Both the position numbers and the translations under genes were made by a program. Positions 1 to 64,000 of a stretch of DNA of 64,000 nt are shown piece by piece. Below the pieces are notes generated by a model. That model saw only the letters and a list, made by a program, of their open reading frames with translations, was not told the origin of the DNA and did not search any database. Source of the stretch: Rubripirellula obstinata (GTDB taxonomy: Bacteria; Planctomycetota; Planctomycetia; Pirellulales; Pirellulaceae); assembly GCF_001642955.1 (NCBI RefSeq), contig NZ_LWSK01000017.1, positions 1-64,000 of the forward strand, written 5' to 3'. Position 1 is the first letter of the stretch, and each line of letters opens with the position of its first letter.

Positions 1-5
1 ATGTG

Positions 6-60
6 GGGCAGCCATCCGGGTGCTCGCGCACCCGGCAGGGAGCTGCCGGCCCTCCGGGCC
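6..60. repeat. Dispersed palindromic repeat, inverted copy of 18880-18934
   Basis: This stretch is nearly identical to the reverse complement of 18880-18934. Its core is an 8-bp perfect stem (CCGGGTGC / GCACCCGG) closed by a four-base loop. No convincing gene lies in bases 1-298, which hold only this repeat and the one at 151-255. Confidence 0.75.
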
Positions 61-150
61 TATTGCGCAGTAACTGATGCAACGTCCCCTGCGAAATCCC
101 CTGCGAAAGGCGACTATAAAAAGTCGTACGTTCCTAACACGTGTTTTCCG

Positions 151-255
151 GGACCAAAACCCTTCACGGCCCAGGGCGATGCCCACGCGGTTAAACAAAT
201 TAGCAACCCTTCACGGCGTTGGACTGAACCCGGGCGGGATCAGCTACGTTTTAGA
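151..255. repeat. Dispersed intergenic repeat (family A fragment)
   Basis: This stretch holds the same modules as the nested palindrome at 8911-9237: a 'GCGATGCCCACGCGGTTAAA' module, then a 'TTCACGGCGTTGGACTGAAC' module, then 'GCGGGATCAGCTACG'. The last part recurs at 19219-19253. No coding potential is seen. Confidence 0.7.
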
Positions 256-298
256 GCCGTTCACTACGATTGGTGTAGCGAGCGATGCGAGATGCAGC

Positions 299-1072
299 CT
301 ACTTGTTGTTTTGAAACATCGCGATGTCAGACGGGGCGTTGAAGTCTTGCCACTCTCCGTTGATCAATCGCTGTTGTGGTTGAAATCGAGACTTGTAGTT
401 TAGGTGCCGATTGTCTTCGACAAACATTCCTAGATACAGGAAACGAATCTTCTGATGCTTGGCCCATTCCAACTGCTTCAAAATCGCGTAAGTTCCCAAG
501 CTGTATCGATGGAACGATTGGTCGAAGAAGGTGTAGAACGCCGATACGCTTTCGGCACCGACGTCAAAGATTGAAACTGCAACCAGTTGACCAGAGTGAT
601 AGATCGCAATTTCAAGCGTCAGGAAGCAGCTTGCCACAACGAATGATCGATAAGCATCTTCGTCGATCAAATCGCATCGGTCTCCCAGATTTCGACGCTG
701 CCGATGGTCATTGAACAATCGGACTCGTTCGCTTTCCGATTCAGGGACATCAATGACGCAATCGAGATCACGATCACCTCGCTTGAGCACGCGTTTCATC
801 GACTTGGTCAATGCGAATGATTGGGCAGCAATTCGCGTTGGCTCGCAAGCACTGCAATCAGGACACTGGGTGCGATAAACAAAATCACCGCTTCGACGAT
901 ACCCAAGCATCAGCATCTCATCGACGGCCGCGGGTGTCACGTTGCCCATCGGCACCCTCAGCGGCATCCGGGCAACCTGGTCCCGATAGTGACACGGCTG
1001 CAGTTCATCCTGTACCACCACCAATTGGATTTGCTGATTCGGCAATCGAGCGTGTGGGTCGGGGTGGCTCAT
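299..1072 (-). CDS. bpt: Aspartate/glutamate leucyl- (arginyl-)tRNA-protein transferase
   Basis: The product resembles the Bpt/ATE family, which moves leucine or arginine from aminoacyl-tRNA onto the N-terminus of proteins and so marks them for ClpS/ClpAP degradation (N-degron pathway). The 257 residues match the usual bacterial Bpt length. Visible family signatures are the N-terminal Cys-containing 'CPDCSACEPTRI' segment, 'SMKRVLKRGDRDL', and the C-terminal 'LGMFVEDNRHLNYKSRF' block. The usual initial CxYLP motif appears only as 'PCHYRDQVARMPLR', so the N-terminal Cys motif is altered. It lies 69 bp downstream of rtcB on the same strand and may be the last gene of a minus-strand run. Whether the donor is Leu or Arg cannot be settled from sequence alone. 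Confidence 0.88.
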   Translation of the reverse strand: MSHPDPHARLPNQQIQLVVVQDELQPCHYRDQVARMPLRVPMGNVTPAAVDEMLMLGYRRSGDFVYRTQCPDCSACEPTRIAAQSFALTKSMKRVLKRGDRDLDCVIDVPESESERVRLFNDHRQRRNLGDRCDLIDEDAYRSFVVASCFLTLEIAIYHSGQLVAVSIFDVGAESVSAFYTFFDQSFHRYSLGTYAILKQLEWAKHQKIRFLYLGMFVEDNRHLNYKSRFQPQQRLINGEWQDFNAPSDIAMFQNNK

Positions 1073-1141
1073 GGCAGTCGTGGTGAAAGAGTCCGTTACA
1101 GGCGGACTTCATCATACGTCAAAGCTTCGCATCGCGGGTCA

Positions 1142-2656
1142 TCAATCATCGGCTGGGGCTCCATCCTTGATCACAAACTTTGCTTTCAAGCGGGCAACTT
1201 CCGATGCCAGACCGGCTTGCGTGACGCTGGCCAGGACTTCACCGAAATCCTTGTAGGCATCGGGCGCTTCATCGCGAGGATACACGCGACAATTGCTGAT
1301 GATGTCGTGATCCAGCAAGCCTTGATCGACCGCTTCTTGTCGCAGATTCTTCTTTGCTTTCGTACGACTCATTCTGCGCCCGGCACCATGATTGACGCTG
1401 AACGCTGACGCCGACGCGCCGGGATTCGCCACCATAATGCTTGATCCATCACGAGGATTCCCGGGCAACAAAATGGGGTGTCCGGTGTCCGCGAAAGCAG
1501 TTCGGGCTAGGTCAGGGTGCCCGGCCGGGAAAGCGCGCGTTGCACCTTTTCGGTGAACCCACTGTCGCATCCCGTCGATCGTTTCGCGGCGGACAATGTT
1601 GTGGCTGATGAAGTAAACCAATTCACCACGAACACTGGGGAAGACTTCGCGAAACGCTTCCAGCACCAATGCATTGATTAGCAGATGGTTGACGGTCGCA
1701 AAGTTCGCTCCCATCGCCATGTCGCAAAGATATTTTTGTCCAGCGTCAGAATCAGCTTCGGCGTAACACAATTGCGGATCGCCCGCGGGAAACGCCAATC
1801 CACGCTTTTCAAAATCTGATTTCATGGCGCGGAACTGGCCCATCGCCATGTCGTGACCAAACCCACGTGATCCACAATGCGTCAAGAACGCAACGTGCCC
1901 ATCGCGAAGTCCAAAGCTTTCGCCAATCTTTCGCAGCGCCGGATCTTGCACCAACTGAACCACTTCGGCTTCACCAAAGTGGTTTCCACCGCCCAGGCTG
2001 CCCAGTTGTCGATACTTGCTTTCGATACGATCCAGCTTGTCACGCTGGCGTCCCATCCACTGCAACCGCGCCGCCAAGGTATCGGACGAACCATCCGGTG
2101 CGGTGTGAAACGCGTCCTCGCACGCATCGGCCCAACCCTTTGGAATCCCAAGCTTTTTCAGCACGCTTTTAGTCGCGCCTTCGGTGACCACTTGAAACCC
2201 CAGTGCTCCATCGACTCGTCGCGACTTCGGTGCGTTGCGTTGCCCACGACCAGCCCCCGATGGAACTCGTTTGCCGATCGCCTTGATCAGCTTCCGACGA
2301 ACGGTCAGTTCGTTGATTGCATCGGCCGGCAGATCCGTTTGCAACAGGCTCATGCTGCACTTGATGTCCACACCGACCGGTCCTGGATAAACGTGGCTCG
2401 GCGAAACCATCACGCAACCCACCGGTGCACCGTAACCAACATGCGCGTCCGGATTCAAAACGACTCGCGACACACCGGGTGCCAAGCGACTGTTGATTGC
2501 TTGACGCAACGTTTGCCCGCAAAACGTTTCGCGAACAGCATCATTGCCAATCACAGTGATGGGGGAAATCGAATCTTGACCGCCGTCGGCAGCAGCAACC
2601 GGCAGCTCGGCAATGGCCGGTCCGGTGATGCGAAGCATTTGAGTGGTCGTGTCCAT
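1142..2656 (-). CDS. rtcB: RtcB-family RNA ligase (paralogue 1)
   Basis: RtcB joins RNA 2',3'-cyclic phosphate or 3'-phosphate ends to 5'-OH ends using GTP and Mn2+, in RNA repair or tRNA splicing. The expected metal and guanylylation residues are visible: Cys100 in 'VGVDIKCSM', His226 in 'GGGNHFGE', His260 in 'THCGSRG', His352 in 'ISHNI', and the presumed guanylylated His423 in 'VNHGAGRRMSR'. The 504 residues fit the family. The cysteine motif reads DIKCSM where many homologues have a Gly-Cys-Gly motif, and the second copy (40042-41589) shares this. Unlike that copy it has no rtcA or rtcR beside it. Its neighbours are an exported BNR protein and bpt. The role of a second ligase is unknown. 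Confidence 0.93.
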   Translation of the reverse strand: MDTTTQMLRITGPAIAELPVAAADGGQDSISPITVIGNDAVRETFCGQTLRQAINSRLAPGVSRVVLNPDAHVGYGAPVGCVMVSPSHVYPGPVGVDIKCSMSLLQTDLPADAINELTVRRKLIKAIGKRVPSGAGRGQRNAPKSRRVDGALGFQVVTEGATKSVLKKLGIPKGWADACEDAFHTAPDGSSDTLAARLQWMGRQRDKLDRIESKYRQLGSLGGGNHFGEAEVVQLVQDPALRKIGESFGLRDGHVAFLTHCGSRGFGHDMAMGQFRAMKSDFEKRGLAFPAGDPQLCYAEADSDAGQKYLCDMAMGANFATVNHLLINALVLEAFREVFPSVRGELVYFISHNIVRRETIDGMRQWVHRKGATRAFPAGHPDLARTAFADTGHPILLPGNPRDGSSIMVANPGASASAFSVNHGAGRRMSRTKAKKNLRQEAVDQGLLDHDIISNCRVYPRDEAPDAYKDFGEVLASVTQAGLASEVARLKAKFVIKDGAPADD

Positions 2657-2729
2657 GATGGTTTCAGCGTGTCCGAGGTTACAAACAAAAGTGATGGATG
2701 GTTCAGGACATTTTTAAACCGCGATAGGT

Positions 2730-4154
2730 TCAGTCTGTTTTCGGTGAAGGCTTCCCAACCCAATAATCAATGACCGTCACTTTTTTGTTGATTTGTCCCA
2801 TCACCGATAGCCATCCGTCCTGACTAGGGCGAGCCTTGTCGATGCCCATCTTGCAATCCTCAAACAGTTCTGGCTTTCCGTTGGCCACCAGTTTTGCTTC
2901 ACCTGAATTTGAAACGGGCATTTGATACAAACCCTCATGCGACACAATGAACATGGCACCATTCGCACCCGGGATCAGAGCACCATCGGTGGAAGAAGAC
3001 TGCCGCGTCCATTTACCAGTCGCAGGGTCGCGTTGGTAATGAGTCGGCGAACCATCTTCGCCGCGAGCCAGAACGTGGACGCGCCCGTTTTGGTCCACCG
3101 CCATTGACCCGCCATTGCGGTACTTGTTTCCTGACTGAATCTTCATCGCAGTGATCCCGGGTGTATCGGCTGTGATGAAATGGGTTCCCCGTTTCGCAAC
3201 CATGGCTCCGTCATTGTTGCGCCAGGTGACTCCCAAGTCATCCGAATAGGCGTAACAGAGATCGTGCGAAGTCGTCGAGTCTGGTGTGTCACGCCAACAC
3301 CAAGTGATGTGAAGCCGACCTTTATGAAATTGAATTCCAAACGGATAAGCGTTGACCGTTTTGTCGCCGCCCGACCAAGCCTTGTCGATGAATTGACTCG
3401 TCGGTTCCTGATTGTCCAGCCATCGTCCTCTTCGATAACGAAACAAATGCGAATTAGCGCTACCCGATCCGCCGCCCAAACGCAGATACAGGAATAATGA
3501 ATCATCAGCCGTCACAAAACTGGGGTAGGTGACTGATTCGATTTTCGGGCCAGCGGCGTTTCTGCGGTTCCGACTGTTTCGAGATCGGCTGACCCTGCCC
3601 AGGTTGTTGAGCACCGGGCTGAACGCTTCGGCATTCCAGTTCGCCGTTTCAGGAGCGTTGGCGATCGGTTGCAGACTGTGTCGATATCGAAGTGTCGAAA
3701 GATGGTGGTCAAACGACAAGTGAAGGTAGCCGTCGTCCGAAATCCCCATGGCAACTTTTTCGTGTCCGTCGCCAAACCCTCGCGAAATCTTCCCGCCTTT
3801 TCCGCGATCGATGTTGTCAGTCCGCTGATAGCCGGGCAATGACAAAACCGACCAGGGGCTGCCAGGTGTATTTCCATTAGGCAACTGACGACGAGCCACG
3901 GAAACTTGCTTTTTGTCGTCCCAGTAAGCCGCGTATTGCCAGCCGCGATGGGTCCACAACGATCCCGGACCAAAGTTCCAACGTGAACCGGGTTTGACAA
4001 TGTTCGTTGGCATCGCGTTGTTGCCAACAACAGACATCACCATCGTCGGTTTACTTGCATCATCCTTGGAAGAATCGTTGGCGATTCCGATCGCCGGAAA
4101 CGTCACGACAATACAGCCCAAAAAAGCTAGGTGTGTCAGCGGGGGAAAGTTCAT
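2730..4154 (-). CDS. Exported BNR/Asp-box repeat protein (BNR_4-like)
   Basis: The 474-residue protein begins with a Sec signal peptide (hydrophobic stretch at residues 7-24, cleavage likely after 'GIA'), so it should act outside the cytoplasm. The mature part looks like a beta-propeller of the BNR_4 type. It has a clear Asp-box in 'SDDLGVTWRNNDG', and repeated 'DGYLHLSFDHH', 'KGRLHITWCW' and 'NGRVHVLARG' strands. Such proteins are common in planctomycetes, often near sulfatases and glycan-degrading genes, and are thought to bind or cleave glycans. No catalytic residues can be assigned here. The gene lies 10 bp downstream of the LarA-like gene, so the two are probably co-transcribed. Confidence 0.72.
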   Translation of the reverse strand: MNFPPLTHLAFLGCIVVTFPAIGIANDSSKDDASKPTMVMSVVGNNAMPTNIVKPGSRWNFGPGSLWTHRGWQYAAYWDDKKQVSVARRQLPNGNTPGSPWSVLSLPGYQRTDNIDRGKGGKISRGFGDGHEKVAMGISDDGYLHLSFDHHLSTLRYRHSLQPIANAPETANWNAEAFSPVLNNLGRVSRSRNSRNRRNAAGPKIESVTYPSFVTADDSLFLYLRLGGGSGSANSHLFRYRRGRWLDNQEPTSQFIDKAWSGGDKTVNAYPFGIQFHKGRLHITWCWRDTPDSTTSHDLCYAYSDDLGVTWRNNDGAMVAKRGTHFITADTPGITAMKIQSGNKYRNGGSMAVDQNGRVHVLARGEDGSPTHYQRDPATGKWTRQSSSTDGALIPGANGAMFIVSHEGLYQMPVSNSGEAKLVANGKPELFEDCKMGIDKARPSQDGWLSVMGQINKKVTVIDYWVGKPSPKTD

Positions 4155-4164
4155 GCTGCGTTCT

Positions 4165-5448
4165 CTAAAAGATATTCATCATGTTGCCAGCGTCATCGAA
4201 TTCGATGGCAGCGGGATCGCATAATTGGTGTAAACGCTCATGCGAGCGAAGTTGATCTTGAAAGGCGGTGCTGCAAAAGAATCGACTTAGCGAAAGAGTG
4301 TCCTCGATTGCGATCCATTTCATGTTAGCAGGTGACGTCGTGCGGTATTGGGACAAGATCGCATCGAGAGCCTCTTGATCGCTGTGAAAGGTTAACGGAA
4401 TCCTGCCGCCGGTCGGATGCGCACTGGCGATGCAGTTTGTCTTAGTCATTTCCGCATCCATGGCATCCACCACGTTTTGGTGACAATACTCGGCGACGCC
4501 GATTCCCGTTGCGTTGCCCGCTGTTTTTTCGCTGAGGTTCCGCACATAGATGCCGCTGATTTTAGGCCATTCATCTGCCGCGGCGATGTTATCGTTCCAC
4601 TTGCGGCCGACAATGTTGGTGTCCATTCCCGTGCCGGAGATTTCTTTGCCAATTCGATTGATGATCAACAGGTCGGCCGAATCAAACGGCAGCGAAGGCA
4701 TTCGCTCGGTCGCGATTTTCAGCAGTTCTGGTTCTCGCGTTAGGAAATCTTCGGCGGCTACGGCCTCGATGTGCGAAGTCTGTTCGGCACCGTCTTCGAT
4801 GATTGCAAGTCCCATCGTCACGGGAGTCTTCGCGATGATCAGATCGGTGATCTCCGTGGCAATCGCGTCGAGTCGGTATTGGTGCGACGGAAAAAGACTG
4901 TGGTAGGCGGCGGCACCGTCGTGATTGCCAAGGCCGATCAACATCATCTTGATCAGGCCGCTTTGCAAACTGCCAATTAGTCGTGTGTGCGGCTTGACTC
5001 GATTGACCACCACGACATGATCGGCATGGGCCGCGATGCGGTCAAACCGCACATCGAAACCTGCTTGCGTTTTACCAAGCGACACGGTTTCCATCGACGA
5101 TTCGATCGGACATTCCACGGATGATTCAGTGATGCCCAGCGAGGCCAACACGCGTTGCTGGCCATCGGCACTGGCACCACCGTGACTGCCCATCGCGGGA
5201 ACAATGATCGGAACTGCACCACGATCGCGACAAAAACCAACCACCGACGAAACAATTTCAGCCAAGTTAGCGACGCCACGACTGCCAACAGCAATTGCGA
5301 CTCGTTGTCCCGGTTGAATCGGACCATCTCGATCGCCGTGACGACCAACCCATTGGTGCAGTGTGTTTTTCGTCGCACCATCAATGCTTGCCACGGGCTG
5401 TTGATGCAGCGATTGTTCCACTTGAATCATTTCGGGGTACCGATTCAT
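4165..5448 (-). CDS. LarA-like protein (lactate racemase domain, DUF2088)
   Basis: The 427 residues match the size of nickel-pincer-dependent lactate racemase LarA. The N-terminal half has the family's Rossmann-like segment ('VAIAVGSRGVANLAEIV', 'PIIVPAMGSHGGAS'), then 'VNRVKPHTRLIG' and 'GLIKMMLIGLGNHDGA', which carry the His and Lys residues that in LarA surround the nickel-pincer cofactor. No larB, larC or larE is in this window, so cofactor supply cannot be judged. It may act on another 2-hydroxy acid, as several LarA homologues do. It sits 13 bp after the LRR peptidase-like gene and 10 bp before the BNR gene, suggesting an operon. Confidence 0.7.
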   Translation of the reverse strand: MNRYPEMIQVEQSLHQQPVASIDGATKNTLHQWVGRHGDRDGPIQPGQRVAIAVGSRGVANLAEIVSSVVGFCRDRGAVPIIVPAMGSHGGASADGQQRVLASLGITESSVECPIESSMETVSLGKTQAGFDVRFDRIAAHADHVVVVNRVKPHTRLIGSLQSGLIKMMLIGLGNHDGAAAYHSLFPSHQYRLDAIATEITDLIIAKTPVTMGLAIIEDGAEQTSHIEAVAAEDFLTREPELLKIATERMPSLPFDSADLLIINRIGKEISGTGMDTNIVGRKWNDNIAAADEWPKISGIYVRNLSEKTAGNATGIGVAEYCHQNVVDAMDAEMTKTNCIASAHPTGGRIPLTFHSDQEALDAILSQYRTTSPANMKWIAIEDTLSLSRFFCSTAFQDQLRSHERLHQLCDPAAIEFDDAGNMMNIF

Positions 5449-5461
5449 GACGACACCCCGC

Positions 5462-7216
5462 TTACTGTGAAATCAATTGAAGAGGATTCACGGTCAAGCT
5501 GTTGCGAGCAGCCTGCAAACGCGACAAACCCGATTCGCTGACGTCAGTACGTTGCAGATCAACACTGTTCAGATTTCTCATCTGCGAAATCGCGTCCACC
5601 GATGCATCCGAAACCTTTGATCCGGTCATCCAAAGCGTCGAAATTGATTTTGCATTGGAAAGCGATTCGATAACTTGGTCGCCCGTTTGTGTCCAACTGA
5701 GATCGACTTCGCGAAGAGCCTTGGCACGCCTAAGCCAGTCGCTCATTTCGTCATCAACACCGGTCGCTTCTAAACTGAGTTGTTGCAGTGATTGCGGCTG
5801 AGGCAGTAATCGAGCGACGTCGGAATTTTTGATCGGCACGTAAGAAAGGTCTAACCAATTCAAGCGGTCCGAAACGGGCAACGTTGCCAGACCAGCGGAT
5901 GTAAGATCGCAACGCGTCAGGCAAAGCTTTGTCAAAGAACGTGTGGGCGGATTGGATTTCAAATCAGCATCACTGACCTTCAAGAAATTGGTCAGCGGTT
6001 TGTCGATTGGGATCGTGTTGTTGGGGACACCGAGGCCCGCGTCGATTTTGTAGAGCTCAGCAAGTTTCTGGTAGATCCACTTTCGAGACTCTGAATTCCC
6101 GCCGTCGAGGAGTTGATGTGTCCGAGCGATCGCGTGAGCGTACCAGCGCGGCAGGTCGGTTCGCGATTGAGCCGATAAACGCCCGTCGCGGCGAAGTTCT
6201 TCAATCGGCATCGTGTCGCGATTTGCTAAAACACGATAGCGAGCGAATTGCAGTCGCGGCGAATCCCAACCGCCCAGCGTTACCGACCCGTCTGCTTGAC
6301 CACTGAACGATTCAAAGTAACCAGCGATGCCTTCCACCAACCAGAAATCACGTTCTGATTGTTCATCAAGTCCGCTGCGAGTTGCTTCGCGAAACAGTTG
6401 GTGGACCAATTCGTGACGCAGGGTTGGTAAGTCGAGCGGTTGGCCGATCAGAAAAGTGGTGCGTCGATTGTCGCTGTAGAAACCAGTCGATTGCGAGATG
6501 CCAGGATTGTCCTTGCCCAGCGCGTCGACATATTGCTGGGCGTCGCTAAACAGGACAACGGTCAGCCGACGACGAATCGTGATCCGTTTGGACGACAGTT
6601 GCAGGAAGCTGTCCAAAGACTGATCAGCTTTCAATCGTTCAAGGTGACCGGAAACCTGCGGCGCTGCCTCCCAAAGCGGAAAGAACATTTGCGTCCAGAC
6701 CCAGTAACACTGTTCGAGCGATCGCGCGACGTTCGTGCTTACCTGCCGATCGGCACGCGAGTAGATCGTGAAGTGACTGGTTTCGACTTGCCGATACGAC
6801 CCGGGTTTCCAGGCCAGCCAAGCGGGCGCGGAACGGCCGCGGCGGATTCGGACATCCTGGTCGTTGGTTTTGCTGGTCGGCGTTTTGCTAGACGGTGTTT
6901 TGCTGGCCGGCGTTTTGCTAGTCGCAAATCCCAGGTAGCGACGTAGTGATTCGTTGGCGGGATCTTTCTGAAGATCCTTCCAGAGTCGCAGGTAGTGTTT
7001 CCAACCGAGTGACGCATCGGGATAAAGTTGGTCCGGCGTTGTTGGCCTCCGCTGCAACGTGTCGCTCTGTGACGAATCAACACTGAGCGGAAAATAGCAG
7101 GTGGTTCGATCAACCGATGCCGTTTGCGCAAAGGCAATCGTACTGAAAGTGACGACAACGGTCGCGGTAAAGAATAGCGGTAGGAGCCTGGTGGAATGCA
7201 TCATCTTGTTGCTCAT
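5462..7216 (-). CDS. Exported HExxH metallopeptidase-like protein (DUF1570-like) with leucine-rich repeats
   Basis: The 584-residue protein starts with a signal peptide (residues 1-30, ending 'IAFAQ'). A short low-complexity linker at residues 100-117 consists of PASKT/PSSKT/PTSKT repeats, encoded by a 15-bp DNA repeat near 6870-6918. The central part resembles DUF1570/peptidase_MA proteins: 'SHFTIYSR', then a zinc motif HELVH at 268-272, with Glu295 in 'LVEGIAGYFE' as the likely third ligand. The C-terminal 150 residues are leucine-rich repeats ('LTKLCLTRCDLTSAGLATLP' and following copies). A peptidase acting on the cell surface is plausible, but the substrate is unknown. Alternative ATG starts exist at 7204 and 7201. 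Confidence 0.7.
   Translation of the reverse strand: MSNKMMHSTRLLPLFFTATVVVTFSTIAFAQTASVDRTTCYFPLSVDSSQSDTLQRRPTTPDQLYPDASLGWKHYLRLWKDLQKDPANESLRRYLGFATSKTPASKTPSSKTPTSKTNDQDVRIRRGRSAPAWLAWKPGSYRQVETSHFTIYSRADRQVSTNVARSLEQCYWVWTQMFFPLWEAAPQVSGHLERLKADQSLDSFLQLSSKRITIRRRLTVVLFSDAQQYVDALGKDNPGISQSTGFYSDNRRTTFLIGQPLDLPTLRHELVHQLFREATRSGLDEQSERDFWLVEGIAGYFESFSGQADGSVTLGGWDSPRLQFARYRVLANRDTMPIEELRRDGRLSAQSRTDLPRWYAHAIARTHQLLDGGNSESRKWIYQKLAELYKIDAGLGVPNNTIPIDKPLTNFLKVSDADLKSNPPTRSLTKLCLTRCDLTSAGLATLPVSDRLNWLDLSYVPIKNSDVARLLPQPQSLQQLSLEATGVDDEMSDWLRRAKALREVDLSWTQTGDQVIESLSNAKSISTLWMTGSKVSDASVDAISQMRNLNSVDLQRTDVSESGLSRLQAARNSLTVNPLQLISQ
6870..6918. repeat. 15-bp in-frame minisatellite
   Basis: About three copies of a 15-bp unit ending in 'GTTTTGCT' lie inside the LRR peptidase-like gene. 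They encode the five-residue repeat PxSKT. The unit keeps the frame, so slippage would change only linker length. Confidence 0.7.
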
Positions 7217-7234
7217 CGTAGCCCGAAGCTGGCT

Positions 7235-7254
7235 CGATCGGGTACGACCGATCG
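7235..7254. promoter_or_regulatory. Inverted repeat in the divergent intergenic region, possible operator
   Basis: Perfect 7-bp arms, CGATCGG and CCGATCG, are separated by 6 bp. The site lies just upstream of the minus-strand gene run, in the 396-bp gap (7217-7612) before rpe. Apart from this palindrome I see no gene or strong promoter in the gap. Assignment as an operator is inference. Confidence 0.35.
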
Positions 7255-7612
7255 TCCTGCCCAGACCTACTTTGCCAGATCGGACTCTTCATTGGCCCGC
7301 CAATCGGACCAGCCGGAATATCTGGACAGAAATCTCACAAGTATTTCGGGTGGTTTTTCTCCCCTTACGGCACCGCAGGCGATGCAGATCCGGGGAAATA
7401 GGCCACTCGGCTTTCATGAATCCACCGGGATGGGTGGGTGGGTCGAAAGGTGTGGCGATTGACAGATTGCACCGGTCGCGGCCACGCTGCAATTTCAGTT
7501 GCCGGGTCGCAATCATTGCAGAAAGCGATTCGGAAGTGGCAGACGTTCGGATTCGCTCTTTAGATCGCCAGTTCGCAACCGTCTTTCGATTACTCACAAG
7601 AGATTGAACTGA

Positions 7613-8326
7613 ATGACCCAAGCTTCGCTCGAGACGATCCGAGCAGCATCGCCCGCGGTGCTGCCCAGTTTGTTGTTGTGTGATTTCGGCGACCTCAAAG
7701 GCGAGGTTTCGCGATTGGCCGACGCTGGCGCAAAGGTTCTGCACCTGGACGTCATGGATGGTCACTTCGTCCCGAACATGACCTACGCGATGCCGATCGT
7801 GGAAGGTCTGCGCCGCCACACCGAGATGCCCTTGGACGTTCACATGATGATCAGTGACCCGCTGACCTACGCCAAGCCCATGGTCGATGCCGGTGCCGAT
7901 CTTTTAACCTTTCATGCCGAAGCAGTGATCGATGCGGCGGAAACGGCACAGCAGATCGCCGAACTAGGCGTGTCCGTTGGTGTGGCTTTGAATCCTGATA
8001 CGCCGCTGGCGTCGATTGCCAGTTGCTTGCCGCATGTGGACATGGTGCTTGTGATGAGCGTCGAAGCAGGATTCGGCGGTCAGAAATTTAATCCGATTGC
8101 TTTGGAGAAATTACGGGCCCTGCGCGATGCAGATCCGGATCTTCTGTTGCAAATTGATGGTGGAATTGATGCCAGCACGATCGGCCCGGCACGAGCGGCA
8201 GGTTGTGATTTGTTTGTGGTTGGGTCGGCGATTTTCAAGAAAGACGATTACAAAGCGGCTTTTGCTGACTTGAATGCGGCGATGACTTCTGAGATCAAAA
8301 CCGAGATGAATGGAGGCCAAGCCTGA
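7613..8326 (+). CDS. rpe: Ribulose-phosphate 3-epimerase
   Basis: Interconverts D-ribulose 5-phosphate and D-xylulose 5-phosphate in the pentose phosphate and related sugar-phosphate pathways. The 237 residues form the expected TIM barrel, with 'PSLLLCDFGDLKGEV', the metal-ligand motif 'HLDVMDGHFVPN', 'LDVHMMISDP', 'VLVMSVEAGFGGQKF' and 'LQIDGGID'. All the residues that coordinate the metal and the phosphate appear present. The stop codon overlaps the start of the next gene (ATGA at 8326), so the two genes are translationally coupled. Confidence 0.95.
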   Translation: MTQASLETIRAASPAVLPSLLLCDFGDLKGEVSRLADAGAKVLHLDVMDGHFVPNMTYAMPIVEGLRRHTEMPLDVHMMISDPLTYAKPMVDAGADLLTFHAEAVIDAAETAQQIAELGVSVGVALNPDTPLASIASCLPHVDMVLVMSVEAGFGGQKFNPIALEKLRALRDADPDLLLQIDGGIDASTIGPARAAGCDLFVVGSAIFKKDDYKAAFADLNAAMTSEIKTEMNGGQA

Positions 8327-8910
8327 TGTTGTTAAAAGCGTCCGCCCGAAGCCCGGTTCTGTTGATTCGTCCGGGATCGACCGACTTTGATGAGCAAGGC
8401 CGAATCAAAGGCTCGCTCGACATGCCGATGAGCGAAAATGGTCATCAGCAGGTCGAATTAATCTGTGACGAGATTTCCGATTTCCGGCCATCGATCCTCT
8501 ACTCGGCTCCCTGCGAGTCCGCGATACAGACGGCTGAAACATTGGCGAGCCGATCCGGTTCCAAGATCAAAATCATTGATGCGTTTCGCAATGTTGACCA
8601 TGGACTTTGGCATGGCAAACTGCTTGATGAACTTCGCCGCAATCACCCAAAGCTTTACAAACGAGGCCAGGAGACTCCGGAGGAAATTTGTCCTCCCGGC
8701 GGCGAATCGCTGTTTGATGCAAAGCTGCGAATTGAAAAAGCGGTCAATAAGGTGATCAAGAAGTCGGGCAGCCAATTGGTCGCTTTTGTCATCCCAGATC
8801 CCTTGGCTCAAATTGTCCATCACCTGCTAAGCGGTCAGCAATGGTCAAAATTGTGGGATGCCGAGACGGATCGTGCCGATTGGCAATTGATCGAGCCTGT
8901 TTCGGAATAA
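8326..8910 (+). CDS. Histidine-phosphatase-fold protein lacking catalytic residues
   Basis: The 194-residue product has the overall layout of the histidine phosphatase (phosphoglycerate mutase-like) superfamily: 'VLLIRPGSTDFDEQGRIKG', 'LDMPMSENGHQQVELI', 'SAPCESAIQTAETLA', then 'GESLFDAKLRI'. The essential residues are changed. The RHG motif reads RPG, the second Arg (normally SPLxRAxQTA) is absent, and the C-terminal His motif is replaced by 'FVIPDPLAQIV'. It is therefore probably inactive as a phosphatase. The frame is intact and tightly coupled to rpe by an ATGA overlap, which argues for a retained, non-catalytic role such as binding a sugar phosphate or a protein. Confidence 0.68.
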   Translation: MLLKASARSPVLLIRPGSTDFDEQGRIKGSLDMPMSENGHQQVELICDEISDFRPSILYSAPCESAIQTAETLASRSGSKIKIIDAFRNVDHGLWHGKLLDELRRNHPKLYKRGQETPEEICPPGGESLFDAKLRIEKAVNKVIKKSGSQLVAFVIPDPLAQIVHHLLSGQQWSKLWDAETDRADWQLIEPVSE

Positions 8911-9237
8911 CGCCCGCAGGAACTGTCCCGAAACAAGTTCCGTCTTTGACGAAATCCTTCGTAGCTGGGCCCGCCAGGGTTCAGTCGGGTCCAGCAAATG
9001 ATGGACTGAACCCAACGCCGTGAAGGGGTTCTGGACTGTTTAACCGCGTGGGCATCGCCCCGCGCGTCCATGCTGGGTGAAACGCGCGGGGTGAAACGCG
9101 CGGGGCGATGCCCACGCGGTTAAACAAAATAATCGGTTTTTACTGGACCAAAACTCTTCACGGCGTTGGACTGAACCCTAGCGGGCCCAGCTACGGGAGG
9201 CCCGGGACGTTATTGCGGGACAGTTCCCGTAGGGCGG
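8911..9237. repeat. Nested palindromic intergenic repeat (family A, full copy)
   Basis: A ~327-bp region is built as three nested inverted repeats. Outer arms are at about 8911-8930 and 9215-9237, middle arms at 8960-8986 and 9169-9195 (one mismatch), and inner arms near 9036-9066 and 9093-9126. No transposase or ORF lies within it. Parts of the same modules recur at 151-255, 18561-18629 and 19219-19253, so it is a dispersed, non-autonomous repeat. The rest of the gap, 9238-9393, shows only the start region of the next gene. Confidence 0.8.
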
Positions 9238-9393
9238 CTTTTTTGGTGCTGTGAAGCCGCCAAATCATCTTTGTGGTGGGCCTGGAATCTGAATAGAATG
9301 AGTTCCGTCGGATGAGTTTCGACGGGTACATTCGGGCAGAGACGTCGTTTTAAGAGTGAACGCGTCGCCGATTCCCACGCCGCATTTTGAAGG

Positions 9394-11106
9394 ATGATTC
9401 CCTTGCGCACCGCTTTTTTATCTCTGATCGCACTCACGACTGCCTTTTCGTTCAGCTTTGCTGACGATTCTGGGGCTGGCGTTGAGACAGAGGTTCAGGC
9501 CGCAGCGACGTCCAGTCCCGTTTCGGCGTCACCGGTCGAAATGATCAATCAGCTAATCCAACGAGGTTGGGCGGATTACGAAGTCCGCCCGGCTGGCGAG
9601 GTCGATGACGGAGCTTGGTGTCGTCGGGTCTATCTGGATGTGATTGGTCGCATCCCAACGGTTGAGGAATTAGCGGAGTTCAAATCGGACCGAAGCTCGG
9701 ATCGGCGGGCCAATTTGGTTGATCGTTTGTTGCACGACGATCAGTACACCGAAGAGTACGCGCGTCATTGGTCAACGGTTTGGACCAATTTGCTGATCGG
9801 CCGCAGTGGCGGAAGTGACCGCCGATCGCTGGTCAGTCGCGATGGAATGCAAAAGTATCTACGCGATAGTTTCGCATCCAACAAACCGTACAACAAAATG
9901 GTCTACGAACTGGTCACGGCGACGGGTTCGGCAAAGCCGGGAACCGACCGATTCAACGGCGCGGTCAACTTCTTGATCGACAAAGTCAACGAAGAAAAGG
10001 CAACCCTGGCGACCAGCAGCACGACGCGTATTTTTCTCGGTCAACAAGTTCAATGCACTCAGTGCCACAATCATCCTTTCAACCAATGGAAACAGCAGCG
10101 GTTTTGGGAGTTCAATTCGTTCTTCCGTCAAACCCGAGGGCTGCGAAGGTTTGTTGACGGCACCAATGACATCGACCATGGCGAATTGATCGATCAAGAT
10201 TACGCGGGCGAGGCGAACGATCCCGAAGATGCGATGATCTTTTACGAGCTTCGCAACGGGCTGACCAAGGTTGCCTACCCGAAGTTTTCGGATGGCGAAA
10301 AAGAGTACGAGATCGGGCCGAGCGGTTTTGTTGATGAGGTCAACCGGCGATCCGAATTGGCGCGATTGATGATGCAGAGCGAGAGTCTGGACAAGATGAT
10401 CGTCAACCGAATGTGGTCCATGTTTATGGGCCACGGTTTCACCAGACCGATCGATGACCTTGGACCACACAACCCATCGACACACCCAGAGTTGCTTGCC
10501 GGCCTAGGCGAAGCGTTTCGTCACAGTAGTTACGACTTAAAGTCGTTGATCACCTGGATCACGTCCAGTCGCCCCTACCAATTGGACGCGACACTGGGCA
10601 GCGGTAATGAGTCCGACGATCCATCGATTGGCGAACCGCCCAAGTTTTCGCGTTTCTATCTGCGCCAGATGAGTGCGGAACAGCTTTATCAATCCATGGT
10701 GACGGCAACCGACGCGTCGGGTAGCGGTAGTTACGAAGAACAGGAACGTGAACGAAGACGCTGGTTGCAGCAGTTTGTCGTTGCCTTTGGCACCGACGAA
10801 GGCGACGAAGCAACGACGTTTAACGGTTCGATACCGCAGGCCCTGATGCTGTTCAATGGTGATTTGACCAAGAACGCGATCTCAACCAAGCAAGGCAGTT
10901 TTCTGGACAGATTGGCCGACAACAGCAAGTCGCCTCAGGATGCCGTCAAAGGTTTGTTCCTGGCCGGTTTGTCACGTCGTCCCGAACGAAAAGAACTGCA
11001 AATCGCCAGCAAACTGCTGGTTGCACGCGAGGGCGATGTCAAAGAGATGATGCAGGACATGTGGTGGGCCATCATCAACAGCAACGAATTTATCCTTCAA
11101 CACTGA
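9394..11106 (+). CDS. DUF1549/DUF1553 exported protein
   Basis: This planctomycete-typical protein of 570 residues has an N-terminal signal peptide (cleavage likely after 'SFADD' begins). The DUF1549 part shows 'WCRRVYLDVIGRIPTVEEL' and a haem-type motif CTQCH at residues 221-225 in 'CTQCHNHPFNQWKQQRFW'. The DUF1553 part follows ('LARLMMQSESLDKMIVNRMW', 'MSAEQLYQSMVTA'). Its function is not established; the family is usually paired with DUF1501 proteins, as here. AAGGA sits only 1-2 bases from the ATG at 9394, while a TTG at 9403 has ideal spacing, so the true start may be nine bases later. It is the first gene of a four-gene unit running to 15112. Confidence 0.85.
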   Translation: MIPLRTAFLSLIALTTAFSFSFADDSGAGVETEVQAAATSSPVSASPVEMINQLIQRGWADYEVRPAGEVDDGAWCRRVYLDVIGRIPTVEELAEFKSDRSSDRRANLVDRLLHDDQYTEEYARHWSTVWTNLLIGRSGGSDRRSLVSRDGMQKYLRDSFASNKPYNKMVYELVTATGSAKPGTDRFNGAVNFLIDKVNEEKATLATSSTTRIFLGQQVQCTQCHNHPFNQWKQQRFWEFNSFFRQTRGLRRFVDGTNDIDHGELIDQDYAGEANDPEDAMIFYELRNGLTKVAYPKFSDGEKEYEIGPSGFVDEVNRRSELARLMMQSESLDKMIVNRMWSMFMGHGFTRPIDDLGPHNPSTHPELLAGLGEAFRHSSYDLKSLITWITSSRPYQLDATLGSGNESDDPSIGEPPKFSRFYLRQMSAEQLYQSMVTATDASGSGSYEEQERERRRWLQQFVVAFGTDEGDEATTFNGSIPQALMLFNGDLTKNAISTKQGSFLDRLADNSKSPQDAVKGLFLAGLSRRPERKELQIASKLLVAREGDVKEMMQDMWWAIINSNEFILQH

Positions 11107-11195
11107 AGAAGCGATTAGCTTTTAGCGATGAGCGTTTAGCTCTTCGCATAAAACAAAAGCTAAGAGCTAATCGCTAACAGCTAAAGGCTACAGAA
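11107..11195. repeat. AT-rich inverted repeat between DUF1549 and DUF1501 genes
   Basis: The 89-bp gap is made of variants of 'AGCGATTAGC/GCTAATCGCT' and 'TTTAGCT/AGCTAAA' arranged as an imperfect inverted repeat around 'ATAAAACAAAAG'. It could fold in the mRNA and uncouple expression of the two genes. It lacks the terminal T-run of a strong terminator. Confidence 0.5.
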
Positions 11196-12464
11196 ATGAC
11201 TTGGAAAACACCCGCCGGAATGACTCGACGTCACTTCATCGAACACCTTGCCGGATCATCGGCAGCGTTGGGTGCATCGATGACGATGGGCAACGCGATC
11301 TATGCGCACGCTGATGAGATGAAGAAGAACCGCAAATCGGCGATTTTGTTGTGGATGGGTGGCGGACCGGCGACCATCGATATTTGGGATTTGAAACCAG
11401 GTGCCCCGACCGGCGGACCGTTCAAACCAATTTCGACGACCGGCGAAGGGCAAATCTGTGAACACATGCCGATGATGGCTAAGCAGATGAAGCATCTGTC
11501 GATCGTCCGCAGCATGTCCACTCGCGAAGCCGATCACAATCGCGGTCGCTATTACATGCACACTGGTTTCGTTCCCAATCCGAACATTGAACACCCCAGT
11601 TATGGCAGCGTCATTTCGCACGAATTGATGGAACAGCGATCGGACTTGGAAATTCCGCCGTTCGTTTCGATCGGCGGCGCGAGTTCCGGACCTGGTTTCC
11701 TGGGCATGGCCTGGAGTCCCTTTTCGGTGTCCAGCAACGGACGCATTCGCAACATGGAAAAGAAGCTCGATGAAACTCGGCTTCGACAACGGATGGTGGC
11801 GCTTGGTGCAATCCAAAGCGGGTTTGAGCGACGTACGCGTGACCTGCCTGCGATGGAACACAGCAAGGTGCTAAAGAAAACGTTTGACCTGATGACCAGC
11901 AGCCAGATGGAAGCGTTCCAGGTGGACAAAGAACCACAGGAAATGAAGGAACGCTACGGCACCGATCGTTTTGGCCAGGGGTGCTTGTTGGCACGCCGAT
12001 TGGTCGAAGCGGGCGTGCCGTTTGTCGAAGTCGATTTGGGTGGCTGGGATAATCACCAGGGGATCCATAACACTCTGGAAACACAAAAACTACCGCAACT
12101 CGATCGGGCCATGAGTGCCTTGACCGAAGACTTGGCTCAGCGTGGTATGTTGGAAGACACCGTCATCATCTGGATGGGCGAATTTGGTCGGACTCCGCGG
12201 ATCAATCAAGACGCTGGACGTGATCACTTTGCCAGGGCTTGGTCTTGCGTGGTTGGCGGCGGTAACTTGAAAGGCGGTTTGGTCGTCGGCGAAACCAGCA
12301 ACGATGGTTCGGCGGTCGAAAGTGAGCCTTACAGCAGCGAGGATCTGATGACGACGGTTTGCAAAGGACTTGGCATTTCAACTGAAAAAACTTTTACCAG
12401 TAAGAATGGGCGTCCAATGAAAATTGCTGGCGGTGGAAAAATCATCACTGACTTGGTGGCCTGA
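11196..12464 (+). CDS. DUF1501 protein with Tat-type signal
   Basis: The 422-residue protein has a twin-arginine signal ('TRRHFIEHLAG' followed by a small-residue hydrophobic run), so it is probably exported folded. The body is typical of DUF1501, an alkaline-phosphatase/sulfatase-like fold: 'AILLWMGGGPATIDIWDLKP', 'FVEVDLGGWDNHQGIHN', 'DTVIIWMGEFGRTPRIN' and 'GRDHFARAWSCVVGGGNLKGG'. Conserved Asp and His residues could bind metal, but no activity is known for the family. It follows the DUF1549/DUF1553 gene and lies only 6 bp ahead of the sigma factor gene, so it belongs to the same unit. Confidence 0.87.
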   Translation: MTWKTPAGMTRRHFIEHLAGSSAALGASMTMGNAIYAHADEMKKNRKSAILLWMGGGPATIDIWDLKPGAPTGGPFKPISTTGEGQICEHMPMMAKQMKHLSIVRSMSTREADHNRGRYYMHTGFVPNPNIEHPSYGSVISHELMEQRSDLEIPPFVSIGGASSGPGFLGMAWSPFSVSSNGRIRNMEKKLDETRLRQRMVALGAIQSGFERRTRDLPAMEHSKVLKKTFDLMTSSQMEAFQVDKEPQEMKERYGTDRFGQGCLLARRLVEAGVPFVEVDLGGWDNHQGIHNTLETQKLPQLDRAMSALTEDLAQRGMLEDTVIIWMGEFGRTPRINQDAGRDHFARAWSCVVGGGNLKGGLVVGETSNDGSAVESEPYSSEDLMTTVCKGLGISTEKTFTSKNGRPMKIAGGGKIITDLVA

Positions 12465-12470
12465 TCGCGG

Positions 12471-13100
12471 GTGCCTGGGCAGTCCGAATCAAAGCCGGAT
12501 CAGTTCGATGCCGACCGAGCATCGAACGCGGAAACATCGGATCAAAGTTCAAATGAGTTCGAGCAGCTTTCCCCTGCGCAGTTGATTGAACGTCATTCGC
12601 GTGGTGTGTGGCGGTACCTGCGAATGCTTGGCTGCGACGATTCCAAGGCTGATGACCTGACCCAGGAAACGTTTCTGCGCGTGCTAAAACGCGATACTTT
12701 TGTACAGCACAACGAGGCGGCGACCGCTGGGTATCTGCGTCGGACTGCTTACAACTTGCTGGTTTCAGATCACCGAAAACACAAACGTGTTTCGACGGTT
12801 CCCGATGCTGCGTCCATCGATGAAATATGGAATCGATGGGCTGGGAAAGATGTGACGGGCAATCGAGCCGTCGATGCACTAAAAGATTGCTTTTCTAGTC
12901 TAACTGAGCGAGCACAAACGGCGCTGACCATGCGTTACACCAGTGAAGCGACGAGAGTCCAGATTGCCGAAGCTTTAGAAATCAGCGATCACGGAGCTCG
13001 TAACCTGATGCAGCGGGCGAAGGCGAAGTTGAAGGCTTGTGTCGAAGGAAAAATGCAGGATCAAGAGGATCAACACGTTAATGTTGAAGAACAACCCTAA
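12471..13100 (+). CDS. ECF-type RNA polymerase sigma factor
   Basis: The 209-residue protein has the two ECF sigma domains: region 2 ('GVWRYLRMLGCDDSKADDLTQETFLRVL', 'AYNLLVSDHRKHKR') and region 4 ('SLTERAQTALTMRYTSEATRVQIAEALEISDHGARNLMQRA'). The start used is GTG at 12471, six bases after the DUF1501 stop; the first 30-40 residues are acidic and not sigma-like, so a later start is possible. The gene after it, 8 bp away, encodes a membrane protein with an anti-sigma-like N-terminus, which suggests a sigma/anti-sigma pair. A role in controlling the preceding DUF1549-DUF1501 genes is inference. Confidence 0.85.
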   Translation: MPGQSESKPDQFDADRASNAETSDQSSNEFEQLSPAQLIERHSRGVWRYLRMLGCDDSKADDLTQETFLRVLKRDTFVQHNEAATAGYLRRTAYNLLVSDHRKHKRVSTVPDAASIDEIWNRWAGKDVTGNRAVDALKDCFSSLTERAQTALTMRYTSEATRVQIAEALEISDHGARNLMQRAKAKLKACVEGKMQDQEDQHVNVEEQP

Positions 13101-13108
13101 GAAGTACG

Positions 13109-15112
13109 ATGAACAGCGACCAAGACACCAACAAACATCCAGGCGAACGTCCAAGCGATGACGAACTGACACCGCAAGAATCGGTGGCACTCGATGCGCT
13201 ATTGAGCGAATCGGTGGGCGGCAAGGTTCCGCCAGAATTCAAAGACGCGATCCTGCAGAAGTATCATGCAGGGTCGGCCGTTGACGATGCGATGAAGGTC
13301 GCCGTGACGCCCGTAAGTCGGTCGCAGCGGCAATCAGAACGACGTCGCAAGTCACGCCGAAAATTGGCCACCCTTTCGGCGCTGGCCATCGCCGGATCGT
13401 TGGCAGCGTTTTTCTGGGTTCGTCCAGATCTTTCTTTCGTCAAAGATTTTACAGTCGCCCAGACTCAGGTTCCTCAACCGAGTGTTGCTCCACCCAATGT
13501 GCCCGCACCAGAAATCGCGGCGTCTTCTGAGCCAACAGTTGTCGCTGATGCCATGCTCGTTGAACGTCAGCCGGATGAAAAGTTTGAACAAGAGGATTCT
13601 GCGAAGCCAGCCAAATCCGCAATCGTTCTGAACGGCGAACAAGAAGACAAAAGTGGCGCTGGTCCGAGAGAGTCGTTGCCTGCTGAGCCAAAACTGCGAG
13701 AACCACCCCACTCGGTCAAGCTGGTTTCCAGGAACATCGAGAAAGATTTCAAAGCTTACTGGAAGTCGGCTGGCGTCCAGCCCACCGACGAAGCCAACCC
13801 AGCCGAAGTTGCGGAGCGTTTGTCGGCAGCCCTTGGAATCAAGGTTCCAGTATCAGCGCTGGCCAACCATGACGCTGCGGCCAATTGGTTGCTCAATAAA
13901 GACGTTGGCAAGGCGATCGCGGGAACTTGGTGGAACCAAGTGACCGATGGCAACTTTGCTACCCTGCCCGCTGATGCTCAAAATCGTTTGCAGTCAGGTT
14001 TTGCCAGGCACCTTGAACCGAACAGTTATTTCAACGGGTATTTGTATCGGCTGATCAGCAGGACCGACACGGCGTCGAATAATTTCTACACATCGATGGT
14101 GCCTGCGGATGGCGATGCGACGCACCCCGACATGATCGCCAACTTGGCATCGTTGACGATGAACTTGGATGTCAGTTGCACGCGTTGCCACGATTCGATG
14201 ATTGGTGGAAATCATGGGCAAAAAGATTATTGGGGTTTTGCGGCAGCGATCGACCGCGGGCTTCGGAAGTCAGGCGGCAAACTGGTTCGCGTTGAAAATA
14301 AACCTGCCAAAGATGTGTTCTATGAGACGATGGATCGGCGGGGAGAAGCAACCAAGCCCGGTGTTCCCGTTCGCTGGCTTGGCGGCGATTCTTCGCGTTC
14401 GGAATCAACTGCAAAGCTTGATTCGATTGCTTCTTGGTCAAACTCATTGAAGGGTTCACCGGCCTTGGCGGAAGGGATTGTCAATTCGGTTTGGGAACTT
14501 GTGCATGGCCGACCACTGAGCGGTCAGGCGGCTCACCCGATGAGCGCACCGATGAGCGATGATTTATTGAAGGTTCAAAAAGATCTGGTTGATGATCTGG
14601 TCCGTTCAGGTTTCGACATCCGGCGAACATTGGCGTTGGTGATGATGTCACCCACTACTCGTCGCGGCACACCGGAATCATTGCGTGATGTGTGGGCAAC
14701 TGACCAATCGGAATCTCACAAAAAAGTGATCGCCTTCGCTGGTGCTCTACCACCATCGAAGGCTGTGCCGATGCTGGCCAAGGTGGATCAATCAATGCGG
14801 GCGATTGGATCGGTGATGTCGATGGATGGTCGTAGTTTGCTCGCGCAAATCGGCGAAGGCGGAACCTCGACGAAACGGCCCCAGACGATCAAAGCGTTGG
14901 CTTGGGATTTTCCAGACCAAGCCGATGAGCTACCGGTTCAGTGGTTGCAATCCGTCCAGAGCATGAATGCAAAAATCGCACACATGTGCTACCTCGCTGG
15001 ACTTGAACAGGTGCCTCAACCGATCCGCCGCGCCGCCGACGCGATGCAGAAAGCCGGCGTCGATGAACCAACATTGCTGCACCGAGTTTGGTGGATGGCC
15101 AAAGAAAAGTAG
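13109..15112 (+). CDS. Membrane protein: anti-sigma-like N-terminus fused to CxxCH/DUF1549-DUF1553-like exported part
   Basis: The 667 residues begin with a soluble acidic segment (1-80) containing 'LDALLSESVGG' and 'VPPEFKDAILQKY', which resembles the cytoplasmic part of ECF anti-sigma factors. A basic stop-transfer stretch and one membrane helix follow (residues about 86-104). A Pro/Glu-rich linker leads to a large outer part that looks like diverged DUF1549/DUF1553. It carries a haem-type CTRCH motif at residues 357-361 in 'DVSCTRCHDSMIG', then 'GILVNSVWELVHGRPL'-type DUF1553 sequence. It is encoded 8 bp after the ECF sigma gene. I infer a transmembrane regulator of that sigma factor that senses something through the exported domain. 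Haem binding is not proven. Confidence 0.72.
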   Translation: MNSDQDTNKHPGERPSDDELTPQESVALDALLSESVGGKVPPEFKDAILQKYHAGSAVDDAMKVAVTPVSRSQRQSERRRKSRRKLATLSALAIAGSLAAFFWVRPDLSFVKDFTVAQTQVPQPSVAPPNVPAPEIAASSEPTVVADAMLVERQPDEKFEQEDSAKPAKSAIVLNGEQEDKSGAGPRESLPAEPKLREPPHSVKLVSRNIEKDFKAYWKSAGVQPTDEANPAEVAERLSAALGIKVPVSALANHDAAANWLLNKDVGKAIAGTWWNQVTDGNFATLPADAQNRLQSGFARHLEPNSYFNGYLYRLISRTDTASNNFYTSMVPADGDATHPDMIANLASLTMNLDVSCTRCHDSMIGGNHGQKDYWGFAAAIDRGLRKSGGKLVRVENKPAKDVFYETMDRRGEATKPGVPVRWLGGDSSRSESTAKLDSIASWSNSLKGSPALAEGIVNSVWELVHGRPLSGQAAHPMSAPMSDDLLKVQKDLVDDLVRSGFDIRRTLALVMMSPTTRRGTPESLRDVWATDQSESHKKVIAFAGALPPSKAVPMLAKVDQSMRAIGSVMSMDGRSLLAQIGEGGTSTKRPQTIKALAWDFPDQADELPVQWLQSVQSMNAKIAHMCYLAGLEQVPQPIRRAADAMQKAGVDEPTLLHRVWWMAKEK

Positions 15113-15123
15113 TGGCAATGATT

Positions 15124-16365
15124 TTACGCCACCGTTAAATCTCGGTCGCGAACGCCCAGCAAGTACAGCACTGCGTCCAAGCCCATCGTAGACATTTCGT
15201 GTTCCGCCGATTTGCGAACGACCGGCTTGGCGTGGAAAGCGATGCCCAGTCCTGCTCGGGCCAGCATTGGCAGGTCGTTCGCCCCGTCGCCGATCGCGAT
15301 GGTTTGTTTACGCGAGATCCCTTCGGATGTCGCCAACTCTTCCAGCAACCGTGCCTTCGCTTCTGCGTTGATAATTTCGCCAAGGACGTTGCCGGTTAGC
15401 TTGCCGTCGATGATTTCCAACTGATTCGCATGCACATGATGAATGCCCAGCTTGTCTTGTAGGTAGCGACCAAAGTAGGTGAATCCACCGGACAGGATCG
15501 CAGTCCGGTAACCGAAGTGATGCAAGTTGGCCAGCAATCGTTCGGCACCTTCGGTCAATTCCAACCTTGCAGCGACTTTGGGCAGAACGCTTTCGGGCAG
15601 TCCCTTCAATGAGGCGACACGCCGACGAAGCGATTGGTCAAAATCAAGTTCGCCGCGCATTGCTGCTTCGGTGATCGCACTGACTTCTTCGCCAACGCCG
15701 GCCTCGACCGCCAGTTCATCGATGACTTCGGCTTGCAGCAAAGTGGAATCCATATCGAAGGCAACCACACGGCGATTTCGTCGGTAGGCGTCATCACGTT
15801 GCCACGCCAAGTCCAAATCCAAGCGGCTAGACAGATCCAGCAAACCGGCTTTGAGCGCGACCGCGTCCAACGGTTCCCCGCGAACTGAAAATTCAACACA
15901 CGCCCGCGTCGGTTCATCGTTTACTGTTCGATCAGGTCGGCCTGACAACCTTGTGATGACGTCGATGTTCAGGTCTTGATCGGCCAGCAGGGCGGTCACG
16001 GCGCTAAACTGCACCGCCGTTACTGCGCGCGAAAGCAGCGTCAAAATGAATCGAGCTTTGCCCTCGCGTCCCACCCACGCGTCGTAGTCTGAATCAGAAA
16101 TTCGCCGAGTCTTGCACTTCAAACCGAGTTTTCGGCCACGGCGTCGCAACTTATGGACGACTCGATCTTCGTCATGCTCGGCCGGAATCCTGGCCAGAAT
16201 CCCCAGCAGCAGCGACCGGTGGATGACTGCTTGGTTGACATCGATGATCTGGCAATCGAATCGCGAAAGCAGGTCAGAAAGCGATGCGGTTAGTCCCGGA
16301 CGATCTTCGCCGGTGAAGCGAAAAAGTACCGTTGAGGCGGTCTTGGGTTTGGTTTCATCTTTCAT
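15124..16365 (-). CDS. serB: Phosphoserine phosphatase with ACT domains
   Basis: Catalyses the last step of serine synthesis, hydrolysis of O-phospho-L-serine. The C-terminal HAD domain has the nucleophile motif 'VAFDMDSTLLQAE' (Asp204, Asp206), motif II in 'TAILSGGFTYF', and 'IGDGANDLPMLARAGLGIAFHAKP' for the last Asp residues. The first 190 residues contain two ACT-type regulatory segments ('VLFRFTGEDRPGLTASLSDLL' and a second near residues 105-170), giving the long 413-residue form. It converges on the preceding plus-strand unit with only 11 bp between stops. Confidence 0.92.
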   Translation of the reverse strand: MKDETKPKTASTVLFRFTGEDRPGLTASLSDLLSRFDCQIIDVNQAVIHRSLLLGILARIPAEHDEDRVVHKLRRRGRKLGLKCKTRRISDSDYDAWVGREGKARFILTLLSRAVTAVQFSAVTALLADQDLNIDVITRLSGRPDRTVNDEPTRACVEFSVRGEPLDAVALKAGLLDLSSRLDLDLAWQRDDAYRRNRRVVAFDMDSTLLQAEVIDELAVEAGVGEEVSAITEAAMRGELDFDQSLRRRVASLKGLPESVLPKVAARLELTEGAERLLANLHHFGYRTAILSGGFTYFGRYLQDKLGIHHVHANQLEIIDGKLTGNVLGEIINAEAKARLLEELATSEGISRKQTIAIGDGANDLPMLARAGLGIAFHAKPVVRKSAEHEMSTMGLDAVLYLLGVRDRDLTVA

Positions 16366-16395
16366 AATGGAAAGAAGATAACGAACCTGCTGAGA

Positions 16396-16495
16396 TTGCC
16401 CAGTCGCTTAGCCGATGGCACAGGCTTCCAGCATGTGATCTGGCAACCCACAGGCTGGCAACCCACAGGCTGGAAGCCTACGCCACCGACAAAGA
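16396..16495. repeat. Short tandem and inverted repeats downstream of the CvpA-like gene
   Basis: A 15-bp unit 'GGCAACCCACAGGCT' occurs in tandem near 16441-16475, inside an inverted pair 'GGCTTCCAGC' (16424 region) and 'GCTGGAAGCC' (near 16470). The fold may end minus-strand transcription of the CvpA-like gene, but no T-run is seen. Confidence 0.5.
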
Positions 16496-16502
16496 CCAGC
16501 GT

Positions 16503-17441
16503 TTACAAACCTGCGGCTTCGATTGCCTTGTTGGCCTGTTCCAGAAAGCCGGGCTGGTCAACCAAGTTCAACACTGCTGGGTGATTCAGCAGAGTCATCG
16601 CTGCGTCTCGGTCCATCGGTTTTCCGGACGTCAAAATATCGTTGATCGATTCGTCGCTGCGCAGTTCGGCGACAGCTTTTTGCACTTCGGGACGCTGTTG
16701 CAATTCCAAAATCGATGGGTGGCCGATCACGTCGTTCATCTTGGCGGGGTCAGACAACACAGCGGCGGTGCGTTGAACACGTTGGATTTGGTTTAGCTGA
16801 GGAATTCTTTCGATCGGGTTGTATTTGCGAATCGTTGGTCCGATCACGCTGGCGTCGGTTTGATCGACAGTCCAAAAGATTGCTTTGTGAACCAGTGAAT
16901 AGTCCTCGGCGGCAACATTGGCTTCGGCTAATTTTTGGCGTTGGATCGGTTCCATCACCAACAGCCCGCCAACCAACAACAAGATCGCTGCGGCACCTTG
17001 CGCGAATCCGATCACGAATCCACAACGGCGGTTCATCCGGACCAAGCTGGGACGGTTTCGTACGATGCGACCGACGGTCAAATGCATCACCAGCCAAACC
17101 AGCATCGAGATGCCGATCCCGACCGCGGCAACGCTGATGCATCGGTTCAGCAGGCCGGTTGTTCCCAGCTTTGAACCGACTTGCAATTCATATTGCATTC
17201 CAATTTCAGGGGCATAAACAATCGCGGCGGTGATCGCGGCGACGGAGGTCAAGATCGACAACATGCCGACGCGAAATCCGCCGAACGCGCCGATGCCGGC
17301 GCAAGCCAGGATGGCCGCCAGCACTGTTTCACCTTGATAGCCGAAGTACGCAGCAGGCCCAAAGAATGCGATGCACCAGAACAAACGGACTGGGAAAGAC
17401 ATCGACCTTGGTTCAGTTTCAAAAGGAAATGGCTGTTTCAT
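16503..17441 (-). CDS. CvpA-like integral membrane protein
   Basis: The 312-residue protein has four or five hydrophobic segments in its N-terminal half (about residues 17-40, 43-77, 98-125, 139-163) with Gly-rich helices as in CvpA proteins. A soluble, mostly helical C-terminal part of about 140 residues follows ('KMNDVIGHPSILELQQRPEV', 'AMTLLNHPAVLNLV'). CvpA proteins are linked to colicin V production, envelope homeostasis and purF operons in other bacteria. purF is in this window but 6 kb away and not linked. Family assignment rests on topology and is moderate. Confidence 0.55.
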   Translation of the reverse strand: MKQPFPFETEPRSMSFPVRLFWCIAFFGPAAYFGYQGETVLAAILACAGIGAFGGFRVGMLSILTSVAAITAAIVYAPEIGMQYELQVGSKLGTTGLLNRCISVAAVGIGISMLVWLVMHLTVGRIVRNRPSLVRMNRRCGFVIGFAQGAAAILLLVGGLLVMEPIQRQKLAEANVAAEDYSLVHKAIFWTVDQTDASVIGPTIRKYNPIERIPQLNQIQRVQRTAAVLSDPAKMNDVIGHPSILELQQRPEVQKAVAELRSDESINDILTSGKPMDRDAAMTLLNHPAVLNLVDQPGFLEQANKAIEAAGL

Positions 17442-17718
17442 GGTTCGACTTCGTGTTGGCTAAGCAGTGCGTAATTTTTGAAGATGGGTTTCGCCGCAGC
17501 GTTGTTTGGACGCGAGCGGCAAGAGACCTGACTTCAGAACCCTAGTTTACGAATCATTCGTTTCACGAAAGCTGCCACCAAGATTGGTGGCAGGCAGGTA
17601 TTTGGGCGGGGCGCTTGTTCCGGTTGTAGCGGGGAATGCGTTTCGTCTTTCATTGCCGATGGCAGCGGTCCGATGTTCTGAACTAGAGGGAACGTTCGCC
17701 GACTTTGGTAAGGAAACC

Positions 17719-18546
17719 ATGATGTTCGTTGATTGCCGCAACCATTCATCCATTGATTCACGCTGGACTAGCTTGCACTGCTTGCGTTGGCTGTTGATGT
17801 TGATGTTAATCTTTGGCAGTTGGGCAACAACTCAGGCAGACGAAACGGATTCTTCGGCAAAGTTGAACAAGACTGCGCAGTTAGACATGGATGAGGAGGA
17901 AGACGAAGACCAGGACGAGGATTTAGATGAGGATGAGGATTCTGAAGACGACGAAGATTTAGAAGATGACGAAGACGAAGAAGACGAAGAGGAAGAAGAA
18001 GAGGACGGTATCCTTGGTTCGCAAGCGACCGAATCATTGCCCACGGTTTCCGGCGGACGTTTCAACATTCCCATGATTGCGGCTGTGTCGACAGCCACCA
18101 GCGACGTCGGCAACGGCAGCACGCCTGATGGCTTTCGCACTGACGCGCCACGGCCACTTGCACCGCTGCCAGAATTGGCGAGCGAGCGACGTTCGATCGG
18201 CCAGGATTCTGGATACGATGCGTCTTGGACTTGGTCAGTTGGTCGATGGGCGGCAGCCAACACGTTCTCGAATCCACGCTACTTTGAAGACGTCATGCTG
18301 GAACGGCATGGCCACCAGCGATGGGGGCATCTGCAACCGGTGGCGTCGGGAATTCGATTCTTCACGACAATCCCAATGCTGCCTTACAAAATGGCCATCA
18401 AGCCACCGTGCGAATGCGAGTACACGATGGGCTATTACCGAACAGGATCGTGTGCCCCGGCGCTGTATCAGCGACCGCCATGGGACCGAAAAGCAATTTT
18501 GGCCGAGTCTGCCGCCGTCGCGACCGGCATGATCCTGATCCCGTAA
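17719..18546 (+). CDS. Exported acidic protein of unknown function
   Basis: I place the start at ATG 17719 because 'TAAGGAAACC' just upstream is a good ribosome binding site and the product then begins with a signal peptide ('LLMLMLIFGSWATTQADE'). The reading frame is open for a further 71 codons upstream but without such support. The mature 240 or so residues begin with a stretch of about 40 Asp/Glu residues (roughly residues 50-95). After that comes a domain with 'WTWSVGRWAAANTFSNPRYFEDVMLERHGHQRWGHLQP'-type sequence and a C-terminal Cys-containing part ('KPPCECEYTMGYYRTGSC'). The latter resembles conserved planctomycete hypothetical proteins. The acidic tract could bind cations. No function is proposed. 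Confidence 0.68.
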   Translation: MMFVDCRNHSSIDSRWTSLHCLRWLLMLMLIFGSWATTQADETDSSAKLNKTAQLDMDEEEDEDQDEDLDEDEDSEDDEDLEDDEDEEDEEEEEEDGILGSQATESLPTVSGGRFNIPMIAAVSTATSDVGNGSTPDGFRTDAPRPLAPLPELASERRSIGQDSGYDASWTWSVGRWAAANTFSNPRYFEDVMLERHGHQRWGHLQPVASGIRFFTTIPMLPYKMAIKPPCECEYTMGYYRTGSCAPALYQRPPWDRKAILAESAAVATGMILIP

Positions 18547-18560
18547 AGGATTTCTAAGTT

Positions 18561-18629
18561 GTTTAACCGCGTGGGCATCGCCCCGCGCGTTCGGGGCGTC
18601 CGGGGCGGCACAACGCGCGGGGCGATGCC
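18561..18629. repeat. Dispersed palindromic repeat (family A inner module)
   Basis: Inverted arms at 18574-18589 and 18614-18629 (GGCATCGCCCCGCGCG and its complement) match the inner arms of the 8911-9237 element. The copy is truncated: the right 'ACGCGGTTAAAC' end is replaced by other sequence. Confidence 0.75.
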
Positions 18630-18678
18630 TGGGCTGATGAAAATGCGGTGGGTGATGTTATTCGCGAACCAGTCGAAC

Positions 18679-18778
18679 ATTGCAAATTGCAAAATGAACA
18701 TTGCAAATTGAAAATTCTTGGGAAGCTGTATTTGCTGGTCAATTTACATTTTTCAGTGTTCATTTTGCAATTTGCAAT
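18679..18778. repeat. AT-rich perfect inverted repeat
   Basis: Perfect 22-bp arms at 18679-18700 and 18757-18778 carry 'TTGCAAATTGCAAAATG' and its complement. The AT-rich, 56-bp centre holds no gene. The sequence contrasts with the GC-rich repeats on either side. The gap 18547-19391 contains only repeats. Confidence 0.75.
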
Positions 18779-18879
18779 CAACACCGAGGCCGATCAGCCA
18801 CACCCCTCCAAAGTCGTCCAGTTTCCCTCCACGCAAACATTTTCGTCAGCCCAGGCGATGCCCACGGAATCAAACGTTA

Positions 18880-18934
18880 GGCCTGGAAGGCCGACAGCTC
18901 CCTGCCGGGTGCGCGAGCACCCGGGTGGCTGCCC
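18880..18934. repeat. Dispersed repeat, inverted copy of 6-60
   Basis: The sequence matches the reverse complement of the first bases of the window with only two or three differences. It centres on a GC-rich 8-bp hairpin. Two inverted copies 18.8 kb apart could allow inversion of the segment between them. Confidence 0.75.
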
Positions 18935-18943
18935 GCAACATCA

Positions 18944-18992
18944 TTTCTTTGTCTCGGTTTCGCGGCTACGCCGCGAAACCGAGACAAAGAAA
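18944..18992. repeat. Perfect 23-bp hairpin
   Basis: Arms 18944-18966 and 18970-18992 are perfectly complementary with a three-base loop (TAC). The ends are TTTCTTT and AAAGAAA, so on either strand the stem is followed or preceded by short A/T runs, and it could work as a bidirectional terminator. The stem is unusually long for a simple terminator. Confidence 0.8.
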
Positions 18993-19180
18993 AAGGGAGA
19001 TTAGACGATGCCATCCGGGGATTTACATCCCCGGCAAAGGGCTTCCGTCCCTACAGGACTATTGCACGAACGTTCTGATCGCGGGGCGATCAACGACTGT
19101 TTACATTTACCTGCTCGACTTCTATTGGTATGAGTAACGAAACACATCCGGCAGCAATCAAATCGATGTCCCCCGGGATC

Positions 19181-19253
19181 AGTTCAAATTGGCCAGTTCA
19201 AATTGGCCAGTTCAAATCGGACTGAACCCTGGCGGGATCAGCTACGTTTTTAA
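19181..19253. repeat. 14-bp tandem repeat joined to a family A fragment
   Basis: 'AGTTCAAATTGGCC' is present in two full tandem copies (19181-19208) and one partial copy. It runs directly into the 'GGACTGAACCC..GCGGGATCAGCTACG' module seen at 221-248 and in the 8911-9237 element. Confidence 0.7.
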
Positions 19254-19391
19254 CGATTGATTGATCGATTTTGGACAAATTTTGATTTACCAGGCGTGCG
19301 TTTACGGCGCTCTTCCGCCTCCCAGGTTGCTTGGCTAAACTTGGGGCTCTGAAACCGATTGTTCCCTACCCGTCTCAATATTTGGCCTCCG

Positions 19392-19937
19392 ATGTTCTAT
19401 TTCGCCCTGATCCTTGTCGCGATCGCCAGTCGTTTTATGCCGCACCCGCCTAATGTCGCCTGCCTGGGTGCGATTGGCATGTTTGCCGGTTGCTATTGCA
19501 GCGGCCGAATTGCGTGGTTGATTCCAGCCGCAATCCTGTTGTGCAGCGACACAATTGGGCAATGTTTGGGCGTCCCGGGCTTGGGTTTCTACAGCCCGGT
19601 GACGATGGTTTGCGTCTACGCCGCTGCAACATTGGCCGTGCCAGTCGGTCGCTTGATCAGCCGCACGGAAGGCAAAGGATTCAAGTTCGCTGGATCGGTC
19701 GCGGGTGGTTCGCTGATCGCTTCGACGCTGTTTTTCCTGGTCAGCAACTTTGGCGTCTGGGCATCCGCTTGGTACCCATCGACCGGTGCGGGACTAGCCA
19801 ATTGTTACATTGCCGCGATTCCGTTCTACGGATATACGATTGCCGGTGACCTGTTCTTTTCAGCAATCGCGTTTGGTGGCTACGCCGCTGTGACGGCCGG
19901 CCAGCCAGCCCGCGAATTGGCACGCCAAGCGGTTTAG
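19392..19937 (+). CDS. Small multi-pass membrane protein (DUF6580-like)
   Basis: Starting at ATG 19392 (the frame is open to a TTG at 19359) the protein has 181 residues and about five membrane segments: 'FALILVAIASRFMPHPPN', 'CLGAIGMFAGCYC', 'LIPAAILLCSDTIGQ', 'VTMVCVYAAATLAVPVG', and a C-terminal pair. The pattern, especially 'R.MPHPPNV..LGAIGMFAG' and 'NFGVWASAWYPSTGAGLANCYIAAIPFY', is that of a conserved family of putative transport proteins related to small-molecule (vitamin-type) S components. The substrate is unknown and no partner ATPase is nearby. Confidence 0.65.
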   Translation: MFYFALILVAIASRFMPHPPNVACLGAIGMFAGCYCSGRIAWLIPAAILLCSDTIGQCLGVPGLGFYSPVTMVCVYAAATLAVPVGRLISRTEGKGFKFAGSVAGGSLIASTLFFLVSNFGVWASAWYPSTGAGLANCYIAAIPFYGYTIAGDLFFSAIAFGGYAAVTAGQPARELARQAV

Positions 19938-20018
19938 TCGCCAGCGGAATAGGTAGGCCGGAACAAACGCAGCGCCGTTCCGGCAATTGCATGTTTCAGC
20001 GTTGGATTGCCGGTTGAT

Positions 20019-20924
20019 CTAGTTGGCGAAACCGGTCAGCCAATCGGTCATCGAAAAACGTAGCTCATCGCGTTGTTTGTCGATCGCACGATTCAGCTTT
20101 TTGGTCAATCGATCGCTTTGCTTTTCGACCAATCGTTCGACCAAAACTTCTTCGACGATTTCGCCCCACCCCTGAGCGAATTCGCCGCCCATGTGGCTGA
20201 CACGATTCACTTTGAACTGTTGCAGTTCAACATCAGTGCGAATCACGTTGGGATCCAGCACCAATGCGGGTGGAAATTCGGCATAGTCCATCACAAAGCC
20301 GATCGTTGACGTTGTCCGAACTTCCAATCGGATACTGCCGGTAACCGTGACGCTGAAAAGCCGCGTGCCAAGGTTCCAGCGTTGCACTCGAGCTGAAAAA
20401 GACATTGGCAAGATCGCTGTCGATTGGATCTTCCACCGATGGGGCTCCTTTTCAACCAGCGATCCTGTATTTGTTCGGTCAGGTAAAACGCGATCGATCA
20501 CCAGTGACGGTTGCGGAAGTTGCTGATGGGCCGATGGTGCCGCCACGCCGATCGGCAGCAATGGAGCGGCATTGAGTTCGTATCGAATCCAGCGTCCATG
20601 TTTGACGTCGCGATGACGGCGATTCGTCTTCAAACGCAAGCCATCCATGCGGATTTTGACACCTGACCAAATCTGCTTGGTCGCGCCCCAATCCTTGTCG
20701 CCGTCAATGCGACGAGGCATTTTTCGGATCGCAAAATCGCTCAACCACTGCGCCGCTTGGTGGACTTGCGCAGAAGTCACAAGCGTTGCCGAAGCCGCTG
20801 GTAGTTTTCGATTGGCAGGCGAAACCAATTCGATGGGTTCATCAGCAATTGAAAAGGAAGCGGTGGTAAGGCAAGCCAATGCCAACCATCCACCGCTTTT
20901 GATAGCCGCAGTGTGTCGCCACAC
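20019..20924 (-). CDS. Exported protein of unknown function
   Basis: I favour a GTG start at 20924. It lies 11 bases after the stop of the upstream CAP gene and gives a 301-residue product with a good signal peptide ('GWLALACLTTASFSIADE'). An ATG at 21026 would overlap the CAP gene and add an arginine-rich, unlikely N-terminus. The mature protein is beta-rich in the middle ('VQRWNLGTRLFSVTVTGSIRLEVRTTSTIGFVMDYAE') and ends in a helical part ('LVEKQSDRLTKKLNRAIDKQRDEL'). I do not recognise the family. Co-transcription with the CAP gene is likely. Confidence 0.55.
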   Translation of the reverse strand: MWRHTAAIKSGGWLALACLTTASFSIADEPIELVSPANRKLPAASATLVTSAQVHQAAQWLSDFAIRKMPRRIDGDKDWGATKQIWSGVKIRMDGLRLKTNRRHRDVKHGRWIRYELNAAPLLPIGVAAPSAHQQLPQPSLVIDRVLPDRTNTGSLVEKEPHRWKIQSTAILPMSFSARVQRWNLGTRLFSVTVTGSIRLEVRTTSTIGFVMDYAEFPPALVLDPNVIRTDVELQQFKVNRVSHMGGEFAQGWGEIVEEVLVERLVEKQSDRLTKKLNRAIDKQRDELRFSMTDWLTGFAN

Positions 20925-20935
20925 GCCACGCCGAA

Positions 20936-21538
20936 CTAGCGATAGACCACGGCGAAGTAAACGCCATCGCTGCCGGTCGCCATCGCGGCACCGGCGGCTT
21001 TCATTCGTGCGTCGCTGGTAAAGCAAGCTGAAACCCCTGATGGCGAATAAGAACTAGACCAACCCACACCTTCGTAGGTGCCCGGTGCATACGAACCTGG
21101 CGGATGGCTTTTCAGGTTCATCGAAGCCATCATCTGAGCCCGGCGTGCAGCAACCGCTTGCAGAGCCGGATCATATCGCAAACTGCCCACGCCCTGTCGA
21201 GCCCGTTGTGCATTGAGTGTCGCCAAAACGTTCTGGACGCCACCGCCACCGCGCAGACCTGATTGTGCCGACGGAACCGATTGGCTGCCTTTCTGATAGC
21301 CAACTTGTTGAACTTGCTGTCGCTGCGAAGCGCCGGTCGCGGACCGAGTGTGATACGTTCCGCACTTGGCGCAGTAATACGATCCGCCGCTGGTTCCTGC
21401 CTGGGCGACCACGCTGGGCTGTGAAATCACGACTGGCGAACTGATGCCTTGGCTCAACGCAGAGTTGCTATTCGTCATGCAAAACGCTGCCAAAGTCGCC
21501 GCGCAAGTCATTGTCACTCGTTTGAAAAATCTGTTCAT
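20936..21538 (-). CDS. Secreted CAP-domain (SCP-like) protein with CxxC motif
   Basis: From ATG 21538 (preceded by GGGGAAAACGA) the product has 200 residues with a signal peptide. The mature N-terminus has 'YYCAKCGTYHT', a possible small metal site. The C-terminal 110 residues look like a CAP/SCP domain: 'NVLATLNAQRARQGVGSLRYDPALQAVAARRAQMMA' followed by 'SHPPGSYAPGTYEGVGWS' and 'MKAAGAAMATGSDGVYFAVVYR'. CAP proteins act outside the cell and have various roles, few of them defined. An in-frame ATG at 21613 would put 25 residues ahead of the signal peptide, so I rejected it. Confidence 0.7.
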   Translation of the reverse strand: MNRFFKRVTMTCAATLAAFCMTNSNSALSQGISSPVVISQPSVVAQAGTSGGSYYCAKCGTYHTRSATGASQRQQVQQVGYQKGSQSVPSAQSGLRGGGGVQNVLATLNAQRARQGVGSLRYDPALQAVAARRAQMMASMNLKSHPPGSYAPGTYEGVGWSSSYSPSGVSACFTSDARMKAAGAAMATGSDGVYFAVVYR

Positions 21539-21821
21539 TTCGTTTTCCCCGTAAAGGCTGGAAAGGGCTTGTAAAGTCTGGAAAAGAGACTGAGTCCCGT
21601 GCAGAGCCAGCAAGGGTTACGATTGTCGGCGAGTGGTAAAGAGGGTGGCTTGATTCCACCTGAGTGTTTTGCACCCAACAGACTCAGTTGGCACGCAAAT
21701 TATCGAACTGAGGCTAGGAAACTGACGGCCAGGTCCACCCACAGGCGGGGATCGGCAGAAAAGTTATCGCAATAAGATTTTTTGCAGAGAATTTTGCGGA
21801 GAATTGCACCCATCCCCTTCC

Positions 21822-21881
21822 GTTTGCCACTGAGAAGTTTGCCACTGAAAAGCTTGCCACTGAAAAGTTTGCCACTGAGAA
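21822..21881. repeat. Four tandem 15-bp repeats next to the proB stop codon
   Basis: Four copies of a 15-bp unit close to 'GTTTGCCACTGAGAA' run from 21822 to 21881, ending one base before the proB stop codon at 21883-21885. They lie in the 3' untranslated region of proB. No hairpin is obvious. Confidence 0.8.
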
Positions 21882-21882
21882 A

Positions 21883-23055
21883 CTACAAAACGGTCAGCAC
21901 CAGGTTGTCTCGGTGAACCACGCTTTCGTAGGGGCAATGACCAAGGATTTCGCTGATCTCATCGCTTGCTTTGCCACGGATTTTCTCTACATCCCCAGAC
22001 GAATAATTGCAGAGGCCCCGCGCCACTTCGTTGCCGTCTCTATCTCGAAGCGAAACCACGCTGCCGCGTTTAAACGGGCCCCTAACTTTCGTGATTCCAA
22101 TCGCCAGCAAGCTGCTGCCGCAATGCTTGACCGCACGCGATGCACCATCGTCAATGGTTACCGCACCATCGACCTCCGCTGATGCACCAATCCATCGGCG
22201 GCGGCCGCGCACCGATCCATCTTGGTCGGCCAAAAAGAGCGTTCCGATTTCCTCGCCCGCCAGAATTTTTTGCAGCACGCGGTCGTCGCGTCCAGGCGCG
22301 ATGACGGTTGGGTGACCATGCGAAGCAGCGATCGCGGCAGCTTCCAACTTGCTGGCCATGCCGCCCTTGCTGGACGATTGGCGGTTGACCTGAGCCATCG
22401 CGCGGACGCTGTCGTCAACCTCCTCAACGACCTCGACAACTTCGCTAGTATCTGATTCTGGCGGACCGTCAAAAAGTCCGTCGATGTCTGACAAGATCAC
22501 CAGCACGGTATCGCCAAGCAGCCCGGCCACCTGTGCAGCCAGCCGGTCGTTGTCACCAAACGTTGTTTTCAATTCAGAAACGGCGACACAGTCATTTTCG
22601 TTGACGATCGCGATCGCCCCGTATTCATGGATCCGCGCGAACGCATTTCGCACGTTTAAATACGTTTTTCGGCGGCGCAGTTCTGCGGTTGTCAGCAAGA
22701 CCTGCGCGGCATGACGCCCTCGTTTTGCCAGCGATTTTTCGTAGGCTTGAATCAAGTCCGTCTGGCCAATCGCTGCGACTGCCTGCAATTGGGCCAATCC
22801 CGAAGGCCGGGTTTCCAGATTCAATTTCCCCATCCCCGCGCCGACTGCACCACTGCTGACCATGATGACTTGGCGGCCCGTATCGGCGATATCACAAAGC
22901 CCCTCAGCGAGCAAATCAATCCGATCGAGGTCCAATTTCCCTTCGGGTGTGGTTAGCACTCGCGTGCCGACCTTCACGACCAAGCTGGTGGCCGAATCAA
23001 TGTATTGATTGCGAATGGCGGGCAAATCACTGGAAGACAAGTCGATGTCACGCAT
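21883..23055 (-). CDS. proB: Glutamate 5-kinase with PUA domain
   Basis: First step of proline synthesis: phosphorylates L-glutamate with ATP to gamma-glutamyl phosphate. The amino acid kinase domain (about residues 20-275) shows 'LVVKVGTRVLTT', 'VIMVSSGAVGAGMGKL', 'QLQAVAAIGQTDLIQAYE', 'AIVNENDCVAV', 'FGDNDRLAAQVA' and 'GGMASKLEAAAIAASHGHPTVIA'. The C-terminal 100 residues form a PUA domain ('GSVRGRRRWIG', 'GSVVSLRDRDGNEVARGLCNYSS'). The 390-residue length includes a short N-terminal extension. No proA is adjacent. Confidence 0.94.
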   Translation of the reverse strand: MRDIDLSSSDLPAIRNQYIDSATSLVVKVGTRVLTTPEGKLDLDRIDLLAEGLCDIADTGRQVIMVSSGAVGAGMGKLNLETRPSGLAQLQAVAAIGQTDLIQAYEKSLAKRGRHAAQVLLTTAELRRRKTYLNVRNAFARIHEYGAIAIVNENDCVAVSELKTTFGDNDRLAAQVAGLLGDTVLVILSDIDGLFDGPPESDTSEVVEVVEEVDDSVRAMAQVNRQSSSKGGMASKLEAAAIAASHGHPTVIAPGRDDRVLQKILAGEEIGTLFLADQDGSVRGRRRWIGASAEVDGAVTIDDGASRAVKHCGSSLLAIGITKVRGPFKRGSVVSLRDRDGNEVARGLCNYSSGDVEKIRGKASDEISEILGHCPYESVVHRDNLVLTVL

Positions 23056-23139
23056 TAGAAAAAGAAGTTAAACCAGGGTCGTTGGGCAAGTTAAAAAGAA
23101 GACGGTTTCAATTCCTCGCTGTTCGCGTATCTTAGAAGA

Positions 23140-23232
23140 CCCATGGTTTGCTTTTGAAGACCCAGCGTTTCAGAAGCCCCGTTCAGAAGCCCAGTGTTTT
23201 TGAAGATTGATTTCAAAAGCCCCGTGTTTTAG
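23140..23232 (+). repeat. Degenerate short direct repeats in the purF leader
   Basis: Five or six diverged copies of a unit like 'GAAGCCCAGTGTTTT' occur between the divergent proB and purF genes. They sit in the probable 5' leader of purF. I see no known purine riboswitch core, and the role is unknown. Confidence 0.5.
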
Positions 23233-23263
23233 CTCCCTATCCTTTACGGAAAGAATTTTCGCT

Positions 23264-24874
23264 ATGAGCGAATTGCATCACGAATGTGGTGTTGCCGCCA
23301 TTTACCACCTCTCTGGTCGTGGCCGCAGTCCGATGTGTACTCAAGATGGCCCGCGGCAAATTTCGCGGCTGTTGCCTCGAATGCTGCTGGATATTCAAAA
23401 TCGCGGGCAATTAGCCGCGGGAATGACCACCTTCGATCCTGCCCAACCGCGATTGCTGCGGACGCGTAAAGACGTGGGCACGGTCACCGAGGTCTTTCGA
23501 ATGAACCACAAGGCCAAGGCTGAATCGCTGATGAAATCGCTGGCCGGTCGCGCCGCGATCGGGCATGTTCGCTACGCCACCAGCGGCCAAGACGACCGCT
23601 CCTACGCCCAGCCATTCGAACGAAAGCACATCCACAAACGCAAATGGTTCAGCTTTTGTTTCAACGGACAACTGTCCAACTACGGCATCCTTCGCGAACG
23701 CTTGTTAGCCGACGGTGACCACCACCTGACGTTGGACACCGACACCGAAATTATCCTGCACGAATTCGGACGTTTGCTCAGCCGATCGCCCACGCGTTTG
23801 GACTGGATCGATCTGCTGCGTCAATCGGCTGAAAACTTTGACGGTGCCTACAGCTTGGCGGTCCTGACGGCCGAAGGCGAAATGATCGTCGCCCGCGATC
23901 CGCTTGGCATCAAACCGATGTGCTATGTCCACGAAGGCCCACTGTTTGCCGCAGCCAGTGAAAGCGTTGCGCTGTTGAACCTCGGCTTCACCGACGACCA
24001 GATTAAGTCTTTGCCGCCCGGGCACGCGATCACGGTCCATCCCGAAACCGGGTTCCACCTGGAACGATTTGCTCCCGAGCAAAAACCGAAACACTGTTTC
24101 TTTGAATGGATCTACTTTGCAAACGTCGCCAGCACGCTGGACGATCAAAGCGTCTATCTCAGCCGCACGCACCTTGGCGAAGAACTAGCCAAAGCCGAAC
24201 GTGAACTCGGCCGCGTCCCGCTGGATTGCGAAGACACGATCATCGTGCCGGTGCCCGACACCAGCAAAGCGGCTGCTGATTCGATGGCGTATGAGCTATC
24301 GATTCCGTGTCGCGAAGGCCTGATCCGAAACCGCTACGCCGGGCGAACCTTCATCGAAGGTGGCGGTAACCGCAAAGCCAAAGCTGCGACCAAGTACACG
24401 CCGCTTCGCGAAGTGTTGGAAGGCAAACGTGTCATCTTGGTGGAAGATTCCATCGTTCGCAGCACCACGATGAATGTGTTGCTGGATCGAATCCGCGAAG
24501 TCGGCGGTGCAAAGGAAATTCACGTTCGAGTTGCCTGTCCACCCATCATCGCGCCGTGTTTTTACGGGATCGACATGAGTTCGATCGATCAATTGATCGG
24601 ACCCAAGTATTTTGAAAACGGGGTGATTTCTGACGAAGCTCAGCAGCGACTCGCCGATGACCTCGGAGCCGATTCACTTCGTTACTTGCCGGTCGAAGCG
24701 ATCTCGCGTGCAATCGGAAAACCAACCGATCATCTGTGCCAAGCCTGCGTGACGGGCAAGTATCCGACACCGTGCGGGCAACACTTGTACCAGATCGCGC
24801 TCGACAATCGCGGATCAAAATTAGACAGTCGCCAAACCTACGAACAATTAGCGGCGGCTCTTTCAACCGGATGA
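23264..24874 (+). CDS. purF: Amidophosphoribosyltransferase
   Basis: First committed step of purine synthesis: uses glutamine and PRPP to make 5-phosphoribosylamine. ATG 23264 is preceded by 'TTACGGAAAGAA' and gives a 536-residue protein; a TTG upstream at 23207 is not needed. The glutaminase domain starts with 'HECGVAAIYHL' (catalytic Cys8, so a short propeptide must be removed) and has 'AIGHVRYATSG' and 'FNGQLSNYG'. The PRPP-binding loop is 'VILVEDSIVRSTTM'. Cysteines in 'KHCFFEWIYFA', 'ACPPIIAPC' and 'LCQACVTGKYP' match the positions that hold a [4Fe-4S] cluster in Bacillus PurF. The usual 'HRGQ' motif reads 'NRGQ'. Confidence 0.9.
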   Translation: MSELHHECGVAAIYHLSGRGRSPMCTQDGPRQISRLLPRMLLDIQNRGQLAAGMTTFDPAQPRLLRTRKDVGTVTEVFRMNHKAKAESLMKSLAGRAAIGHVRYATSGQDDRSYAQPFERKHIHKRKWFSFCFNGQLSNYGILRERLLADGDHHLTLDTDTEIILHEFGRLLSRSPTRLDWIDLLRQSAENFDGAYSLAVLTAEGEMIVARDPLGIKPMCYVHEGPLFAAASESVALLNLGFTDDQIKSLPPGHAITVHPETGFHLERFAPEQKPKHCFFEWIYFANVASTLDDQSVYLSRTHLGEELAKAERELGRVPLDCEDTIIVPVPDTSKAAADSMAYELSIPCREGLIRNRYAGRTFIEGGGNRKAKAATKYTPLREVLEGKRVILVEDSIVRSTTMNVLLDRIREVGGAKEIHVRVACPPIIAPCFYGIDMSSIDQLIGPKYFENGVISDEAQQRLADDLGADSLRYLPVEAISRAIGKPTDHLCQACVTGKYPTPCGQHLYQIALDNRGSKLDSRQTYEQLAAALSTG

Positions 24875-24935
24875 TGAACGGCAATTCTTAGCCGCCAAGC
24901 TCGGTGGGGATCACCGTGCTGCTAGCTTTGAAAAG

Positions 24936-25784
24936 TCACTCCGACGATACCACACTCGCCAACAACGGCAATCTTTCCTGAGTGGAAACGACCACCCCGC
25001 CGGGTTTTTCGATCGTAATCGCAAACGCTGCGGGTTTTAGAACTTGCAGCTTGGCATCGATCGGAACGATCACCTCGCCATCGGCTGAGACATTGAATAC
25101 GCCACCATCAATGGGTTCATCGTCACGCAACGGATCGATGATCCAAAGTTGATATTGCTGCAGGGTTGGATCGTTGACGGGCATCTGCTTGAACCGCATG
25201 TAACCGGCTTGGCGGTCGTTGCTCCAGACCACGTCGCCCTGAACTTCTTGCGGGAATGGATGCTTACCAGCCGTCCAATCAACCTTGATCACATCATCCG
25301 CCTGTGAAATCAAGTTGCTACGTAACTGAGCGACCGACATCACCGCTGGCGGATCAGTGTTCACGCTCCAAAACCCGAATGCCAATAACGCCGCAGCGGC
25401 AAACGCCAACCAAGCAAAGACTTCGCGGGTGCGAAGCAACGATGGCGACGATTGAACGTCGGCCGTGGTCACTAGGTTTGCGTCAGAAACGTTAGTGCTG
25501 GTTACGATGTTAGCGGTGTCTGCTGAAAGATGTTTCCCCGCATCGTTTGCGATCCGAACACGCAACGAATCAGGCATCGGCTCGTTTGGATGTTGAAAAG
25601 CTAACTGAACTCGCGCCATCGTGTTCTCCAGTTCAAACAGCGATTGCTGATCTTCTTGATTTGAAAACGCAGCTTGAAAAGCGATCTGTTCTTCTTCAGA
25701 CAAATCATCCAGGACATGTCCAGCCAACAACTCTTGCCACTGTGACTCTTTCCACTGGGAGAGGTTGTCTTTTGCGTTACTCAT
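24936..25784 (-). CDS. rskA: RskA-like anti-sigma factor
   Basis: The 282-residue protein is a single-pass membrane anti-sigma factor. The cytoplasmic N-terminus (1-120) contains the zinc-free anti-sigma fold typical of RskA ('ELLAGHVLDDLSEEEQIAFQ', 'SLFELENTMARVQLAF'). The membrane helix is at about 121-141 ('FAWLAFAAAALLAFGFW'). The outer C-terminal domain has the RskA signature: 'AGYMRFKQMPVNDPTLQQYQLWIID', 'GVFNVSADGEVIVPI' and 'AFAITIEKPGGV'. The start overlaps the sigma gene stop by four bases, so the two are translationally coupled. In mycobacteria RskA holds SigK until proteolysis releases it; that mechanism is inferred here. Confidence 0.86.
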   Translation of the reverse strand: MSNAKDNLSQWKESQWQELLAGHVLDDLSEEEQIAFQAAFSNQEDQQSLFELENTMARVQLAFQHPNEPMPDSLRVRIANDAGKHLSADTANIVTSTNVSDANLVTTADVQSSPSLLRTREVFAWLAFAAAALLAFGFWSVNTDPPAVMSVAQLRSNLISQADDVIKVDWTAGKHPFPQEVQGDVVWSNDRQAGYMRFKQMPVNDPTLQQYQLWIIDPLRDDEPIDGGVFNVSADGEVIVPIDAKLQVLKPAAFAITIEKPGGVVVSTQERLPLLASVVSSE

Positions 25785-26413
25785 AACGTGCCTCCCTCGG
25801 CGGTCACCACTGCGGATTTTGCCATGCAGTCTTTCAATTGCAACAGCGCTCGCCTTGCGAACGACTTGACCGTTCCCAACGGCATCGAAAGCCGCTCGGC
25901 AATGTGTGTGTGCGAACAGCCATGGTGAATCGACAACTCAATGACCTGTTTTTGCTGGCTTGAAAGCCGCTCGATGCATCGCAGCGCTTTGTCGGCCTCA
26001 TCCGCCAATTCAGCCGCCAATTCCGCAGGTTGCACCGTGACCTCTTCGGGTACGTCGTATTCAATTGCTGACATGTTGAGAGTGTTTGCAGTGCTGGATG
26101 TCCGTCGCAAGCGATCGATCAACCGCCGACGGGTAATCAAGGTCACGAAGGCCGCCTCGCTGGACTTGGATGGATCGAAGCTTTTTGCCTTTTTCCAAAT
26201 CTCCACAAAAATTTCCTGCGAGGCATCCTCGGCATCTGCACTATTGGACAGCCATCGACGCGATAGCGACCACACTAGGCCACCGTATCGCTGCAAACAA
26301 TCCTCGACAGCCAACGAGTCGCCCGCTGCAATCCGTTGAAGGATCGTGGCAGGTTCAATTGCAGTTTCAGTCACCATATTCAGGATATTCTTTTCGGGAT
26401 TTACCGTTGCCAT
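25781..26413 (-). CDS. sigK: SigK-like ECF sigma factor
   Basis: ATG 26413 has AAGG nine bases upstream and gives 210 residues; an in-frame TTG at 26446 is less likely. Region 2 is seen in 'YGGLVWSLSRRWLSNSADAEDASQEIFVEIWKKA' and 'FVTLITRRRLIDRLRR'. Region 4 is 'RLSSQQKQVIELSIHHGCSHTHIAERLSMPLGTVKSFARRAL', close to SigK/SigL-type ECF factors. It lies directly before an RskA-like anti-sigma gene and after a FAS1-domain gene on the same strand. Likely targets are its own operon and the FAS1 gene. Confidence 0.85.
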   Translation of the reverse strand: MATVNPEKNILNMVTETAIEPATILQRIAAGDSLAVEDCLQRYGGLVWSLSRRWLSNSADAEDASQEIFVEIWKKAKSFDPSKSSEAAFVTLITRRRLIDRLRRTSSTANTLNMSAIEYDVPEEVTVQPAELAAELADEADKALRCIERLSSQQKQVIELSIHHGCSHTHIAERLSMPLGTVKSFARRALLQLKDCMAKSAVVTAEGGTL

Positions 26414-26469
26414 CAGTCGAGCCTTTTTGCCGGTAACGTGGCACAACGTTTTACCGAGCCAGCAATCGC

Positions 26470-26505
26470 TTTAGGACGCGACCGCAAAAGCGAACGCGTC
26501 CTAAA
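26470..26505 (-). terminator. Hairpin between the FAS1 and sigma factor genes
   Basis: Perfect 11-bp arms (TTTAGGACGCG at 26470-26480 and its complement at 26495-26505) with a 14-base loop. No long T-run follows on the minus strand, so it may be an attenuator or mRNA-end stabiliser that lets the FAS1 gene be expressed more strongly than the sigma/anti-sigma pair downstream. Confidence 0.55.
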
Positions 26506-26539
26506 ACTAAAGCGAAAAGATCAATGGATCATCGACCGC

Positions 26540-27685
26540 CTACTTCGCGCTCAGTTGCGAATACATTTGATCGATGCCCCGACGCAGTGTCCAGGCACGC
26601 TGAGTGTCACAATGATGCCGGCTGGCGTTGCCGATCACCGATGACATGTGCTGTTGGAGCGAGGGATCAACGTCCGTGGACATCAAACCGGTCAACGTTT
26701 CGTGATAAAGATTCGCACAAGCCGCGTGGTGTCCCGAATTGAACATCGCCGCACCCTGAACCACCGCACGCTCAAGCACTTGGCGTGCATCGGAAGTCTT
26801 CGCAGGCGGCATCAGCACGGAATCGATGATATGAATGACGCCGTTGGACGCATCGACATCGGTGGCAACCAATTTCGCATCGTTGATCATCGCTCCTGCA
26901 TTGGTGACGCTGACATTAACAATGGACCCTTCCAAGGTCTTTGCGGACTTCGCCGCGAGAGCGTCTTCTGAATACACCCGCCCGGCGACGACGTGGTACT
27001 TCAAAATATCGACAAGCTTCTGTTTGTTGCCGGGTTCCAAAAGGGACGCGACGGTTCCATCAGGCAACTTGCTGAATGCTTCGTCGGTTGGTGCGAAGAC
27101 AGTAAACGGGCCGTCGCCGCCAAGAACCTCGGCCAGGCCGGCTGCCTTTGCCGCGGCAAGCAACGTGCCGAACTTACCCGCCGCAGCGGCCGTTTCGGGA
27201 ATCGTCTTGTCGGCGGGCAGGATCACTGAATCGATGACGTGAATGACCCCGTTGTCACATTCGATGTCTGTCGTGACAACGGTGGCACCATCGACCATGA
27301 CGCCCGAATCCTTGACGGTGATGTCAACGCGTTGTCCATTCACCGTCTTTGCTCCGCTGAGGTCAACGACCTGGGCCGCCATCACCTTCCCGGAAACAAC
27401 GTGGTAGGTCAGCACGCCAGCCAGAGTTGCTTTGTTCTCTGGTTTTAGCAACGTTTCAACCGTGCCTTGGGGCAGCTTGGCAAAGGCTTCGTCGGTGGGA
27501 GCGAACACGGTGAACGGACCAGGGCCTTTCAAAGTTTCCACGAGGTCCGCGGCACCCAAGGCAGCGGCAAGCGTCTTAAAACTGCCCGCTTTCACTGCGG
27601 TGTCCACGATGTCGGCAGCCATGGCCGAAGACGATACAATCGTTCCCAGTGCGAGTGCGAACAAGCTCTTCAACTGAATCTTCAT
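26540..27685 (-). CDS. Secreted protein with two fasciclin (FAS1) domains
   Basis: From ATG 27685 the 381-residue product has a signal peptide ('[18 protein letters not shown]'). Two FAS1 domains follow at about residues 27-160 and 165-300. Each has the H1 and H2 motifs: '[19 protein letters not shown]' with '[12 protein letters not shown]', and '[19 protein letters not shown]' with '[12 protein letters not shown]'. FAS1 domains mediate adhesion or binding of hydrophobic ligands. The last 80 residues form an extra helical domain with three Cys/His-rich stretches ('[14 protein letters not shown]', '[10 protein letters not shown]') that is not part of FAS1. It is followed by SigK- and RskA-like genes, as in the MPT70/MPT83 systems of mycobacteria. 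Confidence 0.88.
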
Positions 27686-27747
27686 TTTCAGGTCCATTAC
27701 ATAAGTGTGTTTTTGTAAGTTTCATCTAACCGACCGGTCGTAGATGT

Positions 27748-27774
27748 ATTCGAAGGTAAGATCCAACTGGATGC
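27748..27774 (-). promoter_or_regulatory. Candidate SigK-type promoter upstream of the FAS1 gene
   Basis: Reading the minus strand, GCATCC (27774-27769) is followed after 15 bases by TCGAAT (27753-27748). The start codon is 62 bases downstream of the -10 box. This resembles the mycobacterial SigK promoter pattern as I recall it (CCATCC, about 16-17 bases, CCGAAT), with one mismatch in each box and slightly short spacing. It is a candidate only. Confidence 0.4.
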
Positions 27775-27869
27775 ATCATTCGCAAAAAATGATGAAAGTT
27801 TCTGGCACTGCTCGGTGATCGCTAGTATTTTCCTTGTCCCTTTTCGACCCTCCAGACCGAAAGATTCCT

Positions 27870-28298
27870 GTGCGTTTTCTACTTCTAGCCCCTTTGCTTG
27901 TCTGCCTGTTCGTCGGGTGTGGGCAGCGACGTGGACCGATGGCGATCGACGACGATGCGCCGACTGAATTCACGACCACTGAATCCGGATTGAAGTATCG
28001 AATCCTGCGAAAGTCCGATGGTCCCAAACCCGGACCATCGGACACCGTGACAGTCGACTACTCCGGGACCCTGGACGATGGCACTGTTTTCGACTCATCC
28101 TACAACCGAAATCAGCCAACCACGTTCCCGCTTAGCGGCGTCATCCCCGGCTGGACCGAGGGTCTGCAATTAGTGGGCGAAGGCGGCATGATCGAACTAG
28201 AAATCCCCGCCATCCTCGGCTACGCAGGCCAGTCCCAGCCAGGCATCCCACCCAATTCAACACTACATTTCAAAGTCGAATTGCACGACATTCGGTAG
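27870..28298 (+). CDS. FKBP-type peptidyl-prolyl isomerase lipoprotein
   Basis: A GTG start at 27870 gives a 142-residue protein whose N-terminus is a lipoprotein signal ('FLLLAPLLVCLFVGC', lipobox Cys near residue 18). The rest is one FKBP domain: 'GLKYRILRKSDGPKPGPSDTVTVDYSGTLDDGTVFDSSY', 'GVIPGWTEGLQLVGEGG' and 'IPPNSTLHFKVELHDI'. It should catalyse cis-trans isomerisation of X-Pro bonds in exported proteins. A longer frame from a TTG at 27834 would hide the lipoprotein signal. It is transcribed divergently from the FAS1 gene, with about 180 bp between the starts. Confidence 0.88.
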   Translation: MRFLLLAPLLVCLFVGCGQRRGPMAIDDDAPTEFTTTESGLKYRILRKSDGPKPGPSDTVTVDYSGTLDDGTVFDSSYNRNQPTTFPLSGVIPGWTEGLQLVGEGGMIELEIPAILGYAGQSQPGIPPNSTLHFKVELHDIR

Positions 28299-28328
28299 GC
28301 TTTCAATCGGCTCACCAAGAACAAGCAA

Positions 28329-31300
28329 TCACTGACCGGCTCTTTCGACCGATTGGTCATTAGCCAGTAGCAGCACTAGGTCGCCGTCGATGTTTGTTGA
28401 TAACTCTTCTTTGACGTCCCACAAGTTGTTTTCATCATCGACGGTGGGGCATAATTCTTCATCGCCGCACCAGACTAAATCGGCCAACTTGCCTGAACTA
28501 GACTGAGGCATTGAAAGAGAGTCATTGAAATCGGCCTGGGCCGGCATTTTCATGTACTCGTCATCAAGAACACTGGATTCCGATTGCGGCGGGGATTCAT
28601 GGATCGCCTGGATCTGCGAAGCCGCATCTCGAATCTCGAATGCGATGATGGCGACATCAATCATTCCGCCGACCGATATGCTTCGGATTTGCGCCAAGTG
28701 TTTATTGGCGATGCTGCTGGGACCACTCACGATGCCGCTTGGTGTTTGAATCGACGTGAGTTCAATTTCAAACTGTTGGTACATATCCGACAGCGGACCC
28801 AAGGTTTGATTTTGGTGAGTAATCGTTTGGACAAGTGTTCGGCTTGAAGGTGAAACTCCAAAAACACTTACTTCGCTAATCCGAGGAAAGGCGGTCCCCG
28901 TGCTGTCTGTAAGATAAAGTTCAGGTAGTTCCTCGTCTGTGGAAAACGTTTGACCATGCGTCACGCGACCTACCATGCCCTGACTTGGAAACTGCCGGTA
29001 GAATCCGTTGTTACCTAACGAATTGTCGTCTCGCAACGATGAAAACGAGAACGCTGCTTCGTCAGAATTCCCAGAGACTCCGTCGAAGTCGATCTCTACC
29101 AGCCACGATTCCTCGAGACCTTCCATGAACGATGCCTCGTCTTCATCGGCTGAAGATTGAATCGTCATGGTCGCCACGAACGATTCAAGAGTTGCTTGAA
29201 TGGGCTGCCGATTGGGTGCCGTTACCCAAACCTTTGTCGAAGCTTGCAACCGTTGGTCATCAAAAGTCAACTTTAGCGTGGCAGAATACTTCGATGGTTC
29301 ATCGCCGATCGTTGTTCGCTGAAAATACAATTCTGCTTTATTCAAGGATTCGATTACGGTTAGCTGAACGGGCTGAGTGTCAAAGTTCTCAGGCCTTACT
29401 CGATCGCTAACGATGATGTCAAAGTTGTGGACGCCAGCGTGTTGATTGCCCGCATTCCACGACAGCAAACCGCCTGCATCGATCGATACACCTGAAGGTG
29501 CTCCACTGAGTGAATAGTAGATGGCGTCTCCATCTGGATCCGTCGCGTTGAGTTGGTATTCAAATGGCAGGAATCCGTTCAACGTTTGCGAAGAAACGGC
29601 CTCAAGCACAGGCGGTTCGCTTGGCGGATACTCAACGGTAACATTTACGTCGACACCCTCTGAGTACTGGTAGCCGCGGTTGCCGTATGCGAAAACTCGG
29701 ATCGTGTGAACGCCAACATCGGTCGCTGAAGGTGTCCAGGTAACAAGACCACTTGAGTCAACTTCAACACCGCTTGGCCTAACTCCGATGGAGTACCTAA
29801 TAGGATCTTGTTCTTCGTCGGTTGCCAAAATCTGGAAGCTTGAGTTTCTGCCAACCAAAAAGGTAGGATCTGCCATCGGCTGAAGAACTGGCTTTTGATT
29901 CGGCACGATGAGTGTCAACGTCATCGTGTCGATGTGAGATTCGCCCTTAAAATCATCAGCGTAAACGGTTGTCGAGTAGGTTCCCAGTTGATCCGAAGTA
30001 GGCGTCCATTGAAGTTGGCCGTCCGAGGAGAATGTAAGTCCGTCTGGGGCATTCTCGATGCGGTACGAAATGGCGTCACCCTCTTCGTCGGTTGCCTGGA
30101 TATTCATCTCCAGTGTTTCTCCAGCGGCAACGACTCGCGTCAAGGATGTCGCGGAAAGCCGGGGGGCTGCATTGCTTCTTGTTCGGAAAGTAAGCTCATC
30201 GAACCGAAGGCCAAATCCAATGTGGTCGTCAAACAATGCATCAGATTCAGAACCATTGATGGGTGCAAAACGGGGTGCGACGAAACCATCGACGGGTTTG
30301 GGCGCTGTCGCAAAACCAGGTAGTGGTTTCAGCGAGATAAGAAGAGCGTCAAGCCAACTGTTCTCTGGCAGATCGGACACCGAATGTGATCGAAGAGTCG
30401 AATTGACAATCTTATCATAAACATCGTCGGAATTCTTTCCTATGACGAGTGCGACGCGGTCGTCGGAGGCAAAGTCAGGATCACTTTCCCAGTCAAACCT
30501 GACATCTGCAACGCCAGGCAAAAATGCGTTCTGGCTGGGACTTGTGAAGCGAACGCTTGGCGGTAACGCGATCGCCGCTGAATCGACAGTGAAGGTAAAA
30601 AGGCGATCATTCAATAGATCGGGCTGAGGATTCGCTGGATGGAAATCATAGTCCAGGTCAACCAGAACAGTCCAAACCCCATCGATCATGTTACCCAACG
30701 TACTGTCACTCAAATCGGGAGCGACGATCGTATGGTCATAGTTTATTTGCATGATCTTGTTGGTCGAATCATCTTTGTCATGATCCACCCACTCAATCGA
30801 GCTTTCCGCCAACTGAAATTCACTGTCGCTCGGGGATTTAACGTAGAGTCGTGAATAAACATGCAGGTCGGGGTGTTGAATCCGATGCGTGAACTGAGCT
30901 CCTCGAGCCTTGGTCGCATTGCCTGCGTCAGTTTCTAAGATGAAAAGGTTTGTCGCAGATTCCCCAATGTCCTCAAATCGCTCGCTGACGACATCAAAAT
31001 TTACGAGGGGAGAAGTTGCGAAGGTTGCGCCACCGTCATCAGAGACATCAAACTGAAATTGGTGACTACCAATTTGTTGTGGTGATGGCGTCCAAGCAAA
31101 TAAACCCGCAGTCGTCAAAGTCGCACCCACCGGTGCTGGACCGCTGAATCGATAAGTCAAGGTGTTGCGGGGGTGATCCGCGTCGGTTGCCTGGAGAAAA
31201 AGCTCAAAGGGAAAATTGGCTTCGAGTTCTTGATCGGGAAGGTCAGTCCATTGCGGTGACTCATTGACTTCTTCCACCTGGATCGTGACGGTCTGACGGA

Positions 31301-34300
31301 CCGTTTCGAGCCCATCAGTGACTTGCACATGAATCTGTCGTTCACTGGGACCTTCAGCCTCAGACGGAGCCCAAGAAAACTCTCCATCCGCCGAGATTGC
31401 GGCCCGGAAGGGAACCGATCCGACTAGTGAATACGTTAACGATTGCGCTGGCTGGTCGAGATCAGTTGATCGGAATAGCAGATTGAATTCAGAATTCTCT
31501 TGAATCGAAAATGCCTCAACGACCTGCATGATAGGTGGTTGATTCACCTCATTAACCTCGATGACAACAGGCGTCGTCGATTCGAGAACTCCATCCGAAA
31601 CAACAATGTCGAACGTGTACTTTTCCCCGCCATCAGTCTCAGTAGGCGTCCACTGAAGCATCCCGCTACTCGAAAGCGTAAGATCACTCGGGGCGTTGTC
31701 GCCCAGAGAAAAGAAGAGTGTTTGCTTCGGCAAATCAGAATCACTTGCGTCGATTTTCAACTGCAATTCTACGCCTTCGTCGACTTGCTGATTGGGGATA
31801 GGCTGAATGACTGGCGCGTTGGGCACGTCTTGAACATCGACTTGAAACGACTCTGAAGTGGTGACGGTTCCGTCGCTAATTTGGACAGTAATCTCGAAAC
31901 TGTCCGGCCCTTGGGCTTCGGTTGGGGTCCAACTGAAATCGCCATCGGGAGTGATGCTCGCGCCAGCGGGCGCATCGTCTCCAAGCGAGAACGTCAAGTT
32001 GTTATTCGGTAAGTCAAGGTCGCTGCCGACCAGTGAAAGCGTTAGCGTTTGCCCTTCGTCGACGGTCTGGTCGGCGATCGACATCAAGGTTGGGGCAAGA
32101 TTGACTTCACCGACGGTGACTTCGATTGTTTGCGTATCAGTCAACACGGAATCCGACACGACAACATCAAACGAATAGGTGTTCGGTCCCTGGCTTTCGC
32201 TGGGCGTCCAAGAAAAGAAGCCTTCCGTTGAAATCGATGCTCCTTGCGGCGCATCTCCTGCAAGCTGGAATGTCAAAGGAGTGGCCGGTTGATCCAGGTC
32301 GGTTGCTGCTGCTTGAAATGTCAACGTCGCAAGTTCATCGATGGACTGTGGATCAATCAAAGCAAGTATCGGTGCGACATTGACTTCGCCAACTTCAATG
32401 GTCACCGACGTTGCGTCCGTGGCGAATCCATCTGAAACGATCACGTCGAAAGAAAAGCTGCCCGGCCCATCCGCTTCATCCGGAGACCAGGTGAAAACTC
32501 CTGCAGGGGTCATTGTAGCTGTGGCGGGAGCCGCGTCGCCGAGCGAAAAGCTAAGCGAATTATTGGGAGCGTCAAAGTCGCTCGCTGTTGCAGTGAAACT
32601 GAACGCTTCGCCCTCATTGACGATGTAAGTTTCTAGCTGGGCGATCTTTGGAGCTGTGTTTACTTCGCCAACAGTAACGGTCGTCGTTTCAGTCACAGAC
32701 AACTCGCCATCAGAAACGTTTACTTCAAAAGTAAAAGTGCCAGGACCATCTTCCTCGTTGGGAGTCCAAGCGAACTCACCCAAGTCGTTGATGCTTGCTC
32801 CTGCGGGTGCGTTTTCCCCGAGACTGTAACTTAGCAACGGCACAGGTAGGTCTGCATCGGTCGCGTTGACGGTGAACGATAGGGTTTCCAGTTCGTTGAC
32901 GTCGTGGTCGTCAATGGCTTGGAGCAAGGGGAACTGGTTGACTTCGTCGACATAGATGGTCAACGATTCGATGGCTTCGAGTTCCCCATCGCTGACGAGG
33001 ATATCAAAGGTGACGGAATCGCCGCCGAACAACTCGTTTGGTGTCCAACTAAAGTGACCGTCTGCCGTGATCGAGGCATCTTCGGGTGCCGATCCGTCCA
33101 AGCGAAATGTAAGCGTGTCGGCAGGAAGGTCGGAGTCGGTTGCCGTAGCTGTGAACGTGAGCGTCTGCCCTTCAGCCACGGTTTGATCTTCGATCGAAGC
33201 GATCACAGGAGCGTTTGGAACATCGACGACTTCGATCGTGACGGTTTGGGTATCCGATAATTCACCATCGGAAACGACAACATCAAATTCAAACGTTCCC
33301 GGACCATCAGCCTCTTGCGGCGTCCAGGTGAATGTTCCGTCGGCCGTAATCAAAGCTCCTGTCGGAACCGTTCCCGCTAGTGAGAACTGAAGCGAGTTAC
33401 TCGGCAAATCGTCATCAGTGGCTGCGGCGACGAAGGATAAGGTAGAACCCTCGTCGACGGATTGGACACCGATCGCGTCCAGTTGCGGAGCTTGGTTGAC
33501 TTCGGCGACGTTGATTGTGATTGGCGTGGAAGATGACAGTTGTCCGTCGCTGGCGACCAGATCAAACGTGTAGCTGGCGGGGCCTTGCTCTTCAGTCGGA
33601 GTCCACTGAATCGTTCCATTGCTCGCGATCGTCACGCCAGCAGGTACGTTACCGGTTGCTGAATACGTTAACACATTCTCTGGTTCATCGACGTCTGTTG
33701 CCGCAACAATGAGCACGAAGTCGGCAAGCTCGTTGATGGTTTGAGTTTCAATCAGCGACCACGTTGGTGCAACATTGACCTCTTCTACCGTCACTGTCAC
33801 TGTTGTTGCATCAGAGAGAACTCCATCGCTGACGACGACGTTAAAAGTGAATACACCAGGCCCATCTGCTTCGGTGGGAGTCCAAGTGAAGTCACCGTTC
33901 GCACTCATAGAGGCGCCCGAAGGCGCATCGCTACCAAGCGAATACTCTAGTGGATTGTCGGGGAGATCTGCGTCAGTCGCGGATGCAGTGAACGCAAGTG
34001 TTGCACCTTCGCCAATTGTTTTCGCGGCGATGCTGTCCAGCACTGGGGCAACATTTACTTCTGCAACTGTAATGGTGACGGTTTCGGAGTCAGATTCCGC
34101 ACCGTCAGAAACGATTACGTCGAATGTGAATATACCGGCCCCGTCAGATTCGGTCGGCGTCCAAGAAAAATTGCCGTCTTGCGTGATCGTGGCATCGGCT
34201 GGCGCGTTATCACTCAAAGAGAAAACCAGGTTCGCTTGTGGCAAGTCAGCGTCGGATCCGGTCGCCGAAAAGGTGAGGCTTTCCAGCTCATTGATGCTGT

Positions 34301-37109
34301 GATCGCCAACGAAATCTAGGACAGGTGCCTGATTGACTTCATCGACTTGGATCGTCAAGGCAGTAGTATTACTGAGGCCACCGTCGCTGACGATGACGTC
34401 AAAAGTAAACGCATTGCCGCCGTCGGCTTCACCTGGCGTCCACGAGAAAATACCGTCATCACCAACTGTTGCTCCGGAGGGAGCGTCGGCCCCAAGGCTG
34501 AAACTAAGCGTTTGGGCTGGTAAATCTGAATCCGTTGCGTTGACTTGCAGGCTTAGTGTTTGTCCTTCGGCGATGACTTGCGATTCCACGGCCTCGATCA
34601 CCGGCGCATTGGGAACATCGACAACTACGATGGTGACGGTTTGGGTATCCGATAATTCACCATCGGAAACGATGACGTCAAATTCAAACGTTCCCGGACC
34701 ATCAGCCTCTTGTGGCGTCCAGGTGAATGTTCCGTCCGGGCTAATGGAGGCTGCGATCGGCGCGTTGTCACCGAGCGAGAAAGCCAGAGTGTTCGCGGGT
34801 AGGTCAGCGTCACTTGCGCTAACCGAGAAAGTCAACGTAGATCCCTCATTAATGGTTTGTGGATTTACACTCGCCATCGCCGGGGCGCTGTTGACTTCCG
34901 TGACATCAATCGCAACGACGGTAGTTGTGGTCAAGAATCCATCACTGACCGAGATGTCAAACGAGTGGCTTGACGGGCCCTGCGATTCGCTGGGCGTCCA
35001 CGAGAATAGCCCCTCATCGGTGATCGCTGCGCCCAACGGCGCGTCGTCGCCAAGAGCGAATGTAAGAGCATCGCCATTGGCATCATTGCCATTGACTTGA
35101 AATGTCAATGAACTCATTTCAGCGGTGCTGATGGCTGCAATCGCATCGATCGCTGGAGCATCGTTTGTTACCACCACGGTTGCGAACGCTGTCGTTGAGG
35201 CTCCATCCACATCGACGATCAAGAATTCGATTGTGTCGTTGCCTACAAAGTCATCGGCGGGTTGGTAGGTAAACGTGTCGTTGGCGTCATCAAATTCGAT
35301 GCTGCCATTCGTTGCTGTAACGATGGATTGAACTGCCAAACCGTCATCGCCTGGGTCAGTTGCTCCACTAAGCAAGTCAACAACCGAGTAAGTTTGCAAT
35401 TGATTCTTGGCGCCTGCGAAGGTCGGGTTGCCAGCAATGGGTGCCAAGTTGGTAACGACTAGATCGAATGTGACTTCGCTGGTTCCGCCATCTTCGTCAC
35501 TCGCTGTGATCGTTACGGCTTCAGACGCGTCGGAACCGCCAGTTTGATCGAAATGCCAAACCCATTGCCCACTATCACTCTGGGTGACCGTACCTGCCGT
35601 CGCAGTTAGCGTCACGGTATCCGCCACCACATCGGCAAAAGCTCCTGTCATCAAGGCGGGTTGGCCTTCATCAATCGTGACCGATGCAAAGTCGCTGGTG
35701 ATGGTGGGGGCAGCATTGACGACAACCAGATCGATCGTTTGGATCGATGATGCTCCGTCGGCGTCCGTCGCGGTCAACGTGACAGTCTGGGACTGGCTCG
35801 GACCGTCGGTCGTGTTCAGGGACCATCGCCAGTAGCCTTCGTCGGAAAGCGTGAGACTGCCCACCGATGCGGCCATCGAAACTGCGTCGCCTCCGGGATC
35901 GGTTGCAATCACGACCAGTGATGTGGGCAGGCCTTCAATGGCATCAATTCTTGTCGTCGTTGGAGAAAGAAAGTCCAACATAGTCAAGATCTTTGGTGCC
36001 ACATTGTCGATGCGAATCGTCTTGCTCGCGGCGACATGGCTTCCGTCTTCGTCCACCAGCATGACGCGAATGGTTGCATCGGTCACATCACCGCCGTAGA
36101 TGTGTGTCTGCGTGGCGGCATCACTGACCGTTTCTTCGGTTCCGTCGCCCCAGTCAATGATTCGCTGAGTGATCGTTTCGTTGCCTGGATCAGTGACGTC
36201 GCCAAGATTCAGTTCATAAAGCGTGCCTTCATCTACCGAATCAGCGCCGTTGACTTCGATCGTTGCCGGAACGTCAACAACTTCGACTCGAAAGGTTGTC
36301 TGTGCCGTCAGCAAGCCTTCGTCAGTTGCAGTCACCGTCACGTCAAAGACTTCGTCTGGCCCGTCAGTGGTGTTCAGTGTCCATGACCAAGTCCCATCAC
36401 CGTTATCTGTGATCTGGCCAATGTTCGATGCAATGTTTGCGACCGTTCCATTGTCGATGTCACCAAATATCCCAGCGGTCATGGCGGTCGAACCCTCGTC
36501 CGTGACCAAGTCTTCAACCGGATCGACAAAGGGAGCGTCGTTCGATCCGGCGACATTGACTGTTACGGTCCCGAAAGAACGGCCATTATTTCCATCGTCC
36601 AGCAGGTATCGAAACGTGTCGGTTTCGACCGTGCCGTCGGCAACGTCGTCGAGCCGTCCGCTTGGGGCGTAGGTCACACTGCCACTGGCCGCGTCAAAGC
36701 CCACTAGTCCGCGCGTGCCCTGGGTATCAATCCCAACGATGCGAAGCGTTCCGCTATTGTCGGGATCGCTATCATCTGCCAACAGCAACGCGGTCACGTC
36801 GACGACCGCATCATCTTCGCCGATGTCGAAAGAGTCATTGGTCGCGTTGGGGCTCAAGTTGTTGACGCCAGGCGTATTGCTGGTCCCAATCGTGATACCC
36901 TGTTGGCCCTGCACAACATTGTTGATGTAGCCTTGGTGAACGCTGCCGCCTGAATCACTGCCGAACAGATCGATGCTGCCGTTGCCGCTCAGGTCGATCT
37001 GGACACCATCAACCGCCAATAGTTGACGTGCTTCGAGCGTCTCGATCAGGAACCTGCGTTTTGGAGACTTCTTGCGGGTTGCTGAACGTCGTTTTGAATT
37101 GCGAATCAT
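28329..37109 (-). CDS. Giant surface protein with LEPR-XLL-like N-terminus and 18 cadherin/Ig-like (He_PIG) repeats
   Basis: ATG 37109 has AGGA ten bases upstream and gives about 2,926 residues. The N-terminus is Arg/Lys-rich and then carries 'LIETLEARQLLAVDG', a LEPR-XLL-type signature of planctomycete surface proteins. Next come about 650 residues of VCBS/cadherin-like sequence, including a PKD-like 'RIIDWGDGTEETVSD'. Fifteen tandem repeats of about 92 residues follow, each with 'SLGDNAP..A.I..DG.F.WTP.E.DGPG.F.F.V.VSDG' and ending in 'EVNxAP'. Three more degenerate copies lie near the C-terminus. Acidic DxD motifs suggest calcium binding. No dockerin or sorting motif is visible at the C-terminus. 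It lies 82 bp downstream of the porin gene. Adhesion or cell-surface structure is the likely role. Confidence 0.85.
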   Translation of the reverse strand: MIRNSKRRSATRKKSPKRRFLIETLEARQLLAVDGVQIDLSGNGSIDLFGSDSGGSVHQGYINNVVQGQQGITIGTSNTPGVNNLSPNATNDSFDIGEDDAVVDVTALLLADDSDPDNSGTLRIVGIDTQGTRGLVGFDAASGSVTYAPSGRLDDVADGTVETDTFRYLLDDGNNGRSFGTVTVNVAGSNDAPFVDPVEDLVTDEGSTAMTAGIFGDIDNGTVANIASNIGQITDNGDGTWSWTLNTTDGPDEVFDVTVTATDEGLLTAQTTFRVEVVDVPATIEVNGADSVDEGTLYELNLGDVTDPGNETITQRIIDWGDGTEETVSDAATQTHIYGGDVTDATIRVMLVDEDGSHVAASKTIRIDNVAPKILTMLDFLSPTTTRIDAIEGLPTSLVVIATDPGGDAVSMAASVGSLTLSDEGYWRWSLNTTDGPSQSQTVTLTATDADGASSIQTIDLVVVNAAPTITSDFASVTIDEGQPALMTGAFADVVADTVTLTATAGTVTQSDSGQWVWHFDQTGGSDASEAVTITASDEDGGTSEVTFDLVVTNLAPIAGNPTFAGAKNQLQTYSVVDLLSGATDPGDDGLAVQSIVTATNGSIEFDDANDTFTYQPADDFVGNDTIEFLIVDVDGASTTAFATVVVTNDAPAIDAIAAISTAEMSSLTFQVNGNDANGDALTFALGDDAPLGAAITDEGLFSWTPSESQGPSSHSFDISVSDGFLTTTTVVAIDVTEVNSAPAMASVNPQTINEGSTLTFSVSASDADLPANTLAFSLGDNAPIAASISPDGTFTWTPQEADGPGTFEFDVIVSDGELSDTQTVTIVVVDVPNAPVIEAVESQVIAEGQTLSLQVNATDSDLPAQTLSFSLGADAPSGATVGDDGIFSWTPGEADGGNAFTFDVIVSDGGLSNTTALTIQVDEVNQAPVLDFVGDHSINELESLTFSATGSDADLPQANLVFSLSDNAPADATITQDGNFSWTPTESDGAGIFTFDVIVSDGAESDSETVTITVAEVNVAPVLDSIAAKTIGEGATLAFTASATDADLPDNPLEYSLGSDAPSGASMSANGDFTWTPTEADGPGVFTFNVVVSDGVLSDATTVTVTVEEVNVAPTWSLIETQTINELADFVLIVAATDVDEPENVLTYSATGNVPAGVTIASNGTIQWTPTEEQGPASYTFDLVASDGQLSSSTPITINVAEVNQAPQLDAIGVQSVDEGSTLSFVAAATDDDLPSNSLQFSLAGTVPTGALITADGTFTWTPQEADGPGTFEFDVVVSDGELSDTQTVTIEVVDVPNAPVIASIEDQTVAEGQTLTFTATATDSDLPADTLTFRLDGSAPEDASITADGHFSWTPNELFGGDSVTFDILVSDGELEAIESLTIYVDEVNQFPLLQAIDDHDVNELETLSFTVNATDADLPVPLLSYSLGENAPAGASINDLGEFAWTPNEEDGPGTFTFEVNVSDGELSVTETTTVTVGEVNTAPKIAQLETYIVNEGEAFSFTATASDFDAPNNSLSFSLGDAAPATATMTPAGVFTWSPDEADGPGSFSFDVIVSDGFATDATSVTIEVGEVNVAPILALIDPQSIDELATLTFQAAATDLDQPATPLTFQLAGDAPQGASISTEGFFSWTPSESQGPNTYSFDVVVSDSVLTDTQTIEVTVGEVNLAPTLMSIADQTVDEGQTLTLSLVGSDLDLPNNNLTFSLGDDAPAGASITPDGDFSWTPTEAQGPDSFEITVQISDGTVTTSESFQVDVQDVPNAPVIQPIPNQQVDEGVELQLKIDASDSDLPKQTLFFSLGDNAPSDLTLSSSGMLQWTPTETDGGEKYTFDIVVSDGVLESTTPVVIEVNEVNQPPIMQVVEAFSIQENSEFNLLFRSTDLDQPAQSLTYSLVGSVPFRAAISADGEFSWAPSEAEGPSERQIHVQVTDGLETVRQTVTIQVEEVNESPQWTDLPDQELEANFPFELFLQATDADHPRNTLTYRFSGPAPVGATLTTAGLFAWTPSPQQIGSHQFQFDVSDDGGATFATSPLVNFDVVSERFEDIGESATNLFILETDAGNATKARGAQFTHRIQHPDLHVYSRLYVKSPSDSEFQLAESSIEWVDHDKDDSTNKIMQINYDHTIVAPDLSDSTLGNMIDGVWTVLVDLDYDFHPANPQPDLLNDRLFTFTVDSAAIALPPSVRFTSPSQNAFLPGVADVRFDWESDPDFASDDRVALVIGKNSDDVYDKIVNSTLRSHSVSDLPENSWLDALLISLKPLPGFATAPKPVDGFVAPRFAPINGSESDALFDDHIGFGLRFDELTFRTRSNAAPRLSATSLTRVVAAGETLEMNIQATDEEGDAISYRIENAPDGLTFSSDGQLQWTPTSDQLGTYSTTVYADDFKGESHIDTMTLTLIVPNQKPVLQPMADPTFLVGRNSSFQILATDEEQDPIRYSIGVRPSGVEVDSSGLVTWTPSATDVGVHTIRVFAYGNRGYQYSEGVDVNVTVEYPPSEPPVLEAVSSQTLNGFLPFEYQLNATDPDGDAIYYSLSGAPSGVSIDAGGLLSWNAGNQHAGVHNFDIIVSDRVRPENFDTQPVQLTVIESLNKAELYFQRTTIGDEPSKYSATLKLTFDDQRLQASTKVWVTAPNRQPIQATLESFVATMTIQSSADEDEASFMEGLEESWLVEIDFDGVSGNSDEAAFSFSSLRDDNSLGNNGFYRQFPSQGMVGRVTHGQTFSTDEELPELYLTDSTGTAFPRISEVSVFGVSPSSRTLVQTITHQNQTLGPLSDMYQQFEIELTSIQTPSGIVSGPSSIANKHLAQIRSISVGGMIDVAIIAFEIRDAASQIQAIHESPPQSESSVLDDEYMKMPAQADFNDSLSMPQSSSGKLADLVWCGDEELCPTVDDENNLWDVKEELSTNIDGDLVLLLANDQSVERAGQ
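31010..35160 (-). repeat. Tandem array of ~276-bp coding repeats with a 1,395-bp higher-order unit
   Basis: Fifteen consecutive coding repeats of about 276 bp form the central part of the giant gene. Repeats 2, 7 and 12 end with the variant linker 'VDVPN', and repeats 3, 8 and 13 carry 'GG' in place of 'GP' and end in 'DEVNQ'. This shows a five-repeat super-unit. Matching DNA blocks at 33242 and 34637 lie 1,395 bp (465 codons) apart and are almost identical. Confidence 0.78.
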
Positions 37110-37191
37110 GAAGCTGGCTTCCTGCCAATTGGAGTGGTGCAATCCTTTGCACCGAAGATTGTTTGCTTGAGTCAGAACCGTGGCGACAACG

Positions 37192-38802
37192 CTAAAATAG
37201 CACGATCAAATCCGATGCAAGCGTTAGTTGGCTGTCGTCGCTACGATCGTCAAAGGGCTTGACGCCTGAGACACCGCCGGGAACAGCAGGATTACTTTCC
37301 ACGTCAGAAGTATCCCAGCGAATTTCGTTTCGGAAAAGCACGTTTGAGTGAGGCTTCCAGTTTACGCCCGCGGTCAGAGCGAAGTAATCGCTACCGTTGA
37401 ATGCGGGACCGCTGCCAGCATATTCGATCGGCACCCCGACGCGACTGTTCCCGTCATCTCGAAACCATTCGACTCGCAAGCCAGACGAGATCTTTTCATT
37501 CCACTGATAAACCAAGTACTGATTGACACCCCACCAGGACGCATCGCCGAAACCGACTGTGTTGTTCACACTGTCTAATGTCACGACCGCGCCATCCTGG
37601 AATCCATAGTCGCCTTGCAAGACGTAATACAACGAAGAACGCAGGTAGTGCTTTAGCACCAAGCTGGCCCAGACCCGCGTGTCTTCCATCGCGCCATCGG
37701 GTGTTGTAATCCCGGTGAAGTCTCTTCCAGCGTGGCCGGTAAGCGCCAGCGTCGTCTTGCCTTCGCGAAACGATTTCAAAATCCCCAGTCGCGTGCCCCA
37801 CTCGTCAAGGTTGCTGTAGAACGAATCCCAACCGGTGGTCCCGGCTGCTGCAATCGAAAGCGTGGGCGATAACTTTGCAAACCACATCCCGCCGCTCAGC
37901 GTGAACGGTTGTCCGTAAGCATAGGTGTAAGCGTGAGAATAGAAAAAGTTGTCGGGTGCTGCGAAAGTCTCGTAGCCACCGAGTGCGTAAAAATGGCCGA
38001 AACGAAACGTGCTTCCGTAAGGTCCAATGGGCGCCGCGATGTCGATGTAGGCCTGCGGCAAGGCAAGCCCGTAGTCGTCGTCCGCTTGGTTCCATCGTGG
38101 CGTGCGATCACCGCGTTCCTCTAACCCCGGAACGGTTACAAAACGACTGTCGGTGCCATAATTCAGGTCGACACGTGCCCCCCAATCCCATTTCCGTCGA
38201 TCCGCTTGGACTTGTTTGCCAAAGTAAACGTAGAATTGATTGAGTTGGTAGTCGTTGGACCGATCGTTGAACAGCACCGGGGCATTGAGTCGGTTGTTCG
38301 GATCGGCTGGGTTGAGGGTGACGCCTTGCTGCAACCATCCACCCATCTGCCAAGGTCTCCGATTGAAGCCCCATCTTTTCTCGCACTGATTGCAAGTGAC
38401 ATTGTGCAATGGCTGAAATTCGCTTTCGCAAAGGTAGCAAGCACTTGTGCCGCAAGAAGTGCAACCATCAACACCGGAATCACGGCAGGCGTCGCATCGA
38501 CCTGAATCAGTGCTTAAATCGTCGCATCCATTCTCAAATGAAGCTGTTGAATTAAATGACGCAGGCTCAATTTTGCTTTTAGTTTCACTGGGCTTGCTTT
38601 TAGTTTCACTGGGAAACTCAGATTCATCAGACAAACCAGGTCCCACATCAAACCTGATGGGGTCGGACACAGGCAGGAATTCCTCCGCGTTGAGCGGCTG
38701 AAAGCAAACAGATACGAGAAAAAGGGACAAGGCAAGGAAGCGAGATTCAACAGGCTTTCTCTTGGTAAACCAGTAACCAATAACATGCATACAATTGTTC
38801 AT
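37192..38802 (-). CDS. Outer-membrane porin-like beta-barrel (BBP2/OmpL-like) with Cys-rich N-terminal segment
   Basis: The 536-residue product has a signal peptide ('FLALSLFLVSVCFQPLNAEE'). Residues about 92-145 contain ten or more cysteines, mostly in CxxC pairs ('GRCDACRDSG', 'SCGTSACYLC', 'CNQCEKRW'), which could form disulfides or bind metal. From about residue 150 to the end, alternating amphipathic strands with many Tyr/Trp/Gly ('GARVDLNYGTDSRF', 'FRFGHFYALGGYE', 'SSLYYVLQGDYGFQDG') end in 'LTLASDLIVLF' with a terminal Phe, as in outer-membrane barrels. Its family is the putative beta-barrel porin-2 type. It is upstream of, and probably co-transcribed with, the giant repeat protein. 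Confidence 0.75.
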   Translation of the reverse strand: MNNCMHVIGYWFTKRKPVESRFLALSLFLVSVCFQPLNAEEFLPVSDPIRFDVGPGLSDESEFPSETKSKPSETKSKIEPASFNSTASFENGCDDLSTDSGRCDACRDSGVDGCTSCGTSACYLCESEFQPLHNVTCNQCEKRWGFNRRPWQMGGWLQQGVTLNPADPNNRLNAPVLFNDRSNDYQLNQFYVYFGKQVQADRRKWDWGARVDLNYGTDSRFVTVPGLEERGDRTPRWNQADDDYGLALPQAYIDIAAPIGPYGSTFRFGHFYALGGYETFAAPDNFFYSHAYTYAYGQPFTLSGGMWFAKLSPTLSIAAAGTTGWDSFYSNLDEWGTRLGILKSFREGKTTLALTGHAGRDFTGITTPDGAMEDTRVWASLVLKHYLRSSLYYVLQGDYGFQDGAVVTLDSVNNTVGFGDASWWGVNQYLVYQWNEKISSGLRVEWFRDDGNSRVGVPIEYAGSGPAFNGSDYFALTAGVNWKPHSNVLFRNEIRWDTSDVESNPAVPGGVSGVKPFDDRSDDSQLTLASDLIVLF

Positions 38803-38975
38803 CTTGGCGGCAAGGACTCAGGTAGCTCCAGGAACTACGAAATCCGCCAATTTTATGTCAAGTTCCGATTTGCAACAAAACGACAAACCATCGCTAACTC
38901 GCTTGTCGCCGTCATCTAGACTCACGCCGTATGGCTATCTCGCCTCCATCAAGGCGCAGATGCTTTGGCTTACGT

Positions 38976-40037
38976 TCATTTTGTCGCCGAGATACGGACA
39001 TGGACCGATCCGTCGTCTCGATCCTTGGTCACGATGCTGATGTCAAGAAAGCGTTTAAGCACGTTGATGTGAGTTTGGCTGTGCTGAGATAACGGAACCG
39101 TTCGGAATTCACTCGGTTCGCCTTGCGATGCGGCAATTCCCATCGGCAGCAAAAGTTGGTCTGCCAAATACTCGCCGACGGGAACGTTGGCGGCCAAGTA
39201 GGTGCGTGCTTGCCGCAGTGTTGATCGAGCAACTTGTTCAGCCTTTACGCCGACTTTGCCGAAGCCCACCATCAGCTCCGTGACGTTGTCGAAACCGCAT
39301 TCGATCATGACGACGTTGCCCGGACCGCCCGATCGCTGCGCTTCGATGATGTGACAGGCATCCGTCGGCCAATCCGCCTTACGACGAATGACATCGCACT
39401 CTCGTTGGCCAATTGATGTTGGAACCTTAGCAACAACCGCGATCACCTTGGGCTGAAGTTCTCCTTCTCGATTTAGCAATTGCAAGCCAGTCAGTTGAGG
39501 TGTTGGAGTCACTTTCAATTCGATCTCGCCACCGCCAGCCGGATAGAATCCATACGCATCAAGCAAAGCGGTCACGCTCGCATTCATCTTGACCAGTTGC
39601 GACAGATAACAACGATCGAAGAAGTCGAACGGAGGTGCCCAAGCGGCATGCGTGCCACCTTGAATCCGAACGGTGGATGATTCGCGGGCCATCATCAGCG
39701 CAGGCAAAACAGTTTGTGCGACCAAGATCGCGCTGCCAGCCGTCCCGACCTGGAACGAAAAATCACCGCCACGGATCGCCGAGGGCGCAAAGGTCAGCTC
39801 TTGCGAACCGAGGTCGCCCCCAACGACGTGTCCGTCACAGATTTCTGAAATCGCACGCACACCGGTCAAGTGCTGCCGCAGCAGTCCTGGTTTTTTGCGG
39901 CCAGCTCGGATGTTGGTAATCCGCACGGACGTTTCGGTCACCGCCGCCAAAGCGAGGGACGAGCGAACGATTTGTCCGCCGCCCTCGCCTTCGCTCCCAT
40001 CGATTTCAATCATCCGTTTATTCATCCGTTTAGTCAC
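38976..40037 (-). CDS. rtcA: RNA 3'-terminal phosphate cyclase
   Basis: RtcA uses ATP to turn RNA 3'-phosphate ends into 2',3'-cyclic phosphates, the substrate of RtcB. The 353 residues show 'IEIDGSEGEGGGQIVRSSLALAAVT', 'RAGRKKPGLLRQHLTGV', 'GTHAAWAPPFDFFDRCYL' and 'LADQLLLPMGIAA'. The C-terminal 'LSQHSQTHINVLKRFL' holds the adenylated His. Possible starts are GTG 40037, ATG 40025 and ATG 40013; the first lies four bases after the rtcB stop and suggests coupling. It is the second gene of an rtcBA operon. Confidence 0.94.
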   Translation of the reverse strand: MTKRMNKRMIEIDGSEGEGGGQIVRSSLALAAVTETSVRITNIRAGRKKPGLLRQHLTGVRAISEICDGHVVGGDLGSQELTFAPSAIRGGDFSFQVGTAGSAILVAQTVLPALMMARESSTVRIQGGTHAAWAPPFDFFDRCYLSQLVKMNASVTALLDAYGFYPAGGGEIELKVTPTPQLTGLQLLNREGELQPKVIAVVAKVPTSIGQRECDVIRRKADWPTDACHIIEAQRSGGPGNVVMIECGFDNVTELMVGFGKVGVKAEQVARSTLRQARTYLAANVPVGEYLADQLLLPMGIAASQGEPSEFRTVPLSQHSQTHINVLKRFLDISIVTKDRDDGSVHVRISATK

Positions 40038-40041
40038 TTGC

Positions 40042-41589
40042 TCAATCGTCCGCCTTGCTGGCGTCCTTGATTACGAAACGTGCTTTCAACCGAGCCACCT
40101 CGCTCGCCAAACCAGCCGATTTGACGCTGCGAAGGACTTCATTGAAATCCTTGTACGCCGCCGGCGCTTCGTCGATGGGGTACTTTCGGCAATTGCTTAG
40201 CACATCATTCGATTCAAATTCGCTGTCGACCGTAGTTTGATCAAGCACACGCTTCGCGTGCCGACGCCCAAGTACCCGCCCAGCACCGTGATTGACGCTG
40301 TAGCACGAAGCCGCTGCACCTTCGTCGGCCACCATCACCGCCGATCCATCACAAGGATTCCCCGGCAACAAAATCGGGTGACCCGATTTTGCGAACGGCG
40401 TTTCTCGCAACGAATGATGACCGCCTGGGATCGCCCGCGTCGCACCCTTTCGGTGGACCCACGCAGGACGATCGTCGACGATTTCTTTTCGAGCAATGTT
40501 GTGGCTGATGAAGTACACGAGGTTTCCTTTCACGCCCGGGAAGACTTCCTGGAACGCTTCCAACACGAGAGCATTGATGAGCAAATGGTTCACGGTTGCG
40601 AAATTCGCTCCCAGTGACATGTCATCGATGTAGTCGTTTGCTTCGCCGGATCCAAGCGGTGCATAGACCAATTGCCGATCCCCGGCGGGCAACGGAATTC
40701 CCCACTGATCGAACTTGGTTTGCAACGACTTGAACTGTCCCGATGCCAGGATGTGACCAAAGCCACGCGATCCGCAATGCGACAAAAACGCAACCTTGCC
40801 GTCATGCAGCCCAAACGTTTCGGCCACCTCGCGAGCACGATCGTTGTCACCGACTTCGACCACTTCACATTCGCCAAAATGGTTTCCACCACCGTACGAA
40901 CCGAGTTGTTGCATCTTGTCAGTGAAGTTGGTCATGTCGCGGCGATGCAGCAACGTTTCCAATCGCGATTCCAAAGCATCCGCAGTTTCATCGTGTCCAA
41001 CATGAAACGAGTCCTCACATCGGTGAGCCCAATTTGTTGGGATGCCCAGTGCTTTGCAGACATCGTCGCTAGCTCCTTCGACAACCAACTGTTTTCCCAA
41101 CGTTCGATTAACGTGTCGTGACTTGACAGCACTGCGTTGCCCCTTGCCTGCACCGGTTGGAGTGCGTTGACAGATGGCCGAAATCAATTGGCGGCGAACC
41201 TTGCGGTCCTCGATCGCTTCAGCGGGCAAGTCCAGTTGCAACAAGCTCATTGAGCACTTGATGTCCACGCCAACGGGGCCTGGGTAAATGTGTGTGGGCG
41301 AAACCATCACGCATCCGACCGGTGCTCCGTATCCGCAGTGAGCATCAGGGTTCAAAACCAAATCGGTGACGCCAGGAGCAAGCCGCGAATTGACGGCTTG
41401 CTGCAGACACAGATCATCAAACGTTTCCCGAATCGATTCCGTTCCAAACACCTTGATCGGAGGCGTGGTTTCGGTGGGCAGCAAAGCAGTGGCCTCGCCG
41501 GTCGCAATCATTCCGGGCCCCGTGTAAGCATGTCGCTCGCCGGAAGAACGGTTCTTGGTTTTGGGATCGGGCTTGATTTGAGTAGACAT
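40042..41589 (-). CDS. rtcB: RtcB-family RNA ligase (paralogue 2, RNA-repair operon)
   Basis: Same ligase family as the gene at 1142-2656. The 515 residues contain the metal ligands Cys112 in 'VGVDIKCSM', the His of 'GGGNHFGE', the His of 'SHCGSRG' and the His of 'ISHNIARKE', and the presumed guanylylated His of 'VNHGAGRVLGR'. The two copies are alike throughout, including the DIKCSM variant, so they are probably paralogues from a duplication. This one is followed by rtcA and faces rtcR, the classical repair locus. A sigma-54 promoter lies about 90 bp upstream. Confidence 0.94.
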   Translation of the reverse strand: MSTQIKPDPKTKNRSSGERHAYTGPGMIATGEATALLPTETTPPIKVFGTESIRETFDDLCLQQAVNSRLAPGVTDLVLNPDAHCGYGAPVGCVMVSPTHIYPGPVGVDIKCSMSLLQLDLPAEAIEDRKVRRQLISAICQRTPTGAGKGQRSAVKSRHVNRTLGKQLVVEGASDDVCKALGIPTNWAHRCEDSFHVGHDETADALESRLETLLHRRDMTNFTDKMQQLGSYGGGNHFGECEVVEVGDNDRAREVAETFGLHDGKVAFLSHCGSRGFGHILASGQFKSLQTKFDQWGIPLPAGDRQLVYAPLGSGEANDYIDDMSLGANFATVNHLLINALVLEAFQEVFPGVKGNLVYFISHNIARKEIVDDRPAWVHRKGATRAIPGGHHSLRETPFAKSGHPILLPGNPCDGSAVMVADEGAAASCYSVNHGAGRVLGRRHAKRVLDQTTVDSEFESNDVLSNCRKYPIDEAPAAYKDFNEVLRSVKSAGLASEVARLKARFVIKDASKADD

Positions 41590-41675
41590 CGCAATCCTCT
41601 TTCAAAGGTGTTGAACAAGCTTTTCAGTTCGCTGCCATCGTTGCGGCAAACCGGCTTGTTGATGCAAAGCAGTAA

Positions 41676-41692
41676 GGCACGATGCGTGCCAA
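41676..41692 (-). promoter_or_regulatory. Sigma-54 (-24/-12) promoter of rtcBA
   Basis: On the minus strand the sequence TTGGCACGCATCGTGCC matches the sigma-54 consensus TTGGCACGNNNNTTGC with one mismatch, and the GG and GC doublets are 12 bases apart as required. It lies about 88 bases ahead of the rtcB start. This fits control by the divergently encoded RtcR, a sigma-54 activator. Confidence 0.82.
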
Positions 41693-41825
41693 GACTAGGG
41701 CGAAAGCCGCTAAACCCTTTGCTGAAAACGCCTTAGAAGAAAACTACTGAATTTGCGAGTCACTTCTGACGCCGCCAAGTATATTTATTGTTATACATCT
41801 TTATCCCGCAGGATATGCCTTGTTG

Positions 41826-41904
41826 TAGGCCGTAGCGAGTGAAGCGTGTTACGGCATGCTCGCTTGTGCGCTGCCGTAACTCGTTTCACTCGCTACGGCC
41901 TACT
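41826..41904. repeat. 30-bp inverted repeat between rtcB and rtcR
   Basis: Arms at 41826-41855 and 41875-41904 match in about 28 of 30 positions around a 19-base centre. It lies 46 bp upstream of the rtcR start and far upstream of the rtcBA promoter. It may be an RtcR or other binding site, an mRNA hairpin in the rtcR leader, or another dispersed palindrome. The rest of 41590-41825 is AT-rich promoter-type sequence. Confidence 0.65.
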
Positions 41905-41950
41905 TTGGGACCTTCACGGGTCTGACTGTATCCACCTAACTCTTGTCGCC

Positions 41951-43573
41951 ATGAAGAAACCAAACGTTGTCATCGGATTGCTCGGCAGCCAGCTCGACCA
42001 ACCCGCTCGCAAGTCGCCGGACCGCTGGTCGGGATGGCGTCCATCAGTCGCGATCTGCCAACAAGACGACCTCGTTGTTGACCGTTTTGACCTGCTAGTC
42101 GATCGCAGGTACGGCAAGTTGGCGGCGCAAGTCATCGCCGACATCGAGACCGTTTCACCCGAGACAACGGTCCATCGTCATGAGCTCTCGTTTAACGACC
42201 CATGGGATCTTGAAGAAGTCTATTCAGCGATCCACCAATTCAGTCGCGACTACGAATTCGATACAGACCAGAACGACTATCACGTCCACATCACCACGGG
42301 TTCGCACGTCGCGCAGATTTGCCTGTTCCTGCTGACCGAGTCGCGGCATCTTCCCGCGACGTTGATCCAGACTTCACCGCCGAAGGGCCGCGGGCGATCA
42401 CGAAAACTGGAAGCCGAGAGTGTGCAGGGCAGCTACCAACTGATCGACCTGGACCTGTCTCGCTACGACGCCCTGGCAAAACGATTCGGCGAAGAGCACG
42501 ACGAAGCCACATCGATCTTGAAACGAGGCATTGCCACGAAGGATGCTGCGTTCAATCGATTGATCGATCGGATTGAAAAGGTAACCCTAGCGACAACGGC
42601 TCCTATATTGATGACTGGACCAACCGGGGCCGGGAAGACTCAGCTTGCAAAACGAATCTATGAACTCAAACACAACCGACGACAAATCGCGGGCCCGTTG
42701 GTCGAAGTCAACTGCGCAACGATTCGCGGCGAGCAAGCCATGTCGGCATTGTTCGGCCATATCAAAGGTGCATTCACGGGTGCGGCAAATGCTCGCGAGG
42801 GCCTATTGAAAACAGCCGATGGTGGCATGCTGTTTCTGGACGAAGTCGGCGAACTCGGGCTCGATGAACAAGCCATGCTCCTGCGCGCGATCGAAGAGAA
42901 AACGTTTTTGTCGGTTGGCTCGGACAAGCCGATGCAGAGTGACTTTCAACTGATGGCCGGAACCAATCGCGATCTCAATTCCAGTGTTGCCGAGGGCGCG
43001 TTTCGCGAAGACCTGTTAGCGAGAATCAACCTGTGGACGTTCCAGCTTCCCGGGTTGGCGGATCGGCGGGCCGACATTGATCCCAATTTAGATTTCGAGC
43101 TTGCCCAGTTCACCAAGTCGAGCGGCCACAAAATTACGATCGGCAAAGAAGCCCGCAAGGCGTTCCTAGATTTCGCCACCGATCCAGCCACACCTTGGAA
43201 GGCGAATTTTCGCGACCTCAGTGCCGCGGTGACGCGGATGTCGACGCTTGCCGAAGGCGGTCGAATTACTACCGAACTGGTCCGAGAGGAAATTGCACGA
43301 CTGCAACAAACCTGGGGGCAGTCCACCAATTCGACTGGGCTTGAAGATTCCTTGACGGAGTTGCTGGGCAAGCAACGAGCCGAACAGATCGACCCGTTCG
43401 ACCGCGTGCAATTGGCTGAGGTGATTCGGGTGTGCCGCGACAGCAAGTCCCTTTCCGCTGCCGGGCGATTCTTGTTCAGGGTATCGCGGGAAAACAAAGC
43501 CCGCCCCAACGACGCCGACCGGCTTCGCAAGTATTTAGCGAGGTTCGACTTGCACTGGAATGACCTTGGTTGA
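41951..43573 (+). CDS. rtcR: RtcR, sigma-54-dependent activator of RNA repair genes
   Basis: From ATG 41951 the protein has 540 residues. Residues 1-185 form the RtcR/CARF-type sensor domain ('VVIGLLGSQLD', 'DYHVHITTGSHVAQICLFLL', 'SPPKGRGRSR'), which in studied RtcR proteins restrains the ATPase and responds to RNA-derived ligands. The AAA+ domain has Walker A 'GPTGAGKT' (223-230), the sigma-54 contact loop GAFTGA (273-278) and Walker B 'MLFLDEVGE' (293-301). The C-terminal part ends with a helix-turn-helix-like 'CRDSKSLSAAGRFLFRVSRENKARPNDADRLRKYL' segment. It is divergent from rtcBA, which it very likely controls. Confidence 0.94.
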   Translation: MKKPNVVIGLLGSQLDQPARKSPDRWSGWRPSVAICQQDDLVVDRFDLLVDRRYGKLAAQVIADIETVSPETTVHRHELSFNDPWDLEEVYSAIHQFSRDYEFDTDQNDYHVHITTGSHVAQICLFLLTESRHLPATLIQTSPPKGRGRSRKLEAESVQGSYQLIDLDLSRYDALAKRFGEEHDEATSILKRGIATKDAAFNRLIDRIEKVTLATTAPILMTGPTGAGKTQLAKRIYELKHNRRQIAGPLVEVNCATIRGEQAMSALFGHIKGAFTGAANAREGLLKTADGGMLFLDEVGELGLDEQAMLLRAIEEKTFLSVGSDKPMQSDFQLMAGTNRDLNSSVAEGAFREDLLARINLWTFQLPGLADRRADIDPNLDFELAQFTKSSGHKITIGKEARKAFLDFATDPATPWKANFRDLSAAVTRMSTLAEGGRITTELVREEIARLQQTWGQSTNSTGLEDSLTELLGKQRAEQIDPFDRVQLAEVIRVCRDSKSLSAAGRFLFRVSRENKARPNDADRLRKYLARFDLHWNDLG

Positions 43574-43743
43574 CAAGCCGTTGAATCAACCTATCCTTTT
43601 CGCCTATGCACCCGCCCGTCCAACCATCGATTATCGACCGCGTTATTGCCATTGCCCGGCCATGACGCGGGGATCTTGATCTTGGGACCGGTGGATCGAA
43701 AGCCCTGCTTTCTCTTCCGCGACGGTGAAAACCCAATCATTGA

Positions 43744-43777
43744 CCCCCGAGGCTGCTGAGCCGATCGGGGGTTTTTT
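43744..43777 (+). terminator. Rho-independent terminator downstream of rtcR
   Basis: A strong hairpin: CCCCCGA/TCGGGGG with an inner GGCT/AGCC helix and a GCTG loop, followed directly by TTTTTT. It lies between rtcR and cimA, 170 bases after the rtcR stop. Confidence 0.85.
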
Positions 43778-43853
43778 CGTATAACATCGCTGCAATCCGT
43801 CTAACGACACCATTCATCGTCTTTTGACACCAATCAACCTGCCAAACAAATTT

Positions 43854-45446
43854 ATGTCCGCGAAAAATATCCGAATCTACGACACGACCCTTCGCGATGG
43901 TTCGCAGGGCGAGGGCGTGAGTTTTTCACTTCAAGACAAGCTGAACATCGCGCGACGTTTGGCCGAAATCGGAATCGATTACGTCGAAGGCGGATACCCG
44001 CTTTCGAACGAGAAAGATGTTGCCTTCTTTGAACAGATTCGCAAGGACGATCTGGGCGACACAAAGATCTGTGCGTTCGGAATGACCCGGCGGCGAAGCA
44101 TGAAAGCCGCCGATGATCCGGGCATGAAAGCACTGGTTGCAGCGCAAACACCCTGCATCACTTTGGTCGGCAAGACTTGGGACTACCATGCCACCGATGT
44201 TTTGAATGTGACGCTGGATGAAAACCTTGCCATGATCGGTGAGAGCGCCGAATTCTTGGCCGGTCACTCGGAAGTCATCTACGATGCCGAACACTTCTTT
44301 GACGGTTTCAAAGCCAACCCGGACTACGCGATCGAGACGCTGAAATCGGCTGCGTCGGCGGGCGCAACATGTTTGGTGATGTGCGACACCAACGGCGGAA
44401 CCCTGCCCGAGGAAGTCGCAGCGATCACGGCAACAGCAATCGAAAAACTTGCTGACTACAATATCCAATTTGGAATCCATACTCACAACGACGGCGAATT
44501 AGCAGTTGCAAATTCCCTAGCCTCGGTCGACGCGGGTGCCTGCCAAGTCCAGGGAACGATCAACGGGATCGGTGAACGTTGCGGTAACGCCGACCTGATT
44601 TCGGTGATGGCAAACTTGGCGCTGAAAAAGAAAGACTACAGCGTTCTGGGTGGCCGTCCGCTGACGCACCTGACCGAGCTTAGTCGTTACGTCTACGAAA
44701 CGGCGAACTTGCAATGGCGTGGCGGGCAACCGTTTGTCGGGCAAAGTGCTTTTGCTCACAAAGGCGGCATGCATGTTCACGCGATCAACAAAGCCGCCAG
44801 CACCTACGAACACATCGATCCGGCGATGGTGGGCAATGAGCGACGTATCCTGGTCAGCGAATTGTCGGGCCGCAGCAACATCGTGGCGATCGCCAAGCAG
44901 CACAATATCGAAGATGATCGCGGCCTGATGGATAAGATTTTGGCCGAAGTCGTACGGCTAGAAAACCAAGGCTATCAGTACGAAAACGCAGGTGCTTCGT
45001 TTGACCTATTGGTTCGCAGGATCACCGAAACGTTCATGCCGCATTTTAATCCGATCAAGTATAGGATCGTGGCGGGTGACCGGGAAAGCGGCAGCGGAAA
45101 CGTGTTCGCCGAAGCAATCATCAAATTGGAAGTCGGCGAAAAGTTGTGGTTCGATGCCGCTGAAGGTCACGGCCCCGTCAATGCGCTGGATGCCGCACTT
45201 CGCAAGGCACTGATCGACAGCTATCCCTGCCTTAGTGAAATGCGGCTGATCGATTACAAAGTCCGAGTGGTCGATTCCAGCGCAGGCACGGCCGCATCGA
45301 TTCGCGTCAACATCGAAAGCAGCGACGCCAGCGAAACATGGGGCACGATCGGTGTCAGCGAAAACATCATCGAAGCCAGTTGGCAAGCGCTGGTCGATGC
45401 AGTCGAGTACAAACTGCACAAAGAAGAGATGCCGCTGGGCGGATGA
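43854..45446 (+). CDS. cimA: (R)-citramalate synthase
   Basis: Condenses pyruvate and acetyl-CoA to citramalate, the entry to threonine-independent isoleucine synthesis. ATG 43854 gives 530 residues; a TTG at 43824 is in frame but less suitable. The catalytic HMGL-like barrel starts with 'IRIYDTTLRDGSQGEGVSFSLQDKLNIARRL' and has the metal-binding 'FGIHTHNDGELAVANSLASV' plus 'VQGTINGIGERCGNADLI'. The C-terminal 130 residues are the LeuA-type regulatory domain. The citramalate subgroup is favoured over isopropylmalate or homocitrate synthase because of the 'TLRDGSQGEG' motif and the length. Confidence 0.88.
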   Translation: MSAKNIRIYDTTLRDGSQGEGVSFSLQDKLNIARRLAEIGIDYVEGGYPLSNEKDVAFFEQIRKDDLGDTKICAFGMTRRRSMKAADDPGMKALVAAQTPCITLVGKTWDYHATDVLNVTLDENLAMIGESAEFLAGHSEVIYDAEHFFDGFKANPDYAIETLKSAASAGATCLVMCDTNGGTLPEEVAAITATAIEKLADYNIQFGIHTHNDGELAVANSLASVDAGACQVQGTINGIGERCGNADLISVMANLALKKKDYSVLGGRPLTHLTELSRYVYETANLQWRGGQPFVGQSAFAHKGGMHVHAINKAASTYEHIDPAMVGNERRILVSELSGRSNIVAIAKQHNIEDDRGLMDKILAEVVRLENQGYQYENAGASFDLLVRRITETFMPHFNPIKYRIVAGDRESGSGNVFAEAIIKLEVGEKLWFDAAEGHGPVNALDAALRKALIDSYPCLSEMRLIDYKVRVVDSSAGTAASIRVNIESSDASETWGTIGVSENIIEASWQALVDAVEYKLHKEEMPLGG

Positions 45447-45512
45447 GGTTGCGATGGAAAGGGACGCAACCGTATTGCCGGAACTGCGCCGCTGTCGCGT
45501 CTTGTTACCGGC

Positions 45513-46868
45513 CTACTTTAGGCGTTGCAAGATGATGCTTAATACAGAAGACCCAGGATCATCGCCATCTCGATTGATCATTTCAAAGTGCGATACCGAA
45601 ACTTCAACTTGGTCTTCCACGTCCGGTATTCTCGCACTTTCGACCGACACGATTCCGTCGCCTTTGCCGGCGGTCAGCTCGTCAAAGCTTTCCAACAAAG
45701 GCTTGATCCGAGGGCGGATTAAACGCAGCATGGTGCCTCGCTGATCCATCGATTTCAACGTTTGACGAAGCGCGCTGACTTGCGATTCGCCAACTGGGCT
45801 GGCCGTTCCTATGATCGCGGTATAGCGAACATCGTCACGGCGGTCTCGCGAGTTAAGCGTTTGCAGAAACGGGGAGCCCGGAATTAAATCTTGAATCCCG
45901 AGCGATGAAGGTCGATGCAAAACGACATCCATCAAGTCATCCGCATCCATGCCATCGGGCGTGAACATGTCAGCTAGCGGTGGCAAGCTGGCCCAATTCG
46001 ACCCCTGATGCGGCGTTCCAATCGTGATCAATTGCTTGATGCATTTTGGATCAAGCGAAGCTAAATTCTTTGCGGAAGATTCAGTCATCTGCCGTGCCAC
46101 CAAGCCTCCCATCGAATGCCCGATCAGGGACAGGTCCGGTCGTCTAGCATCGGTTCCAAATGCTGAATTCAGCGACGCCATCGCTTGGCGTGCAGATTCA
46201 GCGATCGATTGTCGATAGTCATAACCGACCGAAGCGGTCGCCGATCCGTGTTCACGGACTGCCAAACGCATTACATCAAATGCCTTTGGACTGCTGTTCA
46301 TTCCGTGAAAGAAAACAACCAGCGGCTTGTCGGCGGTTCGATCAACCCAATCAGAATCCAAGTCAACTGCCGTCGATGACTTGGCAATTGAATTCGCAAT
46401 TGAATTTGCAATTGAATTTGCTGGGGAAGCCACTTTTCCGGTAAAGAAACTCCTTTGACATTTCAGCTTCAATGCCTGACCGCCCGAATCGTCTTTCCCG
46501 ATCGAAAACGAGACCGCATCACTCGAAGCCATGTTGATCGCAAACAGAGTCAAAATTACGGAGGGCGAATTCAGGTCCAGGCTGCCATGGGGTAACATTC
46601 CACGCAAGGAATCAGGGTCAAGCTTTAGCTGCTGGCCGACTTCGGTGGCGACATCGGCCCACAGAAGTTGCCCGGCGTTGGAGGAAATCGAAATTTCGAT
46701 CAGGGATTCTGGACCCGAAAACGTCGGTTTTGGCATGTGATCGTCTTGACCCTGAGCAGAAGCGGAATGTGAGAAAAACTGCAAGGCTGATTGGCACGAA
46801 AACAGCATGATTGCCAGCGAAACCACTCGCAAAGGCTGGCGAAAACGGGGATTCATGGGATTTGACAC
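45513..46868 (-). CDS. Exported alpha/beta-hydrolase (lipase-like)
   Basis: The 451-residue product has an N-terminal signal peptide ('VVSLAIMLFSCQSALQFF', cleavage near 'SASAQG'). The hydrolase core has the oxyanion region 'LVVFFHGMNSSPKAFDVMRLA', the nucleophile elbow 'LIGHSMGGLVARQM' and 'QLITIGTPHQGSNWASLPP'. This matches triacylglycerol-lipase/PGAP1-like hydrolases. Ahead of the core is a short in-frame repeat of SIAN units (from a 12-bp DNA repeat near 46384-46421), which probably forms a linker. The likely start is GTG 46868 or ATG 46856. It diverges from valS. Substrate unknown. Confidence 0.78.
   Translation of the reverse strand: MSNPMNPRFRQPLRVVSLAIMLFSCQSALQFFSHSASAQGQDDHMPKPTFSGPESLIEISISSNAGQLLWADVATEVGQQLKLDPDSLRGMLPHGSLDLNSPSVILTLFAINMASSDAVSFSIGKDDSGGQALKLKCQRSFFTGKVASPANSIANSIANSIAKSSTAVDLDSDWVDRTADKPLVVFFHGMNSSPKAFDVMRLAVREHGSATASVGYDYRQSIAESARQAMASLNSAFGTDARRPDLSLIGHSMGGLVARQMTESSAKNLASLDPKCIKQLITIGTPHQGSNWASLPPLADMFTPDGMDADDLMDVVLHRPSSLGIQDLIPGSPFLQTLNSRDRRDDVRYTAIIGTASPVGESQVSALRQTLKSMDQRGTMLRLIRPRIKPLLESFDELTAGKGDGIVSVESARIPDVEDQVEVSVSHFEMINRDGDDPGSSVLSIILQRLK
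46384..46421. repeat. 12-bp in-frame tandem repeat in the lipase-like gene
   Basis: About three copies of 'GCAATTGAATTT' encode the SIAN linker repeat. The unit is AT-rich compared with its surroundings and keeps the reading frame. Confidence 0.75.
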
Positions 46869-46998
46869 CGAACAAGGTCGCGATTGGGTAGCTCTGATAG
46901 GTCGTGTCGAACAATAACCCGCTTGTCGCTAAGATCTGTGCGGATTGACGATCAATTTAGCAAAGAATCTCGCCTTCGAATTACCGAAATCGCCTGCA

Positions 46999-49900
46999 AT
47001 GCCAACCACCAACGCTTCAAATTCTCAACCGTCTTCTGATCCTCAACCGATCGACGCCAACGAAATCCCCAACCGCTTTGATCACGCCGAAGCAGCGTCG
47101 CAGATTGCTGCGGCCTGGGATGCGGCCGGTTGCAGCCACGCGGAAGTCAATCCTGATAAGCCTCCGTTTTGCGTCGTTATTCCGCCGCCCAACGTTACCG
47201 GCGCGTTGCACCTCGGTCATGGCTTGAACAACACGCTGCAAGACATTGTGATTCGTACTAAACGGATGCAAGGTTTTGAAACGCTTTGGATGCCGGGGAC
47301 AGATCACGCAGGGATCGCGACGCAGGCAGTCGTGGAACGGCGTTTGAAAGAAGACGAAAACCTATCGCGTCATGATCTTGGCCGGGATGAATTGGTTAAG
47401 CGGATTTGGGAGTGGAAAGCTCAATACGAAACACGCATCATCGGCCAGTTGAAGCGGATGGGTTGCAGTTGTGATTGGCAGCGGCTTCGATTCACGCTGG
47501 ACGATACTTGCGCCGCCGCGGTTCGAGCGACCTTCTTTGATCTGTTCGGTCAGCGAATGATCTATCGCGGCAAGCGGTTGGTGAATTGGGACACGTTCCT
47601 GCAGACTGCCGTTAGCAACGACGAAGTCGAAAATGTGACTCAGAAAGGTCACTTCTGGCACTTCAGTTATCCCGTGATCGACGCCAAGCCCGGTGAACCG
47701 ACCTCGGTTGAAATCGCGACCACTCGGCCAGAAACCATGTTGGGCGACACGGCGGTTGCCGTTCATCCGAATCCTGAAAAAGCATTCGATAAAGTTGAAT
47801 CCGAACTGCGAGCGAAACTTGCGGACGCCAGCGACAAAGAAAAAGCCGACGTTGAAAAACAACTGGAACAACTCGCCGAGCGACGCACCAAGATGCTGCC
47901 GGGATTGATCACGCTGCGCGACATGGCCGCCGATGGCCGCATGTTGAAGCTGCCGCTGACCGACCGCGAAATCCCGTTGATCGCGGACGAATGGGCGAAG
48001 CCGGAACTCGGTTCGGGCTGCGTCAAGATAACGCCGGCGCACGACCCCAATGATTACGAAGTCGGTTTGCGACAAGACTTACCGATGATCAACATTCTTA
48101 ATACCGACGGTACGCTCAACGAAGAAGGCGGCAAGTACGCTGGCTTGAATATGAAGCAAGCTCGCAAGGCCGTCGTGGCCGATTTGGATGAACTGGATTT
48201 GTTGGGCGAAGTCGAGGATCGCGAAATCGAATTGCCGCACAGTGATCGCAGCAAAACGCCGATCGAACCTTTTTTGGCCGATCAGTGGTTCGTCAAAATG
48301 GACACGCTGGCCCAGTCCGCGATGGACGCCGTCAGCGATGAACGCGTGAAAATTTTTCCCGAGCGTTATCGTAAAGGTTACCTGGATTGGTTGGGTGAAA
48401 AACGCGACTGGCCCGTCAGCCGCCAATTGTGGTGGGGGCATCGCATTCCGATCTGGTCGGTGACGGGGATCGATGCGAAAGCGGCGAAGGATCTGGTTGC
48501 CAAGCTGCAAAAGTTGCCTGCCGCGACAACTGGCGAACTGAAAGAGCAGACCGAAACGCTGGACGATGGAACGATGGGTGTTTTTGTTTGCCTGCGAGGC
48601 GAAGACGCAGCCGCTCAAGCCGAAATCGAGTCACTCGGACTCGTTCAAGATCCCGATGTTCTGGACACGTGGTTCTCGTCGGCGCTTTGGCCGCACAGCA
48701 CGCTGGGCTGGCCCGAGAAAACGCCTGAACTGGACTACTTTTATCCGACCGCAACGCTGATCACGTCTCGCGATATCATCACGTTGTGGGTCGCTCGCAT
48801 GGTGTTGATGGGGCTGAACAATGTCGGCAAGATTCCGTTCGACCAAGTGTTCATCCACCCCAAGATTTTGGATGGGCTTGGCGAAACGATGTCCAAGTCC
48901 AAGGGCAACGGAGTCGATCCGAATGACGTGATCGACAAATTCGGTCCCGATGCGCTGCGTTACGGATTGGCCCGGATCGCGACCGACACGCAAGACGTTC
49001 GGATGCCGGTTCAATACGAATGCCCGCACTGCGGGAAGCTGATCGATCAAACGAAAAAGAATCGTTCGGCGAAAACTGTCGATTGCAAGTTCTGCAAAAA
49101 GACTTTTTCGACGCAGTGGGCCGAAAGCGAATCTGACAAAGCTCATTCGCGAGCACCCGTCGTGAGTGAACGTTTTGAGACGGCGCGTAACTTTGTCAAC
49201 AAGCTTTGGAATGCGTCTCGGTTCACGTTGATGAACATGGAAGGTTACGAAGCCAAACCGCTAGAGGTCGCATCGCTGCCGCTGGAAGATCGTTGGTTGC
49301 TCAGCCGATTGGCGACGGTGACCGATCAGGTCACCAAGGGCATCGAAACCTATAAGTTCGCGGAAGCTTCGCGAATTCTCTATGACTTTGCCTGGGATGA
49401 ATTCTGCAGCTTTTACGTCGAGATCGCCAAACCGCGTTCGGCGGACGAAGCAACACGCGCGACGACTCAAGTCGTCATGGCGCACGGTTTGGACACGCTG
49501 TTGCGGCTTTTGCATCCGATGATGCCTTTTGTCACCGAATCGATTTGGAGTTACGTGGGTAAGGCTGCACCGGTACGAGGCGTGCCGGTACCAGCGGAGT
49601 CTTCGTCGATGTTGATGACGGCCGCTTGGCCCCAAGCCGATGCCAGTCATCATGACCCGGCGATCGAGCGACAGTTTGCAGAGTTTCAAGAAGTTGTCGG
49701 TGCGATTCGTTCGATCCGAGCGAGCCAAAATATCGCGCCGCGTGAAATCGTGCCCGTGGCGATTCGCACCAGCGAGTCTTCGCAAGAACTGCTTTCACCC
49801 ATGAAGACTTCGCTAGAAAGCTTGGCAAACTGCGAAGTGATCACGCTGGGCCCGGATGCAGTCGCATTTGAAACCGACGCACCATTGTCGCTTTCATCGA

Positions 49901-50151
49901 TCGACATTGACGTTCATGTGGACCTGGAAAAGTTCATCGACGTCGAAGCTGAATTGGCCAGGCTTGAAAAGCTGAAGGATCAAGTGATCAAACAAATCAC
50001 TGGCAAGGAATCCAAGCTGAACAACGAAAACTTTGTCGCTCGGGCACCCGAAGAAGTCGTCGCCAAAGAGCGAGAGAGCTTAGCCGAGTTGAAACAGCAA
50101 CTCGCCAGCGTCAAGGGCGACATCGAACGACTGCAAGCCAAGTCAGGCTGA
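46999..50151 (+). CDS. valS: Valyl-tRNA synthetase with inserted zinc-ribbon
   Basis: Charges tRNA-Val. ATG 46999 gives 1,050 residues. Class I signatures are 'PPPNVTGALHLGHGLNN' (HIGH box) and 'ETMSKSKGNG' (KMSKS box, near residue 630). The editing domain has 'TTRPETMLGDTAVAVHP', and the C-terminus is a coiled-coil tRNA-binding arm ('ELARLEKLKDQVIKQI'). After the KMSKS box there is an extra Cys4 segment ('YECPHCGKLID', 'VDCKFCKKTF', Cys at about 675, 678, 696, 699) that looks like a zinc-ribbon and is not typical of ValS. The last 15 codons are part of a 250-bp sequence repeated at 54784. Confidence 0.95.
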   Translation: MPTTNASNSQPSSDPQPIDANEIPNRFDHAEAASQIAAAWDAAGCSHAEVNPDKPPFCVVIPPPNVTGALHLGHGLNNTLQDIVIRTKRMQGFETLWMPGTDHAGIATQAVVERRLKEDENLSRHDLGRDELVKRIWEWKAQYETRIIGQLKRMGCSCDWQRLRFTLDDTCAAAVRATFFDLFGQRMIYRGKRLVNWDTFLQTAVSNDEVENVTQKGHFWHFSYPVIDAKPGEPTSVEIATTRPETMLGDTAVAVHPNPEKAFDKVESELRAKLADASDKEKADVEKQLEQLAERRTKMLPGLITLRDMAADGRMLKLPLTDREIPLIADEWAKPELGSGCVKITPAHDPNDYEVGLRQDLPMINILNTDGTLNEEGGKYAGLNMKQARKAVVADLDELDLLGEVEDREIELPHSDRSKTPIEPFLADQWFVKMDTLAQSAMDAVSDERVKIFPERYRKGYLDWLGEKRDWPVSRQLWWGHRIPIWSVTGIDAKAAKDLVAKLQKLPAATTGELKEQTETLDDGTMGVFVCLRGEDAAAQAEIESLGLVQDPDVLDTWFSSALWPHSTLGWPEKTPELDYFYPTATLITSRDIITLWVARMVLMGLNNVGKIPFDQVFIHPKILDGLGETMSKSKGNGVDPNDVIDKFGPDALRYGLARIATDTQDVRMPVQYECPHCGKLIDQTKKNRSAKTVDCKFCKKTFSTQWAESESDKAHSRAPVVSERFETARNFVNKLWNASRFTLMNMEGYEAKPLEVASLPLEDRWLLSRLATVTDQVTKGIETYKFAEASRILYDFAWDEFCSFYVEIAKPRSADEATRATTQVVMAHGLDTLLRLLHPMMPFVTESIWSYVGKAAPVRGVPVPAESSSMLMTAAWPQADASHHDPAIERQFAEFQEVVGAIRSIRASQNIAPREIVPVAIRTSESSQELLSPMKTSLESLANCEVITLGPDAVAFETDAPLSLSSIDIDVHVDLEKFIDVEAELARLEKLKDQVIKQITGKESKLNNENFVARAPEEVVAKERESLAELKQQLASVKGDIERLQAKSG

Positions 50152-50354
50152 TGATGCTGTAAGTAAATGACCCACGGATGGCTTTCGCAGACCCACGGAT
50201 TTTGCGCGGACGATTGTCGGTCACAAAATCCGTGGGTCTGCGAAAGCCATCCGTGGGGCTCTCCAATTCCGCCCCAACAGGTCAGGTCAACCGACTGACG
50301 GCCTGAACGCCATCAAAGGGCCGGAAAAAGGTGCCGACACCTTAGATCCGACCC
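50105..50354. repeat. 250-bp direct repeat, copy 1 (3' end of valS plus hairpin)
   Basis: This block is over 95% identical to 54784-55034 in the same orientation. It contains the last 15 codons and stop of valS, a perfect 34-bp hairpin (50171-50204 with 50224-50257) and a short tail ending 'TTAGATCCGACCCA'. The hairpin lacks a T-run. After it, 50355-50821 holds no recognisable gene. Confidence 0.93.
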
Positions 50355-50821
50355 ATTGAAGAGAATGGGGCCGGAGCTTTTTGTACAAACTGCAGAGTGT
50401 CCGGCTTGCCCATCCAGCGACCTGGGCTCTTGTCGTCGTTTGTGGCCACTACCTGAGACCGGAAAACCGAGCCTGACTTCACGAGCGATTCCCAAAGTGC
50501 CGCTTCCGTTCCTGTCGGCTGGAAGAATGCCTGCTAGGGTTCAATTCTAGCTTCAGATGGATGCCCGAAGCCGGATCGGATCACGCAAGTGGCTCTCCAG
50601 CGGCGACCGTACGTTTGGAGCTTGTTACTGCCTTCGGTCTTATCAAACACCTTTTTTGACCGGCTCGTCGCAAATCCACCACTGGCCGGGACCGTCGCCA
50701 ATTTGCCACCACCCAACATGATTTGAAAGCTAGTCGAAAAGCAGGCAAAAATCGGAGGAGGCTGCTTCAGCGGGTTTCAACCGACGCTAAACTAACCGTC
50801 AAGGAAAGGATCTTTTCGGCG

Positions 50822-51610
50822 ATGGTCACCCGTGACCGGCCCATTGATCTTTTAAATGTGACGTATCAGGTAGATCGCCAGGCAGTTGGCAAGTATTGGT
50901 TCGGCAATATGCCAAAGTCTTTTAATCATTCGCTTTTAGTCGATCATCAGAAAATTCGTTTGCTCCGCCAATCGCTTGGCTGGACTCAAGAGTATGCCTC
51001 CGTTCGCGCGGGATATTCGACTCGGCTGATTCGCAAACTGGAATGCGGTGGAAAAGTCCGACCGGAGACTTTGGTGAATGTGTTGCAGTGCTACCAGCAG
51101 GAGATCGGCAACGACGATTGGACTGTCAGTGAATTTCTGCTGCAGGATGAGGCGTCTGGCGAGAAAGATTCGCATTCAAGCGAGTTGGATCAACAGCGAC
51201 AAATCCTGCGAATGCAGCAGTGGTACGCTACCATTTACAACGACCGGGAAATTCACCGAGTCGCAGAATTCATTGCTCCCGAGATGACCTACCAACACGG
51301 GGAAGGTGACGTTCATGTCGGCATCGATTTCATTCGCGAAATCGCTTCAGCGGTTTTAACCGGCTTTAACCCGCTGACGTTTGAGTTTCCGCACAGTTTT
51401 TATAGCGACGGTTACGTCCACACCTTCTGGAAATTAAGAATGAAGCATGTGGGCGAGTTCAGCGGAGTGGAAGCGACCGGAAAATGGGTAACGTGCCGCG
51501 GGAATTCGCGAGTAAGAATCGTCGACGACAAGATGGTCGACGCGGAGGACAACTGGGACGTGTACGACGTCATTCGGCAGCTTCAAGGCGAATCGCCGAA
51601 GTGGTACTAG
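50822..51610 (+). CDS. HTH (XRE-type) protein with NTF2/SnoaL-like C-terminal domain (paralogue A)
   Basis: ATG 50822 is preceded by AAGGAAAGGA at good spacing and gives 262 residues; the frame opens at a TTG (50723). Residues about 42-92 form a helix-turn-helix domain ('RLLRQSLGWTQEYASVRAGYSTRLIRKLECG', then 'RPETLVNVLQCYQQE'). The C-terminal half is an NTF2/SnoaL-like fold ('EIHRVAEFIAPEMTYQHGEGDVHVGIDFIREI', 'GEFSGVEATGKWVTCRGNSRVRIVDDKM'), a domain that often binds small molecules. This suggests a ligand-responsive regulator. It is a paralogue of the gene at 53995-54684, and both flank a PEP-CTERM gene. An unusual domain pair; no ligand can be named. Confidence 0.72.
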   Translation: MVTRDRPIDLLNVTYQVDRQAVGKYWFGNMPKSFNHSLLVDHQKIRLLRQSLGWTQEYASVRAGYSTRLIRKLECGGKVRPETLVNVLQCYQQEIGNDDWTVSEFLLQDEASGEKDSHSSELDQQRQILRMQQWYATIYNDREIHRVAEFIAPEMTYQHGEGDVHVGIDFIREIASAVLTGFNPLTFEFPHSFYSDGYVHTFWKLRMKHVGEFSGVEATGKWVTCRGNSRVRIVDDKMVDAEDNWDVYDVIRQLQGESPKWY

Positions 51611-51642
51611 TAGTCCATGTCAGCTCAATCTTCGGTTAGGAG

Positions 51643-51708
51643 GTAGCGGAAGTCGCGTAGACTTTCGGCGTCCCCCTCGTAGCCGAAACTCTTGGCGAGT
51701 TCCGCTAC
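51643..51708. repeat. Dispersed palindrome (family B)
   Basis: Imperfect inverted arms at 51643-51668 and 51683-51708 ('GTAGCGGAAG..ACTTTCGG' and 'CCGAAACTCTTGGCGAGTTC..'). A related copy lies at 62421-62484. The rest of the gap 51611-52048 shows no gene and no clear promoter. Confidence 0.7.
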
Positions 51709-52048
51709 CCGAAAATTGAGGTGACGCGGAATACTAGTGTTCTGGGACAGCTTCGTTCTAGGGTAGTGGATCTTTGCAAGTCGGATTCATTGGCTAATGA
51801 ACCGAACGTGAACGGCGGCGAGAACTGCAAGATTCACTGGTCAAACAAAATCGGGCAGCCAGTGGTCATTCGTGCATTGTCGTGGCCCAAACGGATCAAG
51901 ATTTCTGGCGAGCGACGCTGCTCTTGAAACTTTTCATCAACGTGCCGCAAACGTTCCTGTCTGCGCGAATTAGCCCGAACAATACTAGCCCACCTCGTTT
52001 GTGGGCATCGGTCTGCCTGCGTATCTTCTTTGCTACAGGTATTTAAGA

Positions 52049-53779
52049 ATGAATGTTTCCTTGGTGATCGTCACGCGACGAGTCGCGATACTTCTGTGTT
52101 TTAGTGTGTGTTTCTGGGTACAATCGCCTGCGGAAGCCCAGTCGTCGTTTGGTCGTTCAGTCCCCAACGGAAATTGGTTCGATAACAACTGGATCATCAA
52201 CGGCGTGAACTTGGGACGACCTGGACAGTTCAACACCGATAACAACGTGGTCATCGGGGATGCTTCGGCGACGTCCGGAGCCGTTGAGCCCGCCACGGTG
52301 ACGCTCAATAGCGCCGCGGTGCAGATCGAATCGATCAAGATTGGCGGTGCCGGGCCGAATGCGACTGGAAACTTGAATATCTCCGCTGCAGGCAACCTGA
52401 CGGTCAATCGAGATGTGGAGGTTCACAACGGAAATCTGAACCTTGATGGTGGATCGTTGCAGGCCAATCGGGTCGTCGCTGACGGCGCGGCAGCGAACGT
52501 GACAATCAATGGGAACCTGGATGCTGACGTCTTGCGAGCGCAAGCGGGTGGATCAGTTTCGATTGCCGGTCCCATAGCAAATTCAGATCTTTCCATTAGC
52601 GGATCAGATGGAAGTGACGTGCAAGTCAATGCAACCACAGCGGCCAGAGTTTTATCTCTGCGAAACAATTCATCTGCTACCCTAAACGCATCTTCTACCT
52701 TCGAACAAATTAACACGGTTGATAGCCGTTTAGAGATTGATGCTGACACGGTTACCACCGGGAATGCATCAGGACCATCGATCGTGTTTGTCAACGGAGG
52801 TCAGTTTGAACATCAGTCGGGAACGATCCAGACTGACAGACTGGAATTCTCGCGAAGCCAAGCATCGGGAACCGCGGTTGAGGTGCAACGGCTTGGTGGG
52901 AATTTTGATGTTGAAGACTTGACTGTCGAAGGCAGTACCGTGAACTTGAATCTATCGGATCAAATCTCTAACCGCATTTCCGTCACCGATGGCGGGGTCA
53001 TCAATGCGGCCAGCTCGCTAGACTTGACCGGCGGCGTGACTATTAGCAACGCTACCCTGAATTTGGCGGGCGATTTGGTGGCCGAATCGCTTGCTTTGGC
53101 GGGACCTGCCGCAATCCTGGGGCGAACCGCCGACGATCACTTCACCGTCAGTTCACTATCTGTTTCTAGCATCGCAAACTACACGTTGCAGGAGACGGAT
53201 ACGGTCTTGGATAGCCTCGACGTCAGTGATTCAACCTTCACAACGAGCCAAGTGTTCTCTGGGCTTGGCAACCTTGCCATCGTTGAAGCTGGCAATGCCG
53301 CATTTTTGGACTCTGCGGACTTTGAGCTTGCCTCCGTCTTTGGGGGATCTGTCGCGTCTTTTCAAGCTGCATCAGACATCGACAACTTGCTGCTTTTCGG
53401 TGGTAGCGAAATCGAGGTAGTTCAGGCCGATGGCGAATCCGTCGGGCTCACGCTGGGTTCGATCCAAACCTTTCCCGGTGGCGGAATCTTTGATTTGCAG
53501 TTTGACTCGGTGACCGGTTTGATCGGCGAGCTTGATTGGGCGATGCGCGTCGCTGGCGATCAACAGTCCGTTCTACAAGGATATCTGGACAGCGGAACGA
53601 TCATCACGTCCGGTGCCGACGGGCAATCCATTTCAGCGATTTACGATGTCGACTTGTATGGAGACTTCACGCACATTGGGTTTGTTACGGCATCGCCGGT
53701 TCCAGAGCCGAGCAGTTTTGCGGCGATGCTCTTGATTGGGTGTGCAGTCGCGGGACGCCGTAAATGTTGTATCGCGTGA
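52049..53779 (+). CDS. PEP-CTERM surface protein with beta-helix-like repeats
   Basis: ATG 52049 gives 576 residues with a signal peptide ('VAILLCFSVCFWVQSPAEAQ'). The body is Asn/Asp/Ser-rich with many short strands ('NLNISAAGNLTVNRDVEVHNGNLNLDGGSLQ', 'IASIQ'-like turns), as in autotransporter-like right-handed beta-helices. The C-terminus is a clear PEP-CTERM sorting signal: 'VPEPSSFAAMLLIGCAVAGRRK', i.e. VPEP, a hydrophobic helix, and an Arg-rich end. Such proteins are processed by an exosortase; none is seen in this window. It lies between two paralogous HTH-NTF2 genes, both in the same orientation, which may regulate it. Confidence 0.82.
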   Translation: MNVSLVIVTRRVAILLCFSVCFWVQSPAEAQSSFGRSVPNGNWFDNNWIINGVNLGRPGQFNTDNNVVIGDASATSGAVEPATVTLNSAAVQIESIKIGGAGPNATGNLNISAAGNLTVNRDVEVHNGNLNLDGGSLQANRVVADGAAANVTINGNLDADVLRAQAGGSVSIAGPIANSDLSISGSDGSDVQVNATTAARVLSLRNNSSATLNASSTFEQINTVDSRLEIDADTVTTGNASGPSIVFVNGGQFEHQSGTIQTDRLEFSRSQASGTAVEVQRLGGNFDVEDLTVEGSTVNLNLSDQISNRISVTDGGVINAASSLDLTGGVTISNATLNLAGDLVAESLALAGPAAILGRTADDHFTVSSLSVSSIANYTLQETDTVLDSLDVSDSTFTTSQVFSGLGNLAIVEAGNAAFLDSADFELASVFGGSVASFQAASDIDNLLLFGGSEIEVVQADGESVGLTLGSIQTFPGGGIFDLQFDSVTGLIGELDWAMRVAGDQQSVLQGYLDSGTIITSGADGQSISAIYDVDLYGDFTHIGFVTASPVPEPSSFAAMLLIGCAVAGRRKCCIA

Positions 53780-53948
53780 TTGCGACCTTGAATCCAATCA
53801 GTTAACCAACCACGCCACCAATGGCGCATATCGACCTTGCTTTTGCTCGAAGCAATGAAGAATCATTGGACTTCCATAAATAAAAGTGTACCGTTGGAGG
53901 GGGTGCAGTTATGCTCACGCAACTCGCCAAAGCGAGCAGGATCAGGTT

Positions 53949-53960
53949 CGATCATGATCG
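53949..53960. promoter_or_regulatory. 12-bp perfect palindrome ahead of regulator B
   Basis: CGATCATGATCG lies 35 bases upstream of the GTG start of the HTH-NTF2 gene. A small hairpin (CTCGC/GCGAG) is 15 bases further upstream. The palindrome could be the operator of the regulator itself; there is no direct evidence. Confidence 0.35.
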
Positions 53961-53994
53961 TGCTTTTCTGATTGGATATTGAGTTGGAGAATCC

Positions 53995-54684
53995 GTGTTG
54001 TCGCTGAGCATTAATCCCAATCCCCACACGGCTTCTAAGCTCCGTGCGGCTCTCGGCTGGTCTCAGGCAAACGCCGCAAAACAGGCTGGCTACAGTGAGC
54101 GAGTCATTCGAAAGATCGAAGCTGGTCAAAGTGTTCGGCCCCAAACGCTGATTGATGTTCTGCAGTGCTACCAGTGTGCCTTGAAGGAGTTGGGGATCGA
54201 TCTCGCGAAGTTTGCGGGAAACGAAGAAGTTCCCGGCAACGCCAAAGACCCCATCAAGAAACAAGGTTTCACTGACAGTCAACGTCGAATGATCGATTAC
54301 TACCAGCAAGTTTTCGTACAGCGGCGGCCAGAGGTGATTCCAAAATTCATCCATAACGATATTCGATTTATCAGCGAAGGTGTAACCAGAACTGGTATCG
54401 AGATTGTTCAAGAGCGAGCGAATGCGTTTCTGAACGGATTCAATCCCATTGATATGGCGATCGTCAGCATGGTCGGTGATGGAGCAACGGTTTCGGCATC
54501 GTGGATCGCCACGATGACTCATGTGGGGCCTTTCTTGGGTGTGGATGGTACTGGCCGAACTATCCACGTTCAGGCGGTGTGTGTAGCGACTTTTCAAGAC
54601 GAACTGTGCATTGAGGCTCAAGATCAAATCGACGTGGATGATATTCATCAACAGATCAGTGGGCGTGAGCGACGCACCATTTAG
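53995..54684 (+). CDS. HTH (XRE-type) protein with NTF2/SnoaL-like C-terminal domain (paralogue B)
   Basis: GTG 53995 has GGAGA seven bases upstream and gives 229 residues. The HTH domain is at about residues 14-66 ('KLRAALGWSQANAAKQAGYSERVIRKIEAGQSVRPQTL', 'VLQCYQCALKELG'). The C-terminal part (about 90-220) is NTF2/SnoaL-like ('VIPKFIHNDIRFISEGVTRTGIEIVQERANAFLNGFNP', 'VGPFLGVDGTGRTIHVQAVCVATF'). Gene A has the same two-domain order and shares 'RLIRKLE/RVIRKIE' and 'VLQCYQ'. It lies 215 bp after the PEP-CTERM gene and 100 bp before the second 250-bp repeat. Confidence 0.75.
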   Translation: MLSLSINPNPHTASKLRAALGWSQANAAKQAGYSERVIRKIEAGQSVRPQTLIDVLQCYQCALKELGIDLAKFAGNEEVPGNAKDPIKKQGFTDSQRRMIDYYQQVFVQRRPEVIPKFIHNDIRFISEGVTRTGIEIVQERANAFLNGFNPIDMAIVSMVGDGATVSASWIATMTHVGPFLGVDGTGRTIHVQAVCVATFQDELCIEAQDQIDVDDIHQQISGRERRTI

Positions 54685-54783
54685 ACCTAGGAAAAGGGGA
54701 ACGGGGCAATTCATCGGTTTTAAAAGCTGCTGCGAGTTTCAATTTCAAAAACTCCCCCGTGCCATTTTTTCCGTGCTCGTGCC

Positions 54784-54830
54784 CCAGCGTCAAGGGAGAC
54801 ATCGAACGACTGCAAGCCAAGTCAGGCTGA
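54784..54830 (+). pseudogene. valS: Remnant of the valS 3' end
   Basis: The last 14 codons and stop of valS ('SVKGDIERLQAKSG') are repeated here in frame with one silent change (GGC to GGA). No upstream valS sequence is present, so it is a fragment carried by the 250-bp direct repeat. The fragment is too short to be expressed as a gene. Confidence 0.85.
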
Positions 54831-55034
54831 TGATGCTGTAAGTAAATGACCCACGGATGGCTTTCGCAGACCCACGGATTTTGCGCGGACGATTGTCGGT
54901 CACAAAATCCGTGGGTCTGCGAAAGCCATCCGTGGGGCTCTCCAATTCCGCCCCAACAGGTCAGGTCAACCGACTGACGGCCTGAACGCCGTCAAAGAAC
55001 CGGAAAAGGTGTCCGACACCTTAGATCCGACCCA
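54784..55034. repeat. 250-bp direct repeat, copy 2
   Basis: Second copy of 50105-50354, 4,679 bp downstream, with a few single-base changes near its end. It contains the same perfect 34-bp hairpin (54850-54883 with 54903-54936). The gap 54685-55088 contains only this repeat and the FAAL 3' flank. Confidence 0.93.
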
Positions 55035-55088
55035 AAGCGTTTATTGAATCTGACTCGATAACCAAATTCAGGGCCTGCAGGTTCGGCC

Positions 55089-57209
55089 TTACAAGTTCGA
55101 CGGAGTTGTGCCGATGATTTCATCGACGATGTACTCGCTTAGTCGAGACACTGTGGGATAGTTCCATGCGACGATCGGAGTCAATTCTGCACCGGACCAG
55201 TCTTCGATCTCGCCACTCATTTCAACGGCGGTCATCGAATCGAGTCCGTAGTCAGAAAACGGTTTGTCGAGGTTGATTTCCGATGGATCGATACCCGCTC
55301 GGGCGACCAACCAATTGGTCATCCAGTTTTCGGTTGCCGCTTGCAACGAAGGTCGATGATCGTCGGTCGCCGGCGATGGTACTTCGGGTAATTCCAACGG
55401 CACTTGCGTGGACGCGGAACAACGCTCGTAGCGATGTTTGGTTTTAATTTCATCAGCATCAAACATTTCTCGGCAACGTAACCGGCGGATCTTGCCGCTG
55501 CTGGTAACGGGCACCACTGCTTGCCGTGTCAACAGAACGTACAGCGGATCAACATCGTGAACGTCAATCACCGCTCGCCTGATCGAGCGAACAATCGTAT
55601 CAAATTCGGTTTCCTTGGCACCTCGCGGTAGCTCAGCAACAATCGCAAGCGCCTCGCCCCTTGGTGCATCGACGGGAAATGCCGCCGATCGTCCGCTGTC
55701 TTTTCCGATTGACAAGCGAACGGTCGTTTCGATGTCTTGCGGAAACAGATTTCGGCCTCGCAAAATGATCACGTCTTTGACGCGGCCAGTGACATACAGA
55801 TGGCCATCATGGATAAAACCCAAGTCGCCGGTGCGGCAAAAACCGTCACGTCCGTCGGTCAATCGAGCATTGAATTGCGATCGGTTGGTATCCTCACGCT
55901 GCCAATAACCATCGGTCACGCCCGCACCGCGAAGCCAGATTTCGCCAATCGATCCAGGTTCGACTTCGGCAAAGGAATCGAGCTCGGCTGATTTTAAATC
56001 AACAATGATTAGCTCGGTATCATGCGCCGCGGTTCCGCACGAGACTAACTTCTGAAATTGAGACCCTCGCTGATTCTCGTCAACGATCAGAGGCTTTGAC
56101 GCACCCAGCGATTCTCGATCCACCTTGATATACGTTGGTGACTGCGGACCGTCGCCACCGGCGGCAAGCAACGTTGCTTCGGCCAATCCGTAGCACGGAT
56201 AGAAGGCACGATCCGAAAACCCGTTCGCCGAAAAGCGGGCTGCGAAGTCTTGCAAGGTTCGCGGTTGAATCGGTTCAGCACCGCAGAAAGCTGTGTTCCA
56301 ACAACTGAGGTCCAATTGATCGGTTTGTTGAGGCGAAATTCGATCGATGCAGAGTTGATATGCAAAATTTGGGGCACCACTGATCGCGGCCTGTTTGCGG
56401 CTGATCAATTCCAACCACCGGACTGGCCGCTGCAAGAATGCACCGGGACTCATCAAGGTTGTTTCCATGCCCAGATACAGCGGTTCTAAGATCCCGCCGA
56501 TCAATCCCATGTCATGGAAAAACGGCAGCCAAAACACTGCTCGATCAACGCTGGTCGCATCATCGGGTTGCATTTTGATATGAAAGCCGCGATGAATCGA
56601 AGCCAGGTTCGACATCAAATTTCGATGCCGAATTTTCACGCCTTTGGGTTCACTGGTGCTGCCACTGGTGTACTGCAAAAACGCTAACTGGTCGGGATCA
56701 GCTTTCAGTGTTTGATGGTCAATCCAAACGGAATCGTCAACGTTTGGTTGTTGGGTCGAAATCCTTGTTACCGATTGGGCGGCTTCGCAAAGCTTCGATG
56801 GGTCAATCGATTCAATCGTTGCGGTGTCGGCTAAGATCGCCGCGGGATCACAGTCACGCGCTGCTGAATCGAGTCGAGGAATTTCACGACCGCGTTTTGG
56901 GTAGCATGTCGGAACTGGAATCCAACCAGCGATCTGGCAACCAAAAAACGCAGCGATGAATTCGATGCCGGGGGAATACAACAACAGCGCTCGCGGTTGT
57001 TCATTGGCATCACCGTGATTGTCGTTGCTGATCGAATGAAGTTGATGAGCGACCGCGCAAGAACGCAGCCAAAGTTCGCGGTACGTCCAAGAAATTTCCT
57101 CACCGGATTCATCCCAAAAACTGATCGCAGAACGATGCCCATGTCGCAACGCTCTGTCGCCGATCATTTGTGGCATCGTGGCCGCGGAAGGTTGATCGGT
57201 TTGAGGCAT
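55089..57209 (-). CDS. Fatty-acyl-AMP ligase with C-terminal carrier (PP-binding) domain
   Basis: ATG 57209 gives 706 residues; a longer frame reaches 57638 but overlaps the gene upstream. The adenylation domain shows 'LAFLQYTSGSTSEPKGVKIRHRNLM', 'FWLPFFHDMGLIGGILEPLYLG', 'YPCYGLAEATLLAAGG' and 'FCRTGDLGFIHDGHLYVTGRVKDVIILRGRN', the pattern of FAAL/FadD32-like enzymes that make acyl-AMP. The last 80 residues are an acyl-carrier domain with 'SDYGLDSMTAVE' (phosphopantetheine Ser658). FAALs hand fatty acids to polyketide or other megasynthases. No synthase is in this window, so the acceptor is unknown. Confidence 0.88.
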   Translation of the reverse strand: MPQTDQPSAATMPQMIGDRALRHGHRSAISFWDESGEEISWTYRELWLRSCAVAHQLHSISNDNHGDANEQPRALLLYSPGIEFIAAFFGCQIAGWIPVPTCYPKRGREIPRLDSAARDCDPAAILADTATIESIDPSKLCEAAQSVTRISTQQPNVDDSVWIDHQTLKADPDQLAFLQYTSGSTSEPKGVKIRHRNLMSNLASIHRGFHIKMQPDDATSVDRAVFWLPFFHDMGLIGGILEPLYLGMETTLMSPGAFLQRPVRWLELISRKQAAISGAPNFAYQLCIDRISPQQTDQLDLSCWNTAFCGAEPIQPRTLQDFAARFSANGFSDRAFYPCYGLAEATLLAAGGDGPQSPTYIKVDRESLGASKPLIVDENQRGSQFQKLVSCGTAAHDTELIIVDLKSAELDSFAEVEPGSIGEIWLRGAGVTDGYWQREDTNRSQFNARLTDGRDGFCRTGDLGFIHDGHLYVTGRVKDVIILRGRNLFPQDIETTVRLSIGKDSGRSAAFPVDAPRGEALAIVAELPRGAKETEFDTIVRSIRRAVIDVHDVDPLYVLLTRQAVVPVTSSGKIRRLRCREMFDADEIKTKHRYERCSASTQVPLELPEVPSPATDDHRPSLQAATENWMTNWLVARAGIDPSEINLDKPFSDYGLDSMTAVEMSGEIEDWSGAELTPIVAWNYPTVSRLSEYIVDEIIGTTPSNL

Positions 57210-57271
57210 TGTTGGATAGAGGATCGACGGCGGAGCAGTTGAGTGTTTGAATGGAAAGACGAGAAACCGAG

Positions 57272-57796
57272 TTACCAGGAAGGTCCAACCCAGTTTCGTG
57301 CAGGCGGGTAATAGGATTGAGCCGGTGCGTATCGCGAACGCGTCGGCGCACTGTAAGCCGGCGCGCCATAAGCCGGCGCACTGGGGTAGGAATAAACCGG
57401 CGAAGTTGGTGCGCGGTAGGAATTCCCGGACCAAGCCGGACGCTGGGCGGAGTACACAGGATTTGACCGAATGGTTGTGGATTGGGGAGCCAATGCTTGG
57501 CCGCCAGTCGTGCCGCGATAGTAGTTTCGGCGAACCGAGTTTCCGTAGAAGTGTAGCGGTCGATACGGCCGTTGCTCGATCGGCATCGATTTGAGTTGTT
57601 CTCGATATTGGCCCGTCGCGATAATGGTCGGCGACCATCCGGGATCCTGAGCCGTCGCTTGCTGGACCGACGCGGGGGAGACGCTGATCAATAAAGTGAT
57701 CAAGACGGAAGTAGCGACTAGATATCGGTGACCGAGAATTATGTTTTGCATGACGTTAATCGAACAAGCTTGTTTTGTAAGTGTTTTGATAGACAT
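57272..57796 (-). CDS. Exported Pro/Tyr/Ala-rich protein of unknown function
   Basis: The 174-residue product starts at ATG 57796 or 57751. Either gives a signal peptide ('YLVATSVLITLLISVSPASV', cleavage near 'QATAQD'). The mature C-terminal half is low-complexity with repeats of 'SYPSAPAYGAPAYSAPT' type. This is a common style for planctomycete envelope proteins of unknown role. It lies upstream of the FAAL gene on the same strand. I do not recognise the family. Confidence 0.58.
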   Translation of the reverse strand: MSIKTLTKQACSINVMQNIILGHRYLVATSVLITLLISVSPASVQQATAQDPGWSPTIIATGQYREQLKSMPIEQRPYRPLHFYGNSVRRNYYRGTTGGQALAPQSTTIRSNPVYSAQRPAWSGNSYRAPTSPVYSYPSAPAYGAPAYSAPTRSRYAPAQSYYPPARNWVGPSW

Positions 57797-58095
57797 TGTT
57801 TGCGGCTAAAGTTGAGCTTCATTTGAACGCTCTCCGCCGGTTAGTTTCATCAAAATCTGCTGAAATTCCATGCCTGAACCGCTGGAACTCCATTTGTTTC
57901 AGCAATGACGGTTTTAATGGCATGTCTTCCACGGGGTTGACCGTTCCTGCCACTGGCAGTCGGAATCGAGTAAACTACGGCCTCGAATTGGCAATCTTGC
58001 AAACGCCGGTGATTGAATCACTTTTTTTGCAGGGCCAAGGTGACCAGAGATAATGTTATCGAACCGCGCGCCATTACGCACCCTTGCATCGCGAT

Positions 58096-58818
58096 ATGAA
58101 CAAAAAACCGTACAGTAAGAATCCGTTGGGCAGCAAATCCAAGGCGGGTGGAATCGCGGTCATCGTTTTGGCCGGTATCTATTCGCTGGTCGCTCCGCAA
58201 CTGAACACAAGGTTCGGCTGGGATCTACCCGCGATCTCTGCAGACGCCCAAGGCAACGTTCGACTGGCTGAAAAAGATTCCAGTAGAACCGGTGAACCCA
58301 GTTCTGGTGATCGCAGCTCGACTGGTAAAACGTCAGGTACTTATCAGCCAAGTGATTCCTCGAAGACAAAATCGCCTGCAAAATCAAAGCCTTCCGACGG
58401 CAAAGAAATCGAAGGGCAGACCGATGACTTGCTGCATGGGCTGTTAAAAGAAGTCAGCAGCAATCGGTACCAATCGCCTGAGGGATTGCTCTACACGCCC
58501 GGCAGTGCCGAAGGTCACCGGTTGAATCACCTGGAACGGCACACCAAGGACATGCCATCGCGTCCCGGCAGCCACGGAGTGTTCGATGGCGAAATGGCAG
58601 GAGCTTTAAAGACGATCGACCGAGCTTATCAGCGAGCGAAAAAGAATCAAAAAACCACCAAGAAAGTCGACGATGGACGGACGATTTACACCGTCGATAT
58701 GGGTGGACGCGTCGGCTATGTCGGCGGCAGAGATGGTAAACGCCGGCGGAATCCAATGGCTCGCCGGGTACGCATCGTTCTCGATGGCAACCGAGTCATC
58801 ACGGCCTACCCGATGTGA
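58096..58818 (+). CDS. Exported protein with RNase-toxin-like C-terminal domain
   Basis: ATG 58096 gives 240 residues. A membrane anchor or signal ('GGIAVIVLAGIYSLVAPQL') is followed by a Ser/Lys/Pro-rich linker to about residue 125. The last 110 residues have 'GHRLNHLERHTKDMPSRPGSHGVF', 'ALKTIDRAYQRAKKN' and 'RVRIVLDGNRVITAYPM'. The order (His-rich N-terminus, helix, C-terminal strand ending 'VITAYP') resembles bacterial RNase A-like or BECR-fold toxin domains of contact-dependent systems. Toxin activity is not established, and no immunity gene is obvious. It may be a housekeeping relative of that fold. Confidence 0.5.
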   Translation: MNKKPYSKNPLGSKSKAGGIAVIVLAGIYSLVAPQLNTRFGWDLPAISADAQGNVRLAEKDSSRTGEPSSGDRSSTGKTSGTYQPSDSSKTKSPAKSKPSDGKEIEGQTDDLLHGLLKEVSSNRYQSPEGLLYTPGSAEGHRLNHLERHTKDMPSRPGSHGVFDGEMAGALKTIDRAYQRAKKNQKTTKKVDDGRTIYTVDMGGRVGYVGGRDGKRRRNPMARRVRIVLDGNRVITAYPM

Positions 58819-58871
58819 AGAAAACTTGTAGCTGATTCCTTACCCCTAATCTCTAACACCTAATCGCTATC

Positions 58872-59288
58872 TTGTACCCTTTGCACTCCATTGACTTTTG
58901 CCCCATTTGCGGCGGCGGACTGTGCGGCATTCGCATCATCGGATCACTGCCAGCCGACAGCAACAACGACGACTCGGCTGATTCTGCGACTGCAACTGCG
59001 AGCGCGACTGCGGCGGATGCACAAAACAGTTCACTGGCCCAGCCCCACGGACTCGTCATCTGTGACGAATGCGAAGCGATCTGGTTGGAACCCGATGTTT
59101 CAACGGTTCATCAGTATCCTGATTTGGAAAAGGCTGCCAGCCCCGTCAACGGAATGCCGATTTGGGGCGATGGCAGTCGCTGGGCATCGATGGAAGACAT
59201 CGAATGGCTCGGTTGGACCGAAGCGGTTAATCCAGAACTTGATGCCGAACTCGATGCTGATTCAGACAGCGAAGAAAAACTGGTCTGA
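58872..59288 (+). CDS. Small zinc-ribbon protein of unknown function
   Basis: The only plausible start is TTG 58872, giving 138 residues. It has a Cys4 pattern: 'FCPICGGG' near residue 9 and 'ICDECEAIW' near residue 64, joined by an Ala/Asp/Ser-rich stretch. This is the layout of a split zinc-ribbon. The C-terminus is strongly acidic ('NPELDAELDADSDSEEKLV'). Function unknown. It converges with the CPBP protease gene with a five-base gap. Confidence 0.55.
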   Translation: MYPLHSIDFCPICGGGLCGIRIIGSLPADSNNDDSADSATATASATAADAQNSSLAQPHGLVICDECEAIWLEPDVSTVHQYPDLEKAASPVNGMPIWGDGSRWASMEDIEWLGWTEAVNPELDAELDADSDSEEKLV

Positions 59289-59293
59289 CGAAG

Positions 59294-60022
59294 CTAAACC
59301 AGAAACCAAAGCGGCAACATCGTTCCATCGCCCGCTGGAAACGAATCGCTGAAAAAGATTGCCGCAATCAAGATCGCTCCGTTGGTGAATGCGTGGACGA
59401 CGATCAGTGCGAAAATGTCTTTGCGATAGTAAAACCACAACATCGTGATCAGCGACCAAACGAACATCACGGGCCATTCCCACATCAAGTGCGTCGCCAG
59501 AAAAACGACCATCACGACGGCAAAGCTATGCCACGTAAATCTTGCGATCGGCACATCCTGGAAATCGCCGCCGTCAGCGTAGGTGTCGGCAAAACGCATC
59601 ACAAAGCTGCGCATGAATAACTCTTCCATCCACGGCGTTACCACGGCGTAACCCAGCATTCGTAAACTCAGCACCAGCGGAATCAACGATTGCCCCGCCA
59701 TCGCCGGATCGAACGCTGAATCACCGATCGTGGGTCGCAATGCTGGAAACAAAAGAAACGGCCCAATCCACGCCGCCGCCAAAATGGTTCCGAGTGCTGC
59801 ATCGGCAACCGTCATCCCGGTCACTCGAAACCGCAGTTCGGGATAATCACCACGCCACCAAAAGAAAACCAGCAACGCCAGCGGCACGACGACTCGCACC
59901 GCCAACATTCCAAACGAATCGTCATCGCTGATCCGGCCGCCGATTTCAATCAGCAACAGGAACGACATCATCGGCAACACATGCGGCCAGACGGTTGGTT
60001 CGCGTTCAACCATCGGGGTCAT
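59294..60022 (-). CDS. CPBP-family intramembrane metalloprotease
   Basis: The 242 residues contain about six membrane segments and the CPBP/CAAX motifs: 'MEELFMRSFVMRF' (EExxxR), 'RFTWHSFAVV' with the conserved His, 'ATHLMWEWP', and 'VHAFTNGAIL' (HxxxN). These proteases include Rce1 homologues and bacteriocin-immunity proteins. The substrate here is unknown. Its start overlaps the stop of the nucleotidyltransferase-like gene upstream by 17 bases. Confidence 0.82.
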   Translation of the reverse strand: MTPMVEREPTVWPHVLPMMSFLLLIEIGGRISDDDSFGMLAVRVVVPLALLVFFWWRGDYPELRFRVTGMTVADAALGTILAAAWIGPFLLFPALRPTIGDSAFDPAMAGQSLIPLVLSLRMLGYAVVTPWMEELFMRSFVMRFADTYADGGDFQDVPIARFTWHSFAVVMVVFLATHLMWEWPVMFVWSLITMLWFYYRKDIFALIVVHAFTNGAILIAAIFFSDSFPAGDGTMLPLWFLV

Positions 60023-60617
60023 CGATCAGCATTTGCAGTCTTTCGCCTAGCTCAGTTTCAAATTGTGTAGGCCAAGTGGCGTCGATCAAACCAACTTGAA
60101 TCATGTCGCGAAGATGGGTGCGATCTTTGTCACGATAACTGTTCAGCTTCATTCGCACCAATTCGACCAACTCAACAATCCGCTTGCCCTCGATCACGGA
60201 AGCTTGATCGACCGTGGGAGTGGCCGAGACATAGTTTTCTTTGACCTTGCGACCTGCCGCCAAGACATGAATTCCTTGCGACGGTTTGCCATCGGGGCCG
60301 TCCAGAAAGACAGTCACGTCCATCACTTGATCGCGATGAAAACCGACAGCCAATAGAGCTTCGGTAGCCCTATCCAAGTCTTTCAAATCCAGCAACAAAT
60401 CAACATCGCGAGTATTTCGCACCGCCCCATCGTCAATCGTCGCGACCCAGGCCGCCACGGCGTTGCCGCCAATCACCGCATAAGGAATCGAAGCAGCTTC
60501 CAGAGCATTGCAGGATCGCTCGAGTCGTTCACGTACTTTTTCCATTGCACTAAACATCCGATCAAAGATAGGCGTCGGCTCGCGGACGAGTGTTGGACGA
60601 GGTTCTTGTTCTGCCAT
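60006..60617 (-). CDS. Nucleotidyltransferase-fold protein (AbiEii/MNT-like)
   Basis: The 203-residue protein has the Pol-beta-type fold seen in MNT/AbiEii-like proteins: 'IPYAVIGGNAVAAWVATIDDG' (GG motif), then 'RNTRDVDLLLDLKDLDRATEAL' (DVD metal-binding pair) and a helical end ('LVRMKLNSYRDKDRTHLRDMI'). Whether it transfers nucleotides is unknown. It overlaps the CPBP gene, so the two are co-expressed. A similar-fold gene lies at 62633-63406. Confidence 0.7.
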   Translation of the reverse strand: MAEQEPRPTLVREPTPIFDRMFSAMEKVRERLERSCNALEAASIPYAVIGGNAVAAWVATIDDGAVRNTRDVDLLLDLKDLDRATEALLAVGFHRDQVMDVTVFLDGPDGKPSQGIHVLAAGRKVKENYVSATPTVDQASVIEGKRIVELVELVRMKLNSYRDKDRTHLRDMIQVGLIDATWPTQFETELGERLQMLIDDPDG

Positions 60618-60704
60618 AGTTGCTTAGTCTAATCCTTCGCAAGCAGCCGGGCAAAGGGCTATGATGCGGGCTGTACTTCGGAAAGACAACGGTTTTGGAT
60701 TGTC

Positions 60705-61298
60705 ATGGCACTGTTATTTGAATTCAGTTTTTATTCTGGGCTGATCTTTATCGCGTTTGCTTTGATCTGGATCACGGTCAAACTCTTCAAACGCGATTGG
60801 TCTCATCTTGCCAAACCGATCGCCGCTTTGCTGATCGGTTTGGCATTGGTCACCGGACCCGCGATCGTTTCGCGGCGACTGGAGGTTGACCTTGGACCTC
60901 GCGTCGTGATGGTGAACGAGGAACGTCATGTTTCGTTGACCGGTTGGGATGGAACCAGTTACGAACTGTTACGTTCTTATCCCGATACCGTTGTTCTGCA
61001 AATGGCCAACCCGGATGTTGACGATCAAACACTTGATCATCTGACGAATATGAAATCGCTTCGCGAACTTGATCTGAATGACACCTCGATCACTGATAAT
61101 GGTTTGATGAAACTCACCGAACTGCCTTCGCTTCGGACGCTGCGTCTGCGAGCGACATCGATCACAGACCAAGGGTTTCAAGAATTTTTGTCGCAAGCTC
61201 AATCGCTAACTCAAGTCGATGTTCGGCAAACTTCGGTTAGCGAAGAAGTCATCGAGCGTTGGAAAGAAAGTGGCGAAAACCGGAGAGCGTTCCAATGA
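60705..61298 (+). CDS. Membrane-anchored leucine-rich repeat protein
   Basis: The 197 residues begin with two hydrophobic segments ('YSGLIFIAFALIWITVKLF' and 'IAALLIGLALVTGPAIVS'). After them come LRRs of the type 'LREL DLNDTSITDNGLMKLTELPSLRTLRLRATSITDQGF'. They end in a short basic tail. LRRs usually bind proteins. The stop overlaps the start of the lipase gene (ATGA at 61295), so the two are coupled. The LRRs resemble those of the 584-residue protein at 5462-7216. Confidence 0.72.
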   Translation: MALLFEFSFYSGLIFIAFALIWITVKLFKRDWSHLAKPIAALLIGLALVTGPAIVSRRLEVDLGPRVVMVNEERHVSLTGWDGTSYELLRSYPDTVVLQMANPDVDDQTLDHLTNMKSLRELDLNDTSITDNGLMKLTELPSLRTLRLRATSITDQGFQEFLSQAQSLTQVDVRQTSVSEEVIERWKESGENRRAFQ

Positions 61299-62344
61299 GT
61301 TCTGTTCTGTTAATGATTCTCGTAGCGTTTGTGATTCTGGTCATTGGTTGGATGCTTTGGCGGTCGCGGTTTCGTGCAACCGAGGCAGCGCCGGTTTCAT
61401 CGATCGACCTGTCGGCCAGCGACGGCTTGGCGCTCACTCGTCAAACGGGTTTGTTTTTAGATTCAACGGTCGATCACGGGCCGATGCACGCTCACTATCT
61501 TGCGCGTGCGTGTGACCTGGCTTACTTGGGTGAATCCGAAGCGTCGGCGCGTTTTAGAGACGAGCTGAATTTGCAGGCACGTTTGATCAGTGTCGATAAC
61601 ACCCAAGTCTATGTTGGCGAGAATGCTGAATCGATCGTGGTCGCGTTTCGCGGTTCCGAGAGTCCGAGCAGTTTGGACGGATTCAAAGATTGGCTGCTGA
61701 CCAATTCACGAAATTTCTTGGTCTTGCCCGAGGGCCGAATTGGGACGGACTTTGCAGCGGCCGGCGTGGGGGCTCGTTTTCATCGCGGTTTTATGGCGGC
61801 GCTCGAAGAAGTTTGGTTCCCACTTAAATCCACGGTCCAAGCTGCCTACGATCGAAAAGAGCGACCGATTTGGATCACCGGTCATTCACTTGGCGGTGCG
61901 ATTGCATTGATGGCGGGCTGGCGTTTCCACCAAGCGTTCCTGCCCGTTCATCAAATCGTCACCTTCGGCGCTCCGATGGTTGGCAACCAGCGAGCCGCTG
62001 ACGCTTATCACAAAGAGTTTCCTGGGAAGATCTTCCGGTATGTTGACTTGAGTGACTTGGTGCCACGCATGCCGACGATCAGTTTGCTGAGTAATCAATA
62101 CAACCATGTCCAGCAAGAGATCACGCTTGGTGGTGACCAAAACAAAACCGCCCAATCCTTTCTATCAGACCTGGCGGAATCGCAACCTAACCCGCAAAAC
62201 GATTCCGCTGACGATGCAGGAAACGACTTAACCAATTCGTCCGAAGAAACACTGTGGCGAGAAGTGCAGACCCAGATTGAATCTCACTTAATGGCAAACT
62301 ACATCGCCCGAATCAGTGACATGCAATCAAACACAATCGGGTAA
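61295..62344 (+). CDS. Class 3 lipase-like hydrolase with N-terminal membrane anchor
   Basis: ATG 61295 gives 349 residues with one N-terminal membrane segment ('LLMILVAFVILVIGWML'). The hydrolase core shows 'AESIVVAFRGSESPSSLDGFKDWL', the nucleophile elbow 'WITGHSLGGAIALMAGW' and 'IVTFGAPMVGNQRAADAY', with Asp in 'YVDLSDLVPRMP'. This is the lipase 3 family. Substrate unknown. It is coupled to the LRR gene upstream. Confidence 0.85.
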   Translation: MSSVLLMILVAFVILVIGWMLWRSRFRATEAAPVSSIDLSASDGLALTRQTGLFLDSTVDHGPMHAHYLARACDLAYLGESEASARFRDELNLQARLISVDNTQVYVGENAESIVVAFRGSESPSSLDGFKDWLLTNSRNFLVLPEGRIGTDFAAAGVGARFHRGFMAALEEVWFPLKSTVQAAYDRKERPIWITGHSLGGAIALMAGWRFHQAFLPVHQIVTFGAPMVGNQRAADAYHKEFPGKIFRYVDLSDLVPRMPTISLLSNQYNHVQQEITLGGDQNKTAQSFLSDLAESQPNPQNDSADDAGNDLTNSSEETLWREVQTQIESHLMANYIARISDMQSNTIG

Positions 62345-62402
62345 ACAGGCAGGGCCGAATTGTCTCTGGCGGCAATGACATGGTCTTGCCAGTCTATGGA
62401 CT

Positions 62403-62512
62403 GTCGGAACAATAAGTTGTGTAGCGAAACTCGCCAAGAGTTTCGGCAACTCGACAAACCGAAAGTCTTGGCGACTTTCGCTACCAATTTTCCCGCCACT
62501 AATTGTTCCGAC
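62403..62512. repeat. Nested palindrome (family B)
   Basis: Outer arms GTCGGAACAAT (62403-62413) and its complement (62502-62512) enclose inner arms at 62421-62446 and 62459-62484 ('GTAGCGAAACTCGCCAAG..' and '..CTTGGCGACTTTCGCTAC'). The inner arms match the repeat at 51643-51708. The other part of this gap, 62513-62632, has short inverted pieces of 'GTTTTGCCAA' and no gene. Confidence 0.75.
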
Positions 62513-62632
62513 GGTGCTATGGTTTTGCCAATCCTTCCAATACGGTCGAACAGGATTGTTTTGGCAAAACGATGGAAGGGCAAAACGATGTTGCGGCAGA
62601 GATGATGCGCGTCGATGTTTTTTGGAAACTGG

Positions 62633-63406
62633 CTAGACTTCAAATGGCAAGTCGTTGACGGCTCGATGGAAAATGTCTTTCATGTCGGCGTCGGCACCGT
62701 CCCAGACTTCGGCTGCGAGAGCGAAGAGAGCGTCTTGGTTGATCGAGTCTAGGTTCGCTTTCACAATTCGACGAAGGTCACCCCCATCAAATCCTTTTTT
62801 TGATATTTCACGATTGGGCGAAATCATGGCCGCATACTTCGAGACGATCGCTGCCTCGACTGTCGGGAGTCGATGCCCGGTCACTTCATCGACTCGGACG
62901 TGTTTTGCTAAGATGGTCTGATAAAAAGGTTCGACTGGCAGCATGATGTCAATCACAGGCTTGGGCCGGCCATCTGAAAAGCAATCAGCCGGGTCTTTGA
63001 ATCGAGCGACGACCGACAATTCACTGACGATCAAACTTGCCCAGCGGGCACTTACCGCCGCAATCGCCTTGTCCTTTTCATGGATTGCAACCATCACGTC
63101 AACGTCTTGAGTCGCACGCGGCATTGGCAGGTAGCCCACGTAACCGTGCAACCCCATCAAAACCCATTGCTCGACACCTGCGTCGACCAAACACCCGACC
63201 ACATCGTCTGGCGTAATGTCCAACGCATCGCTCCGGTAATTCTTTCGGTAATCGCTAGTCAGCCACGTGCTGGTGCGGATGCCCTCGGCGTGGCCCGATG
63301 GGGTTTGCGGGTCTGTTGCATCAACGCCTTTGTATCCAGCAGTGACCTTGGCCATCGCGGCATCGCGGGCGGCAAGGAATTCGGCGCGGGATTGATACTG
63401 TGTCAT
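62633..63406 (-). CDS. Nucleotidyltransferase-fold protein of unknown function
   Basis: The 257 residues carry a nucleotidyltransferase-like core: 'QWVLMGLHGYVGYLPMPRATQDVDVMVAIHEKDKAIAAV', with the DVD pair, then 'PVIDIMLPVEPFYQTILAKH' and 'TVEAAIVSKYAAMISPNREISKKGFDGGDLRRIV'. The first Gly of the usual GG motif is replaced (GLHGY). Such proteins are found in phage-defence and stress contexts but also elsewhere. I name no function. It is alone between repeat sequence and the sugar-kinase gene. Confidence 0.62.
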   Translation of the reverse strand: MTQYQSRAEFLAARDAAMAKVTAGYKGVDATDPQTPSGHAEGIRTSTWLTSDYRKNYRSDALDITPDDVVGCLVDAGVEQWVLMGLHGYVGYLPMPRATQDVDVMVAIHEKDKAIAAVSARWASLIVSELSVVARFKDPADCFSDGRPKPVIDIMLPVEPFYQTILAKHVRVDEVTGHRLPTVEAAIVSKYAAMISPNREISKKGFDGGDLRRIVKANLDSINQDALFALAAEVWDGADADMKDIFHRAVNDLPFEV

Positions 63407-63650
63407 TTTCGAAAACCATCGGGGGCGGAGCCGTGTTTATTTAGTTTACTCGATTCTGGACATGGCCATGCCCCTTTCCGTTCTTGACGCTCTCCAACAC
63501 GTATTCCGCAAACAATAGGCGACGGACCGGGGCAATTAATAACCGGCTTGATTTAGGGGCCTTTCACCATGACAATTTCAGCATCCTGCCGAACGGGACA
63601 CGAGTGAAAATCTAGTTGTCACGACGAGAAACACAAACCGAGAAAAAACG

Positions 63651-64000
63651 ATGAATGCTGACATGAAAAAATACTCAGACTACATCAACAACGTCAGCGG
63701 AAACGTTCTGCTCGGATGCGACGGCTTCGTCGACGAGGTCTACCAGATTGTCGATGTTCGGCAAAGCTTGACCGAGTACACCGCCATGGACAACTTGAAA
63801 GAGTTCGGCGAACTGATTGTTCAACGGGCTGACGGCGGAGTCGGTCTGGAAATTGTGCCCAAGCGTCGTTGCTCAGGCGGGTTCACACCGAACACGGGGC
63901 GAGTCGCAGCGTTCCTGGGACTGCAACCCACGATCATCGGTCTTTACGGAAGCCAGGACATCGATCCGGCTTTTCACGAGTTCAAAGAAAACTGCAACCT
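63651..64000 (+). CDS. PfkB-like sugar kinase (5' part, cut by the window end)
   Basis: An open frame begins at ATG 63651 and runs off the end of the window after 116 codons. The translation contains 'GNVLLGCDGFVDEVYQIV', 'GELIVQRADGGVGLEIV', 'CSGGFTPNTGRVAAFLGLQPTIIGLYG'. This matches the N-terminal substrate-binding lobe of ribokinase/PfkB carbohydrate kinases ('GG...N.A..ARLG' type motif as 'GGFTPNTGRVAAFLG'). The substrate cannot be told. The rest of the gene lies outside the window. Confidence 0.6.
   Translation, partial: MNADMKKYSDYINNVSGNVLLGCDGFVDEVYQIVDVRQSLTEYTAMDNLKEFGELIVQRADGGVGLEIVPKRRCSGGFTPNTGRVAAFLGLQPTIIGLYGSQDIDPAFHEFKENCN

Follow-up and report, generated by a model that had tools for sequence, protein, structure and literature searches.

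A 4.7-kb segment bounded by copies of the valS 3′ end in Rubripirellula obstinata: a possible insertion that leaves the gene whole

Genes and repeats at the valS locus

The window analysed here is the first 64,000 nucleotides of contig NZ_LWSK01000017.1 of Rubripirellula obstinata (GCF_001642955.1, a draft assembly of 307 contigs). The essential valyl-tRNA synthetase gene valS is resident and intact as an ORF on the plus strand (46945..50151), and a citramalate synthase gene lies upstream of it (43824-45446). The end of valS is present twice, in direct repeats delimited by alignment, both on the plus strand: R1 (about 50105..50356) is continuous with valS, and R2 (54784..55034) consists of a second valS end, a palindrome and 99 bp. 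An earlier note on this DNA had described near-identical direct repeats at 50105-50354 and 54784-55034, and we confirm them, with 97.6% identity over 252 columns (50105-50355 vs 54784-55034). The distance from the start of R1 to that of R2 is 4679 bp, and 4.4 kb of DNA is enclosed. R1 contains, in order, the last 47 nt of the valS ORF (14 codons, the stop codon and 2 nt), 19 nt, the hairpin and 99 nt which end near a GGTGCCGACACC / GGTGTCCGACACC motif. The valS end, stop codon and perfect 34-bp hairpin reported for both repeats are indeed found in each, with 14 codons. The palindrome, called H, was located at 50171..50257 in R1 (H1; inverted repeat, arm search and RNA fold) and at 54850..54936 in R2 (H2; inverted repeat), with no strand. 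In both it is a perfect 34-nt inverted repeat with a 19-nt loop; its predicted RNA fold has −78.5 kcal/mol (z −10.1 vs 200 shuffles).

The enclosed features are all on the plus strand. The first and last genes encode the HTH–SnoaL proteins HTH1 (50822..51610, 262 aa) and HTH2 (53995..54684, 229 aa), which are 36% identical and match Pfam SnoaL (NTF2-like; 2e-19 and 2e-15, respectively) plus HTH_3, the HTH_3 match in HTH1 being below the Pfam cut-off. A 132-bp dispersed palindromic, MITE-like repeat (51606..51737) overlaps the HTH1 stop codon; its own-genome matches comprise at least 39 further places at 95–100% identity, in full or part length, with 40 of 175 candidates scored. A predicted exported protein, PEP (52049..53779, 576 aa), has no Pfam or NCBIfam match. 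A junction stretch (54688..54783), found by motif search to contain the E motif GGAAAAGGGGANCGGGG at 54690, precedes the truncated valS tail copy. The right-hand neighbour, on the minus strand, encodes a FAAL-like AMP-ligase with an ACP domain (55089..57638; Pfam AMP-binding and PP-binding). Among the seven proteins scanned with Pfam between 45.5 and 58.8 kb there is no recombinase. Thus, of the gene content proposed before (two HTH–NTF2 paralogues and a PEP-CTERM gene, no integrase), the paralogues stand by Pfam and the lack of a recombinase holds for the scanned proteins, while the PEP-CTERM label is a reading of the visible VPEP...RRK tail only. The segment has a G+C of 0.52–0.53 vs 0.53–0.56 in its surroundings, with no clear sign of foreign composition. 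This nearness in G+C and the native 132-bp repeat carried by the segment were counted against insertion.

In a search of the genome against itself the full 250-bp repeat matches only R1 and R2, the remaining matches being to the hairpin region; the possibility that the repeats belong to a genome-wide family unrelated to valS therefore applies to the hairpin but not to the full 250 bp. An ordinary tandem duplication or an assembly artefact would suit the draft state of the assembly, and passages of PMC3116915 and PMC3733652 describe REP clusters repeated in tandem together with flanking DNA. We consider this very improbable, given that several positions distinguish R1 from R2, that their flanks are unlike, that the 4.4 kb between them is unrelated, and that the same architecture recurs on other contigs.

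The valS locus in related genomes

The C-terminal part of valS is present in 19 of 21 congeners (68–74% identical), and 22 of 23 named relatives likewise have citramalate synthase upstream of valS. HTH1, PEP, HTH2 and the FAAL-like ligase are beside valS in none of the 19 congener downstream loci (0.4–13.8 kb each) and none of the 23 named loci. Five congeners have 60–63% matches to the ligase, none of them in the DNA downstream of valS (0.4–13.8 kb per locus). Relatives of HTH1 have a patchy distribution: within the order they occur in 27 of 196 genomes, and the three other congeners in that sample have none. Comparison of the valS–FAAL interval, as the earlier note had advised, yielded no empty site with one repeat copy in the 19 and 23 loci, because different genes follow valS in relatives. 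Since the downstream neighbourhood differs in this way, rearrangement instead of insertion is possible at valS, as is local copying plus rearrangement.

Palindrome H and gene-tail copies at other loci

H is a palindrome family private to this genome: its arms have 82 matches here and 0–1 in each of 21 congeners (control pattern, 1), and the sites number 37 paired and 11 single. With 82 arms it is a many-copy extragenic palindrome in the sense of REP/REPIN elements; a GTAG/CGTC tag was not seen at either end, the ends of the sites viewed by eye reading ..CCACGG / CCGTGG... On contig C239 a RAYT ORF is followed 44 bp later by an H, on that side only. Separate cassette-like contigs were also noted in the genome.

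In a survey which started from H sites, four further genes (nadE, yifB/comM, a radical-SAM gene and an amidohydrolase gene) were found to have the 3′ tail plus H copied one to three times downstream in the same orientation, with accessory DNA between the tail copies at three of the four. The copies, each of tail and H, measure 849 bp for nadE, 233 bp for yifB (with one shorter copy), about 320 bp for the radical-SAM gene (n=3) and 195 bp for the amidohydrolase gene (n=3). At yifB, accessory segments follow one another, with a gene-end repeat bounding each; at contig C247, tandem tail–H copies carry no cargo. Tail copies were also found with other palindromes, of which those on C242, C306 and C155 start GTAGGCC.

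Islands at gene ends are commonly attributed to integrases, and the locus could be the remnant of a classical integrase-borne element (IME, CIME or satellite) whose integrase was lost or acts in trans. Direct repeats including the target gene end are found for R1/R2 and the four further loci, and the restored tail with its displaced copy resembles e14 at icd (as presented in part of PMC6379469) and the accretion of CIMEs (as outlined in part of PMC5704250). Such an origin is nevertheless unlikely: five different genes are targeted, the duplicated tails vary in length (47, 672, 167, 32, 127 and about 85 nt) with no single core, and no short att core is common to the integrations, the left edges differing in gene and depth. 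Also, no recombinase was found among the insert proteins scanned with Pfam (valS 3, yifB 3, radical-SAM 2, nadE 2), a scan covering the main insert proteins of these loci. One of the two radical-SAM insert proteins is Y1-like, and Y1-type genes, which do not encode integrases, are present at both the radical-SAM and the nadE insert. The common element of the five loci is H, located after the stop codon. H alone as an integrase att site was rejected because the tails upstream of it are duplicated and tail copies occur with other palindromes or without H. A retrocopy of the mRNA 3′ end, with its fixed end at the hairpin, was likewise dropped, because neither R, with a further 99 bp, nor the radical-SAM units end at the hairpin.

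In a protein search of 22 genomes, the radical-SAM gene is found at four places in this genome and at one in each of the 21 others. For nadE, this genome has the gene and its tail; 17 others match at a single place, G002 lacks a match, and in G004, G010 and G022 the matches are fragments of one gene. For yifB, the gene and a C-terminal tail are found here; G006, G007 and G025 have a second match, which in no case is a C-terminal tail. An empty radical-SAM site is present in two of 10 relatives: in G020 the orthologue of a 137-aa gene lies about 50 bp downstream of the radical-SAM gene, with the same next four genes after it, and in G001 the first two neighbours are as in G020. About 8 kb intervenes in this genome relative to G020, which, on sequence comparison, establishes the radical-SAM case as an insertion relative to an empty site. 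None of the genes downstream of nadE here was found in 10 relatives, and no insert or neighbour gene of the yifB locus was found within up to 1.5 kb downstream in relatives, except that a 116-aa ORF matches L364 weakly, inside the yifB region.

Codon positions of the differences between gene and copy

The nadE gene and its copy differ at codon positions 1/2/3 by 6/0/28, with 29 differing codons synonymous vs three not (P = 6e-9 vs a neutrally decaying copy beside a constrained gene); in the noncoding stretch next to it, 21 of 177 columns differ. Compared with four outgroups, the copy is no further than the gene beyond 3–4 nt (e.g. to G020, 190 vs 186 nt and 43 vs 45 aa). As far as sequence can tell, the two nadE tails are thus shown to have diverged as working alleles. 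Concerning the short tails, the differences are 0/0/1, 0/0/5 and 0/1/7 for the radical-SAM gene, 0/1/4, 0/0/3 and 0/0/4 for the amidohydrolase gene, 0/0/0 and 0/0/1 for yifB and 0/0/1 for valS, whose tail is too short for the test (one difference in 47 nt). Synonymy is less clean in the short tails than in nadE (radical-SAM, nine codons synonymous and four not; amidohydrolase, nine and three). Because nadE differs almost only synonymously and the shorter copies mostly at third positions, the copies have the appearance of working alleles that were displaced; synonymous divergence could also arise if the resident gene was later replaced by another allele. Two tail copies on C250, both without H, have 2/3/3 (five of eight codons nonsynonymous) and 1/0/0, and look like local neutral copies.

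RAYT-type motifs at the edges of the copies

Several truncated edges of tail copies abut motifs of RAYT-type (Y1) elements; the edge motifs, E included, were picked after inspection of the edges. The E motif occurs twice in the 1.34 Mb searched, 78 and 6 bp from the edge of a gene-tail copy. On C237 a RAYT gene is flanked by inverted copies of the S motif GGTGTCAGGTACC, which is also at the edges of the nadE unit and of one C250 unit. The U motif ends 6–8 nt before the tail, though the tails begin at different gene positions. Units of spacer, radical-SAM tail and H are also found at C239, beside the RAYT gene, and at C1. A claim of microhomology at the edges was dropped, as it is not demonstrable from gene and copy alone.

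These edges bear on the possibility that a unit of valS tail, H and 99 bp with RAYT-type ends was copied to a place 4.7 kb downstream, between genes that were already neighbours, so that the enclosed genes are not cargo. The C250 copies with their neutral differences and S/E motifs at the edges, the moved units without cargo at C239 and C1, the cargo-free tandem copies at C247 and the GGTGTCCGACACC-type motif adjoining the right edge of R all agree with such a hop. The radical-SAM insertion, the nadE copy evolved under protein constraint (with the radical-SAM and amidohydrolase copies leaning likewise) and the sporadic distribution of HTH1 speak against it, and we regard it as possible but on the doubtful side.

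Proposed mechanism

Our best reading of the whole is an insertion which restores the gene tail without an integrase, by recombination with related DNA, and which is seeded by palindromic and RAYT elements at gene ends. For valS itself, we give an even chance to the 4.7-kb stretch having entered the 3′ end of the gene as accessory DNA, through recombination that kept valS whole. Analogy with the four other genes, the empty radical-SAM site and the nadE allele lends support to the earlier proposal that a segment entered at the valS end and the end sequence was restored; at valS itself no empty site was found in the loci compared. The incoming DNA would have carried or recreated the valS tail and H, with R1 as the current tail and R2 as the displaced tail. 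Palindromic elements (H and families of the GTAGGCC type), which we observe behind stop codons, would first settle there; the RAYT/Y1-type ends seen at several copy edges may then help to make movable or copyable tail–H units. DNA of a related strain with such a unit would integrate by homology in the gene tail, and the other join would be illegitimate, next to a RAYT-type motif, giving tail–H, cargo and tail–H. The direct repeats would permit later loss by RecA-type recombination. Both integration and loss are proposed for valS by analogy.

Several housekeeping genes of one genome thus have displaced tails around accessory DNA, palindromes at the ends and RAYT-type motifs at several joins, a recurring architecture which points to the addition of DNA at gene ends with the gene unbroken. 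More tentatively, and rather improbably, H with RAYT-type ends might be a non-autonomous mobile unit which captures the host 3′ tail as a homology arm; accessory DNA would then enter exactly behind the gene in strains sharing the tail, and fossil tails would record successive allele exchanges. If the insertion reading is true, small palindromes would serve planctomycetes as landing pads for the gain of genes, and displaced tails whose differences are all synonymous would offer a sequence test for such events in any genome, whether or not an integrase is present.

Comparison with known systems

Literature searches brought up no report of copied gene tails with palindromes in planctomycetes, which does not prove that none exists. 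In homology-facilitated illegitimate recombination, or Campbell-type integration of DNA taken up by transformation, one homologous and one illegitimate join would give the order tail, cargo, tail; the recurrence at palindromes with RAYT-type motifs would set the present loci apart. The e14 prophage at icd, as covered in part of PMC6379469, has a 163-bp icd′ copy beyond the insert; as there, the resident gene keeps a working 3′ end and the displaced tail lies beyond the insert. Unlike that case as given there, the valS-type loci show no integrase in the scanned insert proteins, involve five host genes with variable tail depth, and have a palindrome at each. According to part of the review PMC5704250, IMEs all encode integrases. 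The serial accessory segments bounded by gene-end repeats at yifB and the housekeeping targets are like the CIME/IME arrays treated there; unlike those, none of the scanned insert proteins here is an integrase, and the repeats reach 849 bp with no fixed core. REP/REPIN and RAYT systems, within what sections of PMC3116915 and PMC3733652 describe, share with our loci the short palindromes downstream of coding regions, the tandem clusters with flanking DNA and the RAYT genes nearby, whereas H has no GTAG/CGTC tag and arms of up to 34 nt, and the units here include protein-coding tails and enclose kilobase cargo.

The valS locus and its relatives

The direct-repeat comparison of the window confirms R1 and R2 as genuine repeats, in keeping with the near-identical copies that the earlier note had described around the segment: R1 (50105-50356) is an unbroken continuation of valS, and R2 (54784-55034) opens with the final 47 nt of the valS ORF. 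Both contain the last valS codons and a perfect 34-nt palindrome, plus 99 more bases. The genes found between them, from R1 to R2, are those previously read as two HTH-NTF2 paralogues and a PEP-CTERM gene: HTH-SnoaL gene 1 (HTH1), then a 132-bp dispersed repeat which overlaps the HTH1 stop codon, a PEP-CTERM-like gene (PEP) and HTH-SnoaL gene 2 (HTH2). The 132-bp repeat (51606-51737) is MITE-like, with at least 39 other copies of 95-100% identity in the genome of R. obstinata, a draft assembly of 6.58 Mb in 307 contigs (C and a number below).

By valS comparison, the closest named loci are those of Rhodopirellula, Rubripirellula and relatives (70-72% identical), and the locus is orthologous because citramalate synthase is located 5' of valS in 22 of the 23 named relatives. 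HTH1, PEP, HTH2 and the AMP-ligase-like right-hand neighbour FAAL (55089-57638, minus strand) are found beyond valS in none of 19 + 23 relatives' loci, within the downstream DNA available for each. A conserved 306-311-aa ORF is present downstream of valS in 13 of 19 loci; in three genomes (G003, G012 and G001) a 388-aa ORF follows, whose R. obstinata counterpart is on C242. FAAL matches (60-63%) are located away from valS in five congeners, in three of which the match is adjoined by the 58084-58818 gene. The valS end is thus a breakpoint private to R. obstinata among the genomes compared. The entry of an accessory segment there, one of the two origins that the earlier note proposed, is suggested by analogy with sister loci of the same arrangement.

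The palindrome family H

The palindrome at valS belongs to a family, H, which is private to R. obstinata. A search with a 16-nt arm and at most one mismatch gives 82 matches in this genome versus 1 for the reversed control pattern, and no more than 1 in any of 21 further genomes of the genus. All 82 arms are contained in the 481 kb examined around them. With two mismatches allowed, they resolve into 37 hairpins with both arms and 11 arms standing alone; counted from the site table, 21 of the 37 pairs follow the end of an ORF of 90 aa or more by at most 50 bp. The arms of one pair (C2:73666-74577, L066) are separated by ~880 bp that include a GxxExxY gene (TIGR04256), in a stretch between pyrG-like and kdsB-like ORFs (named by eye); H may represent a short version of a palindromic element that carries a gene. 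At C199:25451-28485 (L062), two sister H palindromes (97.8%) enclose ORFs of 233 and 679 aa behind a 145-aa ORF, a possible insertion without a tail copy.

Recurrence at other genes

The valS arrangement recurs elsewhere in the genome. Scanned for local direct repeats that include an ORF end (ORFs of 200 aa or more), the H regions give seven loci, two of which were rejected on inspection: C301:15383 (a tandem repeat at an ORF end, no palindrome) and C242:57183 (hairpins alone). The remaining five are valS, assigned by its sequence, and, by domain search, nadE, yifB, a radical-SAM gene and an amidohydrolase gene. The 849-bp nadE copy, 10.8 kb downstream, encloses a 2606-aa dockerin/Calx-beta protein, and the insert also holds a Y1_Tnp match with one internal stop. 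The yifB tail is copied twice, first after a 323-aa ORF and again after an HTH/DUF433 and PIN-like pair. Behind the radical-SAM gene come ~7 kb that encode a 1777-aa dockerin protein and hold a Y1-like gene (scoring just under the Pfam cut-off), then three ~408-bp tandem units. The amidohydrolase locus comprises four tandem 195-bp units, the gene's own included, and no cargo (enclosed accessory DNA).

Concerning the radical-SAM site, genome G020 has the orthologue of the 137-aa gene C301:14915 ~50 bp after the radical-SAM gene, then orthologues of C301:16298, 17765 (read as prfA), 18907 and 20606, in that order. G001 shares the first two of these neighbours; the other eight of ten relatives show no 137-aa gene but have the 16298 gene at most ~1.3 kb from the radical-SAM gene. 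In R. obstinata ~8 kb and three extra tails separate the gene from its native neighbour, so that, relative to G020 and G001, the distal tail adjoins that neighbour. DNA was therefore added behind the gene, so that insertion of this kind has occurred at least once.

Tail copies also occur away from H, as the control scans show. The identical scan of 646 kb free of H arms gives four loci: C242:106868 and C155, apparently real tail copies with GTAGGCC-type palindromes; C30, a cassette-like array; and C242:93106, seemingly palindrome matches only. The 95 kb around RAYT (Y1-type transposase) genes and 132-bp repeats give two (C244 and C306, tails of 39 and 26 nt), and six more 20-kb stretches, with 14 contigs of 1.0-1.5 kb left out, give two, both on C250 and without H. 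Lowering the ORF minimum to 120 aa adds many more rows, chiefly from cassette-like contigs. GTAGGCC-type palindromes accompany tandem gene tails independently of H at C242:106868-107377, C155:1-484 and C306:15905-16571. On C250 (177-421, 8526-8836 and 12712-13366; L391) the tails of two genes are copied side by side, ~12.5 and 4.5 kb from the source genes, with the short motifs S and E at the edges. On C30, C70, C130 and C140 (L312, L315, L320 and L321), ~100-bp repeats between small ORFs, spaced ~0.5-4 kb, are like an integron cassette array. In congener loci totalling 419 kb and named loci totalling 373 kb (overlapping sources, loci below 1.5 kb skipped) the scan counts no tail copy; none is therefore seen in the relatives sampled.

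Divergence of the tail copies

The nadE gene and copy differ at 34 of 672 coding bases (6/0/28 by codon position), and 29 changed codons are synonymous and three are not, where ~59% nonsynonymous is expected for a neutral copy beside a constrained gene (P = 6e-9). The noncoding stretch adjoining the tail differs in 21 of 177 columns; copy and gene are about equally distant from four outgroups. The radical-SAM copies have 1, 5 and 8 differences, rising with distance from the gene (13 of 14 at position 3; 4 of 13 codons nonsynonymous), the amidohydrolase copies 5, 3 and 4 (11 of 12; 3 of 12), and the C242 array tends in this direction too, copies within one array not being independent. On these sequences the tail copies look like displaced alleles, the short tails agreeing in part; replacement of the resident gene by another allele at a later time would also leave synonymous differences. 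The C250 tails disagree with this pattern (2/3/3 and 1/0/0), and therefore plain local copying seems to occur too.

Edge motifs and moved units

The edge motifs S, E and U occur 12, 2 and 6 times in 1.34 Mb of the genome. Twelve of these 20 are at most 120 bp from a tail-unit edge as the edges were listed; the motifs were picked by inspecting edges, and hence this proximity is no test. The exception is that Y1 genes on C237 are flanked by three of the S matches, and that a one-letter S variant is found on both sides of a Y1 gene in G020 (L222). All three motifs are absent from the 419 + 373 kb of relatives' loci. The gap from the end of U to the tail is 6 nt on C301 (t2, t3), 8 nt on C239 and 6 nt on C1 (by eye), although the point in the gene where the tail starts varies among them; taken to the end of the spacer match instead, the distance is 7 nt on both C239 and C1. 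Neither the C239 nor the C1 unit is located near the gene or carries cargo. The main rival reading, to which we give a minor share of belief, is that the tail-H unit hopped locally.

Comparison with known systems

Our best reading, which we hold with about even confidence, is an insertion that is made without an integrase and restores the gene tail, arising through recombination with related DNA and seeded at gene ends by palindromic and RAYT-type elements. What looks new is the recurrent combination of such parts around cargo, with no integrase among the proteins scanned. The parts themselves are already known: REP-like palindromes, Y1 elements and displaced gene tails, as at e14/icd.
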